Positions 1 through 58,027 of a stretch of DNA of 58,027 nt are shown in pieces. How positions within the stretch are numbered: position 1 is the stretch's first letter; each line of letters begins with the position of its first letter. The translations under genes and the position numbers were made by a program. The notes under the pieces are model-generated. The model saw nothing but the letters and a program-made list of their open reading frames with translations. It ran no database searches and was not told the DNA's origin. The DNA comes from Nitrosopumilus sp. Nsub (GTDB lineage Archaea; Thermoproteota; Nitrososphaeria; Nitrososphaerales; Nitrosopumilaceae). The stretch covers positions 33,243 through 91,269 of the forward strand of contig NZ_LQMW01000022.1 of the NCBI RefSeq assembly GCF_001541925.1, read 5' to 3'.

Positions 1-193
1 GTTCTTCCTTATCAAAGTCCATTGCAAGTGCTTTTCCAGCAGCAGTAGGGGCAATAATTCCAGAATAAGCCAAAAGGCTGTCACTCATAGTTGTTTTTCC
101 ATGGTCAACGTGTGCAATAACACCAAAGTTACGAATATTTTGTTTATTTTTGATAATTTTCATTACTTCTTGTGTTGACTTGAATTTTGCCAT
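1..193 (-). CDS. fusA: Translation elongation factor 2 (aEF-2), N-terminal part
   Basis: The gene runs off the left edge, so only the first 64 residues are present. They contain the P-loop AHVDHGKTT of the translational GTPases after a short N-terminal helix, and then the segment leading to switch I. This order (MAKFKS..., [23 protein letters not shown]) is characteristic of archaeal EF-2, which drives ribosomal translocation in the cytoplasm. The ATG at 191-193 sits about 25 bases downstream of a TATA-like box, which supports this start and suggests a leaderless mRNA. Confidence 0.95.
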
Positions 194-213
194 AATGCGA
201 AAACCAGTCGAGG

Positions 214-223
214 ATTATATAAT
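214..223 (-). promoter_or_regulatory. TATA-like promoter box of the EF-2 gene
   Basis: ATTATATAAT is centred about 25 bases upstream of the EF-2 ATG on the minus strand. That spacing matches an archaeal TATA box driving a transcript that begins at or next to the start codon. Confidence 0.6.
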
Positions 224-302
224 GTATGTGATATTTAGTCGCAAAATTAAATTATTAATTTTTTTAATTTTAAAAAATTTGGAATAGAGAAGAATTTTCA
301 AA

Positions 303-413
303 ATGATCGTCATCAAACAAACAACAGTATCAAACAGCGAGGATTTGGATTTTTATTACGACTCATTAAAAACCAAATATGGAAATTTCAGTAGGACATA
401 CTCCAGATTCTGA
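303..413 (+). CDS. Possible 36-aa leaderless ORF overlapping the mqnD start
   Basis: An ATG at 303 opens a 36-codon frame ending in TGA at 411-413, so it overlaps the first 35 bases of mqnD in another frame. A TTTTAAAAAATTT stretch lies about 25-30 bases before 303, which would place transcription initiation near this ATG instead of near the mqnD ATG at 379. The peptide (MIVIKQTTVSNSEDL...) matches nothing I recognise. It may be a regulatory upstream ORF or a chance frame. Confidence 0.25.
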   Translation: MIVIKQTTVSNSEDLDFYYDSLKTKYGNFSRTYSRF

Positions 414-1206
414 TGATGCATTCATGTTTTATGGAATGTTTACTGATAAAGTACCATCACCAGATTTTACTGTAAACCACGTAATCGAAGATATTGAAAA
501 TCTGAATCTTAAAGCAACAAATCCAGAATTAGATGTAACAGCAGTATCAGTACATGCATGTGCATACATACCAGGATACACCATTTTGAGAAGTGGGGGA
601 AGTTTTGGAATTAATTATGGCCCAATAGTCACAGCAAAAAAACAAATGACAATTGAAGAATTAAAAAAATGTAAAATTGCAATTCCAGGAAAAATGACAT
701 CAGCTTTTCTATTACTGCAATTAATGATAGGAAAATTTGACTATGTTGAAATGAATTTCAGCGATATTCCTAAGGCCGTGGAATCCGGCGAGGTGGATGT
801 AGGATTAGTAATTCATGAAACTCAATTATCATATGAGCAAGAAGGAAATGTAAAAATTTTGGATGTTGGAGAATGGTGGGATAAAACCACAAACGGTTTA
901 CCAGTTCCATTAGGGATTAATGTGATGAGAACAGATTTAGGAATGGATACAATTGTAAAATTTGATAAATACTTACAATCATCAATTGAATTTGGAATAG
1001 AGAATTTTGAAGATGCCATAGAATATGCAATGCAATATTCCAGAGGAAAAGAACGTCCTTTGATTGAGAAATTTGTTAAAATGTATGTAAACCAAGTAAC
1101 AGTCAATATGGGAGATTCTGGAGAACAAGCAATTAGAAAATTATTTGAAATGGCAAAAGAAAAAGGATTAGTTCCAGACTTTGAAATTAGTATTGCCACC
1201 AAGTAA
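379..1206 (+). CDS. mqnD: 1,4-dihydroxy-6-naphthoate synthase-like protein (MqnD), futalosine menaquinone pathway
   Basis: The 275-residue length fits the MqnA/MqnD family, which has a periplasmic-binding-protein-like fold. The N-terminus ISVGHTPDSDDAFMFY is the MqnD-type signature, and the glycine-rich SGGSFGINYGPIV and GLPVPLGIN segments also fit. MqnD converts cyclic dehypoxanthinyl-futalosine to 1,4-dihydroxy-6-naphthoate in the cytoplasm. The radical-SAM gene mqnE lies 2 kb away on the opposite strand, which supports a menaquinone role. MqnA is the alternative, but the DSDDAFMFY motif favours MqnD. The ATG at 379 has no clear ribosome-binding site. Confidence 0.85.
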   Translation: MEISVGHTPDSDDAFMFYGMFTDKVPSPDFTVNHVIEDIENLNLKATNPELDVTAVSVHACAYIPGYTILRSGGSFGINYGPIVTAKKQMTIEELKKCKIAIPGKMTSAFLLLQLMIGKFDYVEMNFSDIPKAVESGEVDVGLVIHETQLSYEQEGNVKILDVGEWWDKTTNGLPVPLGINVMRTDLGMDTIVKFDKYLQSSIEFGIENFEDAIEYAMQYSRGKERPLIEKFVKMYVNQVTVNMGDSGEQAIRKLFEMAKEKGLVPDFEISIATK

Positions 1207-1232
1207 TTATAGAACAAAAAAAATATTCGATT

Positions 1233-1541
1233 ATGTCTGATGGATTAGATGGAGATGGTATAGGTGGAGCAGTTTTAGAAGTATTAACAGGCAATGCATT
1301 TAGGTTATTGGTAAGTCACACTAGAAAAGACAACAAAGGAGATTATGGAAAAACTGAAAAGATCATCATGGGGTTAATCAAAGAGACTGAAGAAGGACAA
1401 CGTCCAGAACAAACAAAAGAAGATTTAGAACGGGCATTAATTGGGAAATTTGTCACATGTAAAGTTCAGTACAGAGATTCAAAAACGGATGCATTGGTAT
1501 GCAATGTGTTTGTTCAAAAACCACCAGAAGGTTCAGTATAA
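1233..1541 (+). CDS. Conserved-looking hypothetical protein, 102 aa
   Basis: I do not recognise this gene. It encodes a soluble, slightly acidic 102-residue protein with a glycine-rich start (DGLDGDGIGGAVLEVLTG) and no cysteines except two in its C-terminal third. It has no signal peptide or membrane segment. It starts 26 bases after mqnD on the same strand and is probably co-transcribed with it. The purine-rich, A-ending codon use matches its neighbours, so it looks like a real native gene. Confidence 0.7.
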   Translation: MSDGLDGDGIGGAVLEVLTGNAFRLLVSHTRKDNKGDYGKTEKIIMGLIKETEEGQRPEQTKEDLERALIGKFVTCKVQYRDSKTDALVCNVFVQKPPEGSV

Positions 1542-1592
1542 TTTTAAAACAAAATAGAGATAAGAAATATTTAGTTCATTACTAACAATTAT

Positions 1593-1666
1593 GTGCTGAT
1601 GATTATGTCAACGGGTTCTCTCTGATTTTCCTCAAAACTGATGAATATTGCCGAATTATGAAGCAC
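1593..1666 (+). ncRNA. Candidate C/D box guide sRNA
   Basis: The intergenic segment carries TGATGA (1597-1602, C box), CTGA (1622-1625, D-prime), TGATGA (1639-1644, C-prime) and a D-like ATGA at 1658-1661. They are enclosed by a 4-bp terminal stem, GTGC at 1593-1596 with GCAC at 1663-1666. The C-prime to D spacing is 13 bases and D-prime to C-prime is 13 bases, as in archaeal C/D sRNAs. The C to D-prime spacer of 19 bases is long, and the last box is not the canonical CTGA. The inferred role would be 2-O-methylation guiding of rRNA or tRNA. Confidence 0.4.
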
Positions 1667-1695
1667 GAAATTTAACAAAAAAATTGACCAAAATG

Positions 1696-1703
1696 ATATA
1701 ATA
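1696..1703 (+). promoter_or_regulatory. TATA-like box of the 1725 gene
   Basis: ATATAATA is centred about 26 bases before the ATG at 1725, which is the spacing expected for a leaderless archaeal transcript. It also separates the candidate sRNA from the downstream gene as its own transcription unit. Confidence 0.45.
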
Positions 1704-1724
1704 CAGATAAACTAGATAAGGAAC

Positions 1725-1982
1725 ATGACAGAAGATGTATGTGATTTTTGTAAAGGAGTTGGTTCTAGTTCTACAAATGTATGTGTCTATTGTAATGGAA
1801 CAGGGGAATGGAACCAAGCTGCTCAATCATATGTAAAAAACCACATTTGTCAGTGCATTGTATTGGATAGAAAATTTTGTCCAGTATGTAACAAGCCATG
1901 TCATCATGACACTAGCCTCAATCCAAAACAAACAATTGATTCAGGACATGGTGGAATGTCAGTACCTGAAATTCCAATGTAA
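1725..1982 (+). CDS. Small DnaJ-type zinc-finger protein, 85 aa
   Basis: The protein has paired cysteines in the CxxCxGxG style of the DnaJ central zinc domain: CDFCKGVG, CVYCNGTG and, later, CPVCNKPCHH. Two CxxC knuckles 14 residues apart would bind one zinc ion, and the CQC...CPVC part could bind another. There is no J domain, so it is not a chaperone of the full DnaJ type. It may bind protein or nucleic acid. Similar tiny zinc proteins are scattered through the window. The function is unknown. Confidence 0.75.
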   Translation: MTEDVCDFCKGVGSSSTNVCVYCNGTGEWNQAAQSYVKNHICQCIVLDRKFCPVCNKPCHHDTSLNPKQTIDSGHGGMSVPEIPM

Positions 1983-2073
1983 TAAAATTAATATTCAAAG
2001 ATTTCAAAAAGACCAAAATCAGATAGTTTTACAATGGTTTAATTACAACGCCATTTGATTAAACCTAGAAAAC

Positions 2074-2382
2074 ATGTCATATAATAAAGAAGATAGACAA
2101 ATGTTTGATGCAAAATGCGGTGATTGTGGTACCGATTGTCAAGTACCATTTCAACCAAAAGAAGACAGACCTGTATATTGCAGAGAATGTTTCCAAAATC
2201 ATAGACCAGCACCAAGAAATAGAGACAGATTTGGTGGTGGCAGATTTGGTAGAAGAGACGACAGACCACGACAAATGCATGATGCAAAATGCGGTGATTG
2301 TGGAAATGATTGTCAAGTACCATTTCAACCAAAAGAAGACAGACCTGTATATTGCAGAGAATGTTTCCAAAATCATAGATAA
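2074..2382 (+). CDS. Tandem CxxC-x-CxxC zinc-ribbon protein with RG-rich linker, 102 aa
   Basis: Two nearly identical 33-residue modules (DAKCGDCG...CQVPFQP...PVYCRECF) flank a linker rich in Arg and Gly (RDRFGGGRFGRRDDR). Each module has CxxC, a lone Cys and a second CxxC about 20 residues later, resembling the small CxxC-x17-CxxC zinc-ribbon family. The Arg/Gly linker suggests RNA or DNA binding, which is an inference. The two modules are almost identical at the DNA level (99 bp at 2107-2205 and 2281-2379, three differences), which points to a recent internal duplication. Confidence 0.8.
   Translation: MSYNKEDRQMFDAKCGDCGTDCQVPFQPKEDRPVYCRECFQNHRPAPRNRDRFGGGRFGRRDDRPRQMHDAKCGDCGNDCQVPFQPKEDRPVYCRECFQNHR
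2107..2379 (+). repeat. Two direct 99-bp repeats inside the zinc-ribbon gene
   Basis: The copies at 2107-2205 and 2281-2379 are 174 bases apart, keep the reading frame, and differ only where GGTACCGAT becomes GGAAATGAT. Identity at synonymous positions shows that the duplication, or a gene conversion between the copies, is recent. Confidence 0.9.
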
Positions 2383-2530
2383 TACAAACAAATTGTTTTG
2401 GGAAAAACACTCAAAACTTTGTAACTTTTATTAAATTTTCCAAACAAATAGACCGCATAAGATAATAAAAAATCAATTATGAAAAAAGATTGATTCCCTA
2501 ATATATGATGAAATTTAATAAAATCCATAG

Positions 2531-2812
2531 ATGGTTCTAGTAAATAAAAAAATGTTAGCAGGAGGAATGGCAATGGTGATTGTAGGATTAGTATTTACGA
2601 TCAACATCAATGCTGCAATTCCAGTAGGTCAAGCAGGGATGACAGAAGAAGAAACGTTGGACTTGATGTTGGCTGAACAAGAAAATAAAGATTATGGGAC
2701 ATTAGCAGGAATTTTGTTTGGTTTAGGATTTTTACTAGTCTTGATTAGTTTTGGGGCACGAAGAAAGAAAGGCGACAAACCAACAAAGAATGTAGAAAAA
2801 AAAGTAGAATAG
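2531..2812 (+). CDS. Small membrane protein with two membrane segments, 93 aa
   Basis: The protein has a hydrophobic N-terminal helix (about residues 8-28, AGGMAMVIVGLVFTININAA), a short acidic exposed loop (EEETLDLMLAEQE), and a second helix (about 57-75, GTLAGILFGLGFLLVLISFG). It ends in a lysine-rich cytoplasmic tail. It may be anchored in the membrane with the loop outside. There is no recognisable domain, and nothing in the context identifies its role. Confidence 0.7.
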   Translation: MVLVNKKMLAGGMAMVIVGLVFTININAAIPVGQAGMTEEETLDLMLAEQENKDYGTLAGILFGLGFLLVLISFGARRKKGDKPTKNVEKKVE

Positions 2813-2856
2813 AGATTCTCCGTTTATTTTATACGTTACAACATATTTTGATAGGT

Positions 2857-2972
2857 ACGTTTGATTCCAAAAATCGCGTTAACCAATTCGGGTTAACAAA
2901 ACGTGGTAAATGTAGAACGGAACTCTCCAATCTACATGAGGTTGGTTGAGACTCTTCATCTCACCAATCTCA
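2857..2972. ncRNA. Candidate structured RNA with tandem hairpins
   Basis: Between two plus-strand genes the DNA holds a run of perfect or near-perfect inverted repeats. ACGTTT (2857-2862) with AAACGT (2899-2904) encloses GTTAACC (2878-2884) with GGTTAAC (2891-2897). TGTAGA (2911-2916) pairs with TCTACA (2931-2936), with an inner GGA/TCC. The last hairpin pairs 2937-2951 with 2959-2972: 14 pairs, one G-T wobble, one bulged base and a 7-base loop. No reading frame explains it. It could be a small RNA, a 5-prime leader element of the next gene, or a processing site. Either strand could be the RNA. Confidence 0.55.
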
Positions 2973-3024
2973 CTATTTAGAAAATTATCAAACATTTTAA
3001 GTCAAAATTAATTTGAAACAAGTA

Positions 3025-3330
3025 ATGATTCAAGCAGAAATCAGCATATACCCATTAGCAACAAAAACCACCAGTGTGAGTTTCTACATTGCCAAAGCAA
3101 TAGAATCAATAAAAAATATAGAAAATTTAAGATATGAGATTAATTCTATGGGTACGATTTTAGAATCAAATGATATTGACAGTATCAACAAAGCATCAAA
3201 AAATATGGTAGAAACAGTTCATAATTTAGGAATAAACAGAGTTGAAGTAATTATAAAAATAGATTCAAGGACAGATAAACATCAAAAAATGGAAGAAAAA
3301 ATAGATTCTATAAAAAAACAAATGAGTTAA
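3025..3330 (+). CDS. Thiamine-binding-like protein of the MTH1187/YkoF family, 101 aa
   Basis: The sequence IQAEISIYPLATKTTSVSFYIAKAI and MGTILESNDID matches the small MTH1187 (UPF0045) family, whose members form ferredoxin-like tetramers and bind thiamine or related ligands. I chose the ATG at 3025, which gives the usual MIQAEIS start. A TTG at 3013 would add four residues. The protein is cytosolic, with no membrane segment. Its stop codon overlaps that of mqnE on the opposite strand. The exact ligand is not provable from sequence. Confidence 0.8.
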   Translation: MIQAEISIYPLATKTTSVSFYIAKAIESIKNIENLRYEINSMGTILESNDIDSINKASKNMVETVHNLGINRVEVIIKIDSRTDKHQKMEEKIDSIKKQMS

Positions 3331-4457
3331 AATTGTTTTAAAATTCCAAAATGAGTGTTTCTTTGAGCAGGTGTTCGCCCAATTTCTTTGACCATAGTAG
3401 CTAATTCATCTACAGAAGAAGTTGTAGGTTTTCCTGCAGCACGATAAATTTCTTCAGAAAATGCAGTTCCAACTAAATCACTTCCACCATTAGATAATGC
3501 AACTTGTGCCAATTTCTTACCGTATGCAACCCAATAAACAGAGATATTGTTTAATGTATTTGCAAGCATCAATCGTGATAATGCAACAATTCTCAAATCA
3601 TAAACTGAAGAGCATTCATTAGTTACTAGATCATTTTGTTCTAATTCAGTATTGTCTAAACTAAATTTTAAAGGAATTAAAGTTACAAAACCATTTGTTT
3701 TCTTTTGAAGTTCACGAATTTTTATTAAATGATCAACAATGTGTTCTGGTTTTTCAATATGACCATACAACATAGTAACATTACTTTGAATTCCCATTGT
3801 ATGTGCTTCTTCAATAACATCTAACCATTGTTGTCCAGTACATTTACCACGAACAATTTTACCACGTACATCAGGATGGAATAATTCTGCTCCTCCGCCA
3901 GGCATAGAATCCAATCCAGCGATTTTCAAACGAGATAAAATTTCTTTAGTAGAATTTTTTGTAAGTTTAGATAAGAAATGAATTTCAGCTGCAGTTAACG
4001 CTTTGATATTTAATTCAGGGTGACTTTTTTTGATGGTTTTCATCATATCTTCATAATATTCTAAAGGAAGTTCAGGATGAAATCCACCAACTATGTGTAC
4101 TTCAGTAGCACCCATTTGTTTTGCAATTCCAACTCGTTGTTCAATTTCTTTAGGGGTTAAAGTGTAAGCGTCCTCTTCATCGCCTTTTCGATAAAATGCA
4201 CACATTTGACAACTTGCAGCACAAACATTTGTGTAATTCATGTAATATGAAGCAGCAAATGTTACAGTGTCACCAACTAATTTTTTTCGAGTAGAATCTG
4301 CAACAGCGCCAAGTAAATGTAAATTATCATAATCCATCAACTCCAAGCCATCCTTGTAAGACAATTCTTCTCCAGCTAATGCACGATCTAATGCCTGAGA
4401 ATCACCAACAAGTTGTTCTAACATACATTTTGACTCTCCTTTTAGGATATATTCCAT
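3327..4457 (-). CDS. mqnE: Aminofutalosine synthase, radical SAM enzyme (MqnE)
   Basis: This 376-residue radical-SAM protein has the cluster motif CxxxCxxC at Cys79, Cys83 and Cys86 (CAASCQMC) in the NYTNVC context shared by the MqnC/MqnE/CofH group. The GGGAELF, SNVTMLYGHIE and IPLKFSLDNTEL segments match MqnE more closely than MqnC or CofH. MqnE joins 3-(1-carboxyvinyloxy)benzoate to SAM to make aminofutalosine in menaquinone synthesis. A second ATG at 4424 (MLEQLVGDS) could be the true start. MqnD at 379 is the nearby pathway partner. Confidence 0.8.
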   Translation of the reverse strand: MEYILKGESKCMLEQLVGDSQALDRALAGEELSYKDGLELMDYDNLHLLGAVADSTRKKLVGDTVTFAASYYMNYTNVCAASCQMCAFYRKGDEEDAYTLTPKEIEQRVGIAKQMGATEVHIVGGFHPELPLEYYEDMMKTIKKSHPELNIKALTAAEIHFLSKLTKNSTKEILSRLKIAGLDSMPGGGAELFHPDVRGKIVRGKCTGQQWLDVIEEAHTMGIQSNVTMLYGHIEKPEHIVDHLIKIRELQKKTNGFVTLIPLKFSLDNTELEQNDLVTNECSSVYDLRIVALSRLMLANTLNNISVYWVAYGKKLAQVALSNGGSDLVGTAFSEEIYRAAGKPTTSSVDELATMVKEIGRTPAQRNTHFGILKQF

Positions 4458-4496
4458 ACTCTTAAGAAATAAGTAACCAAAAAAATTAGAAAACTC

Positions 4497-4670
4497 ATGG
4501 TACTTCCATTAGTTGATGAACATAAACCAAAATGTTACTTGTGCCACGAAGGTTTTGAAAATATCGAAGATTTAAGAAAACATCAAAACTCAAAACATCA
4601 AGATTTCTTTGAAACAAATGAAAAACAAACCAATCGAGAACCAGCACCAGGCGATGTTACAGTTTTTTAG
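4497..4670 (+). CDS. C2H2 zinc-finger mini-protein, 57 aa
   Basis: The 57-codon frame encodes a single finger CYLCHEGFENIEDLRKHQNSKH: Cys13, Cys16, His29 and His34, with spacing close to classical C2H2 fingers. An acidic, proline-containing tail follows. The gene diverges from mqnE, 39 bases away, and its last 14 bases overlap the end of the TPR gene on the other strand. Small C2H2 proteins are common in archaea and may bind DNA or protein, but no partner is visible here. Confidence 0.7.
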   Translation: MVLPLVDEHKPKCYLCHEGFENIEDLRKHQNSKHQDFFETNEKQTNREPAPGDVTVF

Positions 4671-5232
4671 AACTGAGATTAGTAGATTTTAAAAGTTCTT
4701 GTGCAGTATCCTTAGAAACTTGAGCTAAAGTACAATGTTTGTCAATAGATAGGGCTTTTTTGAAGTATCGAATAGCCTCTGGAAGATCATTTAATTCACC
4801 TAAAGAAAGCCCTTTGTAAGCCAGTGCCATAGAACATTTTTGATCAATTTCTAGTGCCTTGTCATAACAAGCAATTGCATCAAAATATTTTTGATCAAGA
4901 TGTAATGCAGAACCTTTGTTAATTAAGGCATCAATATTGTTTGGAGATAATTCAAGAGCTTTGTTAAAACTATGAATAGAAGATTTTATTTTTCCAAGAA
5001 TTTGTAAAGTAACGCCCTTATCAATTAAAGCAGAGATATTTTTGGGATCTGTTTTTAATATCAAATCATAAAACTCAATTGCTTTTGAAAAATTTTCATC
5101 ATCAATGCAATTATTTGCCTTTAAAAATAATTCATCTACTTTGGTATTCAACAAATCATCTAATTTGGTGTCAATAATATAGTGATCCTTAGTTAAAACT
5201 TTATTTTGTTGAATGGCAACAAGTTTTGACAT
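4657..5232 (-). CDS. TPR-repeat protein, 191 aa
   Basis: There are about four consecutive tetratricopeptide repeats, each ending in the AIxxYDKALExDPK-type pattern (for example IEFYDLILKTDPKN, FNKALELSPNN, CYDKALEIDQK, FKKALSIDKH). TPR arrays form a curved helical scaffold for protein contacts. There is no signal peptide, so it is cytosolic. I start it at the ATG at 5232 (MSKLVAIQQ), not the in-frame ATG at 5247, because the extra five residues (MLIFY) look untranslated. Related TPR genes lie at 5506 and 27515. Confidence 0.8.
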   Translation of the reverse strand: MSKLVAIQQNKVLTKDHYIIDTKLDDLLNTKVDELFLKANNCIDDENFSKAIEFYDLILKTDPKNISALIDKGVTLQILGKIKSSIHSFNKALELSPNNIDALINKGSALHLDQKYFDAIACYDKALEIDQKCSMALAYKGLSLGELNDLPEAIRYFKKALSIDKHCTLAQVSKDTAQELLKSTNLSSKKL

Positions 5233-5352
5233 ATAGAAAATTAACATGTTTTTGAATTAAAAGACAAGTTATTCCAACATAACCAACGACAAAAAATAAA
5301 ATTATGGTAGGCTCAAAAAGGATAAAAAATGAATTAAGATAGTTTAATTCAT

Positions 5353-5451
5353 TTATTGACAATCCTTGCAATCAGGATCAATGCAAATTGGATTATGCTT
5401 CCCATCACGCGTAGGATGAGCAGTATCTCTACGTCTTTGTGTTCTTGTCAT
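5353..5451 (-). CDS. Small Arg/Cys-rich protein, 32 aa
   Basis: The 32-codon frame reads MTRTQRRRDTAHPTRDGKH and ends with CIDPDCKDCQ. The basic N-terminus and three clustered cysteines suggest a nucleic-acid-associated zinc-binding peptide. It stands alone between two TPR genes of the same strand. Its small size means it could be a chance frame, but the Cys pattern resembles other mini-proteins in the window. Confidence 0.5.
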   Translation of the reverse strand: MTRTQRRRDTAHPTRDGKHNPICIDPDCKDCQ

Positions 5452-5505
5452 AACATTACATGGTTTTCATGATTAAAAAGGTTAATTCAGATTACCACAT
5501 AGTGG

Positions 5506-5733
5506 TTATGAAGAAAATTTGTCTCTTGGATCAAGTTTAAGAGAATTATTGAAACATTCCATAGATTCAGCATAACGACCTAAACTCCTAAGAGCAGCAC
5601 CCTTGTAATTCCACAAATCAGGATTTTTTGGATTTAACAACAGTGCCTGTTCAAAAAAAGACAAGGCATTTTCAAAATTACCATTTTCTAAATGAGATTT
5701 TCCGGTGGAGACAAGATCATCAATTTTGTCCAT
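5506..5733 (-). CDS. Short TPR protein, 75 aa
   Basis: Two tetratricopeptide repeats fill the whole protein: GKSHLENGNFENALSFFEQA (about residues 11-30) followed by NPKNPDLWNYKGAALRSLGR. It is cytosolic, with no extra domain. It lies near the 191-residue TPR gene on the same strand and may be a paralogue of its repeat unit. The last residues (LDPRDKFSS) cap the second repeat, so the gene appears complete. Confidence 0.75.
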   Translation of the reverse strand: MDKIDDLVSTGKSHLENGNFENALSFFEQALLLNPKNPDLWNYKGAALRSLGRYAESMECFNNSLKLDPRDKFSS

Positions 5734-5843
5734 AATTTTGTATAAATTACATATCTATTAAATTTGAAGAGTTAAGAAACTCAGAGAAAAATATACTACT
5801 AAATAGAACAAAAAATCATTTTCAATAATATAGGTTTGAACAT

Positions 5844-6398
5844 ATGAATAAAATTGAAATTTTTGTAATTTTTGTAATGATGATTGGTACTTTACAAATG
5901 GCTAGTGCCCAAGAAAGTGATTCTGAAAGAATATTGAAAGTGTCAGACGATGAAAAAATAATTTTGTTTGCAGGATTTTCTGTTGCAATAATTGCAATAT
6001 TTCTATTTTTAGCCAGAGACATCATATTAAGAAAAAAGACAACATATGACAAACAAGAACATGATTCAAAAAAAGATAGAACATATGAGAAATATCATTC
6101 TGATTGGGGGGATGATTATGAAGAAATTGGAAAAAGAGGAAATACTAAACAAGAAAAAGAATTCAGAGAAGAATTGGCAAATGAAAACTTGCCAGATTAT
6201 TATGAAATTCTAGGAGTCAAAAGAGATGCAACGGCAGAACAAATCAAAAAAAGTTTTAGAGAATTAGCAAAAAAAACTCATCCAGATAAAACCAAAGAAG
6301 ATTCTGAACAAGAAATGATCAATATTAACAAAGCATACGAAATATTGTCAGATGAAAAATCAAAAGAAAAGTATGACAGATATTTTAAATCAAGTTAA
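5844..6398 (+). CDS. Membrane-anchored J-domain co-chaperone, 184 aa
   Basis: A signal-like hydrophobic start (residues 3-22, ending ASAQ) is followed by a membrane helix at about 39-60, a charged linker, and a C-terminal J domain (about 117-181). The J domain has the HPD motif at 146-148 (KKTHPDKT) and the closing KAYEILSDEKSKEKYDR helix. J domains stimulate the ATPase of Hsp70/DnaK. The predicted topology puts the J domain in the cytoplasm if the first segment is cleaved or crosses the membrane. It lacks the Gly/Phe and zinc regions of DnaJ. The TTG/ATG context is AT-rich and the ATG at 5844 is favoured. Confidence 0.85.
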   Translation: MNKIEIFVIFVMMIGTLQMASAQESDSERILKVSDDEKIILFAGFSVAIIAIFLFLARDIILRKKTTYDKQEHDSKKDRTYEKYHSDWGDDYEEIGKRGNTKQEKEFREELANENLPDYYEILGVKRDATAEQIKKSFRELAKKTHPDKTKEDSEQEMININKAYEILSDEKSKEKYDRYFKSS

Positions 6399-6799
6399 AG
6401 AGATTTTAAATTAATAATTATCATACTTAATTCGATAGAATCAGGTGTTTGAACACTATTTGTTAAATTAGTAAAAATCTCCAAAGAAATGGGTTTATCA
6501 TCTAATTCAATTAATGTAGAGATTTTTAATTCACCAAATTCAGTATTAGGTCCAAGCATTTTTTTTGTAAGTAATGGAACAACAGAAAGATCTTTGAGTA
6601 CGCCTTTCATTTTATATGCAAATTTTCCAGAAAAATATACCCCACCACGAGTAGTAGGTTCGTTTACAGGAACAGATGAATTTTCAATTGAAACATCAAT
6701 TAGATCATAGTTTTTGTCATTAAGATGAAGTATGAACTTAGGAGAATTTTGACTAGTAAAATTCATTAAATTTTCAAATAAATCAGAATCTATAGACAT
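6395..6799 (-). CDS. Hypothetical protein, 134 aa
   Basis: I do not recognise this gene. It encodes a soluble, beta-rich-looking protein without cysteines, signal peptide or membrane segment. The ATG at 6799 (MSIDSDLFENLMNF) is a better start than the in-frame ATG at 6814. Its end overlaps the J-domain gene by four bases in convergent orientation. Codon use matches the neighbours. Confidence 0.65.
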   Translation of the reverse strand: MSIDSDLFENLMNFTSQNSPKFILHLNDKNYDLIDVSIENSSVPVNEPTTRGGVYFSGKFAYKMKGVLKDLSVVPLLTKKMLGPNTEFGELKISTLIELDDKPISLEIFTNLTNSVQTPDSIELSMIIINLKSL

Positions 6800-6884
6800 A
6801 AAAAAAATTCTCATGTCTAAATTATTGAATCTTGTGATTAAAGATTAAGAAAATTGCAATTATTTTTGTTATTTTCAAAAAATA

Positions 6885-8243
6885 TTGTGGAATAAATTTA
6901 AAAACTTGGATTATAATCGAAAAATAATGCAAGAACTTGCAACTACTCATTCAATGAGAAATGAGATTCTTAGTTTAATGGCAAAACACGGATTAGAAAA
7001 TAATTGCTATCAAGAAATGCTAGATTATACAATTGATCTGTTTGATAGTCAAGGTTTGGGAACAGATTATTATGGATATCACAATATTAATCACGAATTA
7101 GAAGTCACATACGTTTCCCTACTAGCAATTAATCAGGAAAAAATCAAAATCACACAAGAAGATAAAAAATATCTGTATGCTGCAGCGCTATTTCATGACT
7201 TTGATCCACAAAAGAGTATAGATAAACCACACGAAGAAAGTGTATTGAATTTCATTTCATTGGATAAAAAATTAAGAGAGTTACTAAATTCTGCAAATAT
7301 TGATTTAGAAATTATCAAAGTGTTGATACTAAGAACCACATATCCATGGAACGGAGAAATGAAAAAAAATGCAGAAATTGAAATCAAAAAATGTTTTGAA
7401 AAATCAGAAAAAACAAGAAACAACATAGCTTTACAAGAACACATTATGGAAATTGGGTGGTATTTATCAGTAGTAGATAGAATTAGTGGTTATGTATTAG
7501 GAGATTTTTCAAAAGCAATGGAGATGGCAAAAATGAATGCACATGCACTTGCATGGAGGCCATCAATAATTATCAGAACAGCAGTAGCATATTTTGAAGA
7601 AATTTTAAACAAGGAAACAAAGATGACAAAAACAATTCTTAAAACACTACCAAAAGAAATGAGAAAGAATTTTTTTGATACAGTATTATCTTTTATGAAA
7701 ATGAGAGAGCAAGAAGTATGTGTTCAGGCAGATGTTTCATACGAGAATCTAAAACTAGTTTCAACAATTGAAAATAAAACTACGCAAGAGGATCCAGATT
7801 TTGCTCAAAAATTATACAACATATTTTTAGAATTACCAAAACCATTACAATTTGGAAAAGAAAATTTCAAAGAATCAATCAAACAAAAAGATACAATCAT
7901 CAATACTTTAAGATTAAATGATTGTCAGGGAGAAATTATTGGATTTTCAAAAGGAGGGCCGCTTGAAAATTATCAATTACGTGAAGAAATAAGAGATGAA
8001 AATTTTGGTTTGAAAAATACAGTATTTTTAGAGCCTTTAGCGTTAAAAATGGGGTATTGGGGACTTAGGGGAGGCAGCGAGATGAGACACATGTTCATCA
8101 TGCAGGCACATTCAATGAAATACAAGTATTTGACTAGTTTTGCATTACGAGATGTAATTAGAGCAAGAATCACCAAAGAGGATGCAGAATTTGTACAATT
8201 ATTTGATCCTGAAAGGTGGGATTACTATAGAATGAAATTATAA
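6885..8243 (+). CDS. HD-domain protein with unusual C-terminal domain, 452 aa
   Basis: The N-terminal part has an HD-superfamily metal site: His66 and His70 in GYHNINHELE, His104-Asp105 in AALFHDFDP, and a later Asp in LSVVDRISGY. This suggests a phosphohydrolase. The C-terminal third (about 350-452), with GEIIGFSKGGPLEN, GGSEMRHMFIMQAH and TSFALRDVIRARI, looks like a separate alpha/beta domain with a GNAT-like flavour, though I see no clear acetyl-CoA loop. The frame opens with TTG at 6885. An ATG at 6927 (MQELATTHS) is an alternative. The GlcD-like gene follows after 7 bases, so the two are probably an operon. Confidence 0.75.
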   Translation: MWNKFKNLDYNRKIMQELATTHSMRNEILSLMAKHGLENNCYQEMLDYTIDLFDSQGLGTDYYGYHNINHELEVTYVSLLAINQEKIKITQEDKKYLYAAALFHDFDPQKSIDKPHEESVLNFISLDKKLRELLNSANIDLEIIKVLILRTTYPWNGEMKKNAEIEIKKCFEKSEKTRNNIALQEHIMEIGWYLSVVDRISGYVLGDFSKAMEMAKMNAHALAWRPSIIIRTAVAYFEEILNKETKMTKTILKTLPKEMRKNFFDTVLSFMKMREQEVCVQADVSYENLKLVSTIENKTTQEDPDFAQKLYNIFLELPKPLQFGKENFKESIKQKDTIINTLRLNDCQGEIIGFSKGGPLENYQLREEIRDENFGLKNTVFLEPLALKMGYWGLRGGSEMRHMFIMQAHSMKYKYLTSFALRDVIRARITKEDAEFVQLFDPERWDYYRMKL

Positions 8244-8250
8244 AATACAA

Positions 8251-9699
8251 ATGAAAAAATCAATTTTAAAAACACTTGAATCCAAAATTAAAGGAGAAGT
8301 ACATAATGAGAAATATTTCAGAGATTTTTATTCTGTTGATTCAAGCTCGTATCAATTAATTCCACAAATAATAGTAATTCCAGCAGATAAAGAAGACATC
8401 ATCAAAACAATAAAAATTGCAAAGAAGTTTAAAACATCAGTAACTGTACGAGGAGCAGGAACAGGGTTAGTAGGAAGTGCATTAAACAACGGAATAATTG
8501 TAGATATGAAAAAAATCAATTCTGTTAAGATTAATAAAAAATCAGCAATTGTTGGTTCGGGAATTTTGAAAGGACATCTAGATAAAGAACTACAAAATAA
8601 AGGAAAATTTTTTCCTCCAAATCCATCTATTGGTAATTTTTGTTCGTTAGGAGGAATGTTAGGAAATAATTCTAGCGGCAGTAGAAGCGTGAAATATGGT
8701 AGCACAGTAGACAACGTTAAAGAAATTACATTTATTGATGGAAATGGGAAAATCATTACATTACCAAAAAACAAAAAGATTGGTGAAAAAATTTTTCAAA
8801 ACATTACCATAGATGACAAAAAAATTCCCAAAACTTCCAAAAATTCTTCAGGCTATCAACTAAAAAAAGTTACATCAAATAAAGAGACACATAAAATAAT
8901 TATTGGTTCTGAAGGAACATTGGGGATAATTGTTTCAGCAAAATTAAATATTTTAGACATTCCAAAGAAAAAAATTCTATTCATAATAGAATATAATTCA
9001 ATTTTTGAAGCAGCAAAAAATAGTCAAAAAATAATAAAAACAAGCCCATCTACGCTTGAATTTGTAGACAAAAATACGCTCAAAAACATAAAATTTGATT
9101 TTGATAAATCAACCAAGTGTTTACTCTTTATAGAATACGATGAAAATATTTCAAAATCTGAAAAAGAATTAAAATCAATTATTTCTGGAAAAATTATTCA
9201 AAAATTAAATTCAGTTTCAGATATGGAAGCATGGTGGAGACATAGAGATTCCTCATTACACTATAGTTTAAAATCAATCAAAAGAGAATTAAGAATTCCA
9301 CACATCATTGAAGATGCTGCAGTTCCATTAGATAAAATGCCCAAGATGTTTTCAGTGTTAAAAAAAATTGAAAGAAAATACAAAGTAAAAATGATAATTT
9401 ATGGACATATAGGGAATGGAAACATCCACGTTAGATTAATTTCAAATAGAAAAAATACAAAAATGATTAAAAACATTGCAATTGAATATTTCAACGAAGT
9501 AATAACAAACAAAGGAACAATTTCAGCAGAACACGGTGATGGGTTAGCACGTTCAGAATTTGTTAGAAAACAATATGGGCAAAAAAACTATCAAACATTT
9601 AAAAAAATAAAAAAGATATTGGATCCAAATAATGTTTTAAACCCAGGGAAAATAATTACAAAAAAAAGTACAATTGTTAAAAATTTAGAAAAATGTTAA
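8251..9699 (+). CDS. GlcD-type FAD-binding 2-hydroxyacid dehydrogenase, 482 aa
   Basis: A PCMH-type FAD-binding domain (about residues 30-215) with TVRGAGTGLVGSAL and GMLGNNSSGSRSVKYG is followed by the FAD-oxidase C-terminal domain. The latter has HGHIGNGNIHVR-like (YGHIGNGNIHV) and AEHGDGLARSEF motifs and the ending LDPNNVLNPGKI. Family members oxidise D-lactate, glycolate or related 2-hydroxyacids. The substrate cannot be read from sequence. There is no Fe-S or GlcE/GlcF partner next to it. It follows the HD-domain gene after 7 bases. Confidence 0.85.
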   Translation: MKKSILKTLESKIKGEVHNEKYFRDFYSVDSSSYQLIPQIIVIPADKEDIIKTIKIAKKFKTSVTVRGAGTGLVGSALNNGIIVDMKKINSVKINKKSAIVGSGILKGHLDKELQNKGKFFPPNPSIGNFCSLGGMLGNNSSGSRSVKYGSTVDNVKEITFIDGNGKIITLPKNKKIGEKIFQNITIDDKKIPKTSKNSSGYQLKKVTSNKETHKIIIGSEGTLGIIVSAKLNILDIPKKKILFIIEYNSIFEAAKNSQKIIKTSPSTLEFVDKNTLKNIKFDFDKSTKCLLFIEYDENISKSEKELKSIISGKIIQKLNSVSDMEAWWRHRDSSLHYSLKSIKRELRIPHIIEDAAVPLDKMPKMFSVLKKIERKYKVKMIIYGHIGNGNIHVRLISNRKNTKMIKNIAIEYFNEVITNKGTISAEHGDGLARSEFVRKQYGQKNYQTFKKIKKILDPNNVLNPGKIITKKSTIVKNLEKC

Positions 9700-9818
9700 A
9701 AATTTTGAATTGACCGTTACAAAAAATCTTGTTTAGGGTGATAAAAAATAAGATCGGATATTTGCCTATTAGTAAAAAAAGTTCAACAAGTTCTCGCTAA
9801 TATAAGAACAAGCCTACA

Positions 9819-9968
9819 ATGATCATGACAATAGGATATTGTGTAAAGTGCCGCGACAAACGAGAAATCGGTGGCGCCGAACCATACACCATGAAAAATG
9901 GAAAACCTGCAATCAAAGGTACATGCCCAACATGCAGTACAGCCATTTTCAGAATAGGTAGAGGATAG
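9819..9968 (+). CDS. Small zinc-ribbon protein (DUF5679-like), 49 aa
   Basis: The 49-residue frame has Cys8-x2-Cys11 and Cys36-x2-Cys39 around a conserved-looking core (YTMKNGKPAIKGTCPTC), as in the DUF5679 family of tiny archaeal zinc proteins. It is cytosolic and of unknown role. A second in-frame ATG at 9825 would shorten it by two residues. No tight operon partner is visible. Confidence 0.75.
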   Translation: MIMTIGYCVKCRDKREIGGAEPYTMKNGKPAIKGTCPTCSTAIFRIGRG

Positions 9969-10002
9969 AAGTTCGTAAGAAACTCAATCTTCTATTTACT
10001 AG

Positions 10003-10245
10003 TTAAGCCTTGCCATAGCGAAAGCAATGGCGATGGATCTTTTTCAATTTCTTGAATAATTCTATTTTTAAAACAAATGAAAAATTCTCAATTGCATCAT
10101 CACCATCATTAAAAATTTCTTGTCCAATCTCATTAATCCTAGTATGTTTTTCAGGAATTTCTGAAGAATCAGGATTTTGTAAACAAAATTTCATCAAATC
10201 AATTAATTCCCATTTAAGCATCACATCCACACATTTGTACAACAA
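10003..10245 (-). CDS. Hypothetical protein, 80 aa
   Basis: I do not recognise this gene. It encodes a helical, charged 80-residue protein with LKWELIDLMKFCLQNPDSS at the start and a basic C-terminus (KKIHRHCFRYGKA). The ATG at 10221 (MLKWELID) is a likely alternative start that removes eight residues. It lies downstream of the SOD gene on the same strand, 26 bases away, so it may be co-transcribed. Confidence 0.55.
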   Translation of the reverse strand: MLYKCVDVMLKWELIDLMKFCLQNPDSSEIPEKHTRINEIGQEIFNDGDDAIENFSFVLKIELFKKLKKIHRHCFRYGKA

Positions 10246-10271
10246 TAATTCTCAATGAACCTTTTTTCAAA

Positions 10272-10892
10272 TCAGAAAATTTCTTCAAATCGATTTGTCA
10301 CATAATCCCAATTAATGATATTCCACCAGGATTCAACATAATCAGGTCGTTTGTTTTGATAATTTAGATAGTATGCATGTTCCCACATATCAATTCCTAA
10401 AAGAGGGGTTTTTTGAAGTGTCCAAGGACTAGTCTGATTAGCAGTAGTAATTATTTCAATTTTATGATACGTTTCATTAAAAACCAACCAACACCACCCA
10501 CTCCCTTCAACAGAAATTGCTTTTTGAGAAAAAATTTTTTTGAAATTGTTAAAATCATCAAAATAAACATCAATTTGATCCTCTAATTTGCCACCAGGAA
10601 CCTTATCACTTTGAGGAGTTAATGTTTCCCAAAATAATCTATGATTTTCAAAACCACCACCAAAAAAATTAATGGAGTGTCGACCAGATTCGGGAATGGA
10701 TTGTAATTCTGACAATATTGCAGAAATATATTTTGGATGAGATGCAGCACCTATTCCAGCAAGAGAAGTGTTTAGGCCATCAACGTATGTTTGATGATGT
10801 TTTTGATGATGTATTTTCATAGTTTCTTTATCAAAATAGGGCTCCAATTCATCATAACCATAAGATAATTTTGGAAGTTGGTATAGCACCAT
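10272..10892 (-). CDS. sod: Iron/manganese superoxide dismutase, 206 aa
   Basis: It has the N-terminal helical hairpin with MKIHHQKHHQTYVDGLN, the FFGGGFENHRLFW segment and the DMWEHAYYLNYQN metal motif that provides the last Asp and His ligands. The enzyme converts superoxide to peroxide and oxygen in the cytoplasm. I start it at the ATG at 10892 (MVLYQLPKLSYGYDELEPYF), which is the family's usual start. An upstream in-frame ATG at 10916 would add a hydrophobic octapeptide. A TATA-like box 27 bases upstream supports 10892. Iron versus manganese cannot be decided. Confidence 0.92.
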   Translation of the reverse strand: MVLYQLPKLSYGYDELEPYFDKETMKIHHQKHHQTYVDGLNTSLAGIGAASHPKYISAILSELQSIPESGRHSINFFGGGFENHRLFWETLTPQSDKVPGGKLEDQIDVYFDDFNNFKKIFSQKAISVEGSGWCWLVFNETYHKIEIITTANQTSPWTLQKTPLLGIDMWEHAYYLNYQNKRPDYVESWWNIINWDYVTNRFEEIF

Positions 10893-10914
10893 AAATAAAA
10901 AAATGATAATCAAC

Positions 10915-10924
10915 ATATATTATT
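10915..10924 (-). promoter_or_regulatory. TATA-like box of the SOD gene
   Basis: ATATATTATT on the plus strand (AATAATATAT on the gene strand) lies about 27 bases before the ATG at 10892. It supports that start over the ATG at 10916, which would overlap the box. Confidence 0.5.
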
Positions 10925-10940
10925 CAAACTGAATTAAATT

Positions 10941-11555
10941 ATGAGAAAATTAGGAACAATTGATTTAGAAGTATTACAGTTAGCAATGAATGAAAATGGA
11001 ACATTTGATGAAACTCATCTAGAAAATTCCAATCTAAAAAGACATGGAGTAGGAAAAATTTTAGACACTCTAGCATCACTTAAAGATAGAAAATTTATCT
11101 CAATGAATCAAAATGGTTCATTTACTATTACAAATTTAGCTAAAGAAATTCTTTGGAGTTCAAAAATTCCCACATGGGCAAAAATTTTAAGACTATTACA
11201 GATCAAGTCATGTGATTTACAACAAATCATTGAAACAATAGATAATTCTGAAGAGAATGTATTTAATGAATTAGAACAGTTAAGAAAAAACCAACTTGTT
11301 TTAATGTCACCACAACGTCAAGATGATAAGATAATCAAAGTATATGAGATTTTACCAGAAGGCATTCAAGTAATTGATAAAACAGAAACTCAAGGATTTG
11401 AAAACATAAAATTTGATAAAAGTAAATCAAGTGGAGAAAAATTAGAAACAATTGAAGAAATAATTAATGAAGTTAAAAATATGAGTTGTTCTGATAATGA
11501 AAAAAATAACATCATAGAAAAACTGAATTTGTTAAAAAATAATTTAAAAATTTAA
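10941..11555 (+). CDS. Winged-helix domain protein, probable transcription regulator, 204 aa
   Basis: Two helix-turn-helix-like units are visible. One is at about residues 5-70 (LEVLQLAMNENGTFDETHLE...GVGKILDTLASLKDRKFI), with a beta wing. The second is at about 78-130 (KILRLLQIKSCDLQQIIETI...FNELEQLRKNQLVLMSP). A charged coil forms the C-terminus. There is no ligand domain. It diverges from the SOD gene, 48 bases from the SOD start, so it might regulate that gene, which is an inference. Confidence 0.65.
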   Translation: MRKLGTIDLEVLQLAMNENGTFDETHLENSNLKRHGVGKILDTLASLKDRKFISMNQNGSFTITNLAKEILWSSKIPTWAKILRLLQIKSCDLQQIIETIDNSEENVFNELEQLRKNQLVLMSPQRQDDKIIKVYEILPEGIQVIDKTETQGFENIKFDKSKSSGEKLETIEEIINEVKNMSCSDNEKNNIIEKLNLLKNNLKI

Positions 11556-11571
11556 GAAATTTGAATGTAGA

Positions 11572-11964
11572 TTAAGGATGTGAGCAAAGTTCTGCTAAAA
11601 CACCATTAAGTGATTTTGGATGAATAAAAGTAACTTTTGTGCCTGCAGAACCAGGTCTGATTTTACCTAAAAATTGAATTCCACAACCTTCCATTCGTTC
11701 AACTTCACCTTCAATATTTTCAGTATCCAATGCCATATGATGTAAGCCAGGTCCTTTTTTATCTAAAAATTTCTTAATTGGACTAGAATCATTTGTTGGT
11801 TGCATTAATTCAATCCGACCATTTTCTAATGCAATTATTGCAACTTTAACTCCTTCAGATTCTACAGTTTCAAATTCAATCTCACTAACACCCAATGCCT
11901 GTTGATAAATTTTTGCAGATTCTTCAACATCATTTACTGCAATTGCTATATGATCAATTTTCAA
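11572..11964 (-). CDS. mce: Methylmalonyl-CoA epimerase
   Basis: The 130-residue length is normal for this glyoxalase-fold enzyme. Metal-ligand regions are visible in KIDHIAIAVND, GLHHMALDTENIEGE and the final ELC. It interconverts (S)- and (R)-methylmalonyl-CoA, feeding the mutase in the 3-hydroxypropionate/4-hydroxybutyrate cycle. The start is TTG at 11964, directly next to the mcmA1 stop with no gap, so the two are translated from one message. The order meaB-mcmA1-mce gives one operon. Confidence 0.92.
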   Translation of the reverse strand: MKIDHIAIAVNDVEESAKIYQQALGVSEIEFETVESEGVKVAIIALENGRIELMQPTNDSSPIKKFLDKKGPGLHHMALDTENIEGEVERMEGCGIQFLGKIRPGSAGTKVTFIHPKSLNGVLAELCSHP

Positions 11965-13566
11965 TTAAAAGACCTCCTTTGGACGGTATTCCCCAAAGAC
12001 TTCTCTGAAAGTATTACTAATTTCACCAGTTGTAGCAAATGCTTTTGCAGCAGTTACAATGTATGGCATCAGATTTTCTTCAGTGTCAGCAGCGCTTTGC
12101 ATTGCAGACAATGCTTTTTCTAATTTTTTAGAGTCTCTATCTGCACGCAATTTCTTTAATGCTTTCTTTTGTTGAATTTCAACTCTGTCATCAATTCTAA
12201 GTAATTCAGGTTGTTCCTCTTTTTCAGCATATTTGTTGACACCAACAATTACTCTGTCAGCATCATCAGTTTCTTTCTTTAAGCGATATGCATTTGCTCT
12301 AATTTCAGATTGGAAAAATCCTTTTTCAATGGCTTTAACTGAACCTCCCATTTTTTCAATTTTCTTCAAATATTTCCAAACATCAGCTTCAATTTGATCA
12401 CATAATTCTTCCAAGTAATATGAGCCGGCAAGAGGATCTGCAGTTTTTGTGATGCCACTCTCATGTGCGACAATTTGTTGTGTTCTTAATGCAATTTTTG
12501 CAGATTCTTGAGTTGGAAGAGCCAATGCTTCATCTCTAGAGTTCGTATGTAGAGATTGAGTTCCACCTGCAACTGCAGCCATGGTTTGGATAGCAACTCT
12601 AACAATGTTGTTGTTAGGTTGTTGTGCTGTTAAAGATTCACCACTAGTTTGTGTATGGAATTTTAATTGTAAGGAACGAGGATTTTTTGCATGGAATTTT
12701 TCTTTTAATATTTTTGCATAAACTTTTCTTGCAACTCTAAATTTAGCAACTTCTTCAAAGAATTCAATTGTACAACAAAAGAAGAATGATAAACGTGGTG
12801 CAAAGTCATCAATTTTTAGTCCTTTATCTAAACAAGTTTGAATGTAAGCTATTGCATTTGCCAATGTGAATGCAATTTCTTGTGTAGCTGTACAACCTGC
12901 TTCTCTCATATGATATCCAGAAATTGAAACTGGATACCAAGATGGAACTTTTTCTGCACAAAATTCAATCATATCACCAATTAATCTCATGGAAGGTTGT
13001 GGAGGATAGATGTATGTATTACGTGCAATGTATTCTTTTAAAATATCATTTTGAGTTGTACCTCGAAGTTCATGACTTTTGAAACCTTGAGATTCACCAA
13101 CTGCAATATAGTATGCAAGTAATGTTGATGCAGTAGAATTAATTGTCATTGATGAACTAACTTTTCCAAGTGGAATTCCATCAAAAGCAGTCATCATATC
13201 TTTGATAGATGTAATTGATACTCCAACTTTTCCAACCTCGCCTTCTGCTTGTGAAGAGTCAGAATCATATCCAATTTGAGTAGGCAAATCAAATGCCATA
13301 CTGAGGCCAGTTTGACCTTTTTCAAGCATGAATTTGAATCGCTCATTAGTTAATTTGGCATCACCAAATCCAGAATATTGTCTCATAGTCCAGAATCTTT
13401 CACGGAACATTCCAGGATGAATTCCTCTAGTGAAAGGATATTTGCCAGCATCTTCAGTAGGTCTCTTTTTAGAAGATTTTTGATAAATTCGTTTTACAGA
13501 ATATTCAGAATCAGTAAAAATTTTCTTTTCAGGTGTTTTTGATTTTGTTACTTTCTTTGTTGCCAT
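11965..13566 (-). CDS. mcmA1: Methylmalonyl-CoA mutase, large (catalytic) subunit
   Basis: The 533-residue length equals the catalytic TIM-barrel domain of the mutase without the cobalamin-binding domain. Substrate-site segments such as YPFTRGIHPGMF, MRQYSGFGDA, RGTTQNDILKEY and SLHTNSRDEALALPT are present. It isomerises (R)-methylmalonyl-CoA to succinyl-CoA with adenosylcobalamin. The cobalamin-binding subunit is encoded separately at 20825. It sits between meaB (4 bases upstream) and mce (adjacent). Confidence 0.95.
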   Translation of the reverse strand: MATKKVTKSKTPEKKIFTDSEYSVKRIYQKSSKKRPTEDAGKYPFTRGIHPGMFRERFWTMRQYSGFGDAKLTNERFKFMLEKGQTGLSMAFDLPTQIGYDSDSSQAEGEVGKVGVSITSIKDMMTAFDGIPLGKVSSSMTINSTASTLLAYYIAVGESQGFKSHELRGTTQNDILKEYIARNTYIYPPQPSMRLIGDMIEFCAEKVPSWYPVSISGYHMREAGCTATQEIAFTLANAIAYIQTCLDKGLKIDDFAPRLSFFFCCTIEFFEEVAKFRVARKVYAKILKEKFHAKNPRSLQLKFHTQTSGESLTAQQPNNNIVRVAIQTMAAVAGGTQSLHTNSRDEALALPTQESAKIALRTQQIVAHESGITKTADPLAGSYYLEELCDQIEADVWKYLKKIEKMGGSVKAIEKGFFQSEIRANAYRLKKETDDADRVIVGVNKYAEKEEQPELLRIDDRVEIQQKKALKKLRADRDSKKLEKALSAMQSAADTEENLMPYIVTAAKAFATTGEISNTFREVFGEYRPKEVF

Positions 13567-13570
13567 AGTA

Positions 13571-14488
13571 TCACTTCATTATTGATTTGCTAATTTTATC
13601 AGCTGCTGAATAAGGGTCAATTTTCTTGGAATTTATTTTTTTAAGATAATTTGCAAAAGTTTTGTTAGTTTGCATCATTTCTTCAACCTTTTCATTAATG
13701 CTATTTAAAACAATGTCTTTCAATTCGACTTCAAAACGCTCCAAATCCTTTTCTTCTTTGAATTTCTTTTTTATATTCATCATATCCTTGAGAGTTTTTG
13801 CAAAAACAGTAATTCCAGCATTTTTTTTTACAGATGTTTTTAAAATTGCAGGATTTCGATCAGAATCTCCAATAAAATCACGTACTGCATCAAATAATTG
13901 ATTTGTGCCAGGAAGATCACTTTTGTTTACTAAGTAAATATCACCAATCTCAGTTAATCCAGCTTTTATTGTTTGAATACTATCTCCAGTATTTGGATTA
14001 AAAACAACTACAGTAATATCTGCAATATTTGAAATTTCTACTTCAGTTTGTCCAGCACCAACACTTTCAATAATTATTGGATTGAATCCAGCATATTCTA
14101 AAATTCTAATACTATTTCTCAATGATCTAGAAACAGCTCCAGTTGCACCTCTAGATGCAATACTACGGATATAAGTTCCTGAATCAGTAGATTCACTCAT
14201 TCTTACTCTATCTCCCAATATTGCACCCCCAGTTACATGGCTAGTAGGATCAATTGCCAACACAGCTGGTTTTGAACCAAGTTTTTTTAATGAAATAGCA
14301 GTCTTGTTGATTAAAGAACTCTTTCCAGCTCCTGCAGGGCCAGTAATTCCAATTACACTAGATTTTCCAGTATCTTTAAAAATTTTTTTTAATATTTTTC
14401 GTGTTTCTTTTTGATCATTTTCAACAATTGTGATAGCTTTAGCAATTGCACCACGTTTACCTTTTTTTAAATCAGAAAGTAAGTCCAC
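13571..14488 (-). CDS. meaB: MeaB/ArgK-type G-protein chaperone of methylmalonyl-CoA mutase
   Basis: This 305-residue GTPase has a P-loop GPAGAGKSS at about 50-57, the AIDPTSHVTGGAILGDRVRM segment, the IIESVGAGQTEVEI switch region and the NKSD base-specificity motif. MeaB protects and reactivates methylmalonyl-CoA mutase and gates cofactor loading. It starts with GTG at 14488 and is the first gene of the meaB-mcmA1-mce operon. Its location settles the function over the old ArgK transport annotation. Confidence 0.92.
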   Translation of the reverse strand: MDLLSDLKKGKRGAIAKAITIVENDQKETRKILKKIFKDTGKSSVIGITGPAGAGKSSLINKTAISLKKLGSKPAVLAIDPTSHVTGGAILGDRVRMSESTDSGTYIRSIASRGATGAVSRSLRNSIRILEYAGFNPIIIESVGAGQTEVEISNIADITVVVFNPNTGDSIQTIKAGLTEIGDIYLVNKSDLPGTNQLFDAVRDFIGDSDRNPAILKTSVKKNAGITVFAKTLKDMMNIKKKFKEEKDLERFEVELKDIVLNSINEKVEEMMQTNKTFANYLKKINSKKIDPYSAADKISKSIMK

Positions 14489-14558
14489 TAGAAATATGAT
14501 TTAGAAGGTACAATAAATGCGTTAAATAATATTTAGAAAGCATACGATCAAACAAATT

Positions 14559-16154
14559 TCAATCTACTGAAATTAAACCTTCTTTAACTAAAAATTCAAT
14601 TCCCGTAATGAAAGTTGAATCATTAATAATATCGTCTGCCCACCATCCAGCATTATTTTTAATCCATGAAGGAATTTTTGGTTTAATTTCCTCATCAGTT
14701 TTTGGAGAATCTCCATGAACTATTACAAATGATAATGGAGCAAAATCCACATCATCATGACTACATTCTAAAGTATATTCTCCAGGATTCCAATCAAGAT
14801 TTAGAGATATAGGTTGTTCAAAACTGTCATCAACATACTCTCTTAAAATTGTGAATTTGTCTGAAAAAGGCTCATTTGGTTTCCATAATTCGCAAGATAT
14901 TGTAGATTGCTTATGAGATTCATACCATCCAGAAATTTTGATTTCTTGAGAATCATATTTAGAAACATAGTATGTTTGAGAATCTAATTCCATGTTAAAT
15001 TTCTCTCTGGGAATATTTATTCTCAGAATTTCATTTTTAAGTAAATATTCTAATGATGAGAGAAATTCTTTTTCCTCAATGGCATTACTAGCCCACCATC
15101 CAGCATTATTTTTAATCCAATCAGGAATTGTTGCAACATAATCATTCGTTACAAAAACTTGATCAGGATCATTAAGACAGCTACTAACTTCTCTATTTTC
15201 CTTATTTTTTATGATTTTTTCTATGTTAACATTATCAGATCTATCTTTATCTGGATAAAATTTACTTTCTCCCATGAATTTTATCGGATGTTTATCAAAT
15301 TCAGGAGAATTATTGGTTTCGCCACTTTCCCAATCATTATACCCCCATGCAAAAATTTCATAATTTGCAGGTTTACCATAAATAAAATTATCACCATGAG
15401 ATTTAATTGGGTATCCTTCAAGATATGCAGGAATTTGAAAATGCTTGATTTTGTCAGGTCCAATTGATCCAGTATAATCACCAAGTATTGCAAATAATTT
15501 TCCATTTTCATCATATTTTGATACAAGTACAACTGAATGGTCCAAAAGATTGTCAGAAGGATTGTAAATTTTTCCTTTTATTACACCTCGTTCATCTTTA
15601 ACAGATTTTATTTCTAAATCATTTCGAAGTACTTCATCAGATATACCTTTGAATTTATTTTCTAATTCATAACTCTCAATCCATACTTCATAACAATCCC
15701 AACCAGAGGTTCCAGGCCATAGAGAGAATTGTGCAGATTCACCAGGACGTATAGAAGCTTTCCAAGGACTAATAGCTAATTCAGTTTGATCATTTTCTTC
15801 TAAAGGAAAATTGTATCTAAAAACATAAGGTTGTGAATAACCAGTACCATCCAATAGTTTTCCATCTTGGTAAACATTGCCACGAATAATTACATAGTAC
15901 AAAGAATCATCAGACACATTTACCAAATCTCCAAAAATCATAGAACTAGAATGAAACCATAAAGAATTTTCTTTTAATGATTCTTGTACGTAATTATATC
16001 CATAATGATCTACAATGGCAATTTTATCATCCAGTACAGGAATATGACCATCTGGTAGTCCATCATCAGGCATTGTAGTAAATGCAAAAACACTTGGAAC
16101 CATAACTCCAATCATGGCAACTGCTACTATTGCAATAATTAAAACAGATTTCAT
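14559..16154 (-). CDS. Secreted thaumarchaeal protein with IPxWIKNNAGWW domains, 531 aa
   Basis: A signal peptide (MKSVLIIAIVAVAMIG...SVFAF) starts at the ATG at 16154. Upstream in-frame ATGs would add 19 charged residues. Beta-rich extracellular domains follow. Two copies of a roughly 38-residue domain (IPDWIKNNAGWW...FLSSLEYLLKNEI and IPSWIKNNAGWW...FITGIEFLVKEGL) are present, one at the very C-terminus. This domain is also in the metalloprotease at 52054 and is probably a cell-surface module. The function is unknown. Confidence 0.8.
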   Translation of the reverse strand: MKSVLIIAIVAVAMIGVMVPSVFAFTTMPDDGLPDGHIPVLDDKIAIVDHYGYNYVQESLKENSLWFHSSSMIFGDLVNVSDDSLYYVIIRGNVYQDGKLLDGTGYSQPYVFRYNFPLEENDQTELAISPWKASIRPGESAQFSLWPGTSGWDCYEVWIESYELENKFKGISDEVLRNDLEIKSVKDERGVIKGKIYNPSDNLLDHSVVLVSKYDENGKLFAILGDYTGSIGPDKIKHFQIPAYLEGYPIKSHGDNFIYGKPANYEIFAWGYNDWESGETNNSPEFDKHPIKFMGESKFYPDKDRSDNVNIEKIIKNKENREVSSCLNDPDQVFVTNDYVATIPDWIKNNAGWWASNAIEEKEFLSSLEYLLKNEILRINIPREKFNMELDSQTYYVSKYDSQEIKISGWYESHKQSTISCELWKPNEPFSDKFTILREYVDDSFEQPISLNLDWNPGEYTLECSHDDVDFAPLSFVIVHGDSPKTDEEIKPKIPSWIKNNAGWWADDIINDSTFITGIEFLVKEGLISVD

Positions 16155-16221
16155 TTTATTTTTTTTAGAATGACTAGTATTTATCACATTATTTCTGGTT
16201 TTAAAAAACAAGCATTACATT

Positions 16222-16233
16222 ATCACATGTGAT
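16222..16233. promoter_or_regulatory. Perfect 12-bp palindrome upstream of the secreted protein gene
   Basis: ATCACATGTGAT is a perfect palindrome 68 bases before the ATG at 16154. It could be an operator for a dimeric regulator, but a single copy of this length may also occur by chance. Confidence 0.25.
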
Positions 16234-16341
16234 TTTAGGGCGCAGTGACTTTTTTTACAAACTAAATTAACTTCTCATTTACAAAAATCATGCGTAAAAT
16301 GATCGTTAAAACTTAAGTCATGTTTTGTTTTACAACATTCA

Positions 16342-16449
16342 ATGACTTTAGGCACGAATAATTCAGACGACCTAAAAAATTCAGAGAAAAATGAGTTGTA
16401 CCTTGTAAGTGAAATTACAAATTACAATAAAATCTTGTATGCGATCTAA
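16342..16449 (+). CDS. Possible 35-aa small protein
   Basis: An ATG at 16342 opens a 35-codon frame (MTLGTNNSDDLKNSEKNELY...) ending at 16449, overlapping the end of the minus-strand gene at 16446. The peptide is charged and hydrophilic with a tyrosine-rich end. No family is recognisable, and it may be a chance frame. Confidence 0.3.
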   Translation: MTLGTNNSDDLKNSEKNELYLVSEITNYNKILYAI

Positions 16450-16853
16450 GAAGGATCATAAATTATGTTTGGTACGGGAGTATTCATTTCATGGATTTCA
16501 GTCTTGATTTGGACATGACCAAATTCTTCATGTTCAACTTCTAAAACGATTGGATGAATTGCCCAACCATACTTTGGTTTATTTGGAAATTCTATGATTT
16601 CAATAAATTCAGAATCAGAAAAAGTTTTTTGAAAAGAATTTTCCATTCCAAGAATTTCAAGAACTACAGAAGTAGTTTTCTGGGATTTGTCAAAATAAGA
16701 AATTTCAACATAACCAGTTTCATAATAAACTGCTTCTAATGAAAAATTTTCACGAAGGGGATTTTTATCATCAGTAGCGCCACCAGTTAAAAATACAAGT
16801 GCAATTACAGTAAAAACACCTAGAAATATTGGAGGACCTAGTTTTTTAGCCAT
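16446..16853 (-). CDS. Membrane-anchored hypothetical protein, 135 aa
   Basis: One N-terminal membrane helix (about residues 7-25, PPIFLGVFTVIALVFLTGG) is followed by a roughly 105-residue extracytoplasmic beta-rich part ending in MNTPVPNIIYDPS. The start overlaps the last 8 bases of the M1 aminopeptidase gene, so the two are probably translated together. There is no known domain. It may assist or anchor something at the cell surface. Confidence 0.65.
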   Translation of the reverse strand: MAKKLGPPIFLGVFTVIALVFLTGGATDDKNPLRENFSLEAVYYETGYVEISYFDKSQKTTSVVLEILGMENSFQKTFSDSEFIEIIEFPNKPKYGWAIHPIVLEVEHEEFGHVQIKTEIHEMNTPVPNIIYDPS

Positions 16854-19347
16854 TTTTGAATTCTTTACGCATTGCTCTTAAAAATTTAGAATTAATGCGA
16901 ATTCTTTCCAAAGTTTGTTTTTGAGTTCGTTCAGTTCCAGGAGTAGGGTTCTTTTTGAAAAATAATTTGATTTCTTTTTCCATGGAATCATCAGCTACGC
17001 CTGCAATACTAGCAACAATACGATTGAATAATGGATTTCCATGTCCAACTTTCTTGTTTAGGTTTTTCCAATTTTTCTTCAACCAAGACCACAAAATCTT
17101 GTCCCCGTAAGGATTGGCAGCGATTTTCATTATAGGTAATTGCATATTTTGGGATCTCACTTCAGATGTTTGAGAGAAATCAAGAGTTTTAGCAAGAAGT
17201 TTTTTGTCTTGGAATCCACACATTGCACCTAAGAAACGAAGTTTTTCTTCCATAGTTTTTGAATTTGTGTATAATTTTTTTAATTCATTGAAAGTTTTTG
17301 AATTTCCATTCCAAGCCGCAATTGAACAAATTGGTTCAATTAAGTCAGGAGATAAACTACTAGGAGATTTTAAGAATTTTTTATATTTTTCAATTGCCTT
17401 TTCAGTAACAGAATCATCATTCATTTTTCCCAATACAGATATTGTAAATGAACGTAATAGTGCGTCAGTGTGTTTGTCAGTTTTTCGTGGTTCCCATCCA
17501 AGATTAGATAAAAGTTTTCTAAAGTAATTAATTGCATAACTGCGAATTTCTTCTACAAATTTTTCATCAAATGCACGGAAATACAATGATGCCAAATTAT
17601 GTGCAACATTAACAGAAGCAAGATAACTATCATCATCAAAATACGCATCAGAAAAATCAAGATAATTTCTAACTTGTTCATCTCCAGATACACATAATGA
17701 AAATAAATCATTTTGTACTGCCCATCTATCAATTGGAGGAATACGTTTTTCATCAACTAGCATTTTTAGATCAAGTAAAATTCCTTCATCATATTTTACA
17801 CGGTAGAATCCTTTTCGACCATAATTTGCAACAAAACCAATTGTATTTTTAGGTAATTTTACAGACATTGATTTTTTTGAAAATAATTTATTGGAAATTT
17901 CTTTTTCCAGACCTAATGATAACGGAATCGACCATAAACCTTTACTAAATTTAGAGTTAGATTCAAGCAAATAGCGTTTTTGTTTAATTTTGAGATTATC
18001 TCCATTTTGATTAATTTCTACAAGTGGAAATCCAGGTTGTTTGAGCCATGTGTTAATCATTGAAGTTACAGGCATTTTGGATGCTTTGCCAATTGCATCC
18101 CACAAATCTTGACCCTTAGCATTTTTGTATTTAAAATCTGAAAGATATTTTTTTAATCCCTTTTGGAAATTAGGCTCACCAACATAATTTTCTAGCATTC
18201 TCAAAACACATCCACCCTTGTCATATGAAATAGCATCAAAAATTTCACGAATTTCAGCAGGAGAATTAACATCAACATCAATAGGATGAGTTGTTTTCAG
18301 AGAATCCAATCCCATTGCAACATTCATTGCATCTTCAACAAATTGATTCCACAAATCCCATTCAGGATAAAACTTATCCACAAATTTTGTTGCCATAAAA
18401 GTAGCAAAACTTTCATTCAACCACAAATCATTCCACCATTTCATAGTAACTAAATTTCCAAACCACATGTGTGCAATTTCGTGAGAGATTACTTCTGCAA
18501 TGAATTGTTTAGTTCTAGTTGAAGATGTTTTTGGATCATAAAGCAAAATTGTTTCTCTGAAAGTGATTGCACCCCAATTCTCCATTGCACCAGCAGCAAA
18601 ATCAGGAACAGCAATCAAATCAAGTTTAGGTAATGGAAATTTTATTCCAAAATATTTCTCATATGAAGTGAGAAGTCTTTTTCCCAGTTCTAAAGAGAAT
18701 TTTCCTTTTGAAGTATTTCCTTTTGTTGTAACAACTCTAATCTGAATTTTTCCAGCTTTTCCTGTGAGATATTCGAATTCACCAACTCCAAGATAAATCA
18801 AGTAAGTTGAAACAAGAGGGGTTTTTTGAAAATTATAGATAGTTTTATTGCCAATTTTTTTCTTTGTTTTTACTGGCATGTTTGAAATTGCAGTGAATTT
18901 ATTTTCTGCAATAATTGAAATATCATAAGTTGCTTTAGCTTCAGGTTCATCCCAACAAGGAAAAGCACGTCTTGCGTCTGCAGCTTCAAATTGTGTTGTT
19001 GCAAGGTATTTTGTTTTGCCGTTTTGTTGGTATTTACTTCGATAGAATCCAAGTAACCTATCATTTAAGATTCCCTCAAATTCTAAATGAATAGTACACG
19101 AACCACGTATTTTTTGTCCCAGTTTAATTTCTAATTCTTCCTTTTTTTCATTTGTTTTTGGAGATGAGTTAATTATTTGTCCGGCAGATTTTACAATGCA
19201 AGATTTTATTTTTAATTCAGCACAATTCATTCGAATTACATTTACTGATTTTTTACAATTTACAGAAATAATCTCCAAACCAGAAAAAGTGAATTTTTTT
19301 AGATCTGGTTCAAAAGTTAGATTGTAGTTAGTAGGACTAGTATCCAT
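16846..19347 (-). CDS. M1-family zinc aminopeptidase (tricorn-interacting-factor-like), 833 aa
   Basis: This is a full-length gluzincin. The substrate motif GAMEN is at 253-257, the zinc motif HEIAH at 289-293 and the third ligand Glu312 (LWLNESFA). A C-terminal helical ERAP1-like domain follows (about 490-833). The size and organisation match archaeal F2/F3 tricorn-interacting factors, which trim peptides released by the proteasome. There is no signal peptide, so it is cytosolic. The gene lies upstream of the small membrane-protein gene that overlaps its end. Confidence 0.93.
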   Translation of the reverse strand: MDTSPTNYNLTFEPDLKKFTFSGLEIISVNCKKSVNVIRMNCAELKIKSCIVKSAGQIINSSPKTNEKKEELEIKLGQKIRGSCTIHLEFEGILNDRLLGFYRSKYQQNGKTKYLATTQFEAADARRAFPCWDEPEAKATYDISIIAENKFTAISNMPVKTKKKIGNKTIYNFQKTPLVSTYLIYLGVGEFEYLTGKAGKIQIRVVTTKGNTSKGKFSLELGKRLLTSYEKYFGIKFPLPKLDLIAVPDFAAGAMENWGAITFRETILLYDPKTSSTRTKQFIAEVISHEIAHMWFGNLVTMKWWNDLWLNESFATFMATKFVDKFYPEWDLWNQFVEDAMNVAMGLDSLKTTHPIDVDVNSPAEIREIFDAISYDKGGCVLRMLENYVGEPNFQKGLKKYLSDFKYKNAKGQDLWDAIGKASKMPVTSMINTWLKQPGFPLVEINQNGDNLKIKQKRYLLESNSKFSKGLWSIPLSLGLEKEISNKLFSKKSMSVKLPKNTIGFVANYGRKGFYRVKYDEGILLDLKMLVDEKRIPPIDRWAVQNDLFSLCVSGDEQVRNYLDFSDAYFDDDSYLASVNVAHNLASLYFRAFDEKFVEEIRSYAINYFRKLLSNLGWEPRKTDKHTDALLRSFTISVLGKMNDDSVTEKAIEKYKKFLKSPSSLSPDLIEPICSIAAWNGNSKTFNELKKLYTNSKTMEEKLRFLGAMCGFQDKKLLAKTLDFSQTSEVRSQNMQLPIMKIAANPYGDKILWSWLKKNWKNLNKKVGHGNPLFNRIVASIAGVADDSMEKEIKLFFKKNPTPGTERTQKQTLERIRINSKFLRAMRKEFKNG

Positions 19348-19416
19348 GAATTATAGAAAATTTTAGGCTCTTTATGTAGATTTTCCATTTGAAAAAATAG
19401 TCAAAAACGATGAAAA

Positions 19417-20343
19417 TTACTCTGAATCATCTTTTTTTGGAGTTTGATCAGCTTTCAATCCCTTGTATCTATTTCTGATTGTAACTTCAGTAACACCTGC
19501 TGCTTCAGCAAGATCACGTTGAGTAATAGACACTCCATTTTTTACACACGATAAGTACAATGCAGTTGCAGCCAGTCCCATTGGGTCTTTACCTGCAGAT
19601 TCTTTTCGTTCTTGTGCTTCTTTCAACACTTTAACTGCGTAACGTTTAGTTTTTTCAGAAATTTCTAATTTACTTGAAATTCGTGCAATACATTGGATGG
19701 AATCAACTACAGGCATTTTCAATTCTAATTCATGATGCAATAATCGATAACACCTTGCAATATCTTTTCTTTTAACATTGGCAGAATCTGCTATGTCTTT
19801 TAAAGTTCTAGGGGTTTCAGTATCTCTACATGCAGCATATAATGATGCAGCAATCATTGCAGAAATTGAACGACCTCTAACTAATTTTTTTTCTAGTGCT
19901 TTTCTGTAAATGTATGCAGCTTTTTCAAGAACATTTGCAGGAACTGAAACTTTATCTTTTAATTTATTTAAATCACTTAGTGCTTGTCTGAGATTTCTAT
20001 CAACTGGTTCATGAACTTGACTTCTACTGTCCCATGTTCTGAGACGTTCGATAGTACTCTTCATTGAAGTTGATAATGGTTTTCCAGATGCATCTTTGTT
20101 TAGTGGATTAATTACAGTTGATAATCCCATGTCATGTATCATTAGTGATGAAGGAGCACCAGTTCTAGCAGGATCTGCACCGCCATCTTTTTGAAATGAT
20201 CTCCATTCAGGTCCAGATTCTTGGGACTTTTCTGAAACTACATAACCACATTTTGAACAAAATTGTTCACCAGTAGCATCATCAGTAAGAAGAGAATTTT
20301 TCCCACAACGTAGACAACTTGGAGTTGAATTGGCAGCAACCAT
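19417..20343 (-). CDS. tfb: Transcription initiation factor TFB (first copy), 308 aa
   Basis: The N-terminal zinc ribbon has Cys10, Cys13, Cys29 and Cys32. It is followed by the B-reader/linker (EWRSFQKDGGADPARTGAPS) and two cyclin folds with the helix-turn-helix ending EAAGVTEVTIRNRYKGL. TFB recruits RNA polymerase to TBP-bound promoters. A second TFB is encoded at 53621. The gene lies 10 bases downstream of alba on the same strand, so they may share a transcript. Confidence 0.95.
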   Translation of the reverse strand: MVAANSTPSCLRCGKNSLLTDDATGEQFCSKCGYVVSEKSQESGPEWRSFQKDGGADPARTGAPSSLMIHDMGLSTVINPLNKDASGKPLSTSMKSTIERLRTWDSRSQVHEPVDRNLRQALSDLNKLKDKVSVPANVLEKAAYIYRKALEKKLVRGRSISAMIAASLYAACRDTETPRTLKDIADSANVKRKDIARCYRLLHHELELKMPVVDSIQCIARISSKLEISEKTKRYAVKVLKEAQERKESAGKDPMGLAATALYLSCVKNGVSITQRDLAEAAGVTEVTIRNRYKGLKADQTPKKDDSE

Positions 20344-20353
20344 TTTGATTATC

Positions 20354-20638
20354 CTAAGAATTTTTCCTAGTTATAGTAATTTCAATAGCTGAGACATCCC
20401 TGTTTTTTCCATCAGTGGAAACAAGCGATTCTGAATTTATTGAAACGTTACTAATTTCAAATGCAGGGTTTGTTTTCTTAAGCACTATTTGAGAAACATC
20501 AATGGCTGTCGAAGTAGTTAATCCTCTTGCTTTGATAGTAACGCTTGGCTTTGTAGCTAATTGAACAATAGTAGACGTGACATAGGTCATTAATGGTTTT
20601 TTTCCAATGAAAATTGTATCTTTTGAATTGTTTGACAT
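20354..20638 (-). CDS. albA: Alba DNA/RNA-binding chromatin protein, 94 aa
   Basis: The 94-residue length and the start DTIFIGKKPLMTYVTSTIVQL, with ITIKARGLTTSTAIDV-type continuation (KPSVTIKARG), match the Alba fold. The basic loop and lysines bind nucleic acid. Alba compacts chromatin or binds RNA as a dimer. It is the first gene of a probable alba-tfb pair, preceded by a TATA-like box. Confidence 0.92.
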   Translation of the reverse strand: MSNNSKDTIFIGKKPLMTYVTSTIVQLATKPSVTIKARGLTTSTAIDVSQIVLKKTNPAFEISNVSINSESLVSTDGKNRDVSAIEITITRKNS

Positions 20639-20657
20639 ACAGGATTAATTTTCAGGT

Positions 20658-20668
20658 CTAATTTAAAC
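20658..20668 (-). promoter_or_regulatory. TATA-like box of alba
   Basis: CTAATTTAAAC on the plus strand lies about 25 bases before the alba ATG at 20638, consistent with a leaderless transcript. Confidence 0.5.
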
Positions 20669-20795
20669 AGATAGTACAAATGATCAAAATCAATTAGGCC
20701 AACCAAAGTATGTTAGATCTCCATCGATCAGTGGATTTTACAAAATATCATGTCTAAAGACACAAAATAATGGATTTGTTGACAAAGACTAAACC

Positions 20796-20807
20796 TTTTA
20801 AAATATA
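20796..20807 (+). promoter_or_regulatory. TATA-like box of mcmA2
   Basis: TTTTAAAATATA is centred about 24 bases before the ATG at 20825. This is among the clearest archaeal promoter boxes in the window and shows that mcmA2 has its own transcription unit. Confidence 0.6.
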
Positions 20808-20824
20808 CATTATAGAACGAAATT

Positions 20825-21247
20825 ATGAAACAAAAAGCAGCATCACGAAATATAAAAATTTTAGTTGCAAAATTAGGTCTTGATGGTCATGACAGAGGAG
20901 CATTAGTCTTGTGTAGAGCATTTAGAGACGCAGGAATGGAAGTAATCTATTCAGGATTATTTGCAACACCAGACAGAATTGCACAAATTGTCGAAGATGA
21001 AGATGTGGATGCAGTTGCAATGAGTTTGTTAAATGGAGCACACGGCACATTGTTCCCAAGAGTTGTTAAAACTCTAAAAAAGAAAGGAATCAAAGACGTG
21101 CTAATTGTAGGCGGAGGAGTAATTCCAGAAATTGATCATAAAGATTTAGTGAAATCAGGAGTAGACCACGTGTTTGGTCCAGGTACACCGTTACCAACAA
21201 TTATTGAACACATCAATAACGGTGTGTCCAAACTAAGAAAAATATAA
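20825..21247 (+). CDS. mcmA2: Methylmalonyl-CoA mutase, cobalamin-binding subunit
   Basis: This 140-residue B12-binding domain has the DxHxxG motif at Asp20-His22-Gly25 (KLGLDGHDRG) and the SLLNGAH and GGGVIPE segments that surround the cobalamin tail. It pairs with the McmA1 catalytic subunit encoded 7 kb away to isomerise methylmalonyl-CoA. It stands alone on the plus strand with its own promoter box, convergent with ilvC. Confidence 0.95.
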   Translation: MKQKAASRNIKILVAKLGLDGHDRGALVLCRAFRDAGMEVIYSGLFATPDRIAQIVEDEDVDAVAMSLLNGAHGTLFPRVVKTLKKKGIKDVLIVGGGVIPEIDHKDLVKSGVDHVFGPGTPLPTIIEHINNGVSKLRKI

Positions 21248-21259
21248 AATAAAAAAAGA

Positions 21260-22258
21260 TTATTCTGTGGAATCAGGCCACATCATTTTTCGCATTTCTT
21301 TACCAACTTTTTCAATTTGGTGTTCATCATATTTTTTCATGTATTGATCAAATGCTTCTGAACCTTTTGATTGATATTCAGAAATCCACTCATTGTTGAA
21401 AGTACCATCTTGAATCATGGTAAGTACTTTTTTCATGTTATCTTTGCTTGCTGCATCCATAACCATAGGTCCACGTGTTAAACCACCATATCTAGCGGTT
21501 TCACTAACACGTCTCCACATACCATTAATTCCATATCTTTGAATCATATCTACAATTAATTTGAGTTCATGTAAAACTTCAAAGTATGCTATTTCTGGTT
21601 GATAACCTCCTTCAACTAGAGTTTCAAATGCGTTTGTTACCATAGAAGCTGCACCACCACAAAGGTCTGCTTGTTCACCAAACCAATCAGTTTCTACTTC
21701 CTCTTTGAAAGCAGTTTTGATTAATCCAGCTCTTGCACTACCAATTGCTTTTGCAATTCCTAAAGTTCTATCCCAAGCCTTTCCTGTAAAGTCTTGTTCA
21801 ACTGCAACAATTGATGGAGTACCAAAGTTATCAAGATAGGTTTCTCTAACTTTTGAACCAGGTCCTTTTGGAGCAACCATAATAAGATCTACGTTACTTG
21901 GTGCTTCAATCCATTTCCAATAGATTGCAGCTGCATGAGAAAATGACAATGCTTTTCCTTCTGAAAGATTTGGTCCGATTTCATCTTTGTAAACTTGACC
22001 CTGAATCATATCTGGAAGTAAGATGTGAATAATATCTCCTTGTTTAGTTGCTTCTGCAACAGACATTACTTTATGACCATCAGCTTCGGCTTTTTTCCAG
22101 CTTTTTCCACCTTCTTTAAGACCGACTATAACATTTAGACCAGAGTCTTTCATGTTATTTGCTTGTGCATCACCTTGAATTCCATAACCAATTACAGCGA
22201 CTGTTTGATCCTTTATAGGATCTAAGCTGATATCGTTATCTTTCCATGTTTTTGCCAT
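21260..22258 (-). CDS. ilvC: Ketol-acid reductoisomerase
   Basis: This class I enzyme of normal length (332 aa) has the Rossmann motif GYGIQGDAQANN at about 24-35, the SFSHAAAI region, and the C-terminal knotted domain with FGEQADLCGG and FEVLHELKLIVD. It makes 2,3-dihydroxy-isovalerate and -methylvalerate in branched-chain amino-acid synthesis using NADPH and magnesium. No other ilv gene is adjacent here. It converges with mcmA2. Confidence 0.95.
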   Translation of the reverse strand: MAKTWKDNDISLDPIKDQTVAVIGYGIQGDAQANNMKDSGLNVIVGLKEGGKSWKKAEADGHKVMSVAEATKQGDIIHILLPDMIQGQVYKDEIGPNLSEGKALSFSHAAAIYWKWIEAPSNVDLIMVAPKGPGSKVRETYLDNFGTPSIVAVEQDFTGKAWDRTLGIAKAIGSARAGLIKTAFKEEVETDWFGEQADLCGGAASMVTNAFETLVEGGYQPEIAYFEVLHELKLIVDMIQRYGINGMWRRVSETARYGGLTRGPMVMDAASKDNMKKVLTMIQDGTFNNEWISEYQSKGSEAFDQYMKKYDEHQIEKVGKEMRKMMWPDSTE

Positions 22259-22315
22259 ACCTACCGTAAAGAATGTGCAAATATTAACTATGGAAGTATA
22301 ATCAGACCGAATTAA

Positions 22316-22435
22316 CTAAATTTCAATTATTTTGTCACAACTTTTACATTTTACAGTGACTTTTTCTCCTGGTAAACGTATGAATCTTTTAGAACCACAT
22401 TTTGGACAAATTGGACAAGAACGTGCAGGCTTCAT
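22316..22435 (-). CDS. Zinc-ribbon mini-protein, 39 aa
   Basis: The 39-codon frame has CPICPKCGSKRF and CKSCDKIIEI, so two CxxC-like pairs about 17 residues apart form a compact zinc ribbon. The basic middle (KRFIRLPGEKVTVK) suits nucleic-acid contact. It lies downstream of the EF-like gene on the same strand, 37 bases away. The function is unknown. Confidence 0.65.
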   Translation of the reverse strand: MKPARSCPICPKCGSKRFIRLPGEKVTVKCKSCDKIIEI

Positions 22436-22472
22436 CAAATAGTTATGCCATGGCAGATTTTATTAAATTACA

Positions 22473-23393
22473 CTATAGGATTTTTCCACTGCCCAAGATT
22501 CGAATAGTAGTCGATTCAGGTTTTAAGATAACTGCAATATCATTTTTTTTGCACACAATAGGCTTCTCAAAAATTAATTTCAATGGAGTAATTGAAGAAA
22601 ATTTTGCAGCTTTGATTTGTAACCCAATACTTACAAGGCAACCTTGGTTTTCAGTAATCTCGCTTTTATAAAATGGACTTTTCTGAAAATCCAATTCAAT
22701 TTCAGTTTTAATGTCAACGGCATTTTCAATAGAAATTACATCACCGCGTCCTACTTCGTCAGGTTTTGCACCCTTAACTGCTAAACCAACTCTTGCTGGA
22801 CAAATGGATTCAGTTACAGGATCATCATGCATCTGAATTGATTTTATTAACACATCAATATTATGAGGATATAGTTTTAGATTATCATATTGTTTAATTG
22901 TTCCATTTGTCACCTTACCTAAAATTACGGTTCCAACGCCTTTAACATCAAAACAATGATCAATTAACAACTCAGCAGGGTTATCATTTGTAATAGGTTC
23001 AAGAGCATTCATCTCTTCTTTTACTTTATCTTGTTCAACGCGAGTATAATTTTCAACTACAGTTCCCTTAATCATTAAATTTAGTTTTGATTCATCAACA
23101 TCAAAAGTATGAGTTAGAATTCCCTTTTCTTTTTTTAGAGAGTCCAAAGCAATTATTTGCTCGCCTGTAAATTTATCTAATTTATCTACATGAAATATTA
23201 CATATTCAGCCAAATTAATTGCCTGAAAAAGAGGTTGAATTTTTTCAGGAAATCCATTTGGAATAACCCAAGTTTTGATAATGTCAGATTCCTTTCTATC
23301 ATAAAGCGTGAGATCTGATTCGGTTCCTTTTTTTCCAAATTCAGATGCAGTTTCTTGTTTACCTAAAACTACAAAATTTATTGATTTTACCAA
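22473..23393 (-). CDS. EF-Tu/SelB-like protein lacking GTPase motifs, 306 aa
   Basis: The C-terminal two-thirds looks like translation-factor domains II and III: DHCFDVKGVGTVILGKVTNG at about 143-162 and PARVGLAVKGAKPDEVGRGD at about 198-217 match the EF-Tu/SelB domain II pattern. The N-terminal region resembles a G domain in length (about 120 aa) but has VVLGKQETASEF where a GxxxxGK(S/T) P-loop should be, no DxxG and no clear NKxD. It is therefore probably a pseudo-GTPase adaptor, not an elongation factor. The start ATG at 23393 is clear. Confidence 0.7.
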   Translation of the reverse strand: MVKSINFVVLGKQETASEFGKKGTESDLTLYDRKESDIIKTWVIPNGFPEKIQPLFQAINLAEYVIFHVDKLDKFTGEQIIALDSLKKEKGILTHTFDVDESKLNLMIKGTVVENYTRVEQDKVKEEMNALEPITNDNPAELLIDHCFDVKGVGTVILGKVTNGTIKQYDNLKLYPHNIDVLIKSIQMHDDPVTESICPARVGLAVKGAKPDEVGRGDVISIENAVDIKTEIELDFQKSPFYKSEITENQGCLVSIGLQIKAAKFSSITPLKLIFEKPIVCKKNDIAVILKPESTTIRILGSGKIL

Positions 23394-23439
23394 TACGATT
23401 CAAGAAAAAACAGCCTCTAAAAACCATACTAGTTGAGAT

Positions 23440-24192
23440 TTATGGGAAATTATTCAAAACTTGAGCATAACTTGCAAATCTATGATTTTTGGGTCTGACA
23501 AGTTTTTGACTGTATTTTGATACAGGTTTTCCAATTGAGCCATTTAATCCAAGAGGGCCTTTAACATGTTTTTCAGAATCAGCCCATTTTAGAACTTCGT
23601 CAGTTGGAGCATAGTGATTTACAATTTTTTTATTTACAATGTTTTGAAGAATCTTCCCATATTTCTTAGAAGATGGAATTTCTTCAGTTATGGATGCACC
23701 AAAAAAGTAAACACCTTCAACAATTCCAAAATTATTTTTCTTTTTTGCAAGATATTCTAAAGTACTGAGTATAACCTGAGTACCAAGGGAGTGTCCCATT
23801 AGACGGATTTTGATATTAGGGTTTTCAGATTTAAAATCTTCAATAAACTTTCCTAGATTTTTTCCATTTTTCTTTGCAATTTTTTGTCCAACTGACAAAG
23901 AACGTTTTGCATATTTTACCAAATGTGCACCAGTAGTGTTAGAATCATAACTATACCCAATTACAGGATGAGAATAATTTAATTTACGAAGTCTATTTTT
24001 TGCCAAAACAACTTTAGCAATTGCACCAGCATTATCATTTCTCAAACCATGAATCATAATTGTTAATTCTTTTGAATCAATTAATTTTTTGAAATCTTTT
24101 TTTGGGTATAGATAGTATGAGTTATTTTTTAGAGTTTTACCAGTTAACAGATCATAATACCCTCTAGTAGAAATTCTGGGAATTGGCTTCAT
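23440..24192 (-). CDS. Alpha/beta-hydrolase-fold protein, 250 aa
   Basis: It has the nucleophile elbow GHSLGTQV (about residue 134-141), an oxyanion-type segment LTIMIHGLRND near residue 45, and a late histidine in KNHRFASYAQV that may complete the triad with an Asp in HYAPTDEVLKWADSE. The fold resembles the DUF900/lipase-like hydrolases. There is no signal peptide. The gene is two bases from metG on the same strand, so it is probably co-transcribed, but the link to methionyl-tRNA synthesis is not obvious. Confidence 0.75.
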   Translation of the reverse strand: MKPIPRISTRGYYDLLTGKTLKNNSYYLYPKKDFKKLIDSKELTIMIHGLRNDNAGAIAKVVLAKNRLRKLNYSHPVIGYSYDSNTTGAHLVKYAKRSLSVGQKIAKKNGKNLGKFIEDFKSENPNIKIRLMGHSLGTQVILSTLEYLAKKKNNFGIVEGVYFFGASITEEIPSSKKYGKILQNIVNKKIVNHYAPTDEVLKWADSEKHVKGPLGLNGSIGKPVSKYSQKLVRPKNHRFASYAQVLNNFP

Positions 24193-24194
24193 AA

Positions 24195-25850
24195 TTATTC
24201 AGATGGACCTAATTCTTTTTTGTATTTCTCAATATCAGAAGTTTCGATTCTAGCAAATAATGGCGAAGACTCACCTAAAATATGTCCAGACAAAATTCCC
24301 AATTCAGATAGAGAATCCCAAGGAATGTCTTGGATGTTTCCATCCAGACCTAACTGTATCCAAATTTTTTGGGCAGATTCAGGAACAAATGGGAATATGG
24401 CTATGGCCAGGCTCCTTACAGCATTTACAGACAGGTAAACACAGTTTGCAGTACCAGGACCATTTTTCCAAGGTTCTTTGTGTTGGAAATATTGATTGAA
24501 AAAGGAAGAAACTTCCATGATTTTTTTCAATGCCCGGTCTAAATGATTTTGTTCCATTAATTCAGAAACATCTTTTGCAAGTGATTTTATTTTTTGTTCT
24601 GCTTCAGAATCTTTTTCATCAAAAGATTCAATTTCTGGAATTTTTCCATCAAAGGCTTTTTTTGTAAATCCTAATGCACGATTAACAAAATTTCCAAGAT
24701 TGCCAATTAGTTCGGAATTAATTCTTGTTGTAAAATCATCCCAATCAAAATTCAAATCATCTTGAGAATAAGGATTTATGGAAACTAAATAAAATCTCAA
24801 ATAATCAGCGGGATAATATTCTAAGAATTGTTTTAAACCAATATACCAATTTCGGCTTTTAGAAATTTTTTTTCCTTGAAGTGTAAGATGACCTCTTGTT
24901 GGAATATAATCAGGTAATTTGTATTCTTTTTCCATTCCCAATCTCATTGCAGGTAAAAAGAGATAATGATGATAGACAATATCTTTCCCAATAAAATGAT
25001 AAATATCTGCAGAATTCCAAAATTCTTTTCCGTCAATTCCTTTGTCGTTTAAAAATTTGATTGCAGTAGAAATGTATGCCAAATGATTATCAAACCAACC
25101 ATAAAACACCTTACCATCTGCATCATCAAGAGGTACAGGAACACCCCATGGAATATCACGAGTGACATCCCAATCAATTAAACCATTTTTAATCCAATTT
25201 TGCACATATTTTTTTACATCTTTTTGAAGAGTAGTAGTTTCATCCAGCCATTGAGATAAAGAATCACCAAAATTTTTGAGTTTGAAAAAATAGTGATTAG
25301 TTTTTTCTTTAGTAGGAGTTTGCCCACAAAGAGAACATTTGGGGTCTGTGATTTCTTCAGGAACACGTCCACAACTTTCACATAAATCAGAATATTGATC
25401 ATCAGCCTTACAATGTGGACAGATTCCTTTCACGTATCTGTCAGGAAGGAATTTCTTGTCATTGTTACAATAAAACTGAATTATTTCTTTTTCATAAATA
25501 TGACCAGCATCATTTAATTTCTTAAAAACATCTTGAACAAATGCAATATTTTCTGAAGAGCTAGTTTTGTAAAAATAATCAAAATTAATTCCAAATGCAG
25601 TAAAATCATCATAATCTCGTTTATTCCAATGTGCAACATATTCTGCAGGAGTTTTCCCTTCTTTTTCAGATTGGATCAGAATTGGAGTTCCAAAATCATC
25701 AGATGCACAGACATAGTATGCTTCAACTCCATTTTGTTTTAGAAATCTTGTAGTTACATCTGCAGGAAGATAAGTTGATGCAACGTGACCTAAATGTATC
25801 TCACCGTTTGCATAAGGCAACGCACTTGTAATTATAGCCCTTTTATTCAT
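24195..25850 (-). CDS. metG: Methionyl-tRNA synthetase
   Basis: This class I synthetase has the HIGH motif HLGH at 19-22, a four-knuckle zinc domain (CPHCKADD...CESCG...CSLCGQTP) and the KMSKS equivalent GKKISKSRNW. Its 551 residues match the archaeal core enzyme without the C-terminal tRNA-binding extension. It charges tRNA-Met in the cytoplasm. The hydrolase gene follows immediately. Confidence 0.96.
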   Translation of the reverse strand: MNKRAIITSALPYANGEIHLGHVASTYLPADVTTRFLKQNGVEAYYVCASDDFGTPILIQSEKEGKTPAEYVAHWNKRDYDDFTAFGINFDYFYKTSSSENIAFVQDVFKKLNDAGHIYEKEIIQFYCNNDKKFLPDRYVKGICPHCKADDQYSDLCESCGRVPEEITDPKCSLCGQTPTKEKTNHYFFKLKNFGDSLSQWLDETTTLQKDVKKYVQNWIKNGLIDWDVTRDIPWGVPVPLDDADGKVFYGWFDNHLAYISTAIKFLNDKGIDGKEFWNSADIYHFIGKDIVYHHYLFLPAMRLGMEKEYKLPDYIPTRGHLTLQGKKISKSRNWYIGLKQFLEYYPADYLRFYLVSINPYSQDDLNFDWDDFTTRINSELIGNLGNFVNRALGFTKKAFDGKIPEIESFDEKDSEAEQKIKSLAKDVSELMEQNHLDRALKKIMEVSSFFNQYFQHKEPWKNGPGTANCVYLSVNAVRSLAIAIFPFVPESAQKIWIQLGLDGNIQDIPWDSLSELGILSGHILGESSPLFARIETSDIEKYKKELGPSE

Positions 25851-25888
25851 GATACAGTTTTCAAAGATTAGATTAGAGTTAAGAAGTT

Positions 25889-27130
25889 TTACCAGTTATT
25901 TGCATATTTTACTTGTTCTGGAGTTAATTTATCAATTTTAACATCCATAGCCTTCAATGCATCATGTGCAATTTGAATATCAATTTCTTTTGGAACGTCA
26001 ATAATTTTATTTTCCATTTTTTTGTGATTCGTAAGAATATACATTACTGATAAGATTTGGTTTGAAAATGATTGAGCCATTACTTCTGGAGGATGTCCTT
26101 CAGCAGATACCAAATTAGCTAAACGTCCTTGTCCAATCAAGTAAACTTTTTTGCCGTTTTTCAAAGTACATTCATCAAGAGTTGGTCGTACTTCTTTTAC
26201 AGATTTTGATTTCTTTAACAAAAATTCACTGTCAATTTCAACATCAAAGTGTCCAACATTACCCATTATTGCACCGTCTTTCATTTTCAAGATGTGTTCT
26301 TTTCTAATTACACTAGTCATTCCAGTACATGTGATAAACATATCACCAAGTTTTGCAGCTTGTGTCATTGGCATTACTTCAAATCCATCCATATGAGCTT
26401 CTAATGCTTTAACAGGATCAACTTCAGTTACAATTACTTTAGAGCCCATTCCGCGACATCTAGATGCAACACCGCGTCCAACCCATCCATAACCTACTAC
26501 TACAACACGTTTAGATGCCATTAGCAAATTCATGGCACGCAAATAACCATCAATTGTACTTTGACCAGTTCCATATTGATTATCAAACATGTGTTTGGTA
26601 ACAGCTTCATTAACTAAGATTACAGGATATCGTAATTTTCCTTGATTTTCTACTGCTCTAATTCTAGTAACACCAGCAGTAGTTTCTTCTGTTGCTCCAA
26701 GAATTTCCATATCTTTGAATCTTTTATCAAAGTGTGCTTTGATGTTCATATCTGCACCATCATCAGTTAGAATTGTTGGTTTGTGTTTGAGTACTTGATC
26801 AATACACCAATCATAATCTTTTACAGATTGTCCATGCCATGCATAAACATTGATTCCTTGTGAAGCCAAAAATGCTGCAACATTGTCTTGAGTGGTTAAA
26901 GGATTTCCGCCACAGCAAGCGACTGTTGCTCCTAACTCTTTTGCACCCATCAACAATACAGAAGTTTCTTTTGTAATGTGAAGACAAAATCCCAAAGTAA
27001 TTCCTTTAAGTGGTTTTGATTTTTTTAATCTGTTAATTGTATTATCTAAAATTTGCATATGAGACTTGGCCCATTCATAAGATAATTTTCCTTCTTTGAT
27101 CAATTTTGAATTAGACTTTACTTTACTCAT
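25889..27130 (-). CDS. ahcY: Adenosylhomocysteinase
   Basis: The 413-residue length is typical for the archaeal form. The NAD-binding motif is in VVVGYGWVGRGVASR, and substrate and catalytic regions appear in LHITKETSVLL, TDDGADMNIK and NVGHFDVEID. It splits S-adenosylhomocysteine into adenosine and homocysteine, removing the product of the SAM-dependent methyltransferases encoded nearby. It diverges from the Rieske gene. Confidence 0.95.
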   Translation of the reverse strand: MSKVKSNSKLIKEGKLSYEWAKSHMQILDNTINRLKKSKPLKGITLGFCLHITKETSVLLMGAKELGATVACCGGNPLTTQDNVAAFLASQGINVYAWHGQSVKDYDWCIDQVLKHKPTILTDDGADMNIKAHFDKRFKDMEILGATEETTAGVTRIRAVENQGKLRYPVILVNEAVTKHMFDNQYGTGQSTIDGYLRAMNLLMASKRVVVVGYGWVGRGVASRCRGMGSKVIVTEVDPVKALEAHMDGFEVMPMTQAAKLGDMFITCTGMTSVIRKEHILKMKDGAIMGNVGHFDVEIDSEFLLKKSKSVKEVRPTLDECTLKNGKKVYLIGQGRLANLVSAEGHPPEVMAQSFSNQILSVMYILTNHKKMENKIIDVPKEIDIQIAHDALKAMDVKIDKLTPEQVKYANNW

Positions 27131-27205
27131 AAAATTTTGCTCTTTTGAGGGGTATTAAATGCTATCATGCGAATGTAAATAAATGACAAAGAATTCAATA
27201 AACCA

Positions 27206-27508
27206 ATGGCTTGGAAGAAGATTGCAGATAAAGGCGAAGTACCAGAAGGCGGAGGTAAAGCATTCAAAATTGACGGAAAACAAATTGCAATTTTTAATCA
27301 AGACGGATATCATGCCATGGATGATCTTTGCGTACATCAAGATGGATCAATTGCACCAGGTAAACTAGAAGGAGACATTGTAGAATGTCCACTACATTTC
27401 TGGCACTACAATATCAAAACAGGAGAATTAGTCGATTATCTCAAAGATGTCAAATTAGAGACATACAAAGTTGAGAAAAGAGACGACGGTCTATACGTAG
27501 ACATTTAG
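27206..27508 (+). CDS. Rieske [2Fe-2S] ferredoxin-type protein, 100 aa
   Basis: The cluster motif is Cys42-x-His44 and Cys61-x2-His64 (CVHQDG and CPLHFWHY), 16 residues apart as in Rieske ferredoxins. The protein has no membrane anchor or oxygenase domain, so it is a soluble electron carrier. A partner is not visible next to it. The two upstream in-frame options lack support and the ATG at 27206 starts well (MAWKKIADKGEVPEGG). Confidence 0.93.
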   Translation: MAWKKIADKGEVPEGGGKAFKIDGKQIAIFNQDGYHAMDDLCVHQDGSIAPGKLEGDIVECPLHFWHYNIKTGELVDYLKDVKLETYKVEKRDDGLYVDI

Positions 27509-27514
27509 AAAAAA

Positions 27515-28006
27515 TCAACTAGTAATTTCTTTAAATTCATTTAAAACTTTGATATCAACAAAATCAATATCACATTTTGCTTGTTCCTTATAGGATGAAT
27601 CAAGTTTGATTAATTTGGATAAAAGTACTAAACCATCAGTTACATTTCCAGATTTAATCATTGAGGAAGATTTGTTATATAACGCAGTCTTATTTTGTGG
27701 TTTAACTTTCAATACAACATCAAAGCACTCTATAGCCACATCATATTGTCCAATGTTATGATGACATAATCCTTTATTCAGTAATGCCAAGAGATTTTCT
27801 TTTTCTTGCAAAAGAACTTTTTGATAACAAATTATAGCTTCATCAAATCTTCCAAATCTTCCAAAAATGTTACCTTTTTTCAGTAATGCTTCAAGATGAG
27901 TAGGTTTTTGATCAAGAATTTTTTGATAAAAAGACAAAGCCTCCTTAGGATTGTCTAAATTTAATGATCTTTGTCCATCTTCTAACAATTTTTCTATTTC
28001 AGACAT
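27515..28006 (-). CDS. TPR-repeat protein, 163 aa
   Basis: There are three to four tetratricopeptide repeats: SLNLDNPKEALSFYQKIL, FGRFGRFDEAIICYQKVL, HNIGQYDVAIECFDVVL and a weaker final one. A short acidic tail follows. The ATG at 28006 (MSEIEKLLEDG) is preferred over the in-frame ATG at 28021 that overlaps the upstream gene's stop. It sits 11 bases after the methyltransferase gene, so they are probably one transcript. Confidence 0.8.
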   Translation of the reverse strand: MSEIEKLLEDGQRSLNLDNPKEALSFYQKILDQKPTHLEALLKKGNIFGRFGRFDEAIICYQKVLLQEKENLLALLNKGLCHHNIGQYDVAIECFDVVLKVKPQNKTALYNKSSSMIKSGNVTDGLVLLSKLIKLDSSYKEQAKCDIDFVDIKVLNEFKEITS

Positions 28007-28017
28007 GGTAAAAAATC

Positions 28018-28776
28018 TCAAGCAACATCATGGACAAATACATTTCCAAATGTTTTAGGTTTATCATCAATTATCACATTGATTGGAAGAGGATCTAAAG
28101 TAGAATCCAACAAAGAATTAATTTCATTTTTGGTAAACCACTGACTTCGAAAACCAAGACTGTTATGAAAAACTCTGTTTTCTTCATCAAAAGAATCACC
28201 ATCTATTTTTTTAATCATTGGAATCATTGAATGATACATTTTTGGTGCGACAAAACCAAAGTCATCACCATTAAACATAGTTAGTATAACCAATCCATTT
28301 TTTCCAGCAATTATTTTCATATTATCAATGAAACTTTGACGTTTATCTGAAGGAACTACACCTAATGTATTGTATGTGCACATTACAACATTAGCATTCT
28401 TTAAATCAAAATTTTGAGATAGATTTGAATCAGTAAGATCATGTTTTAGAAAACTTGTTTTTGAAAATCCCCTACGAAGTTTGTTTTTTTGATTTGCATA
28501 ATTTAACATCAAATCAGAATTTTCAATACCCAAAAAGTCAATTGAGTTATCATGTAATTTTTCATCAAGGGCAAATACCACTCTTCCAGTACCAGCACCC
28601 ATGTCAATTACTGAGAAATTTTTGTTTAAACGACTATGTTTTTCGCACAAATTTCTGAGAATTTCAATTTCCTCCTTAAGATAATTAATAATTAAAGGAC
28701 TCTGGTTATCTTCTACACTTTTATCATAATCAGCAGCCAAATCATCCCAGGATTTATTATTCATAATTTTTGCCAT
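28018..28776 (-). CDS. SAM-dependent class I methyltransferase, 252 aa
   Basis: The Rossmann-type motif I VIDMGAGTGRVV and motif II/III (FLGIENSDLML, VVMCTYNTLGVV) are clear. The substrate is unknown. The NTLG segment is seen in some small-molecule methyltransferases. An ATG four codons in (28764) is an alternative start. It diverges from nadE with only 32 bases between the start codons, and a TPR gene follows. Confidence 0.8.
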   Translation of the reverse strand: MAKIMNNKSWDDLAADYDKSVEDNQSPLIINYLKEEIEILRNLCEKHSRLNKNFSVIDMGAGTGRVVFALDEKLHDNSIDFLGIENSDLMLNYANQKNKLRRGFSKTSFLKHDLTDSNLSQNFDLKNANVVMCTYNTLGVVPSDKRQSFIDNMKIIAGKNGLVILTMFNGDDFGFVAPKMYHSMIPMIKKIDGDSFDEENRVFHNSLGFRSQWFTKNEINSLLDSTLDPLPINVIIDDKPKTFGNVFVHDVA

Positions 28777-28808
28777 TTTCCAATTAATTTAAAGTCTAAG
28801 ATGATTAT

Positions 28809-29660
28809 TTGACTAGAGATTATTTTTCCAGATCAATTAATATTCCAAGAAATTTTTTAAAAAGATCATTGAATCAAGACATCATTAACAAAATAATTTC
28901 TCAAGACTATGCTGCAATTACAAATAAAATTGAAGAGTTTATAGAAAATGAATTAAAGAAAAACAATGCAAAGGGGGTAATTTTAGGACTAAGTGGCGGA
29001 ATTGATTCAGCAGTTTTAGCTTACATTTGTAAAAGAAAATTCAAAGAAAAAACACTTGCATTGATTATGCCTGATACAGATATCACACCAAGCAGTGAAA
29101 CTGAAGACGCAATGAAAATAATCAGTCTGACTGGAATTGAACATAAACTAATCGACATAAAACCAATTGTAAATGAATATTCTATGTATTTGGTACCTAA
29201 TGAGAAATCTAAAGGCAATCTAAGAGCAAGAATTAGATCAAACATTCTATACTATTATGCAAATATTGAAAATTATTTGGTGTTAGGATCCAGTGACAAA
29301 AGTGAATATCTAATTGGGTATTTTACAAAATTCGGAGACGGAGCATCAGATCTGACACCAATTGTTTCACTGTATAAATTACAAGTGAGAGAAATTGCAA
29401 AATATTTAGGAATTCCAGAAAACATAATCTCAAAAAAGAGTAGTCCACACCTTTGGAAAGATCATGAAGCAGAGACGGAGTTAGGCACACAATACGAAGA
29501 AGTTGATTCCATTTTATACTGTCTTATGGATAAAGGACTTTCAATTGAAGAAACTATTGAGACAACCAAAATAGATAAAGAAATAGTTGAAAAAATTAAT
29601 AATTTAAACATAAACAGTGAACATAAAAGATTACTACCGCAAAAACACGATGTAAAATAA
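28809..29660 (+). CDS. nadE: NAD+ synthetase
   Basis: The ATP-pyrophosphatase loop LGLSGGIDSAVLAY is followed by MPDTDITPSS and SSDKSEYLIGYFTKFGDGASD, the standard NadE signatures. It amidates deamido-NAD to NAD. There is no glutaminase domain, so ammonia is the nitrogen donor, which fits an ammonia oxidiser. The frame opens with TTG at 28809. A second TTG at 28869 would give a 263-residue protein closer to the usual archaeal length, so the start is uncertain. cysS follows one base later. Confidence 0.93.
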   Translation: MTRDYFSRSINIPRNFLKRSLNQDIINKIISQDYAAITNKIEEFIENELKKNNAKGVILGLSGGIDSAVLAYICKRKFKEKTLALIMPDTDITPSSETEDAMKIISLTGIEHKLIDIKPIVNEYSMYLVPNEKSKGNLRARIRSNILYYYANIENYLVLGSSDKSEYLIGYFTKFGDGASDLTPIVSLYKLQVREIAKYLGIPENIISKKSSPHLWKDHEAETELGTQYEEVDSILYCLMDKGLSIEETIETTKIDKEIVEKINNLNINSEHKRLLPQKHDVK

Positions 29661-29661
29661 T

Positions 29662-31050
29662 ATGAATATTCTAGACACTCTTTCAAGTACTGAACAAAAA
29701 TTAGATAATTCAGAAAAAATTAAGATTTATCTTTGTGGGGTGACTGTTTATGATGAATCACATATAGGCCATGCCAGAACAATTATTGTATTTGACGTAT
29801 TAAGAAAATATTTAGAAAATAAAAATATCCAGGTGGAATTGATTCAGAATTTTACAGATGTGGATGACAAGATCATCAATAAAGCAAAAGAAGAAAATGT
29901 GTCAGCTCAAGAAATCAGCAATAGATACATTGAAAATTATTTTAGAGATTTTGATAAATTAAACATCAAACATGCAACAAACTATCCTAAAGCAACAGAA
30001 CACATTGAAGACATTATAGAATTTATAAAAAAATTGATTGACAAAGAAATTGCATATGTGTCTGATAATGGAGTATATTTTTCAGTATCAAAATTTCCAG
30101 AATATGGAAAATTATCTAAGAAAAAAATCGACGAGTTAGAATCAGGGTCTAGAATTCAAATTGACGAAACAAAAAAGAGTCCATTAGATTTTGCAGTATG
30201 GAAATTTTCAGATGTTGAACCAGTATGGGAAAGTCCATGGGGAAAAGGAAGGCCAGGATGGCATATTGAATGCTCAGTAATGAGTATGAAGTATCTAGGA
30301 GGAAATTTTGACATCCATGGAGGCGGAAGAGATCTTATTTTTCCGCATCATGAAAATGAAATAGCACAATCAGAAGCACATTCAGATTGTCAATTTGCCA
30401 AAATCTGGATGCATGTAGGCATGGTAACTATCATGGGAGAAAAAATGTCAAAATCATTAGGGAACACAAAATCTATCAAATACGTATTAGAAAATTGGGG
30501 ACCAAATATCATCAGATTATTTTGTTTATCAGGACATTATGCCAAAGTCATAGATTATTCAGAAGAATTGTTAAAAGAAAATCTTACAAAATGGAGACAA
30601 GTAGAAACATGTTATTTTGAATTAATTCATGCCAACAGCAATCAGCAAGAAGACATTTCAGAAAAAGTTAGAAACATAGGCAATGAATTTGATAAATCAT
30701 TAGAAGATGATCTGAATACACATTTAGCATTATCAGCATTTTTTCAATTAGTAAAAGAAACAAACAGATTGGCAGCATCAGAAAAATTAGGAATTGAAAA
30801 CTCAAAAATAATAATGAATGAATTTAAAAGAATTTCAAATATTCTAGGATTAAAAATTCCCCAAATGAATCAAGAAGAAAAACACAAAATCGACACCCTA
30901 ATTTTTGACAGAGAAAAATTTAGAGCGGAAAAACAATTTGAAAAAGCAGACGAAATTAGAGACAAATTAAATGAAATGAATATTGAATTAATTGATCATA
31001 AAGGAAGAACAATCTGGATGAAGAAAGAGAAAATTGAAAAAGATTGTTAA
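29662..31050 (+). CDS. cysS: Cysteinyl-tRNA synthetase
   Basis: This class Ia synthetase has the zinc and HIGH region in LCGVTVYDESHIGHART, the GWHIECSVM segment and the KMSKS motif GEKMSKSLGN. It ends in a C-terminal helical domain. Its 462 residues are a full-length enzyme. It starts one base after the nadE stop, so the two genes form an operon. Confidence 0.96.
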   Translation: MNILDTLSSTEQKLDNSEKIKIYLCGVTVYDESHIGHARTIIVFDVLRKYLENKNIQVELIQNFTDVDDKIINKAKEENVSAQEISNRYIENYFRDFDKLNIKHATNYPKATEHIEDIIEFIKKLIDKEIAYVSDNGVYFSVSKFPEYGKLSKKKIDELESGSRIQIDETKKSPLDFAVWKFSDVEPVWESPWGKGRPGWHIECSVMSMKYLGGNFDIHGGGRDLIFPHHENEIAQSEAHSDCQFAKIWMHVGMVTIMGEKMSKSLGNTKSIKYVLENWGPNIIRLFCLSGHYAKVIDYSEELLKENLTKWRQVETCYFELIHANSNQQEDISEKVRNIGNEFDKSLEDDLNTHLALSAFFQLVKETNRLAASEKLGIENSKIIMNEFKRISNILGLKIPQMNQEEKHKIDTLIFDREKFRAEKQFEKADEIRDKLNEMNIELIDHKGRTIWMKKEKIEKDC

Positions 31051-31053
31051 GAA

Positions 31054-31659
31054 TTAATTGAATTTATTTTTAAAAACTACTTCATCCAATCTTAACTGAC
31101 CGCCACGTTCTTTTGCAGGTTCAAGGGATTTTCCAACAACAATCATTAAAACAATCAAGTGGTCATCAGGAAGTTCAATAATTTTTGCCATTTCATCATA
31201 ATCAAATCCAACCATTGGACAGGAATCAAGACCCATTTGTCTTGCAGCAAGCATTATTGTTTGGCCTGCAAATCCACAAGAACGAATTGCTTCATCACGT
31301 CTATTTTGAGGACTCTCAGAATATTTTTTTTCCAAAGAGGCTTTAACTAACTCTTGTTTTTCAGTAGGATGATTCTTCCAATATCTCAACGGATCATCTT
31401 TCCAGGCATTCATGTTTCCACATAACAAGATGACCAAAGAGCCATCAACAGGTTGTGCCTGATTTCTAGCAGCTACGCTAATTTTTTCCTTAATTGACTG
31501 GTCTGTAACAGTAACAAATCGCCAATTTTGTTGATTATAACTAGTTGGGGAGAGCAAGGCTAGTTTCATCAAAGAATCAACCTCCTCAGATGTCATTTTA
31601 TGAGAAGGATCAAATTTCTTAATTGCACGTCTAGTTGAAATTGCTTCAAAAGTGTCCAT
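31054..31659 (-). CDS. Nitroreductase-family flavoprotein, 201 aa
   Basis: The protein starts MDTFEAISTRRAIKKFDPS, the FMN-binding arginine pattern of the nitroreductase family, and continues with LSPTSYNQQNWRFV and AARQMGLDSCPMVGFD. Such proteins are FMN-dependent NAD(P)H oxidoreductases of unknown substrate. The ATG at 31659 is the family-like start. The in-frame ATG at 31683 is less likely. A second nitroreductase is at 46568. Confidence 0.85.
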   Translation of the reverse strand: MDTFEAISTRRAIKKFDPSHKMTSEEVDSLMKLALLSPTSYNQQNWRFVTVTDQSIKEKISVAARNQAQPVDGSLVILLCGNMNAWKDDPLRYWKNHPTEKQELVKASLEKKYSESPQNRRDEAIRSCGFAGQTIMLAARQMGLDSCPMVGFDYDEMAKIIELPDDHLIVLMIVVGKSLEPAKERGGQLRLDEVVFKNKFN

Positions 31660-31768
31660 ATACGGATTAAATTCAATTATCAATTTAATTGATTCTAAAT
31701 TTACAAAAAATGATCGAGTATATTACAAGATAACCTTTGTTTCATATATTCAAATTAAAAAAAAAGTT

Positions 31769-32242
31769 ATGGGAATTCAAGACTTGAGTAAATTATTTGA
31801 AATTCATAGAGAGATAAAAAAAATAGATACAGAAAATAAATTTAATTTTGTGATCGATACAGACACAAAAGAAGGAAAGACAAGAATTGTTATCGATGAG
31901 TTTGGAACATGGAAAAAAACCCCATGTTTAACAGAACAACAAGCAACAGAATTTAGAAAAAAAGGATTTAGACAGTTCGTTCCAGATCTGATTGATTTTA
32001 AAAATAAATTGATTATCGAATATCAAGAAGAATGTAAAGGTAGAGAAGGAATTCTAAGAAGACGAGGAAAAATTAACAAAAAAGGACATGACGAGTTTAG
32101 TGATGAAGACAAAGATATCTTCTACGAATTAGCAAAGTTTAGTCAATTAAAAATTTGGGAAAATACAGATGTAGAAGAACAAAAGAAAGAGATGAAAGAA
32201 TTTTTAGAAATCTTTTCAACTAAAAATAATTTTAAAAATTAA
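31769..32242 (+). CDS. Possible PD-(D/E)xK-type nuclease, 157 aa
   Basis: I start it at the ATG at 31769 (MGIQDLSKLFEIHREIK). The frame extends further upstream but that region overlaps the nitroreductase start. The core FRQFVPDLIDFKNKLIIEYQ followed by GHDEFSDEDKDIFYELAKF and QLKIWEN resembles the DUF559/very-short-patch-repair nuclease layout: PD, then a strand with E-x-Q, then a charged helix and a final strand. No methylase or toxin partner is adjacent. The family assignment is tentative. Confidence 0.5.
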   Translation: MGIQDLSKLFEIHREIKKIDTENKFNFVIDTDTKEGKTRIVIDEFGTWKKTPCLTEQQATEFRKKGFRQFVPDLIDFKNKLIIEYQEECKGREGILRRRGKINKKGHDEFSDEDKDIFYELAKFSQLKIWENTDVEEQKKEMKEFLEIFSTKNNFKN

Positions 32243-32259
32243 AAGTTAAAAAAATACAA

Positions 32260-32358
32260 TTATGGTAGTGGTTCATGCCCACGTTTGTAGCCACTCCACT
32301 TCCTATATTCATAATCAGTTAATGGAGATTCACATCCACATTTACAAAATGTTTTCAT
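32260..32358 (-). CDS. Cys-rich mini-protein, 32 aa
   Basis: The 32-codon frame starts MKTFCKCGCESPL and ends YKRGHEPLP, with three closely spaced cysteines and a late histidine that could bind zinc, like HNH-associated or bacteriophage zinc knuckles. It lies between the nuclease-like gene and the SNF2 gene and converges with the former. A small real gene is plausible. Confidence 0.5.
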   Translation of the reverse strand: MKTFCKCGCESPLTDYEYRKWSGYKRGHEPLP

Positions 32359-32473
32359 AATCTTAATTGGAAACAATATCTATTTTTAGATTTTCTTTAC
32401 CTCAGGTTAGCTAATTGTCAACAACATTTCAATTTTTTGGGATTAAAATGATCGGGTTTTAAAAAATCAATAA

Positions 32474-34198
32474 CTATTTTGACTGTATTTTATTTTGAAT
32501 TTGGGCCAAAATTAGAGCAGCTTTGTCTTTATTCTCATAGGTATCCACAGTTTCATCCATAATAGCATCAATTTCATAACTTTTGTCCACTAAAATACTG
32601 GCAACGTGATCATCTAAAGTTCCATTACCAATCAAATAATATGCAAAAACAGTATTTTTTTGACCAATTCTATGAAGTCTATCTTCTGCTTGTCTGTGGA
32701 TTGCAGGACTCCAATCAAGTTCTGCAAAAATAACATATTTTGCCCGAGTTAAATTGATACCAACGTTACCAGCACGAATACCAGCAATCATTAATTTAGA
32801 TTCACCCTTTTGGAATTTGTCAATTTGATCCTGTCTTGTTGCATCAGATTGTCCACCAATAATTGAAACCGGAGAAAATTCTTGCAAACTGTCATGAAGT
32901 AATTTGTGAATAACCTTATGATGACAAAATACAACTACACTTTCTTCAATTTCCATGATGTTTTTAACAAAATTAATTACATGAGGAAGTTTTGCAACCC
33001 CTGCAATTTGACGTTCACTTTGAATTGCTCTATGATAAGAGGCAGATTTTGAAAATTCTGTTTGAGCGTCCTTTTGTTCTTCTTCTAATTTTTTCCAAAT
33101 CTTGTCTAACTCTTCAAGATAGTAATCAGTATCAGATGCAATTACTTCTTTGTATCTTACTTTGTCCTTTAATTCTTTTAAAACATCTGCTTTTTTTCTT
33201 CTAAGCATTACATGTTTTTGTAATTCATTTCTTAATGATGCACGTTTATTTTCTAAAACAATTGCTTTTCCTTTATCATTAACATAACAAAAGTATTCAC
33301 AAAATTCTTTAAAACTTCCCAACAATCCTGGTTTTAAAATATCAATGATTGGCCAAATTTCTGAACCACGATTATAAATTGGAGTTCCAGACAATCCAAT
33401 TCGGTATTGAACAGTAGACAAAGCAGCAAGTTTTTTGACAGCTTTGTATTTTTGAGTAGTTTTTGACCTCAAATTATGAACCTCATCACAGACAATAGTT
33501 CGAATTCCTACTTGTTCTAAATCACCAGAACGTTTGAGCAATAATTCATAATTAATAATGTAAATATCACTTTTAGGAAGTTCCTTAGATTTACCAGTTC
33601 GAATCAATGTCACACTAGGTGAATTAGATTCAAGAATCCTACCGTTTCGACTTTTTTTCTTAAGAAATTTTTCAACTTCACGTTCCCAGTTGTTCAATGT
33701 TACCAAAGGGGCAACTATCAATACAGGAAAAGTTTGTTTTTCAGTAGAAACATAAGATAAAGTTTGAACGGTTTTACCAAGACCCATTTCATCAGCTAGT
33801 AGTGCATTTCCAGAAGATTTTAACAAAAAATCCAAACCTTCTTTTTGAAAATTCATTAGTTTGCCTCTAAATTGGTCCCCAGGTTTTGCACGTTTGAGTT
33901 TGTGTTTAATTGGAGGCAATTTAGGTTTTGGAGCATATGTTTTTACGATTTTTCTTTGCCATACAGTTTTAGATAATAATTCTAATGGGAATCGATCCAT
34001 CAATAATTTTAGTTGTTTGATACTATCAGTAGAATCTTCAATGATTACCTCATTTTCATTTTCACCATACCAAGCTTTTGAAGACAAGCCAGAAATTTTT
34101 TCAATAGCCAATTGACCAGTGATCTTCCAGCACCATAATTTTGAGTACTTGTCTTGAACGTATTCTAACGTACCATAGTTTTCCAGCGATGTGGTCAT
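32474..34198 (-). CDS. SNF2-family helicase/ATPase, 574 aa
   Basis: The protein has Walker A ADEMGLGKT, the DExH box CDEVHNLRS, GLSGTPIYN, and the helicase C-terminal motifs GIRAGNVGINLTRA and QAEDRLHRIGQ. There is an N-terminal roughly 100-residue extension without a known domain. SNF2 enzymes translocate on double-stranded DNA and remodel protein-DNA complexes. In archaea these are often orphan proteins linked to DNA repair. The start at 34198 fits its size. Confidence 0.92.
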   Translation of the reverse strand: MTTSLENYGTLEYVQDKYSKLWCWKITGQLAIEKISGLSSKAWYGENENEVIIEDSTDSIKQLKLLMDRFPLELLSKTVWQRKIVKTYAPKPKLPPIKHKLKRAKPGDQFRGKLMNFQKEGLDFLLKSSGNALLADEMGLGKTVQTLSYVSTEKQTFPVLIVAPLVTLNNWEREVEKFLKKKSRNGRILESNSPSVTLIRTGKSKELPKSDIYIINYELLLKRSGDLEQVGIRTIVCDEVHNLRSKTTQKYKAVKKLAALSTVQYRIGLSGTPIYNRGSEIWPIIDILKPGLLGSFKEFCEYFCYVNDKGKAIVLENKRASLRNELQKHVMLRRKKADVLKELKDKVRYKEVIASDTDYYLEELDKIWKKLEEEQKDAQTEFSKSASYHRAIQSERQIAGVAKLPHVINFVKNIMEIEESVVVFCHHKVIHKLLHDSLQEFSPVSIIGGQSDATRQDQIDKFQKGESKLMIAGIRAGNVGINLTRAKYVIFAELDWSPAIHRQAEDRLHRIGQKNTVFAYYLIGNGTLDDHVASILVDKSYEIDAIMDETVDTYENKDKAALILAQIQNKIQSK

Positions 34199-34395
34199 AA
34201 TTTGTAGCTAGAAATTTTTTTTGTCTTATGAATCTTCAGGTTTCAAAAAAAATTTTGAAAAAAAATAAAAAATCAAGAAGAGTTAAAATATAACATTAAT
34301 TGCAGGTTATGGAATAAAATAAAAAATATCTGTAGGCTCAAATTTCTTAAAAATTTATAATAATGTGTATTAAAAATTTGAAAAACCAACATACG

Positions 34396-34405
34396 TTTAA
34401 AATTA
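34396..34405 (+). promoter_or_regulatory. TATA-like box of the PAC2 gene
   Basis: TTTAAAATTA is centred about 25 bases before the GTG at 34426. It supports that GTG as the first codon of a leaderless message. Confidence 0.5.
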
Positions 34406-34425
34406 AATGAAAATAATCATCAAAT

Positions 34426-35106
34426 GTGGAATTTATTCAAACAAAAGATCCAAGTATCAAAAAACCCATCATCATAGCTGCCATGCAAGATATGGGAAAT
34501 GTGGGAAGCATAGTAATCAATTTCATAAATCAATCACTAAAAACAGAGTCATTTCGAACTGCAAAAGTTTCGTTTCCAACATATGTAATAGATAATGGCG
34601 GAAGCATTGATCTTCCAAACGAGAGTTGGGATTACAAATACACCGATGACCTGATAATATTTGGAGGAGGAAAAGGTCAACCTCAAAACAATAACGAATT
34701 GAATTTACTTTGTCAAGATGTGATAGATGTTGCAAAAAAGTATTCTGCAAAATTCATTTACACGTTAGGAGGGTTTCACACAAACAGAATTTTAAAAAAC
34801 GAACCCAAAACATACGTCACTACAACAAATACAGAACTTAGAAAACAAATGGAAAAATTAGATTTGGATTTGACTCCTCAAAAGTCATTAATTTCAGGAT
34901 TTAATGGATTAATTCTTGGATTTGCAAAAAAACATGACATTCAGGGAATTGGGATGTATGGAGAGTTAAACCAACCAGAAATCCCACAATATAGAGCAGC
35001 TATTAGCATTATCAAAACAATTGAAAAGTTGACATTTAGAAAATTAGGAAATACTGAAGAACTAGATATGCTAGCCAAGGAAATAGATCAGAAATTTCGA
35101 AATTAA
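34426..35106 (+). CDS. PAC2-family proteasome assembly chaperone homologue, 226 aa
   Basis: The start is GTG. The pattern IIAAMQDMGNVGSIVINFI, FGGGKGQPQ and YTLGGFHTNRI matches the PAC2 (proteasome assembly chaperone) family of archaea. These proteins help form the 20S proteasome or have related assembly roles. The TATA-like box 25 bases upstream supports the start. The end overlaps a small zinc protein gene on the other strand by 4 bases. Confidence 0.8.
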   Translation: MEFIQTKDPSIKKPIIIAAMQDMGNVGSIVINFINQSLKTESFRTAKVSFPTYVIDNGGSIDLPNESWDYKYTDDLIIFGGGKGQPQNNNELNLLCQDVIDVAKKYSAKFIYTLGGFHTNRILKNEPKTYVTTTNTELRKQMEKLDLDLTPQKSLISGFNGLILGFAKKHDIQGIGMYGELNQPEIPQYRAAISIIKTIEKLTFRKLGNTEELDMLAKEIDQKFRN

Positions 35107-35237
35107 TGAGAGCTTCCTACTTTATGAGGAGCAGTATTCTCATCGTGACAGTCACAACTACACATATGAGTCTGGTGATTGTTCATGCAATCAATGCATT
35201 CAAAGTGTTTTCTACCCTCACATGCAGCACAAATCAT
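35103..35237 (-). CDS. Cys/His-rich mini-protein, 44 aa
   Basis: Six cysteines and five histidines fall in the first 32 residues (ICAACEGRKHFECIDCMNNH, then CSCDCH), enough for two zinc sites. The gene overlaps the 3-prime end of the PAC2 gene in convergent orientation. The metal-site pattern supports a real product, although the frame is short. Confidence 0.6.
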   Translation of the reverse strand: MICAACEGRKHFECIDCMNNHQTHMCSCDCHDENTAPHKVGSSH

Positions 35238-35317
35238 AGTTAATCATTACCAATAGATGAATTTGAATATTTCTTCAATTAAAGAGTTTTTAAGGCATAT
35301 TTTAAAAATAAAAACAA

Positions 35318-35656
35318 TTGAAAATTTATCACAAAACATCCTGCATTACATGCAAGAAAACAATTAATGAATTCCAACGAATGAAGGTAGATGTGGAGTC
35401 TAGAGATTTCTTCAAGGATCCATTTACAGAAGCAGAATTAAAAAAAATTATAAAAATGACAGGGAAAAAACCAACAGAATTACTTCGTAAAAGAGACAAG
35501 ACATACAAAGAAATGAAATTGGATCAAAACAAAAAAACAGATTCAGAAATAATCAAACTAATGGTTAAAAATCCAGGATTGATTTTGCGTCCAATTATTA
35601 TTTCAAAAAATAAAGCACTGGTAGGAAAAGTAGATCCTAAAGAAATTAAAAATTAA
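35318..35656 (+). CDS. ArsC/Spx-like thioredoxin-fold protein, 112 aa
   Basis: The start YHKTSCITCKKTINEF has Cys9 and Cys12, as in the ArsC/Spx family, and the C-terminal NPGLILRPIIISKNKALVG matches the second conserved block. It may be an arsenate-reductase-like thiol enzyme or a redox adaptor. A regulator role as in Firmicutes Spx is not expected without its polymerase context. It starts with TTG at 35318 and converges with the SWIM gene. Confidence 0.8.
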   Translation: MKIYHKTSCITCKKTINEFQRMKVDVESRDFFKDPFTEAELKKIIKMTGKKPTELLRKRDKTYKEMKLDQNKKTDSEIIKLMVKNPGLILRPIIISKNKALVGKVDPKEIKN

Positions 35657-35919
35657 TCAGAATTTTCTTTTTTAAAAATTCTAATTGCTTCTAAATGAGA
35701 ACAATTAGCTTTTTGTCCATTCCCATGATGAAATTTATAGTAATTTTTGAAACCAAAACATTCACAAGTATCAGAGGTTACAAAATATGATTTGTTAGGG
35801 TCTGAAGAGGACCTGATTTGAAACAAATCATCTTCAATTTTAGATACACAGTCATCATCAACGAGTTTTTTTGCTTTTTTGATAGTATTAGGACTGCTCA
35901 CATCATACTGAAAATCCAA
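35653..35919 (-). CDS. SWIM zinc-finger protein, 88 aa
   Basis: The C-terminal half has the SWIM pattern CxC...CxH (TCECFGFKNYYKFHHGNG, then ANCSHLEAI), which binds zinc and can mediate DNA or protein contacts. The N-terminal half is charged. SWIM fingers are often next to Snf2 helicases, and the SNF2 gene is 1.5 kb away. Its end overlaps the ArsC-like gene by four bases. Confidence 0.75.
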   Translation of the reverse strand: MDFQYDVSSPNTIKKAKKLVDDDCVSKIEDDLFQIRSSSDPNKSYFVTSDTCECFGFKNYYKFHHGNGQKANCSHLEAIRIFKKENSD

Positions 35920-35984
35920 TAATGAATTAATTTCTTACCATTAGATTTTAAAAATTTTAATTATTTTTCAATACTACAAAAATG

Positions 35985-36345
35985 GTTTTTGGTTTGCTTT
36001 TGGTTTTATGGCCTTTTTTGGCTTTTAGATACATTTGTTAGCTAACCGATTTTGGCTTTTAGGTGGTTTTGAAAAGTGACGTGTGATTTTTATCCAAATT
36101 AGGCACAAATTTGCTTTGGTTTGGTACCATGTCTAGTTTTGATTTAAGGTGGTTTTAAGATGGTTTTTAGCTAAAATTACGCCTTTTTTGTATCGTGCCT
36201 GTGCCAAAATAGCCCAAAAGCACGTGGTTTGTAGTTGGTTTTTGTGGTTTTTTGACACATTTAGATCATTATGAGATTTCCACAATTGCAACTTTGTTGG
36301 TTTGAAGTTTTTGTAAATGTAAGAAAACTCAGAGAATGTGACAAA
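35985..36345. other. G/T-rich gene-free stretch with repeated GGTTTT-type motifs
   Basis: About 360 bases between the SWIM gene and the permease operon carry many GGTTTT, GGTTTTT and GGTGGTTTT words on the plus strand, a composition unlike both the A-rich plus genes and the T/C-rich minus genes. A 78-codon minus-strand frame (36133-36369) crosses it but has low-complexity sequence and no recognisable domain. I see no promoter-like array or mobile element. Confidence 0.5.
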
Positions 36346-36352
36346 ATAGAAC

Positions 36353-36487
36353 ATGCCCCCAATCAACACATATCATGTAACACCAAATACATCCAACAAA
36401 ACAAAAAATGCTATTGAAAATAACACCAGTACAGATAAAATAATTTTCAAATACATAAGATTTGATCCAGTTTTTTCCAACATGTAA
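36353..36487 (+). CDS. Possible 44-aa small protein
   Basis: An ATG at 36353 opens a 44-codon frame rich in Asn, Thr and Lys (MPPINTYHVTPNTSNKTKN...) that ends at 36487. It has no motif or membrane segment. The rest of the 36370-36615 stretch holds only AT-rich sequence and the permease promoter region. It may be spurious. Confidence 0.25.
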   Translation: MPPINTYHVTPNTSNKTKNAIENNTSTDKIIFKYIRFDPVFSNM

Positions 36488-36615
36488 AATTATTTAAAAA
36501 ATCAGACAATTCTAGGCACAAATATTTCAAAATCACGCCTAAAATAGAATGTAACGAAAAGATGACAATTTCTAATAATATTATAAGCTATTTCTATCAA
36601 AAATCACTATTGAGT

Positions 36616-37668
36616 ATGAAACGATATATCGCCAAACGTGCAGCTACAATGTTTGGAGTTTTACTAATTACATTACTAATCACAATAATGCTTGTTGGCT
36701 CAAACATGGATACCATACTCAAACAAGGAGTTGTTTTTCAAGTCAGGTCAGAAATTACTGAAAATCCCGAAATAGCTCAAAGTTTTTCATCGGTGCAAGA
36801 ATTCGAAGAATACATTCAAGATAGAACTGATGAACGGATCAAAACTTTAGGTTTGGATGAACCGTGGTATTCTCCACAAAGAATCGGATTGACAATGTAC
36901 AAAATAATTTTATTAGATTTTGGACAGGCAACTTTTCTTACTAGTGATGTTGGCTCATCAGATGTAAAAGATATTATTTTTGAAAAACTTCCAAGGACAA
37001 TCTTACTATTCACTACAGCTACAATTTTAATTTCAATTATAGGAATTTTTGTTGGAGCACTGTCAGCAAGTAAGATTGGCTCTACAGTAGATAGAATAAC
37101 ATCAAGTTTTGCAATAATTAGTTCTAGTTTTCCGGTTTGGTGGATTGGAATGTTAATGATATTTTTGTTTGCATTTACGTATCAAATTTTTCCAGCAAGG
37201 GCAACACCAGATATTCTACCATCAGACCCAGAGTACATTGGTTCATTGTTGTATCATATGACTTTACCATTAATTACAATTGTAATGATAGGTTTTGGTT
37301 CATGGGCATATCTTGTAAGAAATTTCATGGTAGGAATAATGCAAGAAGATTTCATTACAGCAAAAAAAGCAATTGGAATCAAACAAAGTAAAATCACATA
37401 CACACATGCACTAAAAAATGCAGCACCACCAATTGTTACAATTTTAGCACTCAGTCTATCAGGTTCATTGGGAGGGGCCATAATTACAGAAGCCGTATTT
37501 GATTGGCCAGGCATGGGCAGACTATACTTTGAAGCCATCACAGTCATGGATTTGCCAGTAATTATTGGAGCAACATACATCCTTACAGTATTTTTCCTAG
37601 TCAGCATATTCATTGCAGATTTACTTTATGGATATTTTGATCCCAGAATTAGGACAAACACGGAGTAA
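36616..37668 (+). CDS. dppB: ABC transporter permease, DppB/OppB type
   Basis: This 350-residue membrane protein has the BPD-type permease fold: an N-terminal helix (about 11-32), a periplasmic segment, then five membrane segments. The coupling loop EDFITAKKAIGIKQSKITY...HALKNAAPPIV carries the EAA-like motif. The ATG at 36616 (MKRYIAKRAATMFG) matches the family start. An upstream in-frame ATG at 36562 adds 18 atypical residues. It imports peptides, nickel or similar solutes together with the next gene. Confidence 0.88.
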   Translation: MKRYIAKRAATMFGVLLITLLITIMLVGSNMDTILKQGVVFQVRSEITENPEIAQSFSSVQEFEEYIQDRTDERIKTLGLDEPWYSPQRIGLTMYKIILLDFGQATFLTSDVGSSDVKDIIFEKLPRTILLFTTATILISIIGIFVGALSASKIGSTVDRITSSFAIISSSFPVWWIGMLMIFLFAFTYQIFPARATPDILPSDPEYIGSLLYHMTLPLITIVMIGFGSWAYLVRNFMVGIMQEDFITAKKAIGIKQSKITYTHALKNAAPPIVTILALSLSGSLGGAIITEAVFDWPGMGRLYFEAITVMDLPVIIGATYILTVFFLVSIFIADLLYGYFDPRIRTNTE

Positions 37669-37673
37669 TCAAA

Positions 37674-39041
37674 ATGAGCAGCATTTCACCTCAAGATATC
37701 AAAAAAGAATTTTTCAAAAGCAAGATGGGAATTGCAGGAATTATTATTCTTACAATTCTAATTTCAACATCACTAGTTACAATTACAACTATTCCTGTTG
37801 AGACATTTCAAGAATGGAACAATCCTGGAAGTTGGATGGAATATCCAAAGGCAGCAACTCCAGTTTGGGTGAATTTATTTTTAATAGAAAAAATTCCTGA
37901 ACATAAAATTCTAACACAACCAAAAGTTGAGGATTTTTCAAATAATGAGATAAATCTATCAGCGTATCAATTCAGTTTTAATTTTGAATATGATCAATTC
38001 CCAAATGATTTCATTTATTCATATTCAGCAAAATATTCAGATTCACCGCTATTAGAAATGAGTGTCATACGTCCTGACGGAATAAAGTTAAAATTAATTT
38101 CATCAGCATTGCCATATTCAAGTACAGATACAATTCATGAGGATAAAATATTTTCAACAGATGCAATGTTAAAAAAAGAATTAGTTTTACAAAATGACAA
38201 ATTTGATTTTAATATTGAAAAATTATCTGCAGAAAAAATTGTTTTTTCAAAAGCTGAGACAAATGAACCACTCAAAGGAAATTATGCATTTGTAATTGAA
38301 ATGTTTGAAATTGGTAAAAAAAGCGAAATCATTGAATCAGATTTAATCATTGGTGGAAAAGCTTTTGGAATTATGGGAACTGATGAATTAAGACGCGATT
38401 TAGCTATAGGGCTGTTGTGGGGAACACCCCTAGCATTGTTCATAGGACTTGTGGTATCTATTGCATCAGTAATTATGGGATTGATTTACGGAGTTTATTC
38501 CGGATTTAAGGGTAAAAAAACAGACGAGGCATTAATGAGATTCAACGATGTCATCTATGCACTGCCAGCATTGCCATTTTTGATTATTCTTTCAGTAACA
38601 ATCAGCAACAGTATTTTTGTCATGATTGGATTTTTAATGATTTTTGGATGGGTAGGTATAGCCAAGGTTTCAAGAAGCATGTCACTTCAAATCAAAACAA
38701 GAGGTTACGTAGAAGCAGCTGCAATGATGGGTCAAAAGGATTCAAAAATGATATTCAAACATATCCTACCACAATTGTTGCCATATGCATTTGCAAGTGT
38801 TGCAATTTCAGTTCCTGCAGCAATTACTACAGAAGCAGGATTGAGTTTTCTAGGTTTAGGGGATCCTTCATTTCCTACATGGGGTCAAATTTTACACGAT
38901 GCAAATACATTTGGTGCAGCAGCTAGAGGGTTATGGTGGTGGATAGTCCCACCAGGAGTAATGATTGCCATTACAGGATTGGCATTTGTCTTTATAGGAA
39001 ATGCTTTAGATTCAATAATTAATCCAAAATTAAAAAGATGA
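37674..39041 (+). CDS. dppC: ABC transporter permease, DppC/OppC type, with a large outer insert
   Basis: It starts five bases after dppB. The first membrane helix (about 20-42) is followed by a roughly 200-residue hydrophilic segment before the permease domain (about 240-455), which has the EAA loop YVEAAAMMGQKDSKMIFKHI. Usual DppC proteins are about 300 residues, so the insert between helix 1 and helix 2 is an extra extracytoplasmic domain, perhaps replacing or binding a solute-binding protein. No ATPase or binding-protein gene is next to it. Confidence 0.85.
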   Translation: MSSISPQDIKKEFFKSKMGIAGIIILTILISTSLVTITTIPVETFQEWNNPGSWMEYPKAATPVWVNLFLIEKIPEHKILTQPKVEDFSNNEINLSAYQFSFNFEYDQFPNDFIYSYSAKYSDSPLLEMSVIRPDGIKLKLISSALPYSSTDTIHEDKIFSTDAMLKKELVLQNDKFDFNIEKLSAEKIVFSKAETNEPLKGNYAFVIEMFEIGKKSEIIESDLIIGGKAFGIMGTDELRRDLAIGLLWGTPLALFIGLVVSIASVIMGLIYGVYSGFKGKKTDEALMRFNDVIYALPALPFLIILSVTISNSIFVMIGFLMIFGWVGIAKVSRSMSLQIKTRGYVEAAAMMGQKDSKMIFKHILPQLLPYAFASVAISVPAAITTEAGLSFLGLGDPSFPTWGQILHDANTFGAAARGLWWWIVPPGVMIAITGLAFVFIGNALDSIINPKLKR

Positions 39042-39353
39042 TTAGAAACTATAACTTCGAATAATTTCTAATGCAGAATCATTTAATTTTATTGTGTAAG
39101 TTAAGGAATTAGGATCATCTTTAGTTTCAGATAAAACTTCAGTGAACTTAGTTTTTTCTTCCTCTGTAGCGCCAGCTTCATGAGCGCATAGATTGAATGC
39201 TTTGAGATTCAAATTGTTGGACAACAAATATGAGATGAACTTTTTGTAATCCTCAGGATTTGACCAAGGTTTGTTTTTTTCAGAACATGCAGCAATCCAA
39301 ACATCAACAGAGTTATGAAAAATTACTTTTTTACGAATTTCATCTAAGGACAA
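39042..39353 (-). CDS. Hypothetical protein, 103 aa
   Basis: I do not recognise this gene. It encodes a soluble, charged protein with two cysteines and the segment VIFHNSVDVWIAACSEKN. It abuts dppC in convergent orientation with no gap, and the next gene upstream on its strand is the zinc-ribbon membrane protein 7 bases away, so these are likely co-transcribed. Confidence 0.6.
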   Translation of the reverse strand: MSLDEIRKKVIFHNSVDVWIAACSEKNKPWSNPEDYKKFISYLLSNNLNLKAFNLCAHEAGATEEEKTKFTEVLSETKDDPNSLTYTIKLNDSALEIIRSYSF

Positions 39354-39360
39354 TTTTCAT

Positions 39361-39711
39361 CTAAAAATCTGCTCGTTGCATTTTTGAACCGCAACGTGGA
39401 CATGATCCACCTTTGTGCTTATTGTTGCAAACAAGACAAACATAACGAACACTACCAGAATCGCCTTGACCTCCAGAACCAAAGAAACCGCCACCAGCTC
39501 CACTAGATCTGCCACCATAATTTCCCATTTGGCCCATTTGTCGTCTACGCATATACATTGGAAGTAAAATGAAAATTGCCATAACTAATCCAATACTGAT
39601 AAACCAAGGAACACCAAGATATCCCAAGACAATTTGCAAACCAATACTGAAAACTAGTGAAGCACCTAGAAAAATATAATATTTTTTTAATTGAGGATTC
39701 AAACCACTCAA
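39361..39711 (-). CDS. Membrane protein with C-terminal zinc ribbon, 116 aa
   Basis: Two membrane helices (about residues 10-30 and 34-52) are followed by a Gly-rich linker (GGRSSGAGGGFFGSGGQG) and a zinc ribbon CLVCNNKHKGGSCPRCGSKM at the C-terminus. It may present a zinc domain at the inner membrane face. It precedes the 103-aa gene and follows the JAMM gene on the same strand. Confidence 0.75.
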   Translation of the reverse strand: MSGLNPQLKKYYIFLGASLVFSIGLQIVLGYLGVPWFISIGLVMAIFILLPMYMRRRQMGQMGNYGGRSSGAGGGFFGSGGQGDSGSVRYVCLVCNNKHKGGSCPRCGSKMQRADF

Positions 39712-39740
39712 ATTTCCCCTAAAATGGTTATAAAGCTTTG

Positions 39741-40163
39741 TCAGTTTTTATCAGTTTCAGGCTCATCATTGATAGATAATGGAATGGTATTGCCGCCACT
39801 ATCCCATGCAAAAATTGAATCATCGTCATATGGAGATTGGATGATTAAAGAAACTAGACCAAAGAAATTATTCAGATCAGTTACAGAAGGTTCAGCTGAG
39901 CCAGAGGGATGAGAATGAACAATTCCAATATAGCTATTATCAAAAGGTAAGAAAGAGTGTGGAAATCCTGCAAAAGTAGGGCCAGTGAAATTAAAAGGAG
40001 GAATAGCTAGTCCATCTATTTTGATTTGACCATTTTTGGATTTTCCTTTTAAAATTAAGATTCCCTCATTAGGATGTTTCATTTTACAAAATGTAATAAT
40101 ACTGTCTAGGACGCTTTTATCAAGAAGTACTTTACGTTCAAATTTTTTATTTTTAAAAAACAT
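39741..40163 (-). CDS. JAMM/MPN+ metallopeptidase, 140 aa
   Basis: The zinc motif is complete: Glu33 (HPNEGIL) and H83-x-H85-x7-S93-x2-D96 (HSHPSGSAEPSVTDLN). The protein is a stand-alone JAB1/MPN+ domain of the archaeal type that removes ubiquitin-like modifiers (SAMPs) or processes sulfur carriers. No modifier or E1 gene is in this window. It starts near the coiled-coil gene 30 bases away on the same strand. Confidence 0.85.
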   Translation of the reverse strand: MFFKNKKFERKVLLDKSVLDSIITFCKMKHPNEGILILKGKSKNGQIKIDGLAIPPFNFTGPTFAGFPHSFLPFDNSYIGIVHSHPSGSAEPSVTDLNNFFGLVSLIIQSPYDDDSIFAWDSGGNTIPLSINDEPETDKN

Positions 40164-40193
40164 AAGAATCGTGAGAGTACTTGGTAAATAAAT

Positions 40194-41474
40194 TTAAGAT
40201 TTAGATATGGTGTATCGGGTAGATGAGAATATTTGCAATTTATTCTCAATATCAGATATTAGAGCAGGAATTTGTGATTCCATTTCATCTATTTCTGACA
40301 AAATTGTTTTAGATTTATCATTTGCATCATTTTCAAAGTCATTAGTTTTTGTAAGTTCATTTTCAGTAGAAGTTAGATTTTCAGGCTTCAAATTTTCTAC
40401 TTCCTGCTGCATGGAATCAAAGACAGTAGAATATTCAGACACTTTTTTGATAAAGCCATCTAAAGACTCTTCAGTTTCAGTTAATTGAGTTAGAGTCTTT
40501 TGAGTATCTTTAACTGAAATTGAGCCAGAAGAAACAGCCTTTCGGATGTTTTCCAAGATAAGAATAACTGAATCTAAGTTTTCAGGAACAAGAGCATCAA
40601 GAGGGTTATCGACTAAAGCAGAAAGAACACGATTTTGATCCTTATCTAATGAAGAGGCATAAGCATATCTGCCAAGAGGTCTAGAAATTTTTGTGAATTG
40701 AGAATCTATTTCAGATTTAATTTTAGATTTTTGTTTAATAAAGTCATTTAATTTATTTTGTAAGTCAACATATTTTTTATAATTTTCAGAAGAATGGATT
40801 TCATCCATTAAATTTTGCAAAGATGTTTTTTTGTCTTGTAAAGATTTTAAATTTTCTTGAATCTCAGTGTTTCTTTTTGTCTTATCAACACGCTCTTGTT
40901 TAAGAGAATTAATTTTGAGGATCATTTCATCAATTTCATCAAAACTAGACTGAGTCGAATCAAAATGCTTTAGAAGTTTTGAAATATTTTCAGAATTCTC
41001 ATTCATAATTTTCAAATTATTAGTTAATTGGTTGGCATATTTTTTTGCAAAAATATGAATTACTCTGGTCTGTCGTCCTAAGACATCACCTACTTTTTTC
41101 AATAATTGAGTCAAAAAATAATCTAGTTTTTTTGCTTCATCCATTGTTGAAACTTGAATCAAAGTTTTAACATCTTTTTTCAAAATATCAATTACTTGTT
41201 TTTTTCCTCTTACTACAATTATTGCCAAGTGTTTATCGATATCATCAATATTTAGATCATCTTTTTCTAAAACAATGCCAATTTTCATAAGATCATCAAT
41301 TAATGGAGCGGTTTCATTTCTCAGATTTTTTATCTCTGAAAGAGTTTGAGATTCTCTTAATTTTCGTAAATCATTGATAATTTTAGGAACTTCAGAAAGG
41401 TCAATTTCTTGGTTAGCAGGCTTACGTTCAACAGGTTCTTTTACTTGCTTTTTTTTACCCCATCCAAAGACCAT
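40194..41474 (-). CDS. Long coiled-coil protein, 426 aa
   Basis: The N-terminus MVFGWGKKKQVKEP is followed by long alpha-helical, heptad-rich sequence over most of its length (about residues 30-420), such as ILEN, LKQERVDKTKRNTEIQENL and KNKLNDFIKQKSKIKSEID. There is no membrane segment or ATP site. It may be a structural or chromosome- or division-associated scaffold. It lies upstream of the JAMM gene. Confidence 0.7.
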   Translation of the reverse strand: MVFGWGKKKQVKEPVERKPANQEIDLSEVPKIINDLRKLRESQTLSEIKNLRNETAPLIDDLMKIGIVLEKDDLNIDDIDKHLAIIVVRGKKQVIDILKKDVKTLIQVSTMDEAKKLDYFLTQLLKKVGDVLGRQTRVIHIFAKKYANQLTNNLKIMNENSENISKLLKHFDSTQSSFDEIDEMILKINSLKQERVDKTKRNTEIQENLKSLQDKKTSLQNLMDEIHSSENYKKYVDLQNKLNDFIKQKSKIKSEIDSQFTKISRPLGRYAYASSLDKDQNRVLSALVDNPLDALVPENLDSVILILENIRKAVSSGSISVKDTQKTLTQLTETEESLDGFIKKVSEYSTVFDSMQQEVENLKPENLTSTENELTKTNDFENDANDKSKTILSEIDEMESQIPALISDIENKLQIFSSTRYTISKS

Positions 41475-41550
41475 TTGATAAGATTATGCTGGAGGGATTA
41501 AAAATGATTCTTACACATATCTTAAAATCTAATAAAAACTCCATACAGAT

Positions 41551-42012
41551 ATGGTAAAAAGCCTTCAAAAATCATTTCATACAGGAACAGTCAAAAAAAC
41601 AATCAAAATTAAAGCATCAAAAGACAAAGTTTGGAGAAAAATTAGCAATATCGTAGGATTACCTTCATGGCTAGTGGATGTTACAAAAACAGAGTATCTA
41701 TCTCAAAAGAAAAAAGGAGTAGGAGCAATCAGACTAATTACATTTGGAGACGGAAATGAAATTGAAGAGCACATTGTTGCATGGGAAAAAGGAGAGTATT
41801 TCACATATGTTGCAACAGAAGGTTTGCCGTTAAGGGCATATGTAGCTACAATTTCAATTAAAAAGAAAACTAAAACATTGACTGAATTAACATGGCAATC
41901 ATATCTAAACAGTCAAAAAATGTCTGAAAAACAATTTCTAGAATTCCTAGTCTTTATGGGTTCATTCTATGAAGCATCTTTAGAAAATTTGAAAAATTTG
42001 TTAGAAAAATAA
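41551..42012 (+). CDS. SRPBCC-fold (polyketide cyclase-like) protein, 153 aa
   Basis: The pattern KKTIKIKASKDKVWRKISNI, VGAIRLITFGDGNEIEEHI and the long C-terminal helix EFLVFMGSFYEASLENLKNLL match the START/SRPBCC lipid- and ligand-binding fold. The ligand is unknown. It stands alone on the plus strand, diverging from the coiled-coil gene. Confidence 0.75.
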   Translation: MVKSLQKSFHTGTVKKTIKIKASKDKVWRKISNIVGLPSWLVDVTKTEYLSQKKKGVGAIRLITFGDGNEIEEHIVAWEKGEYFTYVATEGLPLRAYVATISIKKKTKTLTELTWQSYLNSQKMSEKQFLEFLVFMGSFYEASLENLKNLLEK

Positions 42013-42117
42013 TACTAGCCATATGAACTGTTTTGGTTAATTATGATGTAGTTCTAGGAGTAAATTGATGTAACACAATAACCAACCCATCTTTAACTAA
42101 ATTACAACAAGTAAATC

Positions 42118-42249
42118 ATGTTTGTTCCATGTACTTTATGCAAAAAGATCATGCCATTTAATGAAAGAAGAATTAGAAATCAAAGAGATTACCATAGAAG
42201 ATGTGTTTGGCATGTTGCTCACTTGGTAACTATGGAACACTTCTTTTGA
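42118..42249 (+). CDS. Small zinc-binding protein, 43 aa
   Basis: A basic 43-codon frame has FVPCTLCKKIMPFNERRIRN and HRRCVWHVAHL, so CxxC plus Cys and His residues can form one zinc site. The Arg-rich middle suggests RNA or DNA contact. It has no operon partner. Confidence 0.55.
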   Translation: MFVPCTLCKKIMPFNERRIRNQRDYHRRCVWHVAHLVTMEHFF

Positions 42250-42300
42250 GACGCGAAAGATAATACCTCTATCCAAACAATGATTTAAAGAAATTCAACA

Positions 42301-42330
42301 TACCATCAAACCAAAATTTTGGTTGTGGTA
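42301..42330. promoter_or_regulatory. Extended inverted repeat with a 16-bp perfect palindrome
   Basis: A 16-bp perfect palindrome (AACCAAAATTTTGGTT, 42309-42324) is flanked by TACCA and TGGTA arms at 42301-42305 and 42326-42330. It could be an operator or fold-back element between the small zinc gene and the cupredoxin gene. The rest of 42250-42450 is AT-rich and shows no other gene. Confidence 0.35.
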
Positions 42331-42450
42331 AGACTATTTTGTCAGTTTTGGCAGTATGTGGGCGGGACATTAGAACTCCATTAGTTGATTGTTTTTGTTA
42401 TCAAAGTAATCAATCATAATTATAAAAAATAAAAAGAAAAGGGGTTAACC

Positions 42451-43788
42451 TTATTCTACAGTAATACTACCTATCATCCAAGGATGTAATTGACAATAGT
42501 AATCATATTCGCCAGGTGTTTCAAAAGTATGCATAAATGATGCACCACCGGCCATAAAGTCACTATCAAATCCATTTCCTCCTGGATAGTTTTCTCCTAT
42601 TTGGTCAGAATCTGGCCAACCAGAAGTTACTGTGTGTGGAATAGATCCATCAGAATTTATCCATGTTATGGTATCTCCAGCATGTACAGTCAAATGTGTT
42701 GGATAGTAACACATTTCATTTTCTTCACAACCTGGAACTCCTGCACCTGCCGGCATGTCCACAGTATTTGGAGGCAATTCTTTCATTGAAATTTCTCCAT
42801 CAACTGATTGAAGAGCAGCCATTTCAGCTTCTATTTCTTCAATTTCTTTGTGAATTTCATGTAGTACATGTTCTACTGAATCGTTTCCTGATTCATAGAT
42901 GTTGATTTGAATTCCAACATTTTCAATCAAATCAGATGTGATGTATAGGGAAGTTAAACCCTCATAGGTATCAATTACACCTATGATAGTTTTATCTGCT
43001 GTCATCTTACCTAATTCGAATTTGTGTAGGTATTCATCTAATGCTCCGATGAATTCAGGATTAACATTTTGTGGTTCAGCTGACAAGTGAATTGCTTCAA
43101 CTGCATCTGATCCTGATAGTTTACCAGAATCAATCAATGCAATTTTCTCATCTACTGCTTCAATCAAATCAGATGTGATGTACAAATCAACAAAACCATT
43201 GTGTACTTCCTTGATTCCTTCTAGTGCTTCATTAGCTGAGATTTTATCCAACTCGAATTTGTGGATAACTTCATCTAATGCACCTTGGTACTCAGGATTA
43301 ACATTTTGTGGTTCAGCTGACAAGTGAATTGCTTCAATTGTATCAGATGTATTCAATACACCACTGTTGTGAAGTGAGATTTTTTCTCCAACATCTTCAA
43401 TTATTTCCGTTGTAATTCTTGCATTTACATATGATTTGTGTACTTCCTTGATTCCCTCTAGTGCTTCATTAGCTGAGATTTTATCCAACTCGAATTTGTG
43501 GATAAACACATCTAGTTGTTCGGGAAATTCTTCATCAGCATTATGTGATGAAGGAATTACACTTTTCATGTGATGACTTTTTGAATCACTGACATGATGA
43601 ACTTGTGAAGATATTCCTCTGTATTCATTGTACCAATTTTTCTGATATGCTTCTTTTCCACCTGGATAATCTGCACAAAACATCAATCCACAGATATCTG
43701 TTGCATCAGCTTGTTGTACAATACTTCCTGCTGATACACCAATAACTGTAATTGCGGTCATGACAATTATCAGATTTCTTGTTAACAT
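42451..43788 (-). CDS. Secreted cupredoxin (plastocyanin-like) with three helical repeats, 445 aa
   Basis: A signal peptide (MLTRNLIIVMTAITVIGVSA...ADA) is followed by three tandem roughly 75-residue repeats: (V)IHKFELDKISANEALEGIKE and SAEPQNVNPE occur at the repeat junctions. A C-terminal type-1 copper domain (about 345-445) follows, with the His of SIPHTVTSGW and C-x2-H-x2-M in YYCQLHPWM. It is probably an extracellular electron carrier in the copper-based respiration of ammonia oxidisers. The repeats are nearly identical at DNA level in places. Confidence 0.88.
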   Translation of the reverse strand: MLTRNLIIVMTAITVIGVSAGSIVQQADATDICGLMFCADYPGGKEAYQKNWYNEYRGISSQVHHVSDSKSHHMKSVIPSSHNADEEFPEQLDVFIHKFELDKISANEALEGIKEVHKSYVNARITTEIIEDVGEKISLHNSGVLNTSDTIEAIHLSAEPQNVNPEYQGALDEVIHKFELDKISANEALEGIKEVHNGFVDLYITSDLIEAVDEKIALIDSGKLSGSDAVEAIHLSAEPQNVNPEFIGALDEYLHKFELGKMTADKTIIGVIDTYEGLTSLYITSDLIENVGIQINIYESGNDSVEHVLHEIHKEIEEIEAEMAALQSVDGEISMKELPPNTVDMPAGAGVPGCEENEMCYYPTHLTVHAGDTITWINSDGSIPHTVTSGWPDSDQIGENYPGGNGFDSDFMAGGASFMHTFETPGEYDYYCQLHPWMIGSITVE

Positions 43789-43969
43789 GCCCCTTCCATT
43801 TACTGTTGTTACTTAATACATTCATTGATTTTGTTGCGATGTTTTTGTTATTTGTTTTATAAAATTAGAATGACATTTCATTTTTCATTTTTCCCAAACC
43901 CTTAGTGATAGTATCAACACTATTGAAGATTGAACCTATCTTATCGATTTGTTAGAACGTCTAGAAGCC

Positions 43970-44293
43970 TTATACATTCTTCAAACCCTCAGTTAATTCT
44001 TCATAGAACTTGTGTCCTGACATATCTAAAACTTCAACAGTATATCCATTCCATTTTACTTGGTCAATTAATGGAGATTCAGTATAAAGAATTGTATCAA
44101 CAAAATATCTTCCTTGCAATTGTGATTTGGTAACAGCTTCAGAATGTTCAAAATCCCCAATGAAGAATATGACATCATTACACCATAACAAAGGATTAGA
44201 ACCCATTGCATTGATTCTAGCTAATCGATTAATATCTAGTTTGAAGATGTGATTGGCACTACATTCTTGAATTTCTGTTTCTATTAGTTTCAT
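43970..44293 (-). CDS. Hypothetical protein, 107 aa, last gene of an overlapping micro-operon
   Basis: I do not recognise this gene. The ATG at 44293 (MKLIETEIQECSANHIFKLD) overlaps the preceding stop as ATGA, so translation is coupled. An in-frame ATG at 44350 is less likely because it lies within the previous gene. The protein is soluble, with VIFFIGDFEHSEAVTKSQLQ and WNGYTVEVLDMSGHKFYEEL as its most distinctive parts. It has no cysteine-rich site. Confidence 0.6.
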   Translation of the reverse strand: MKLIETEIQECSANHIFKLDINRLARINAMGSNPLLWCNDVIFFIGDFEHSEAVTKSQLQGRYFVDTILYTESPLIDQVKWNGYTVEVLDMSGHKFYEELTEGLKNV

Positions 44294-44394
44294 TCCATCA
44301 CTTTCCTGAAAGTTCTTTTCATCTCTCTTATTGCAAGATGTAAATCCCAATGGCTAGTTCCATGGACTAAAGTTAGATGTCTATCAAAGTTCAT
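44290..44394 (-). CDS. Small protein, 34 aa, middle gene of the micro-operon
   Basis: A 34-codon frame (MNFDRHLTLVHGTSHWDLHL...) starts with ATGA overlapping the previous stop and ends with ATGA overlapping the next start. The peptide has four histidines and a basic C-terminus (REMKRTFRKVME). The double coupling is unusual for chance frames. Confidence 0.45.
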   Translation of the reverse strand: MNFDRHLTLVHGTSHWDLHLAIREMKRTFRKVME

Positions 44395-44516
44395 AGTTCC
44401 TCTAAGTGTTTCATTGCACTTTTCTGTGAAGATGCAGAATTAGAGTTTGTTAAAATATCCACTAACCAATCTTCTTTTGTTGTGTATTCTTTTTTCAACG
44501 AAGGTATTTTTTCCAT
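44391..44516 (-). CDS. Small protein, 41 aa, first gene of the micro-operon
   Basis: A 41-codon frame (MEKIPSLKKEYTTKEDWLVD...) starts at 44516 and ends in TGA overlapping the next ATG. It is acidic to neutral and helical with a Ser/Asn-rich stretch. No domain is recognisable. Confidence 0.45.
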   Translation of the reverse strand: MEKIPSLKKEYTTKEDWLVDILTNSNSASSQKSAMKHLEEL

Positions 44517-44617
44517 GAGCATAAAAAAGGAAGATGATAATTTACCAAGATAGGTCAAACAATACCAGTTATTTTTTAGGTTAAAATCTAAATACTGTGA
44601 ATCATTGAAAAAAAATT

Positions 44618-44932
44618 ATGAGTGACATGCGATTCATAATTTTAGGATCTGTATTGATTTTTGTTGGAGTAATTGTATTGGGGGCTTTTGGTCATGAATA
44701 CCAAGCTGCAACAATAGAGTCAAATGAATTTGGAACGTGTTACGAATACTTTGACGACAAACCTCCACAAAAAATCAACTGTTCATTTAAGATAATGGAT
44801 CAAACAGTATTCTTTGGATTAGTATTAGCATTCATAGTGGCTGGAATAATTTCATTGATTAAAGGAATTAGAGGAGACTGGGATAGTAAAATTAAGCCAG
44901 AAGATGTAGTTGGTCCAGGTAAAGAAGAATAA
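44618..44932 (+). CDS. Membrane protein with two segments, 104 aa
   Basis: An N-terminal membrane segment (about residues 5-24) is followed by a small extracytoplasmic loop with two cysteines (FGTCYEYFDDKPPQKINC), which could form a disulfide. A second segment (about 58-79) and a charged cytoplasmic tail follow. The role is unknown. It diverges from the micro-operon. Confidence 0.7.
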   Translation: MSDMRFIILGSVLIFVGVIVLGAFGHEYQAATIESNEFGTCYEYFDDKPPQKINCSFKIMDQTVFFGLVLAFIVAGIISLIKGIRGDWDSKIKPEDVVGPGKEE

Positions 44933-44934
44933 TC

Positions 44935-45156
44935 CTAAACTTTAGAATTACGAGAATTAAAGATCAAATCAGAATCACCATCAATTTTTTTTTGTGATTC
45001 ATATTTCATCTTGGATTCAATCATTTTTTTTCGAGTGTCATACATAATTTTATCATCTACAGTAAGCACATCATAGTGATTTTCACCCAGATGATGAAAA
45101 TGAGATAAAATTAAATCATCATTATCAAAAATTTTATCACAATAATTGCATTTCAT
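44935..45156 (-). CDS. C2H2-type zinc-finger protein, 73 aa
   Basis: The first 24 residues form a finger: CNYCDKIFDNDDLILSHFHHLG, with Cys3, Cys6 and His residues at 19, 21 or 22. A charged helical tail rich in Lys and Asp follows. It is convergent with the membrane protein gene. Small single-finger proteins of this kind are common in archaea. Confidence 0.65.
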   Translation of the reverse strand: MKCNYCDKIFDNDDLILSHFHHLGENHYDVLTVDDKIMYDTRKKMIESKMKYESQKKIDGDSDLIFNSRNSKV

Positions 45157-45364
45157 TTTACATCTAAATCAAAAAAGTAGAATTTATGTTATCATATTTT
45201 TGTAAGAATTCACCATCAGAGTTTATCAGCACAGAAAGAGATTCAGCTCATCTGGATTGACAGAATTGCAATCTTCTAATCTCAGAAGACTTACTCCTCA
45301 TGTGGCAATTTCTTTCAATTATTATCGCAAAATTTACATTTAAGCACAACAAGTAATAAAAAAA

Positions 45365-45745
45365 TCAAGACGGAGATTCAAGAAGAGTTTTCATAGAAAA
45401 TACAAGTTTGTTGATTTTTTCAACTCTGTCATCAAATTGAAAATCAGTAAGCTGTGGAGGTTTAGTTAAAACAATCACTACTTCAGAAAAATCACCATTT
45501 GGAATAATACGCATCGGAATATGCCACGATGATTCCTCATCAATATAGTGATGATCAATAATTCCCAAGGATCTATTGGAATTAAACTTGAGTTTAGATT
45601 TTCCATATGGACCAATAAAGGACCACCAACCATTGGCATTAATTTTTGCATCAGGAATTATTTTTGGAAATAAATCTATAATTGCATCAAATGTATCGCC
45701 TGCAATTTTATTAACATGCATGGAAACAGTTCTAGTTCTTATCAC
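45365..45745 (-). CDS. SRPBCC-like hypothetical protein, 126 aa
   Basis: The layout (RTRTVSMHVNKIAGDTFDAI, GWWSFIGPYGKSKLKFN, then a final helix EKINKLVFSMKTLLES) resembles the START/SRPBCC fold, as does the gene at 41551. The start is GTG at 45745. An ATG at 45721 is an alternative but would remove part of the first strand. The ligand is unknown. Confidence 0.6.
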   Translation of the reverse strand: MIRTRTVSMHVNKIAGDTFDAIIDLFPKIIPDAKINANGWWSFIGPYGKSKLKFNSNRSLGIIDHHYIDEESSWHIPMRIIPNGDFSEVVIVLTKPPQLTDFQFDDRVEKINKLVFSMKTLLESPS

Positions 45746-45808
45746 AATAAAAAAGTCAGATATTCATTAAAAAGAGTATAGTAGCAATCATACTAATCAA
45801 AAATTTTT

Positions 45809-45985
45809 TTAACCATTAAGAAATTCTTTTATTTTTTTTAAATTTTCAACATTGGATTCATGAAACATGATCATCGATTCAGATAAGGAATTAGGCAAAA
45901 CCGTTTTTAAATTATTTACTAATTCATCGCCACTTTCAATCATAGTATCAATTAGATTATCAATTTCATTTTTATCTCCAGTCAT
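45809..45985 (-). CDS. Small helical protein, 58 aa
   Basis: A 58-codon frame (MTGDKNEIDNLIDTMIESGD...) is predicted almost entirely helical and acidic, with MIMFHESNVENLKKIKEFL at the C-terminus. There is no cysteine or membrane segment. It lies in the small-gene cluster between the SRPBCC-like gene and the next membrane protein and may be a partner in a complex. Confidence 0.55.
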   Translation of the reverse strand: MTGDKNEIDNLIDTMIESGDELVNNLKTVLPNSLSESMIMFHESNVENLKKIKEFLNG

Positions 45986-46026
45986 GGTTTCCTATGAAAT
46001 TTATCATAATTAAGGATTAAAAATCA

Positions 46027-46236
46027 TCAATCTTTTAATTTCTTAAATTCTAGACATTTTTCATTAAATTCATTCAAATACGTTTTAGTATTAATTTGAG
46101 AATCCATGATGTATAATTCACATGTTTCGGGATCAATTAGAGGTTTAGAATTATCATTTGTGGCAAATTGCAGTAAAAGAATTCCCACTAAAACTAGAAT
46201 CAAGATAATTGGTAATTTTGTTGAAGAAATATCCAT
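46027..46236 (-). CDS. Single-pass membrane protein, 69 aa
   Basis: One membrane helix (about residues 8-25, LPIILILVLVGILLLQFA) is followed by a short soluble domain with two cysteines (CELYIMDSQINTKTYLNEFN...C). Typical of small inner-membrane anchored proteins. The role is unknown. Confidence 0.65.
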   Translation of the reverse strand: MDISSTKLPIILILVLVGILLLQFATNDNSKPLIDPETCELYIMDSQINTKTYLNEFNEKCLEFKKLKD

Positions 46237-46282
46237 AGTACATCATAATCAAATTCAAACTTAAGCATAATGAATTATGGAT

Positions 46283-46516
46283 TTAATTGTCTTTTTTGAT
46301 CAAAGTTGCAGTAGAGCGCACTTTATCCAATTTTTGTATATTCCAAGAAACAATTTCTCTGATTTTCTCAAAATTTTCACCTTGTAACTTTACCATCATA
46401 TCATGGGTTCCAATTGTTTCAAAAACATCAGTAACTTGTTCGATCTCTTTTAATGCTTCAATAATTTTTTCTTCTGCTCCAAGTTCACAATTTAACATTA
46501 CATATGCATCAGTCAT
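46283..46516 (-). CDS. Stand-alone RAM (Lrp/AsnC effector) domain, 77 aa
   Basis: The sequence AYVMLNCELGAEEKIIEALKEI, VTDVFETIGTHDMMVKLQGEN and ending KVRSTATLIKK is the ligand-binding domain of the Lrp/AsnC family without a DNA-binding domain. Such short RAM proteins can modulate full-length Lrp regulators or sense amino acids. The ATG at 46516 is a good family start. Confidence 0.85.
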   Translation of the reverse strand: MTDAYVMLNCELGAEEKIIEALKEIEQVTDVFETIGTHDMMVKLQGENFEKIREIVSWNIQKLDKVRSTATLIKKDN

Positions 46517-46567
46517 GTAAATAAGAAATGTGTTTGATTATTTAAATCAGAAGAATGTTTGATAGGG

Positions 46568-47215
46568 TTACCAGACTACGTGTACCAAGTCTTTTAGGTT
46601 TCTCCTAGGTTTAGGGAATTTTGTCTGTTTTGGATATCCTATACATAAAACTGAAGAGGGAACAAGGTCAGTTCCAATCACATCCATTACTTTTTGCTCA
46701 TCAAACATTCCAATCCATATAGAACTCAGTCCCAATGCTTGTGCTGCAAGTTGAGAATATCCTGCAGCAAGTGTAGCATCTTGAATTGCAAATTTCTTCA
46801 ATATGTATTCAGGAAAATCCAATTTTACCCTAGAGGGATTTTTGCAAAATACTAAAACCACAGGAGAGTCAACATAAGGTTGTTTATTGCATGCATCAAC
46901 TAGAAGTTTTTTCTTTTCAGGGTTTTTTACATAAAAAATTTCAAATCCCTGATAATTACCTGCAGTAGGGGCAGTATCAGCAGCAGCAATTATTTTATCA
47001 ATTTTCACGGTTTCAACTGGTTTGTCAGAGAATTTTCTAGTTGAACGTCTCTTTTTCATTACTGCAAACAAATCAGTGTCAACTACTGCAGGTTCAGAAC
47101 GCAATACAAAATCCAATAGTTGATTTGGCAGACCAGGATCAAAATCATCAGGAGTGGTTTGAGGAACATATTCCTCAGGTGTGGCAAAATCATCGTCAGG
47201 GTGAAAGTCCCTCAT
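46568..47215 (-). CDS. Nitroreductase-family flavoprotein, 215 aa
   Basis: It has a roughly 40-residue extension before the FMN-binding core (DLFAVMKKRRSTRKFSDKPV), then AADTAPTAGNYQGFEIFYV and AAQALGLSSIWIGMFD. This is the second nitroreductase in the window and is not obviously paralogous in gene context to the one at 31054. Its electron donor and substrate are unknown. Confidence 0.85.
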   Translation of the reverse strand: MRDFHPDDDFATPEEYVPQTTPDDFDPGLPNQLLDFVLRSEPAVVDTDLFAVMKKRRSTRKFSDKPVETVKIDKIIAAADTAPTAGNYQGFEIFYVKNPEKKKLLVDACNKQPYVDSPVVLVFCKNPSRVKLDFPEYILKKFAIQDATLAAGYSQLAAQALGLSSIWIGMFDEQKVMDVIGTDLVPSSVLCIGYPKQTKFPKPRRNLKDLVHVVW

Positions 47216-47265
47216 TAACAGAACGTATAATTTAATGATATTAAAGAATAGTCAAACATTCAACG

Positions 47266-47448
47266 TTATTCTGAATCAAATTTATCACAACCAGAAGTAC
47301 AGGGTTTATTCATTACTCCTTCACATTGTCCAAATTCATTATGCATAATTCTGTGATGTCCACAAATTTTACATTTTTTTCTAAAATAAGTAATTAATTC
47401 AGCAGTTGTGATTCCAGAGTTTTCAATTTTTGATTCAATTGTATTCAT
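47266..47448 (-). CDS. Zinc-binding mini-protein, 60 aa
   Basis: The C-terminal half has KKCKICGHHRIMHNEFGQC and CTSGCDKF, with at least five cysteines and two or three histidines, enough for one or two zinc ions. The N-terminal part is helical. It sits in the zinc-mini-protein-rich region of the window. Confidence 0.6.
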   Translation of the reverse strand: MNTIESKIENSGITTAELITYFRKKCKICGHHRIMHNEFGQCEGVMNKPCTSGCDKFDSE

Positions 47449-47514
47449 TGTAAAAAAACTAACATAATGCAGTTATTTTAAAGATATGACAAAAATTAGA
47501 TACAAGTTATACAA

Positions 47515-48081
47515 CTACCAAAAAGAACGAATTCTTTTTACAGTTCTATATCTTTCACTTACTACAAATCCAGACATTAGACCCAAAATAGAACCAAATA
47601 TCACATGCATAAATGCACCATACCACAATACATGAGTATTGTTTATCAAAACATGTTTCAATGCAGATATTTCTTCAGACAAAAAATCATCAGGTTCACT
47701 TGAGAAAATATTTGCTTCAACTGCAGGAATTAAAACTCCAGTATGTAACGGTACAAACACTAAACCAAAGACAATAGCACCAGTTACAGCACCAGTTAAA
47801 ATTCCTTTAGTAGGAGTAATAATTCTAAATGTTCTCCATTTATCAGAAACTAAATTATAGATAATCCCAATTATTGCAGCACCACAAAAACCAATGAAAA
47901 TAGCTAAAACAGGATCAACACCGAATGCATGTTCCAATGTTTTAAAGAATACACCATTTTGAAGACCTAATTGTTGATCAATAGACATCAATGATGCAAA
48001 TAATGCAACACATGCAACTAGCCCTACAGTAATTCCTACTTTGATTGTATCCTTAGAATTAGATACATATTCAGAACTCAT
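47515..48081 (-). CDS. Four-helix integral membrane protein, 188 aa
   Basis: Hydrophobic segments lie near residues 12-33, 51-74, 90-113 and 155-176, with a roughly 35-residue acidic outer loop (VEANIFSSEPDDFLSEEISAL) between the third and fourth. No family is recognisable with confidence. The ATG at 48081 starts well. It is preceded by a decayed gene on the same strand. Confidence 0.7.
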   Translation of the reverse strand: MSSEYVSNSKDTIKVGITVGLVACVALFASLMSIDQQLGLQNGVFFKTLEHAFGVDPVLAIFIGFCGAAIIGIIYNLVSDKWRTFRIITPTKGILTGAVTGAIVFGLVFVPLHTGVLIPAVEANIFSSEPDDFLSEEISALKHVLINNTHVLWYGAFMHVIFGSILGLMSGFVVSERYRTVKRIRSFW

Positions 48082-48126
48082 ACTAAATTTGCAAAATTAC
48101 CCATTTATTAATTTAATAGACTATTA

Positions 48127-48493
48127 TCAAGATCTCTTATCAGCCATCCAAAACATTAGAATATTTTTAATTTTCTTCAAAGTCTGACTAATTTCTTTTA
48201 AAGCCTACTCAATATCAACAATTCCACCCATAGACAAGATTTTTCTAAGATTGTATGACCAATTTCAGAGCAATTATACAACAAATTCCAATAAGGATGA
48301 TGTTTTACAGCAGTATTAGATAATTCAGTTATGTCATTAAGACCGTTTTAAGCACGTGTCAAAGAAGTGATTTTTGTACCAAATATTTTGATTAGATCAT
48401 ATTCAAGATCTTGTTCAATTTTCAATCCTAGATCAATCTCATCTTTTTTACCAAATTCATTAAATCACGATGAAAAGCATCAAAAGTGATCAT
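48127..48493 (-). pseudogene. Decayed downstream gene of the CoA-binding operon, about 123 codons
   Basis: The ATG at 48491-48493 overlaps the stop of the CoA-binding gene as TGATG, so this was once its coupled partner. Read through, it gives a coherent helical protein (DAFHRDLMNLVKK, LGLKIEQDLEYDLIKIFGTK, HPYWNLLYNCSEIGHTILEK, LKEISQTLKKIKNI). It needs two frame corrections, both in A runs (near codons 17 and 81), and carries two stops (TAA after TSLTRA and TAG after VDIE). The coding pattern is still recognisable, so the decay is recent. The family is not recognised. Confidence 0.8.
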
Positions 48494-48903
48494 CACAATA
48501 ATCTCCTATGTTCAGCCAACATACACCTGTTAAAAACAACAAGTATTCCAGCATTTCGAGCTAATTCTTCAGATTCAAAATCATGAATTCCTTCTTGTAG
48601 CCAAATTACTTTAGGTTTTTTCTCAATACATTCATGAATAATAGTAGAAACTTGTTCAGAGGGTCTAAAGACGTCAATAATATCAACAGGACCTTCAATT
48701 TCAGAAACTGAATTATAACAAGAGATATCTAAAATTTTCTCAGCATTAGGATTTACAGGGGTAATATCATAACCATTATCAAGTAAATATTTTGGAACAT
48801 AATGTGCAGCTTTTGATGAATGTTTTGACATTCCAATTACAGCAACTGTTCTTAGTGATAAAATATCAATAATTTGTTGGTCAGTAAAAGAATCTCGATT
48901 CAC
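48493..48903 (-). CDS. CoA-binding domain protein, 136 aa
   Basis: This single Rossmann-like CoA-binding domain has VAVIGMSKHSSKAAHYVPKYL at the start and VIDIIDVFRPSEQV and VIWLQEGIHD later, as in the YccU family. It lacks the ATP-grasp part of acyl-CoA synthetases. The start is GTG at 48903 and the stop overlaps the pseudogene. Its role, perhaps in CoA sensing or acetylation, is unknown. Confidence 0.8.
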   Translation of the reverse strand: MNRDSFTDQQIIDILSLRTVAVIGMSKHSSKAAHYVPKYLLDNGYDITPVNPNAEKILDISCYNSVSEIEGPVDIIDVFRPSEQVSTIIHECIEKKPKVIWLQEGIHDFESEELARNAGILVVFNRCMLAEHRRLL

Positions 48904-48998
48904 AATATATCATCAATTAAACATCATATAATTTTTAAATTATGGCACCAGGTAAAGAAATTCAAACATAATAAAAGGTAAAAAGAAGTGAGAAGAGT

Positions 48999-49907
48999 AT
49001 GGCAAAATCAGTATTAGTTACAGGGGCAACTGGGTTCATTGGTTCAAGATTAGTAGAGGCGTTAATCAATAAAGAGTATGATGTAACCAGTTTAATTCGT
49101 GAAGGAAAAAAAGGAAATTCAAAATCAAATATTATTTATGGCGATTTAACTGATGAAAAAATAGATTTCAAAGATTTAAAATTTGATTGCATCTTTCATT
49201 TGGCATCACATACACCTTTGGAAAAAAATGAAAAAATTTTAGAAAAAGTGAATTTGGAAGGAACAAAAAAATTATTTGAAGAAATTAAAAACATAACAAA
49301 TTCAATTATCTATATTTCAGGATTAGGAGTTTATGGAGAAACAGGTGATAAAATAATTAATGAAGAGCAAAAATACAATCCAAATACAAATTTTGTCAAA
49401 ATCAGATTAGATGCAGAAAAATATCTAAGAGATAATTCATTAAAAAATAACATAGATTTTGCAGTTGTTCATTTTGGAGATGTGTACGGTCCAGGCGGAT
49501 GGTTTAATGATATGTTAGTGAAAAGATTACAAAAAAATACGTTTAGAATGCCAGCTGGAGGAGATTACTATAAAGGATTTGTTCATGTCGATGATGCAGT
49601 AGGCAGCATGATTGCAGTTTTAGAGCAAAAATCATTTGGAGAGTCATTCATAGTAGCAGATTCACAGCCAGTAACATTCAAAGAATTTTCAAATTTCACA
49701 GCAGACCAGATAGGGGCAAAACAGCCTGGAAGCGTACCAACATTTTTGGCTAAAGCAGTTTTAGGCGGAGATTTGATCAAACTATTAACAACATCAATGA
49801 AAGTGTCAAATGAGAAAATTTCTAAAATTTATCAATTCAAATATCCAGATTATAAAAATGGAATCATACAAGCAATATCAGAACTTAAAGAAAGTAACAA
49901 GATCTAA
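48999..49907 (+). CDS. NAD-dependent epimerase/dehydratase, 302 aa
   Basis: The extended short-chain dehydrogenase motif VTGATGFIGSRLVE is at residues 5-18. The usual Tyr-xxx-Lys is altered or displaced (ISGLGVYGETGDKI), while HFGDVYGPGGWFNDML and KGFVHVDDAVGSM fit the family. It probably acts on a nucleotide sugar or another sugar derivative. There is no glycan cluster around it, so the substrate is unknown. The ATG at 48999 is strong. Confidence 0.8.
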   Translation: MAKSVLVTGATGFIGSRLVEALINKEYDVTSLIREGKKGNSKSNIIYGDLTDEKIDFKDLKFDCIFHLASHTPLEKNEKILEKVNLEGTKKLFEEIKNITNSIIYISGLGVYGETGDKIINEEQKYNPNTNFVKIRLDAEKYLRDNSLKNNIDFAVVHFGDVYGPGGWFNDMLVKRLQKNTFRMPAGGDYYKGFVHVDDAVGSMIAVLEQKSFGESFIVADSQPVTFKEFSNFTADQIGAKQPGSVPTFLAKAVLGGDLIKLLTTSMKVSNEKISKIYQFKYPDYKNGIIQAISELKESNKI

Positions 49908-49951
49908 TTCAAATCAGAGAGTATTTTAATTATAAAAAATATACAAAATTC

Positions 49952-50479
49952 ATGGATACAGAACCAAAAGATGTAATTGTATTAGGATCAATTAGAAGAG
50001 GTAAAAAGAAATTTTCAAACATTCAAAACGAAACAAGAATCAGCCCTGAGGAATTAAATTCCATATTAGAGCAATTAGAAAATAACGGATTCATAAGAGT
50101 TGAGGAAAAAAAAGGATGGTTTGGTAAAAAAATTGAATTGAAAATTACCGATAAGGGTTCAGAGGATCTTGATAAAAAAATTGTAGAAATACAAAACAAG
50201 TGGAAAGAAATGCAATCAATTTACGAAAGCGGAGACAAACAAAAACTCCAGCAGAAAATGGAAGAAAATAAGTCATTTTTACCAACTATGATGTTTTTTG
50301 GGGTAATGGATATGATGATGTTTTCAATGATGTTTAGTATGATGGGAATTGGAATGTCAAATTTTGTAGCACCAGAAAACATGCCAGCAGAAAGTATGGA
50401 TGATGGAGGTATGGATGATGGAGGTATGGATGATGGAGGTATGGATGATGGAGGATTTGATTTTGATATCGGATTCTAA
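49952..50479 (+). CDS. Winged-helix regulator with acidic repeat tail, 175 aa
   Basis: A PadR- or MarR-like winged helix fills about residues 5-75 (LGSIRRGKKKFSNIQNETRI...GFIRVEEKKGWFGKKIELKI). A coil and a Met-rich hydrophobic stretch (about 112-133, MMFFGVMDMMMFSMMFSMMG) follow. The tail carries four tandem copies of MDDGG encoded by a 15-bp repeat. It may sit on DNA and contact the membrane through the Met-rich stretch. It lies upstream of birA, 36 bases away. Confidence 0.7.
   Translation: MDTEPKDVIVLGSIRRGKKKFSNIQNETRISPEELNSILEQLENNGFIRVEEKKGWFGKKIELKITDKGSEDLDKKIVEIQNKWKEMQSIYESGDKQKLQQKMEENKSFLPTMMFFGVMDMMMFSMMFSMMGIGMSNFVAPENMPAESMDDGGMDDGGMDDGGMDDGGFDFDIGF
50395..50454 (+). repeat. 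Four tandem 15-bp repeats encoding MDDGG
   Basis: The unit TATGGATGATGGAGG occurs four times with no mismatch and is in frame, so it can expand or contract without breaking the gene. Confidence 0.85.
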
Positions 50480-50515
50480 AACATGTGTTGTTACTAAAAT
50501 GAAAAAAAATGAACG

Positions 50516-51523
50516 ATGATTTATAATTCATTTGAAGATACAGGATTATCGAGAGTTTTAAAATTTTTAAAAGCACATGATACAGAATATCTTTCAGGTC
50601 AAGATTTAAGCGATGTTTTACATATTAGCAGAGTTGCAGTATGGAAACATATCAAAAAAATTCAAGCATTAGGATACACAGTTGAATCAAAACAAAAAGA
50701 AGGCTACAAGCTAACTAAAAAATCAGATTTGTTATTGCCGTGGGAAGTGATTTCAGAATTAGGAACAAAAACATTTGGTCAACAGGCGTATTATTATGAT
50801 TCAGTAGAATCAACACAAAATGAAGCATTAAAGATTGCAAACAAATCAAATGATGAAGGAATTATAGTTATTGCAGAAAAACAAACAGGAGGAAAAGGAA
50901 GATCAGGTCGAAAATGGATTTCTCCAAAAGGAGGGATTTGGTTTTCCATAATCTTACATCCAAAATTTGATATTTCAAACATCACATTATTTCCAATTGC
51001 ATCATCATTGGCATTATCAATTGCCATTGAAAAAACATGTAAAATATCAACTGAATTAAAATGGCCAAATGATTTAACAATTAAAGGAAAAAAACTTGCA
51101 GGAATGCTAGTGGATGCATCATTTGAATCAAATAAAATAGAAAATTTAGTTTTAGGAGTCGGAATAAATTTTAAAATAAACAGTAAAGAAATTGAAAAAG
51201 TTTTAAAAAAGACACCAAATTTCTACGGAGTTGCAAGTTTAAGCGAACAAAAAAATAAAATTGAATCAATAAAATTAATCCAATCATTTCTGTTAGAATT
51301 AGAAAATATTTATGAAGAACTAAACAACAATCAAACTAAAAAAATTATTTCCAAATGGACAGAGAGATCATCAACAATTGGAAAGAAAATAGAAGTCGAT
51401 ACACATCAGGGAAAAGTCAAAGGAGAGGCAGTAAAAATAGATGAAGACGGAGGATTAATTGTCAAAGATAAAGAAAAAAATAAAAAAATTTTTGCCGGCG
51501 ACATCATACATTTAACAAAATAG
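50516..51523 (+). CDS. birA: Biotin-protein ligase with N-terminal winged helix
   Basis: The N-terminal helix-turn-helix (about 20-68, [21 protein letters not shown]) is followed by the ligase domain with [20 protein letters not shown] and [18 protein letters not shown]. The C-terminal SH3-like cap follows (residues 280-335). It biotinylates the carboxyl-carrier subunit of acetyl/propionyl-CoA carboxylase, the CO2-fixing step of the 3-hydroxypropionate/4-hydroxybutyrate cycle, and may repress biotin genes. At 335 aa it has the full BirA layout. Confidence 0.94.
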
Positions 51524-51524
51524 A

Positions 51525-51941
51525 TTATTTTTTGGATTTAGGTTTGGATTTAGGTTTGGATTTAGGTTTGGATTTAGGTTTGGATTTAGGTTTGGATTTA
51601 GGTTTGGATTTAGGTTTGGATTTAGGTTTGGATTTAGGTTTTGTTGAGGAAATTAAAGACGATTGTTCTTGTAAAATAGTTTTTAATTCATTTTGTATTT
51701 CAAACAAAGAAGTCAACATCAATTCCATAGATTTAGTATAAGCAGAATAAACAGTAAGAAGTTCTGTCTTTTTTTGATCTGTATTTACAAGAAATTCATT
51801 TTTACGCAGTAAATTTGAAGAATCAATTAGTTCAGGCATAGATTCTGGAGAATCAATAGATTCATTCAACTCACGTTCAATTTGGTCAATTTTTTGTTTA
51901 AATCGATACAAATTATCAGTAATTTGAACTTCAGTCAACAT
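51525..51941 (-). CDS. Helical protein with a C-terminal KPKS-repeat tail, 138 aa
   Basis: I start it at the ATG at 51941 ([20 protein letters not shown]), because the longer frame adds a hydrophobic and atypical 27 residues. The body is helical (about residues 1-95, [20 protein letters not shown]). The tail is nine copies of KPKS and a final KK, strongly basic and histone-H1-like. It may bind DNA or RNA. It converges with birA with one base between stops. Confidence 0.7.
51541..51636 (-). repeat. Eight perfect 12-bp repeats encoding KPKS
   Basis: The plus-strand unit GGTTTGGATTTA occurs eight times without mismatch, with partial units at both ends, all in frame with the minus-strand gene. 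Confidence 0.9.
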
Positions 51942-52053
51942 AAAAGAACAGAATAGGAATGAATTAAAGATTTTCGTGAATTTTTTAAAAAAAATTGTTA
52001 TCCAAGTGGGCAAAAATAACAAAGTATAGAAATAAACAAAAAAACAAGAAATA

Positions 52054-53502
52054 ATGAAAAAACTATCAAAAATATTATTTTTTTCTTTAATAGCTATAGC
52101 ATTTGTTTCGTATTCTGAAGACAGTGTTATTTTTGCTCAAGAACAAACACGTGAACAGACACAAAAACAATTAACGATATTATTTAATGAAGCAACAGAA
52201 CTTTTTCAAAATGGAAATTATAATCAAGCAAATGTAATTTATGATCAAATTTTAGAAACAAGTCCTAACAATATTTCAACATTAAACATGAAAGGTATTG
52301 GATATAGCAATATGGAACAGCATACAAAATCACTAAAACAATTTTACAAAGTTTTAGAAAATGACCCTAACAATGTTAAAGCCCTATTAGGAATGGGCAT
52401 AGGTTTTGGAAATCTTGGAGAGTATTCTGAATCATTAAAATATGTAGAGATGGCCGATGAGATAAATCCAGATAGTACGGTTATTCAAAATTATAAAGAT
52501 GTTATTGAAAATACTTTAGAAAAATATCCTTACACACCTACTGAAAAACCCACAAATACCATGAAACAGACTATGGGCAAAATTCCAGAATGGGTAAAAG
52601 ATATTGCAAATTGGTGGTCAATTGGCAATATATCAGATAAAAAATTTACCGACAGTATGGAGTATATGATTAAAAACAAAATTATGATAGTGCCAGAGAA
52701 TAAAAAATTTGAAAATACTAATGAATTAAAAATGATTTCATTTGTTAGAAATAATTTTAGCCAATGGAGTCAAAATGAAATCCCTGAGGAAGAATTTTAT
52801 AAAAATATGAATTGGTTAATAGAAAACAAATTCATCAAAATAAATTTTGAAAAAACAGTAGAAGAGATAGAATATGAAAGTTATTTGTTTGATAGATATT
52901 TACAAAAAATTTTAAAAAATAAAGGTTCAGAAGTCAGATACATTGAATATCCAAATCCAAGTCAAGATGTAATTAAAAAATTTCTCAGAGATGTGGAAAA
53001 ATGGAATTTTGAAGCAGAAGTTGAAAATTCATCAAATAGTTTTCCAAGTCCAACATATGAAATAATCGATGAAACCTACATCATAAAATACAAAATATAC
53101 ATCAATGAACAACCTCAAGGTTTACCTTTAGATCACACTAGTACTTTACAAGACAGTTTTGATTATTGGGAGAAAGTTGAATTAAAGACAAATAATCAAA
53201 ATGCACGAATCATTTTTGAAATTACTCCCACAAAAGCAGATGCAAATGTATGGGTCACATGGATAGTAAGAAACATCGGAGAGGGAGTACTAGGACATGC
53301 TCATTTAGGTAAAGGCGTAGTAGAAGTTGCTCTTGGAGATTACAACTGTGACGGTAGTTTTCAATTATATGATGTCAAAAGTGTAGAGACAATTATGAGA
53401 CATGAATTAGGCCACTCCATAGGACTACCACATACAAATGATCAAGAAAACATCATGTATCCATCTATGACACCATCTTATGCATATTGCATTCTAAGTT
53501 AA
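52054..53502 (+). CDS. Secreted TPR-containing metzincin metalloprotease, 482 aa
   Basis: A signal peptide (residues 1-29) is followed by three TPRs (about 40-140, for example LFQNGNYNQANVIYDQILE), the IPEWVKDIANWW module and a related repeat (about 177-265). A C-terminal matrixin-like domain follows (about 295-482) with H450-E451-x2-H454-x5-H460 (HELGHSIGLPH) and Met-turn Met468. The substrate is unknown. Its surface module resembles that in the secreted protein at 14559. Confidence 0.85.
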   Translation: MKKLSKILFFSLIAIAFVSYSEDSVIFAQEQTREQTQKQLTILFNEATELFQNGNYNQANVIYDQILETSPNNISTLNMKGIGYSNMEQHTKSLKQFYKVLENDPNNVKALLGMGIGFGNLGEYSESLKYVEMADEINPDSTVIQNYKDVIENTLEKYPYTPTEKPTNTMKQTMGKIPEWVKDIANWWSIGNISDKKFTDSMEYMIKNKIMIVPENKKFENTNELKMISFVRNNFSQWSQNEIPEEEFYKNMNWLIENKFIKINFEKTVEEIEYESYLFDRYLQKILKNKGSEVRYIEYPNPSQDVIKKFLRDVEKWNFEAEVENSSNSFPSPTYEIIDETYIIKYKIYINEQPQGLPLDHTSTLQDSFDYWEKVELKTNNQNARIIFEITPTKADANVWVTWIVRNIGEGVLGHAHLGKGVVEVALGDYNCDGSFQLYDVKSVETIMRHELGHSIGLPHTNDQENIMYPSMTPSYAYCILS

Positions 53503-53620
53503 AGTAAATATTCAGAGTTGTTCTAGGAAATTAGAATAAAGTTAGCTTAACTTACATACAATTAACCGTAAGAAAATTCGTAAAATCATTAATAACTAAT
53601 TTTGAAAAATCATTTCAAAT

Positions 53621-54535
53621 ATGTTAAAAAACACATTTTCAATGGGACCAAAATGCCCAGCTTGCACAAACACCAAAATTGTCACAGATCAAGATACAGG
53701 AGAATTGTTTTGCGCCAATTGTGGATTAGTAATTACAGACAAAGTAACAGATACGAGTGCTGAATGGAGATCATTTTCAAAAGACGGAGGAGTAGATCCA
53801 ACAAGAACTGGTGCACCAACATCATTGACAATGCATGACAGAGGACTGTCAACAATAATTGGGGCAGTGAACAAAGATGCATCTGGAAAACCATTATCAA
53901 CTTCAATGAAGAGTTCAATTGAACGTCTTAGAACATGGGACAGTAGAAGTCAAGCACATTCATCTGCAGAAAGAAATCTCAGACAGGCACTAAATGAAAT
54001 GAGTAAATTAAAAGATAAACTAGCATTAACAGATACCGTAATTGAAAAAGCTGCATACATTTACAGAAAAGCACTAGAAAAAAAATTAGTTAGAGGCAGA
54101 TCAATTCAAGGATTAGTTGCAGCATGTCTATATGCAGCATGTAGAAATACAGAAACTCCAAGAACATTACAAGATATAGCAGATGGAATGAACATTAGAA
54201 GAAAAGATATTGCACGTTGTTACAGATTAATCTTTAGAGAATTGGAGTTAAAGATGCCAGTAATAGATCCAATAAAAGGAGTATCAAGAATTGCCAGTGT
54301 TGTAAAACTAAGTGAAAAAACTAAAAGAAAAGCAACAGAAATACTCAATCAAGCAAAAGAAACAGGATTGGTTGCAGGAAAAGACCCAACGGGAATTGCA
54401 GCAGCATCACTATATTTAGCATGTATCAGTACAGGGGAAATAAAATCTCAAAAAGAAATATCAGAAGCATCAGGAATTACAGAAGTTACTATAAGAAATA
54501 GATGCGTAGGTTTGAGAAAAATGCTAAAAAAATAA
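53621..54535 (+). CDS. tfb: Transcription initiation factor TFB (second copy), 304 aa
   Basis: The zinc ribbon has Cys12, Cys15, Cys31 and Cys34, followed by the B-reader (EWRSFSKDGGVDPTRTGAPT) and two cyclin folds ending EASGITEVTIRNRCVGL. It aligns along its whole length with the copy at 19417 but differs in the linker and second cyclin fold. An ATG at 53642 (MGPKCPAC) is an alternative start. Two TFBs allow alternative promoter use. Confidence 0.94.
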   Translation: MLKNTFSMGPKCPACTNTKIVTDQDTGELFCANCGLVITDKVTDTSAEWRSFSKDGGVDPTRTGAPTSLTMHDRGLSTIIGAVNKDASGKPLSTSMKSSIERLRTWDSRSQAHSSAERNLRQALNEMSKLKDKLALTDTVIEKAAYIYRKALEKKLVRGRSIQGLVAACLYAACRNTETPRTLQDIADGMNIRRKDIARCYRLIFRELELKMPVIDPIKGVSRIASVVKLSEKTKRKATEILNQAKETGLVAGKDPTGIAAASLYLACISTGEIKSQKEISEASGITEVTIRNRCVGLRKMLKK

Positions 54536-54546
54536 AACAAGAGAAA

Positions 54547-54957
54547 TTATTTCAAAGTTTTTTCAAATTCAAATTTATCCCAAGGAAAAACAACATAGGA
54601 ATCATCAAATGTTTGTTGACCATAAATTAATTGTTCAGGAAGAGTCATACCACGTCTTACAAATAAAGTAGCAAATGTGATTTCTGAAGAATTAGAAACT
54701 TTGGAAATAATATCAGAGTAGGTTTTTCCAGTATCAAAAATATCATCTACAAATAAAGAATCTGAAGAAATAGTTTTTTGATCTACAAATATTTTTTCAA
54801 TACCAAGTGAATCAGCTAATAATCTAGAAGGAATTAATCCACCTCTACTGATAGTAGATATACTAGAAAAATTCTTTGAGAGTTTGGAAATTTTTTTTGA
54901 AACGATTTGAACAGTATTTTCAATATCATTCCAGTTTACATATTGTGAATTAACCAT
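54547..54957 (-). CDS. Phosphoribosyltransferase-fold protein, 136 aa
   Basis: The PRPP-binding motif FVDDIFDTGKTYSDII and the early ISRGGLIPSRLLADSLG loop identify a type I phosphoribosyltransferase, possibly for a purine base (hypoxanthine-guanine or xanthine type). The short length lacks a long C-terminal hood, so the substrate is unclear. It converges with the second TFB gene. Confidence 0.82.
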   Translation of the reverse strand: MVNSQYVNWNDIENTVQIVSKKISKLSKNFSSISTISRGGLIPSRLLADSLGIEKIFVDQKTISSDSLFVDDIFDTGKTYSDIISKVSNSSEITFATLFVRRGMTLPEQLIYGQQTFDDSYVVFPWDKFEFEKTLK

Positions 54958-55086
54958 AAAATTTATGGAAATGTACAGAAAAATAAATCATAAGGAAATT
55001 AGATAATTTTGGAACGAATAGAAAATTCAAAAATTAGGAATAAATGCAATAGTATTGTATTTTAATATCAAAAATAAGGGAATTTT

Positions 55087-55518
55087 GTGATTAAAAAGAA
55101 AATTTCTAAAATTTTTGTTCCATTAGATGGATCAAAAAATTCAGAAAGAGGCCTAGAAACAGCAATAACGTTAGCTAGAAATTGTGGCGCAACAATTACA
55201 GGATTTTATTCAATAAATGCACAGCCACATTCAGAATTCAGAGCCAGTCCATCAGTTGAGAAATCATTACATAAAGAGGTAAAAAAAATCATGGAAAAGG
55301 CAAAGGCACGAGCAGCACAAAACGGAATTGTGTTTAAAGACAAAATAGCACTTGGAGAGATAGGATATAACATCATCAAAGCAACTCATGGAAAAACAAA
55401 ATACGATATGATTGTGATGGGTTCCAGAGGCAGAAGCAAAACAAAAGAAATATTCTTTGGTAGTGTTTCTAACTATGTTATACACACATCAAAGATTCCA
55501 GTTCTAATTGTAAAATAA
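55087..55518 (+). CDS. Universal stress protein (UspA-like), 143 aa
   Basis: The ATP-binding signature GSRGRSKTKEIFFGSVS and the start KIFVPLDGSKNSERGLETAI match the UspA family. It starts with GTG at 55087 and has a TTTTAATATC box about 28 bases upstream. Such proteins bind ATP and often help survival under starvation or stress. It converges with msrA. Confidence 0.88.
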   Translation: MIKKKISKIFVPLDGSKNSERGLETAITLARNCGATITGFYSINAQPHSEFRASPSVEKSLHKEVKKIMEKAKARAAQNGIVFKDKIALGEIGYNIIKATHGKTKYDMIVMGSRGRSKTKEIFFGSVSNYVIHTSKIPVLIVK

Positions 55519-55530
55519 TTTTTTTTAAAA
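55517..55530. terminator. T-run between convergent usp and msrA genes
   Basis: An eight-T run follows the usp stop, and the gene-strand A/T run on the other side could end the msrA message. T-rich runs act as archaeal terminators. No hairpin is present. Confidence 0.3.
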
Positions 55531-55977
55531 TCCCTGTTTTTTAAAATATTTTTGATGGTATTCTTCTGCTTTGTAGAATTTTGGAGCAGGAACAATTTCA
55601 GTAACTATCGGATCACCAAATACTTTGGAATCATCTAGAGTGTTTTTAGATTTTTCAGCAATTTCCTTTTGTGTTTCATCATGATAAAAAATTGCAGAAC
55701 GATACTGATGTCCAACATCAGGGCCTTGGCGATTTAATGTTGTAGGATTATGATTTTTCCAAAATACATCCAATAATTCTTCATAAGAAATTTCAGCGGG
55801 GTTAAATTCAACTTCAACTGCTTCAGCATGTCCAGTTTTATCAGTACAAACTTCTTCATAAGTTGGATCAGGTAACTGTCCACCAATGTATCCAACTGCA
55901 GTGGATGTAACTCCCTTTGTTTTACCAAGTAAATCCTCAACATGCCAAAAACAGCCTGCACCAAAAGTTGCTTTCAA
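55525..55977 (-). CDS. msrA: Peptide methionine sulfoxide reductase A
   Basis: The catalytic motif GAGCFW has Cys9. The segment GVTSTAVGYIGGQLPDPTYEEV and NPTTLNRQGPDVGHQYRSAI follow, ending KAEEYHQKYF. It repairs oxidised methionine with thioredoxin-type reducing power. It has no MsrB fusion. Confidence 0.94.
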   Translation of the reverse strand: MKATFGAGCFWHVEDLLGKTKGVTSTAVGYIGGQLPDPTYEEVCTDKTGHAEAVEVEFNPAEISYEELLDVFWKNHNPTTLNRQGPDVGHQYRSAIFYHDETQKEIAEKSKNTLDDSKVFGDPIVTEIVPAPKFYKAEEYHQKYFKKQGF

Positions 55978-56029
55978 TTCATTACTAATTACAAATTACC
56001 AAATTAAAAGGATATCATTAATTAAAAAA

Positions 56030-56410
56030 TTAATTTACATCAGTGAAAATTTCTACAACTTTTTTTGCCAAATTTTCAATGTTTGCAGTTGGTTCAGCAG
56101 AAATCAACAATAGAATTTGAGTGATAGGAAATGGAAAACTAACCAAAACTGCCTTGTCACGTCTTGCTGCCAGATAGTTGATAGGGCCCAAACTTTCATC
56201 ATATTCTTTTCGAATTGATGCTTTGGAAACAAATTCTAAAAATGATTGAAGTCTTGTTTCGTCTCCTTCATGAGGTACCAATCCATCCTTAAATCCACCT
56301 GCAACTAATTGGCCATCTTTATCAACAATTCCAGCAAATCGAATTTCAGATTCGCCTAAAAGTTGTGTGCATTTCTCACCATATAGTTGAAATTGAGTTG
56401 AATCAGCCAC
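56030..56410 (-). CDS. Roadblock/LC7-like small protein, 126 aa
   Basis: The alpha/beta pattern (SEIRFAGIVDKDGQLVAGGFK, VLVSFPFPITQILLLISAE, final helix NIENLAKKVVEIF) fits the Roadblock/Longin-type fold used by regulators of small GTPases and typical small thaumarchaeal proteins. No GTPase is adjacent. The ATG at 56410 is strong. Confidence 0.65.
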   Translation of the reverse strand: MADSTQFQLYGEKCTQLLGESEIRFAGIVDKDGQLVAGGFKDGLVPHEGDETRLQSFLEFVSKASIRKEYDESLGPINYLAARRDKAVLVSFPFPITQILLLISAEPTANIENLAKKVVEIFTDVN

Positions 56411-56466
56411 TAGATAAAATTGAGTAAACTCAAGATAAAAACTATACTAATGAAAAAGATTTTTCG

Positions 56467-57312
56467 TTAAGATACATCGTCCAAGATACATTTCAATAAA
56501 ACATAATCTATGATTTTTTCTTCTGATGCTTTTTTCATTTTTAACAGTGATTTGTAAAGAATTTTTTCCATATATGCAGGATAGTGTTGAAGAATTTTAT
56601 TTCTCAATGACGTTCTATTTTGTACATAATAGTCTGCTAATGGATCATAGACATTTGTTCCAATCAATGTTTCATCAATTATTTTAAATCCATTAGATGA
56701 GATCAGATTTTTCAAATAATCCAACCCATAATGTTCTGATGACCAAGTAAATTTCAACAAACCCAGTCTACTGAGTGAAGAATTTTTCAACGTAATTGGA
56801 ACAGCCATTACTAAAAATCCAGATTTTGTCAATACTCGTTTAGATTCAGAAATAAAATCATCTAAAGGTTTGAAATGCTGTGCAGACTCTAATGCTAAAA
56901 CACGATCTACAGAATTATTTGCAAAAGGCAATTTAGTAGATGTTGAGTTTAAAAATTCAATATTTTTTTCATGTTTCAAAAATTTTAATTGTTGAAAATT
57001 GATATTTACATCATACAAATTTAGATCAGGATAAGAATCTCGCCACAATTTTGAAGGAGCAGACAAACCACTTCCAACATCAATTACGTTTTTTGCAGCA
57101 GATAGTTCAGATAAATTTCCAAAAACATCACATAAATTTTCCTGGGCAGAAATAGGGTCAGAATGATTAGCAGACCAATAACCAAAATTTAGCATACTTC
57201 CACCCGTAGCTATTTGCATTACAGGAGACAAAGTGTTGTAAAGATTAACAACATCTTTTTCATTTTTACGAAATGTCCATAAAAATACATCAATGGGATT
57301 AATAGATATCAA
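56467..57312 (-). CDS. SAM-dependent methyltransferase, 281 aa
   Basis: The class I motif I VIDVGSGLSAPSKLW, followed by INFQQLKF and VDRVLALESAQHF (motif IV), fits the methyltransferase-11 family, related to sarcosine/glycine or tocopherol-type methylases. The start codon is TTG at 57312, preceded by only AT-rich sequence. The substrate is unknown, and no biosynthesis cluster surrounds it. Confidence 0.78.
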   Translation of the reverse strand: MISINPIDVFLWTFRKNEKDVVNLYNTLSPVMQIATGGSMLNFGYWSANHSDPISAQENLCDVFGNLSELSAAKNVIDVGSGLSAPSKLWRDSYPDLNLYDVNINFQQLKFLKHEKNIEFLNSTSTKLPFANNSVDRVLALESAQHFKPLDDFISESKRVLTKSGFLVMAVPITLKNSSLSRLGLLKFTWSSEHYGLDYLKNLISSNGFKIIDETLIGTNVYDPLADYYVQNRTSLRNKILQHYPAYMEKILYKSLLKMKKASEEKIIDYVLLKCILDDVS

Positions 57313-57423
57313 AAATTATTTCATTTTAAATTATAATTAGTACTATTAATGCCTAATCGAATTTAAAAAATAAAATAAATTAAAAAATTAACCTATTTTA
57401 CTAGGTAATTAAAAGAAAAAATA

Positions 57424-57903
57424 GTGAACAGTTCAAATAATTTTGATTCATCAAAAATTATTCTTGCAAAATGGAAAGACAGATTTTTTGCATGGGTGAT
57501 AGATTTTGTAATTATTTCATTGATATCAACATCAATTGTCTTCATATCATTTCAATACCTAAATCAAAATTTTGAAGAATTTATTACAAATGACGGCATG
57601 TATGTTCCAACAAGTGTTTTATTTTTTTCATACTGGATTATTTTGGAATATAAAACAGGTCAAACGTTAGGAAAAAAAATATTCAATTTAAAAATCACAA
57701 ACATTGATGGAAATAAACCAGATTTGATATCAATAGTTATCAGTAGTTTTGGAAAATCATTTATTCTTCCACTAGACATCATACTTGGATTAATTTTTAC
57801 AAATGAAAAAAGACAAAGAATTTTCAACAAACTTGGCAGAACAATCATAATTAAAATTAAAGAATCAAGTGAAGATTCAGATATCAAATATATCAAAGAT
57901 TAA
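57424..57903 (+). CDS. RDD-family membrane protein, 159 aa
   Basis: The RDD signature is in WKDRFFAWVIDFVIISLIST, with membrane segments near residues 21-42, 58-78 and 108-127, and a segment TGQTLGKKIFNLKIT that is typical of the family. It starts with GTG at 57424. RDD proteins may act as transporters or membrane regulators. The function is unknown. Confidence 0.85.
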   Translation: MNSSNNFDSSKIILAKWKDRFFAWVIDFVIISLISTSIVFISFQYLNQNFEEFITNDGMYVPTSVLFFSYWIILEYKTGQTLGKKIFNLKITNIDGNKPDLISIVISSFGKSFILPLDIILGLIFTNEKRQRIFNKLGRTIIIKIKESSEDSDIKYIKD

Positions 57904-57906
57904 AAT

Positions 57907-58027
57907 TTTAAAATGAAATCAATGATGCATAGCTTACGCTATGTATGATTTAAAATGAAATCAATGATGCATAGCTTACGCTATGTATGATTTAAAATGA
58001 AATCAATGATGCATAGCTTACGCTATG
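57907..58027 (+). repeat. 42-bp palindrome-bearing tandem repeat running off the window
   Basis: Units begin at 57907, 57949 and 57991, each starting TTTAAAATGAAATCA and identical. The third is cut at 37 of 42 bases by the window edge. Each unit holds a hairpin CATAGC-TTAC-GCTATG, extendable by three pairs on each side with one G-T pair, and a tiny ATG-to-TGA frame of 11 codons (MKSMMHSLRYV). It is not a CRISPR, because there are no spacers. The array may continue outside the window. Confidence 0.9.

Follow-up and report, generated by a model that had tools for sequence, protein, structure and literature searches.

According to a review of archaeal small RNAs from 2012, studies of such molecules had not yet reached any thaumarchaeote (PMC3432209). 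The archaeal precedents include intergenic small RNAs that bind Lsm, and a small RNA that masks a ribosome-binding site (PMC3432209). The H/ACA guide RNAs are defined by an ANA box located 14-16 nt from the pocket and by a K-turn or K-loop (PMC4652768). Here, we analysed a stretch of 58,027 nucleotides from Nitrosopumilus sp. Nsub (hereafter referred to as the window), in which a short intergenic segment folds into a multi-hairpin RNA. In the literature searched, which was mostly non-subscription, this RNA is undescribed and no Nitrosopumilus small RNA has been reported. Comparison with related genomes indicates that it is a real non-coding RNA gene, new to the sources searched, limited to one genus and with an unusual turnover of its genomic sites. 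It could be described as a free-standing, roaming small RNA gene that has its own promoter and probably acts in trans as a regulator; taken as a whole, we hold this explanation to be evenly poised between right and wrong.

Fold, strand and promoter of the hairpin RNA

A sequence-only reading had placed several stems in segment 2857-2972, the last with 14 pairs and a 7-base loop, and had considered their density to be very unlikely by chance. All of the stems were found at these positions, and the last one has the predicted dimensions. The segment has a minimum free energy of -38.2 kcal/mol, compared with -20.4 +/- 3.2 kcal/mol for dinucleotide shuffles (z-score of -5.6), and none of the 200 shuffles was as good. 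None of the 999 tiles of 116 nt taken across the window in 58-nt steps reaches -38, the best being -33.4. The fold is far better than expected by chance. Of all the window tiles, the folding z-score is most extreme at a 165-aa open reading frame on the minus strand (51525-52022), which ends in a long KPKS repeat tail encoded by the 12-nt tandem repeat GGTTTGGATTTA.

With blastn, many matches of 73-94% identity were obtained in relatives, and in the more distant ones the match is limited to ~2862-2986. Thirty copies were aligned over 134 columns (alignment A1), and the covariance model R1 matches the window at 2858-2984 with 134.9 bits. The features of the locus are as follows.

2821-2834, plus strand: BRE/TATA promoter element CGTTTATTTTATAC, with the TATA box TTTTATAC at 2827-2834
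~2855-2985, plus strand: hairpin RNA of ~125 nt, the conserved block of alignment A1; predicted 5' end at ~2855 (+/-3) and predicted 3' end in the U-rich stretch ~2975-2985
2856-2905, plus strand: 5' domain, in which P1 closes the two inner hairpins P2 and P3
2856-2862 and 2899-2905, plus strand: P1, the outer helix, TACGTTT with AAACGTG
2863-2866 and 2872-2875, plus strand: P2, GATT with AATC, with the invariant loop CCAAA
2878-2884 and 2891-2897, plus strand: P3, GTTAACC with GGTTAAC
2910-2916 and 2931-2937, plus strand: hairpin II, ATGTAGA with TCTACAT, plus an inner GGA/TCC and a C/U-rich loop
2937-2972, plus strand: hairpin III, 14 pairs interrupted by one bulge, with a loop of 7 bases (CTCTTCA) at 2952-2958
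2972-2986, plus strand: tail after hairpin III, probably the terminator region, ACTATTTAGAAAATT in the window and CRCTTTTGATAAAT in most copies (alignment A1 and tail list)
2995-3000, plus strand: TATA-like element TTTTAA of the thiamine-binding gene, downstream of the RNA and ~27 nt before the ATG at 3025

The stems are maintained by compensation, which is what the sequence-only reading had named as its supporting test. In the relatives, 98.8% of the stem cells are paired and 53 cells are changed on both sides, compared with 19 +/- 3 in shuffles, and the pairing collapses to 37-63% when the partners are slid along the alignment. Two-sided changes are found in 4 of 6 pairs of P3, in 2 of 9 pairs of hairpin II and in 2 of 12 pairs of hairpin III; the latter two hairpins are paired in 100% and 96.9% of cells, respectively. 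P1 reads TACGTTT:AAACGTA in one sequence group and TTGCGT:ACGCAA in the other, a swap of A-U for G-C. A structure supported in this manner is one mark of a stand-alone small RNA. By hand count on the alignment pairing there are 67 G-U cells, which on the opposite strand would become A-C mismatches; G-U pairs are numerous in hairpin III. The plus strand is therefore the one from which the RNA would be read. One copy (G046) has P1 and hairpin II broken and looks decayed.

Upstream of the RNA, TTTTATAC or TTTTTACAT is located ~20-27 nt before the 5' strand of P1 in nearly all copies, with columns conserved up to 85-93%. Archaeal TATA boxes are placed at this distance, so the 5' end of the RNA is expected at ~2855. 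The segment from -60 to -36 has no conserved sequence among the copies, which lie beside different genes. Since the TATA element is kept at unrelated loci, the RNA appears to have its own promoter, independent of its neighbours, which is a second mark of a stand-alone small RNA. RNA polymerase would start at ~2855 from the TATA box at 2827-2834, and the transcript would end past hairpin III, in the U-rich stretch; the short 3' tail is U-rich in most copies. The product would be an RNA of ~125 nt with three structural domains.

Known families and the thiamine-binding gene

Searches of Rfam 15 with the window and a second copy, at gathering and relaxed thresholds, gave chance hits only, and none was above the gathering threshold. 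ARAGORN found neither tRNA nor tmRNA in the window, in agreement with the earlier remark that the element has no tRNA layout. The proposal of an undescribed thaumarchaeal RNA also stands, in view of the covariation, the conserved promoter and the lack of an Rfam match. An unusual H/ACA or C/D RNA that guides the modification of rRNA or tRNA would have a size and hairpin count in the range observed, and Rfam gives snoRNA matches, all of them sub-threshold. However, inspection of alignment A1 by eye revealed RCUUUU after hairpin III and no tandem GA motif, which falls short of the H/ACA features; C/D boxes (RUGAUGA, CUGA) were absent, and the best match to a C/D family in Rfam was sub-threshold. 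Neither an ACA/ANA box downstream of the hairpins nor a K-turn, K-loop or C/D box is thus present in the conserved sequence. Moreover, most of the genus does without the RNA, unlike what would be expected of a guide for a conserved site. We consider a guide RNA to be highly improbable.

In the window clade, the RNA is located between a gene for a 93-aa DUF protein (DUF93) and the thiamine-binding gene. The sequence-only reading had suggested a regulatory leader of this downstream gene, and a cis-acting leader, riboswitch-like or attenuator, would account for the position of the RNA in the window and near relatives, just upstream and in the same orientation. However, in other carriers the RNA adjoins unrelated genes, and most other genomes compared have the DUF93/thiamine-binding pair without the RNA, so that the association with the thiamine-binding gene expected of a cis-leader does not hold across relatives. 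No match to the TPP riboswitch was found down to E=10. The thiamine-binding gene, furthermore, seems to have a promoter of its own. The motif TTCAAA..TTTTTAATC is kept 23-36 nt ahead of its ATG whether or not a genome has the RNA; the TATA-like TTCAAACTTTTTAATC is found ~23-36 nt before this ATG in many RNA-less genomes, and a version of it is retained in the window. Because this element is kept downstream of the RNA, we take the RNA to have been placed ahead of a promoter-like element that stayed intact, and not to be a leader, and the position of the element fits a leaderless mRNA. A leader in the window clade is thus very unlikely, and this suggestion was given up.

Distribution and turnover of genomic sites

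At E<=0.01, the covariance model matches 39 of the 95 Nitrosopumilus genomes, although only weakly in G009 and G052, and 23 of the 56 high-quality genomes of the genus. Across the order, no match was obtained in the 63 other genera sampled. The carriers, which include many Nitrosopumilus sp. MAGs, Ca. N. limneticus, BACL13 and LS_AOA, are marine and freshwater ammonia-oxidising archaea, and the RNA sites differ among them. As a rule, there is one copy per genome. Marine small RNAs were reportedly described by Shi et al. in 2009, and reads of the hairpin RNA could be among them. One contig assigned to a Phycisphaerae MAG (L075) holds the RNA at 140 bits and is probably a mis-binned Nitrosopumilus contig. 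A weak full-length match of the model (G000:C2:39621-39747) falls within the coding sequence of thiC, in sense orientation, and was taken as chance. In the same coding sequence, the RNA's conserved 5' element is found in sense with two mismatches (G000:C2:39727-39743, L220), which was also judged to be chance; near-matches of this element in the genome are at chance level only.

In a second carrier group, the RNA is located between genes that we take to be cobB-like and cobH-like, and further copies occupy many other sites. Most of the compared genomes that lack the RNA between DUF93 and the thiamine-binding gene have these two genes ~40 nt apart; the gap of a minority is occupied by other sequence. 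In five RNA-less relatives (L142, L166, L173, L174 and L178), the equivalent of gap 2812-3013 has other inserts, of ~290-740 nt, and this gap looks like an insertion hot spot. For two copies (G036 and G007), empty sites are seen in related genomes, with the flank conserved to either side; the gaps of these empty sites align too poorly for the junctions to be fixed in a check for target-site duplication. Given the patchy distribution, the decayed-looking G046 copy and the differing sites, the RNA gene behaves as accessory and movable in these sequence comparisons. It may have entered, or shifted to, small intergenic gaps that differ between species, and in other species have been lost or have decayed.

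Such behaviour could also be that of a non-autonomous mobile or selfish element, RNA-only, MITE-like or borne by a virus or integrative element, in which the RNA serves its own spread. On the tree of the CofH-like protein, the presence of the RNA takes 8 changes, at least 6 of which are forced by well-supported branches, and these gains and losses fit a mobile element, as do the sites that differ by species. The RNA distance is low between distant carriers: it is 2-10% among most of the scattered carriers of group 2, which differ by up to 13% in their CofH-like protein. Against a mobile element stand the rule of one copy per genome and the absence of terminal inverted repeats around the RNA unit, a feature of MITEs. 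Viral, phage and plasmid collections gave chance-level matches only (for example L111, a GC-rich contig, at 20.9 bits), and thus no such carrier. In addition, the intergenic gaps concerned evolve quickly and differ between species in the small genes they contain. The turnover of sites is therefore not special to the RNA, and a general turnover of gaps may suffice. We consider a selfish element unlikely. A mobile RNA gene that spreads horizontally among Nitrosopumilus as a minimal transferable unit of promoter, RNA and terminator of ~170 bp, and whose RNA aids its own maintenance or acts in competition or defence, is likewise a doubtful proposition.

Several small open reading frames were found near the RNA. 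A putative membrane protein of 111 aa (L095, L093) is encoded on the opposite strand, 50-391 nt upstream of the RNA and divergent from the promoter region; in one sub-clade it is found with the RNA at two different sites. It was rejected as a required cargo partner, being missing from the window and found elsewhere without the RNA. A CKWC-type 79-aa open reading frame and a zinc-ribbon open reading frame were also rejected as cargo, as they are beside some RNA copies only. In the window, a small zinc-finger gene at 2074-2382 (Pfam zf_Tbcl_2) consists of a single treble-clef finger that has been tandemly duplicated within the gene.

Possible function and comparison with described RNAs

The gene, its fold, strand and promoter element, its independence from neighbours and its patchy spread over many sites are supported by comparative analysis; we infer its transcription, the exact ends, Lsm binding and an antisense mode of action. 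For the free-standing small RNA, the function would most likely be regulation in trans. The exposed C/U-rich loops, ACTC..TCC of hairpin II and CUCUUCA of hairpin III, may pair with purine-rich sites such as GGAGAG and UGAAGAG at the translation starts of mRNAs, and an archaeal Lsm protein may bind the U-rich tail. However, the loops differ somewhat between copies (CTCTTCA, CTATTCA and TTTCAA), which we counted against an antisense seed, as a seed need not tolerate such change. The 5' element UGAUUCCAAAAAUCGCG is invariant, and it is kept in sequence beyond what pairing alone would require. It could perhaps also pair with purine-rich sites; the chance-level near-matches of the 5' element in the genome speak against the antisense mode. 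The main rival to the antisense mode is that the RNA binds a protein through this element, as a decoy or scaffold on an RNA-binding protein. Conservation of UGAUUCCAAAAAUCGCG in sequence is expected of a protein site, and several stems are strongly conserved; however, the K-turn, C/D and H/ACA box motifs were not seen by eye. We hold protein binding to be possible, if on the unlikely side.

A family backed by covariation, with a defined promoter and pairs of species that have or lack it, lends itself directly to study by RNA-seq, pull-down and genome comparison. Its site turnover provides a clean case of an RNA gene that roams between gaps in streamlined genomes.

Three described systems can be compared with the trans-acting small RNA proposed here. 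The TPP riboswitch (RF00059) is similar in being located upstream of a thiamine-related gene, as the RNA is in the window clade. However, the hairpin RNA has no covariance-model match to it, is not in an mRNA leader, and is found beside unrelated genes in other carriers. The archaeal H/ACA guide RNAs (PMC4652768) have hairpins of similar size, but they have the ACA/ANA box, the K-turn or K-loop and the pocket of defined geometry that are missing here, and the hairpin RNA is not universal. The intergenic small RNAs of Haloferax and Methanosarcina (PMC3432209) are similar in several respects: they are free-standing and structured, have their own promoter, measure ~100-150 nt and have a U-rich 3' end. 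The hairpin RNA differs from them in having no sequence or Rfam kinship, in belonging to one thaumarchaeal genus only and in roaming between loci.
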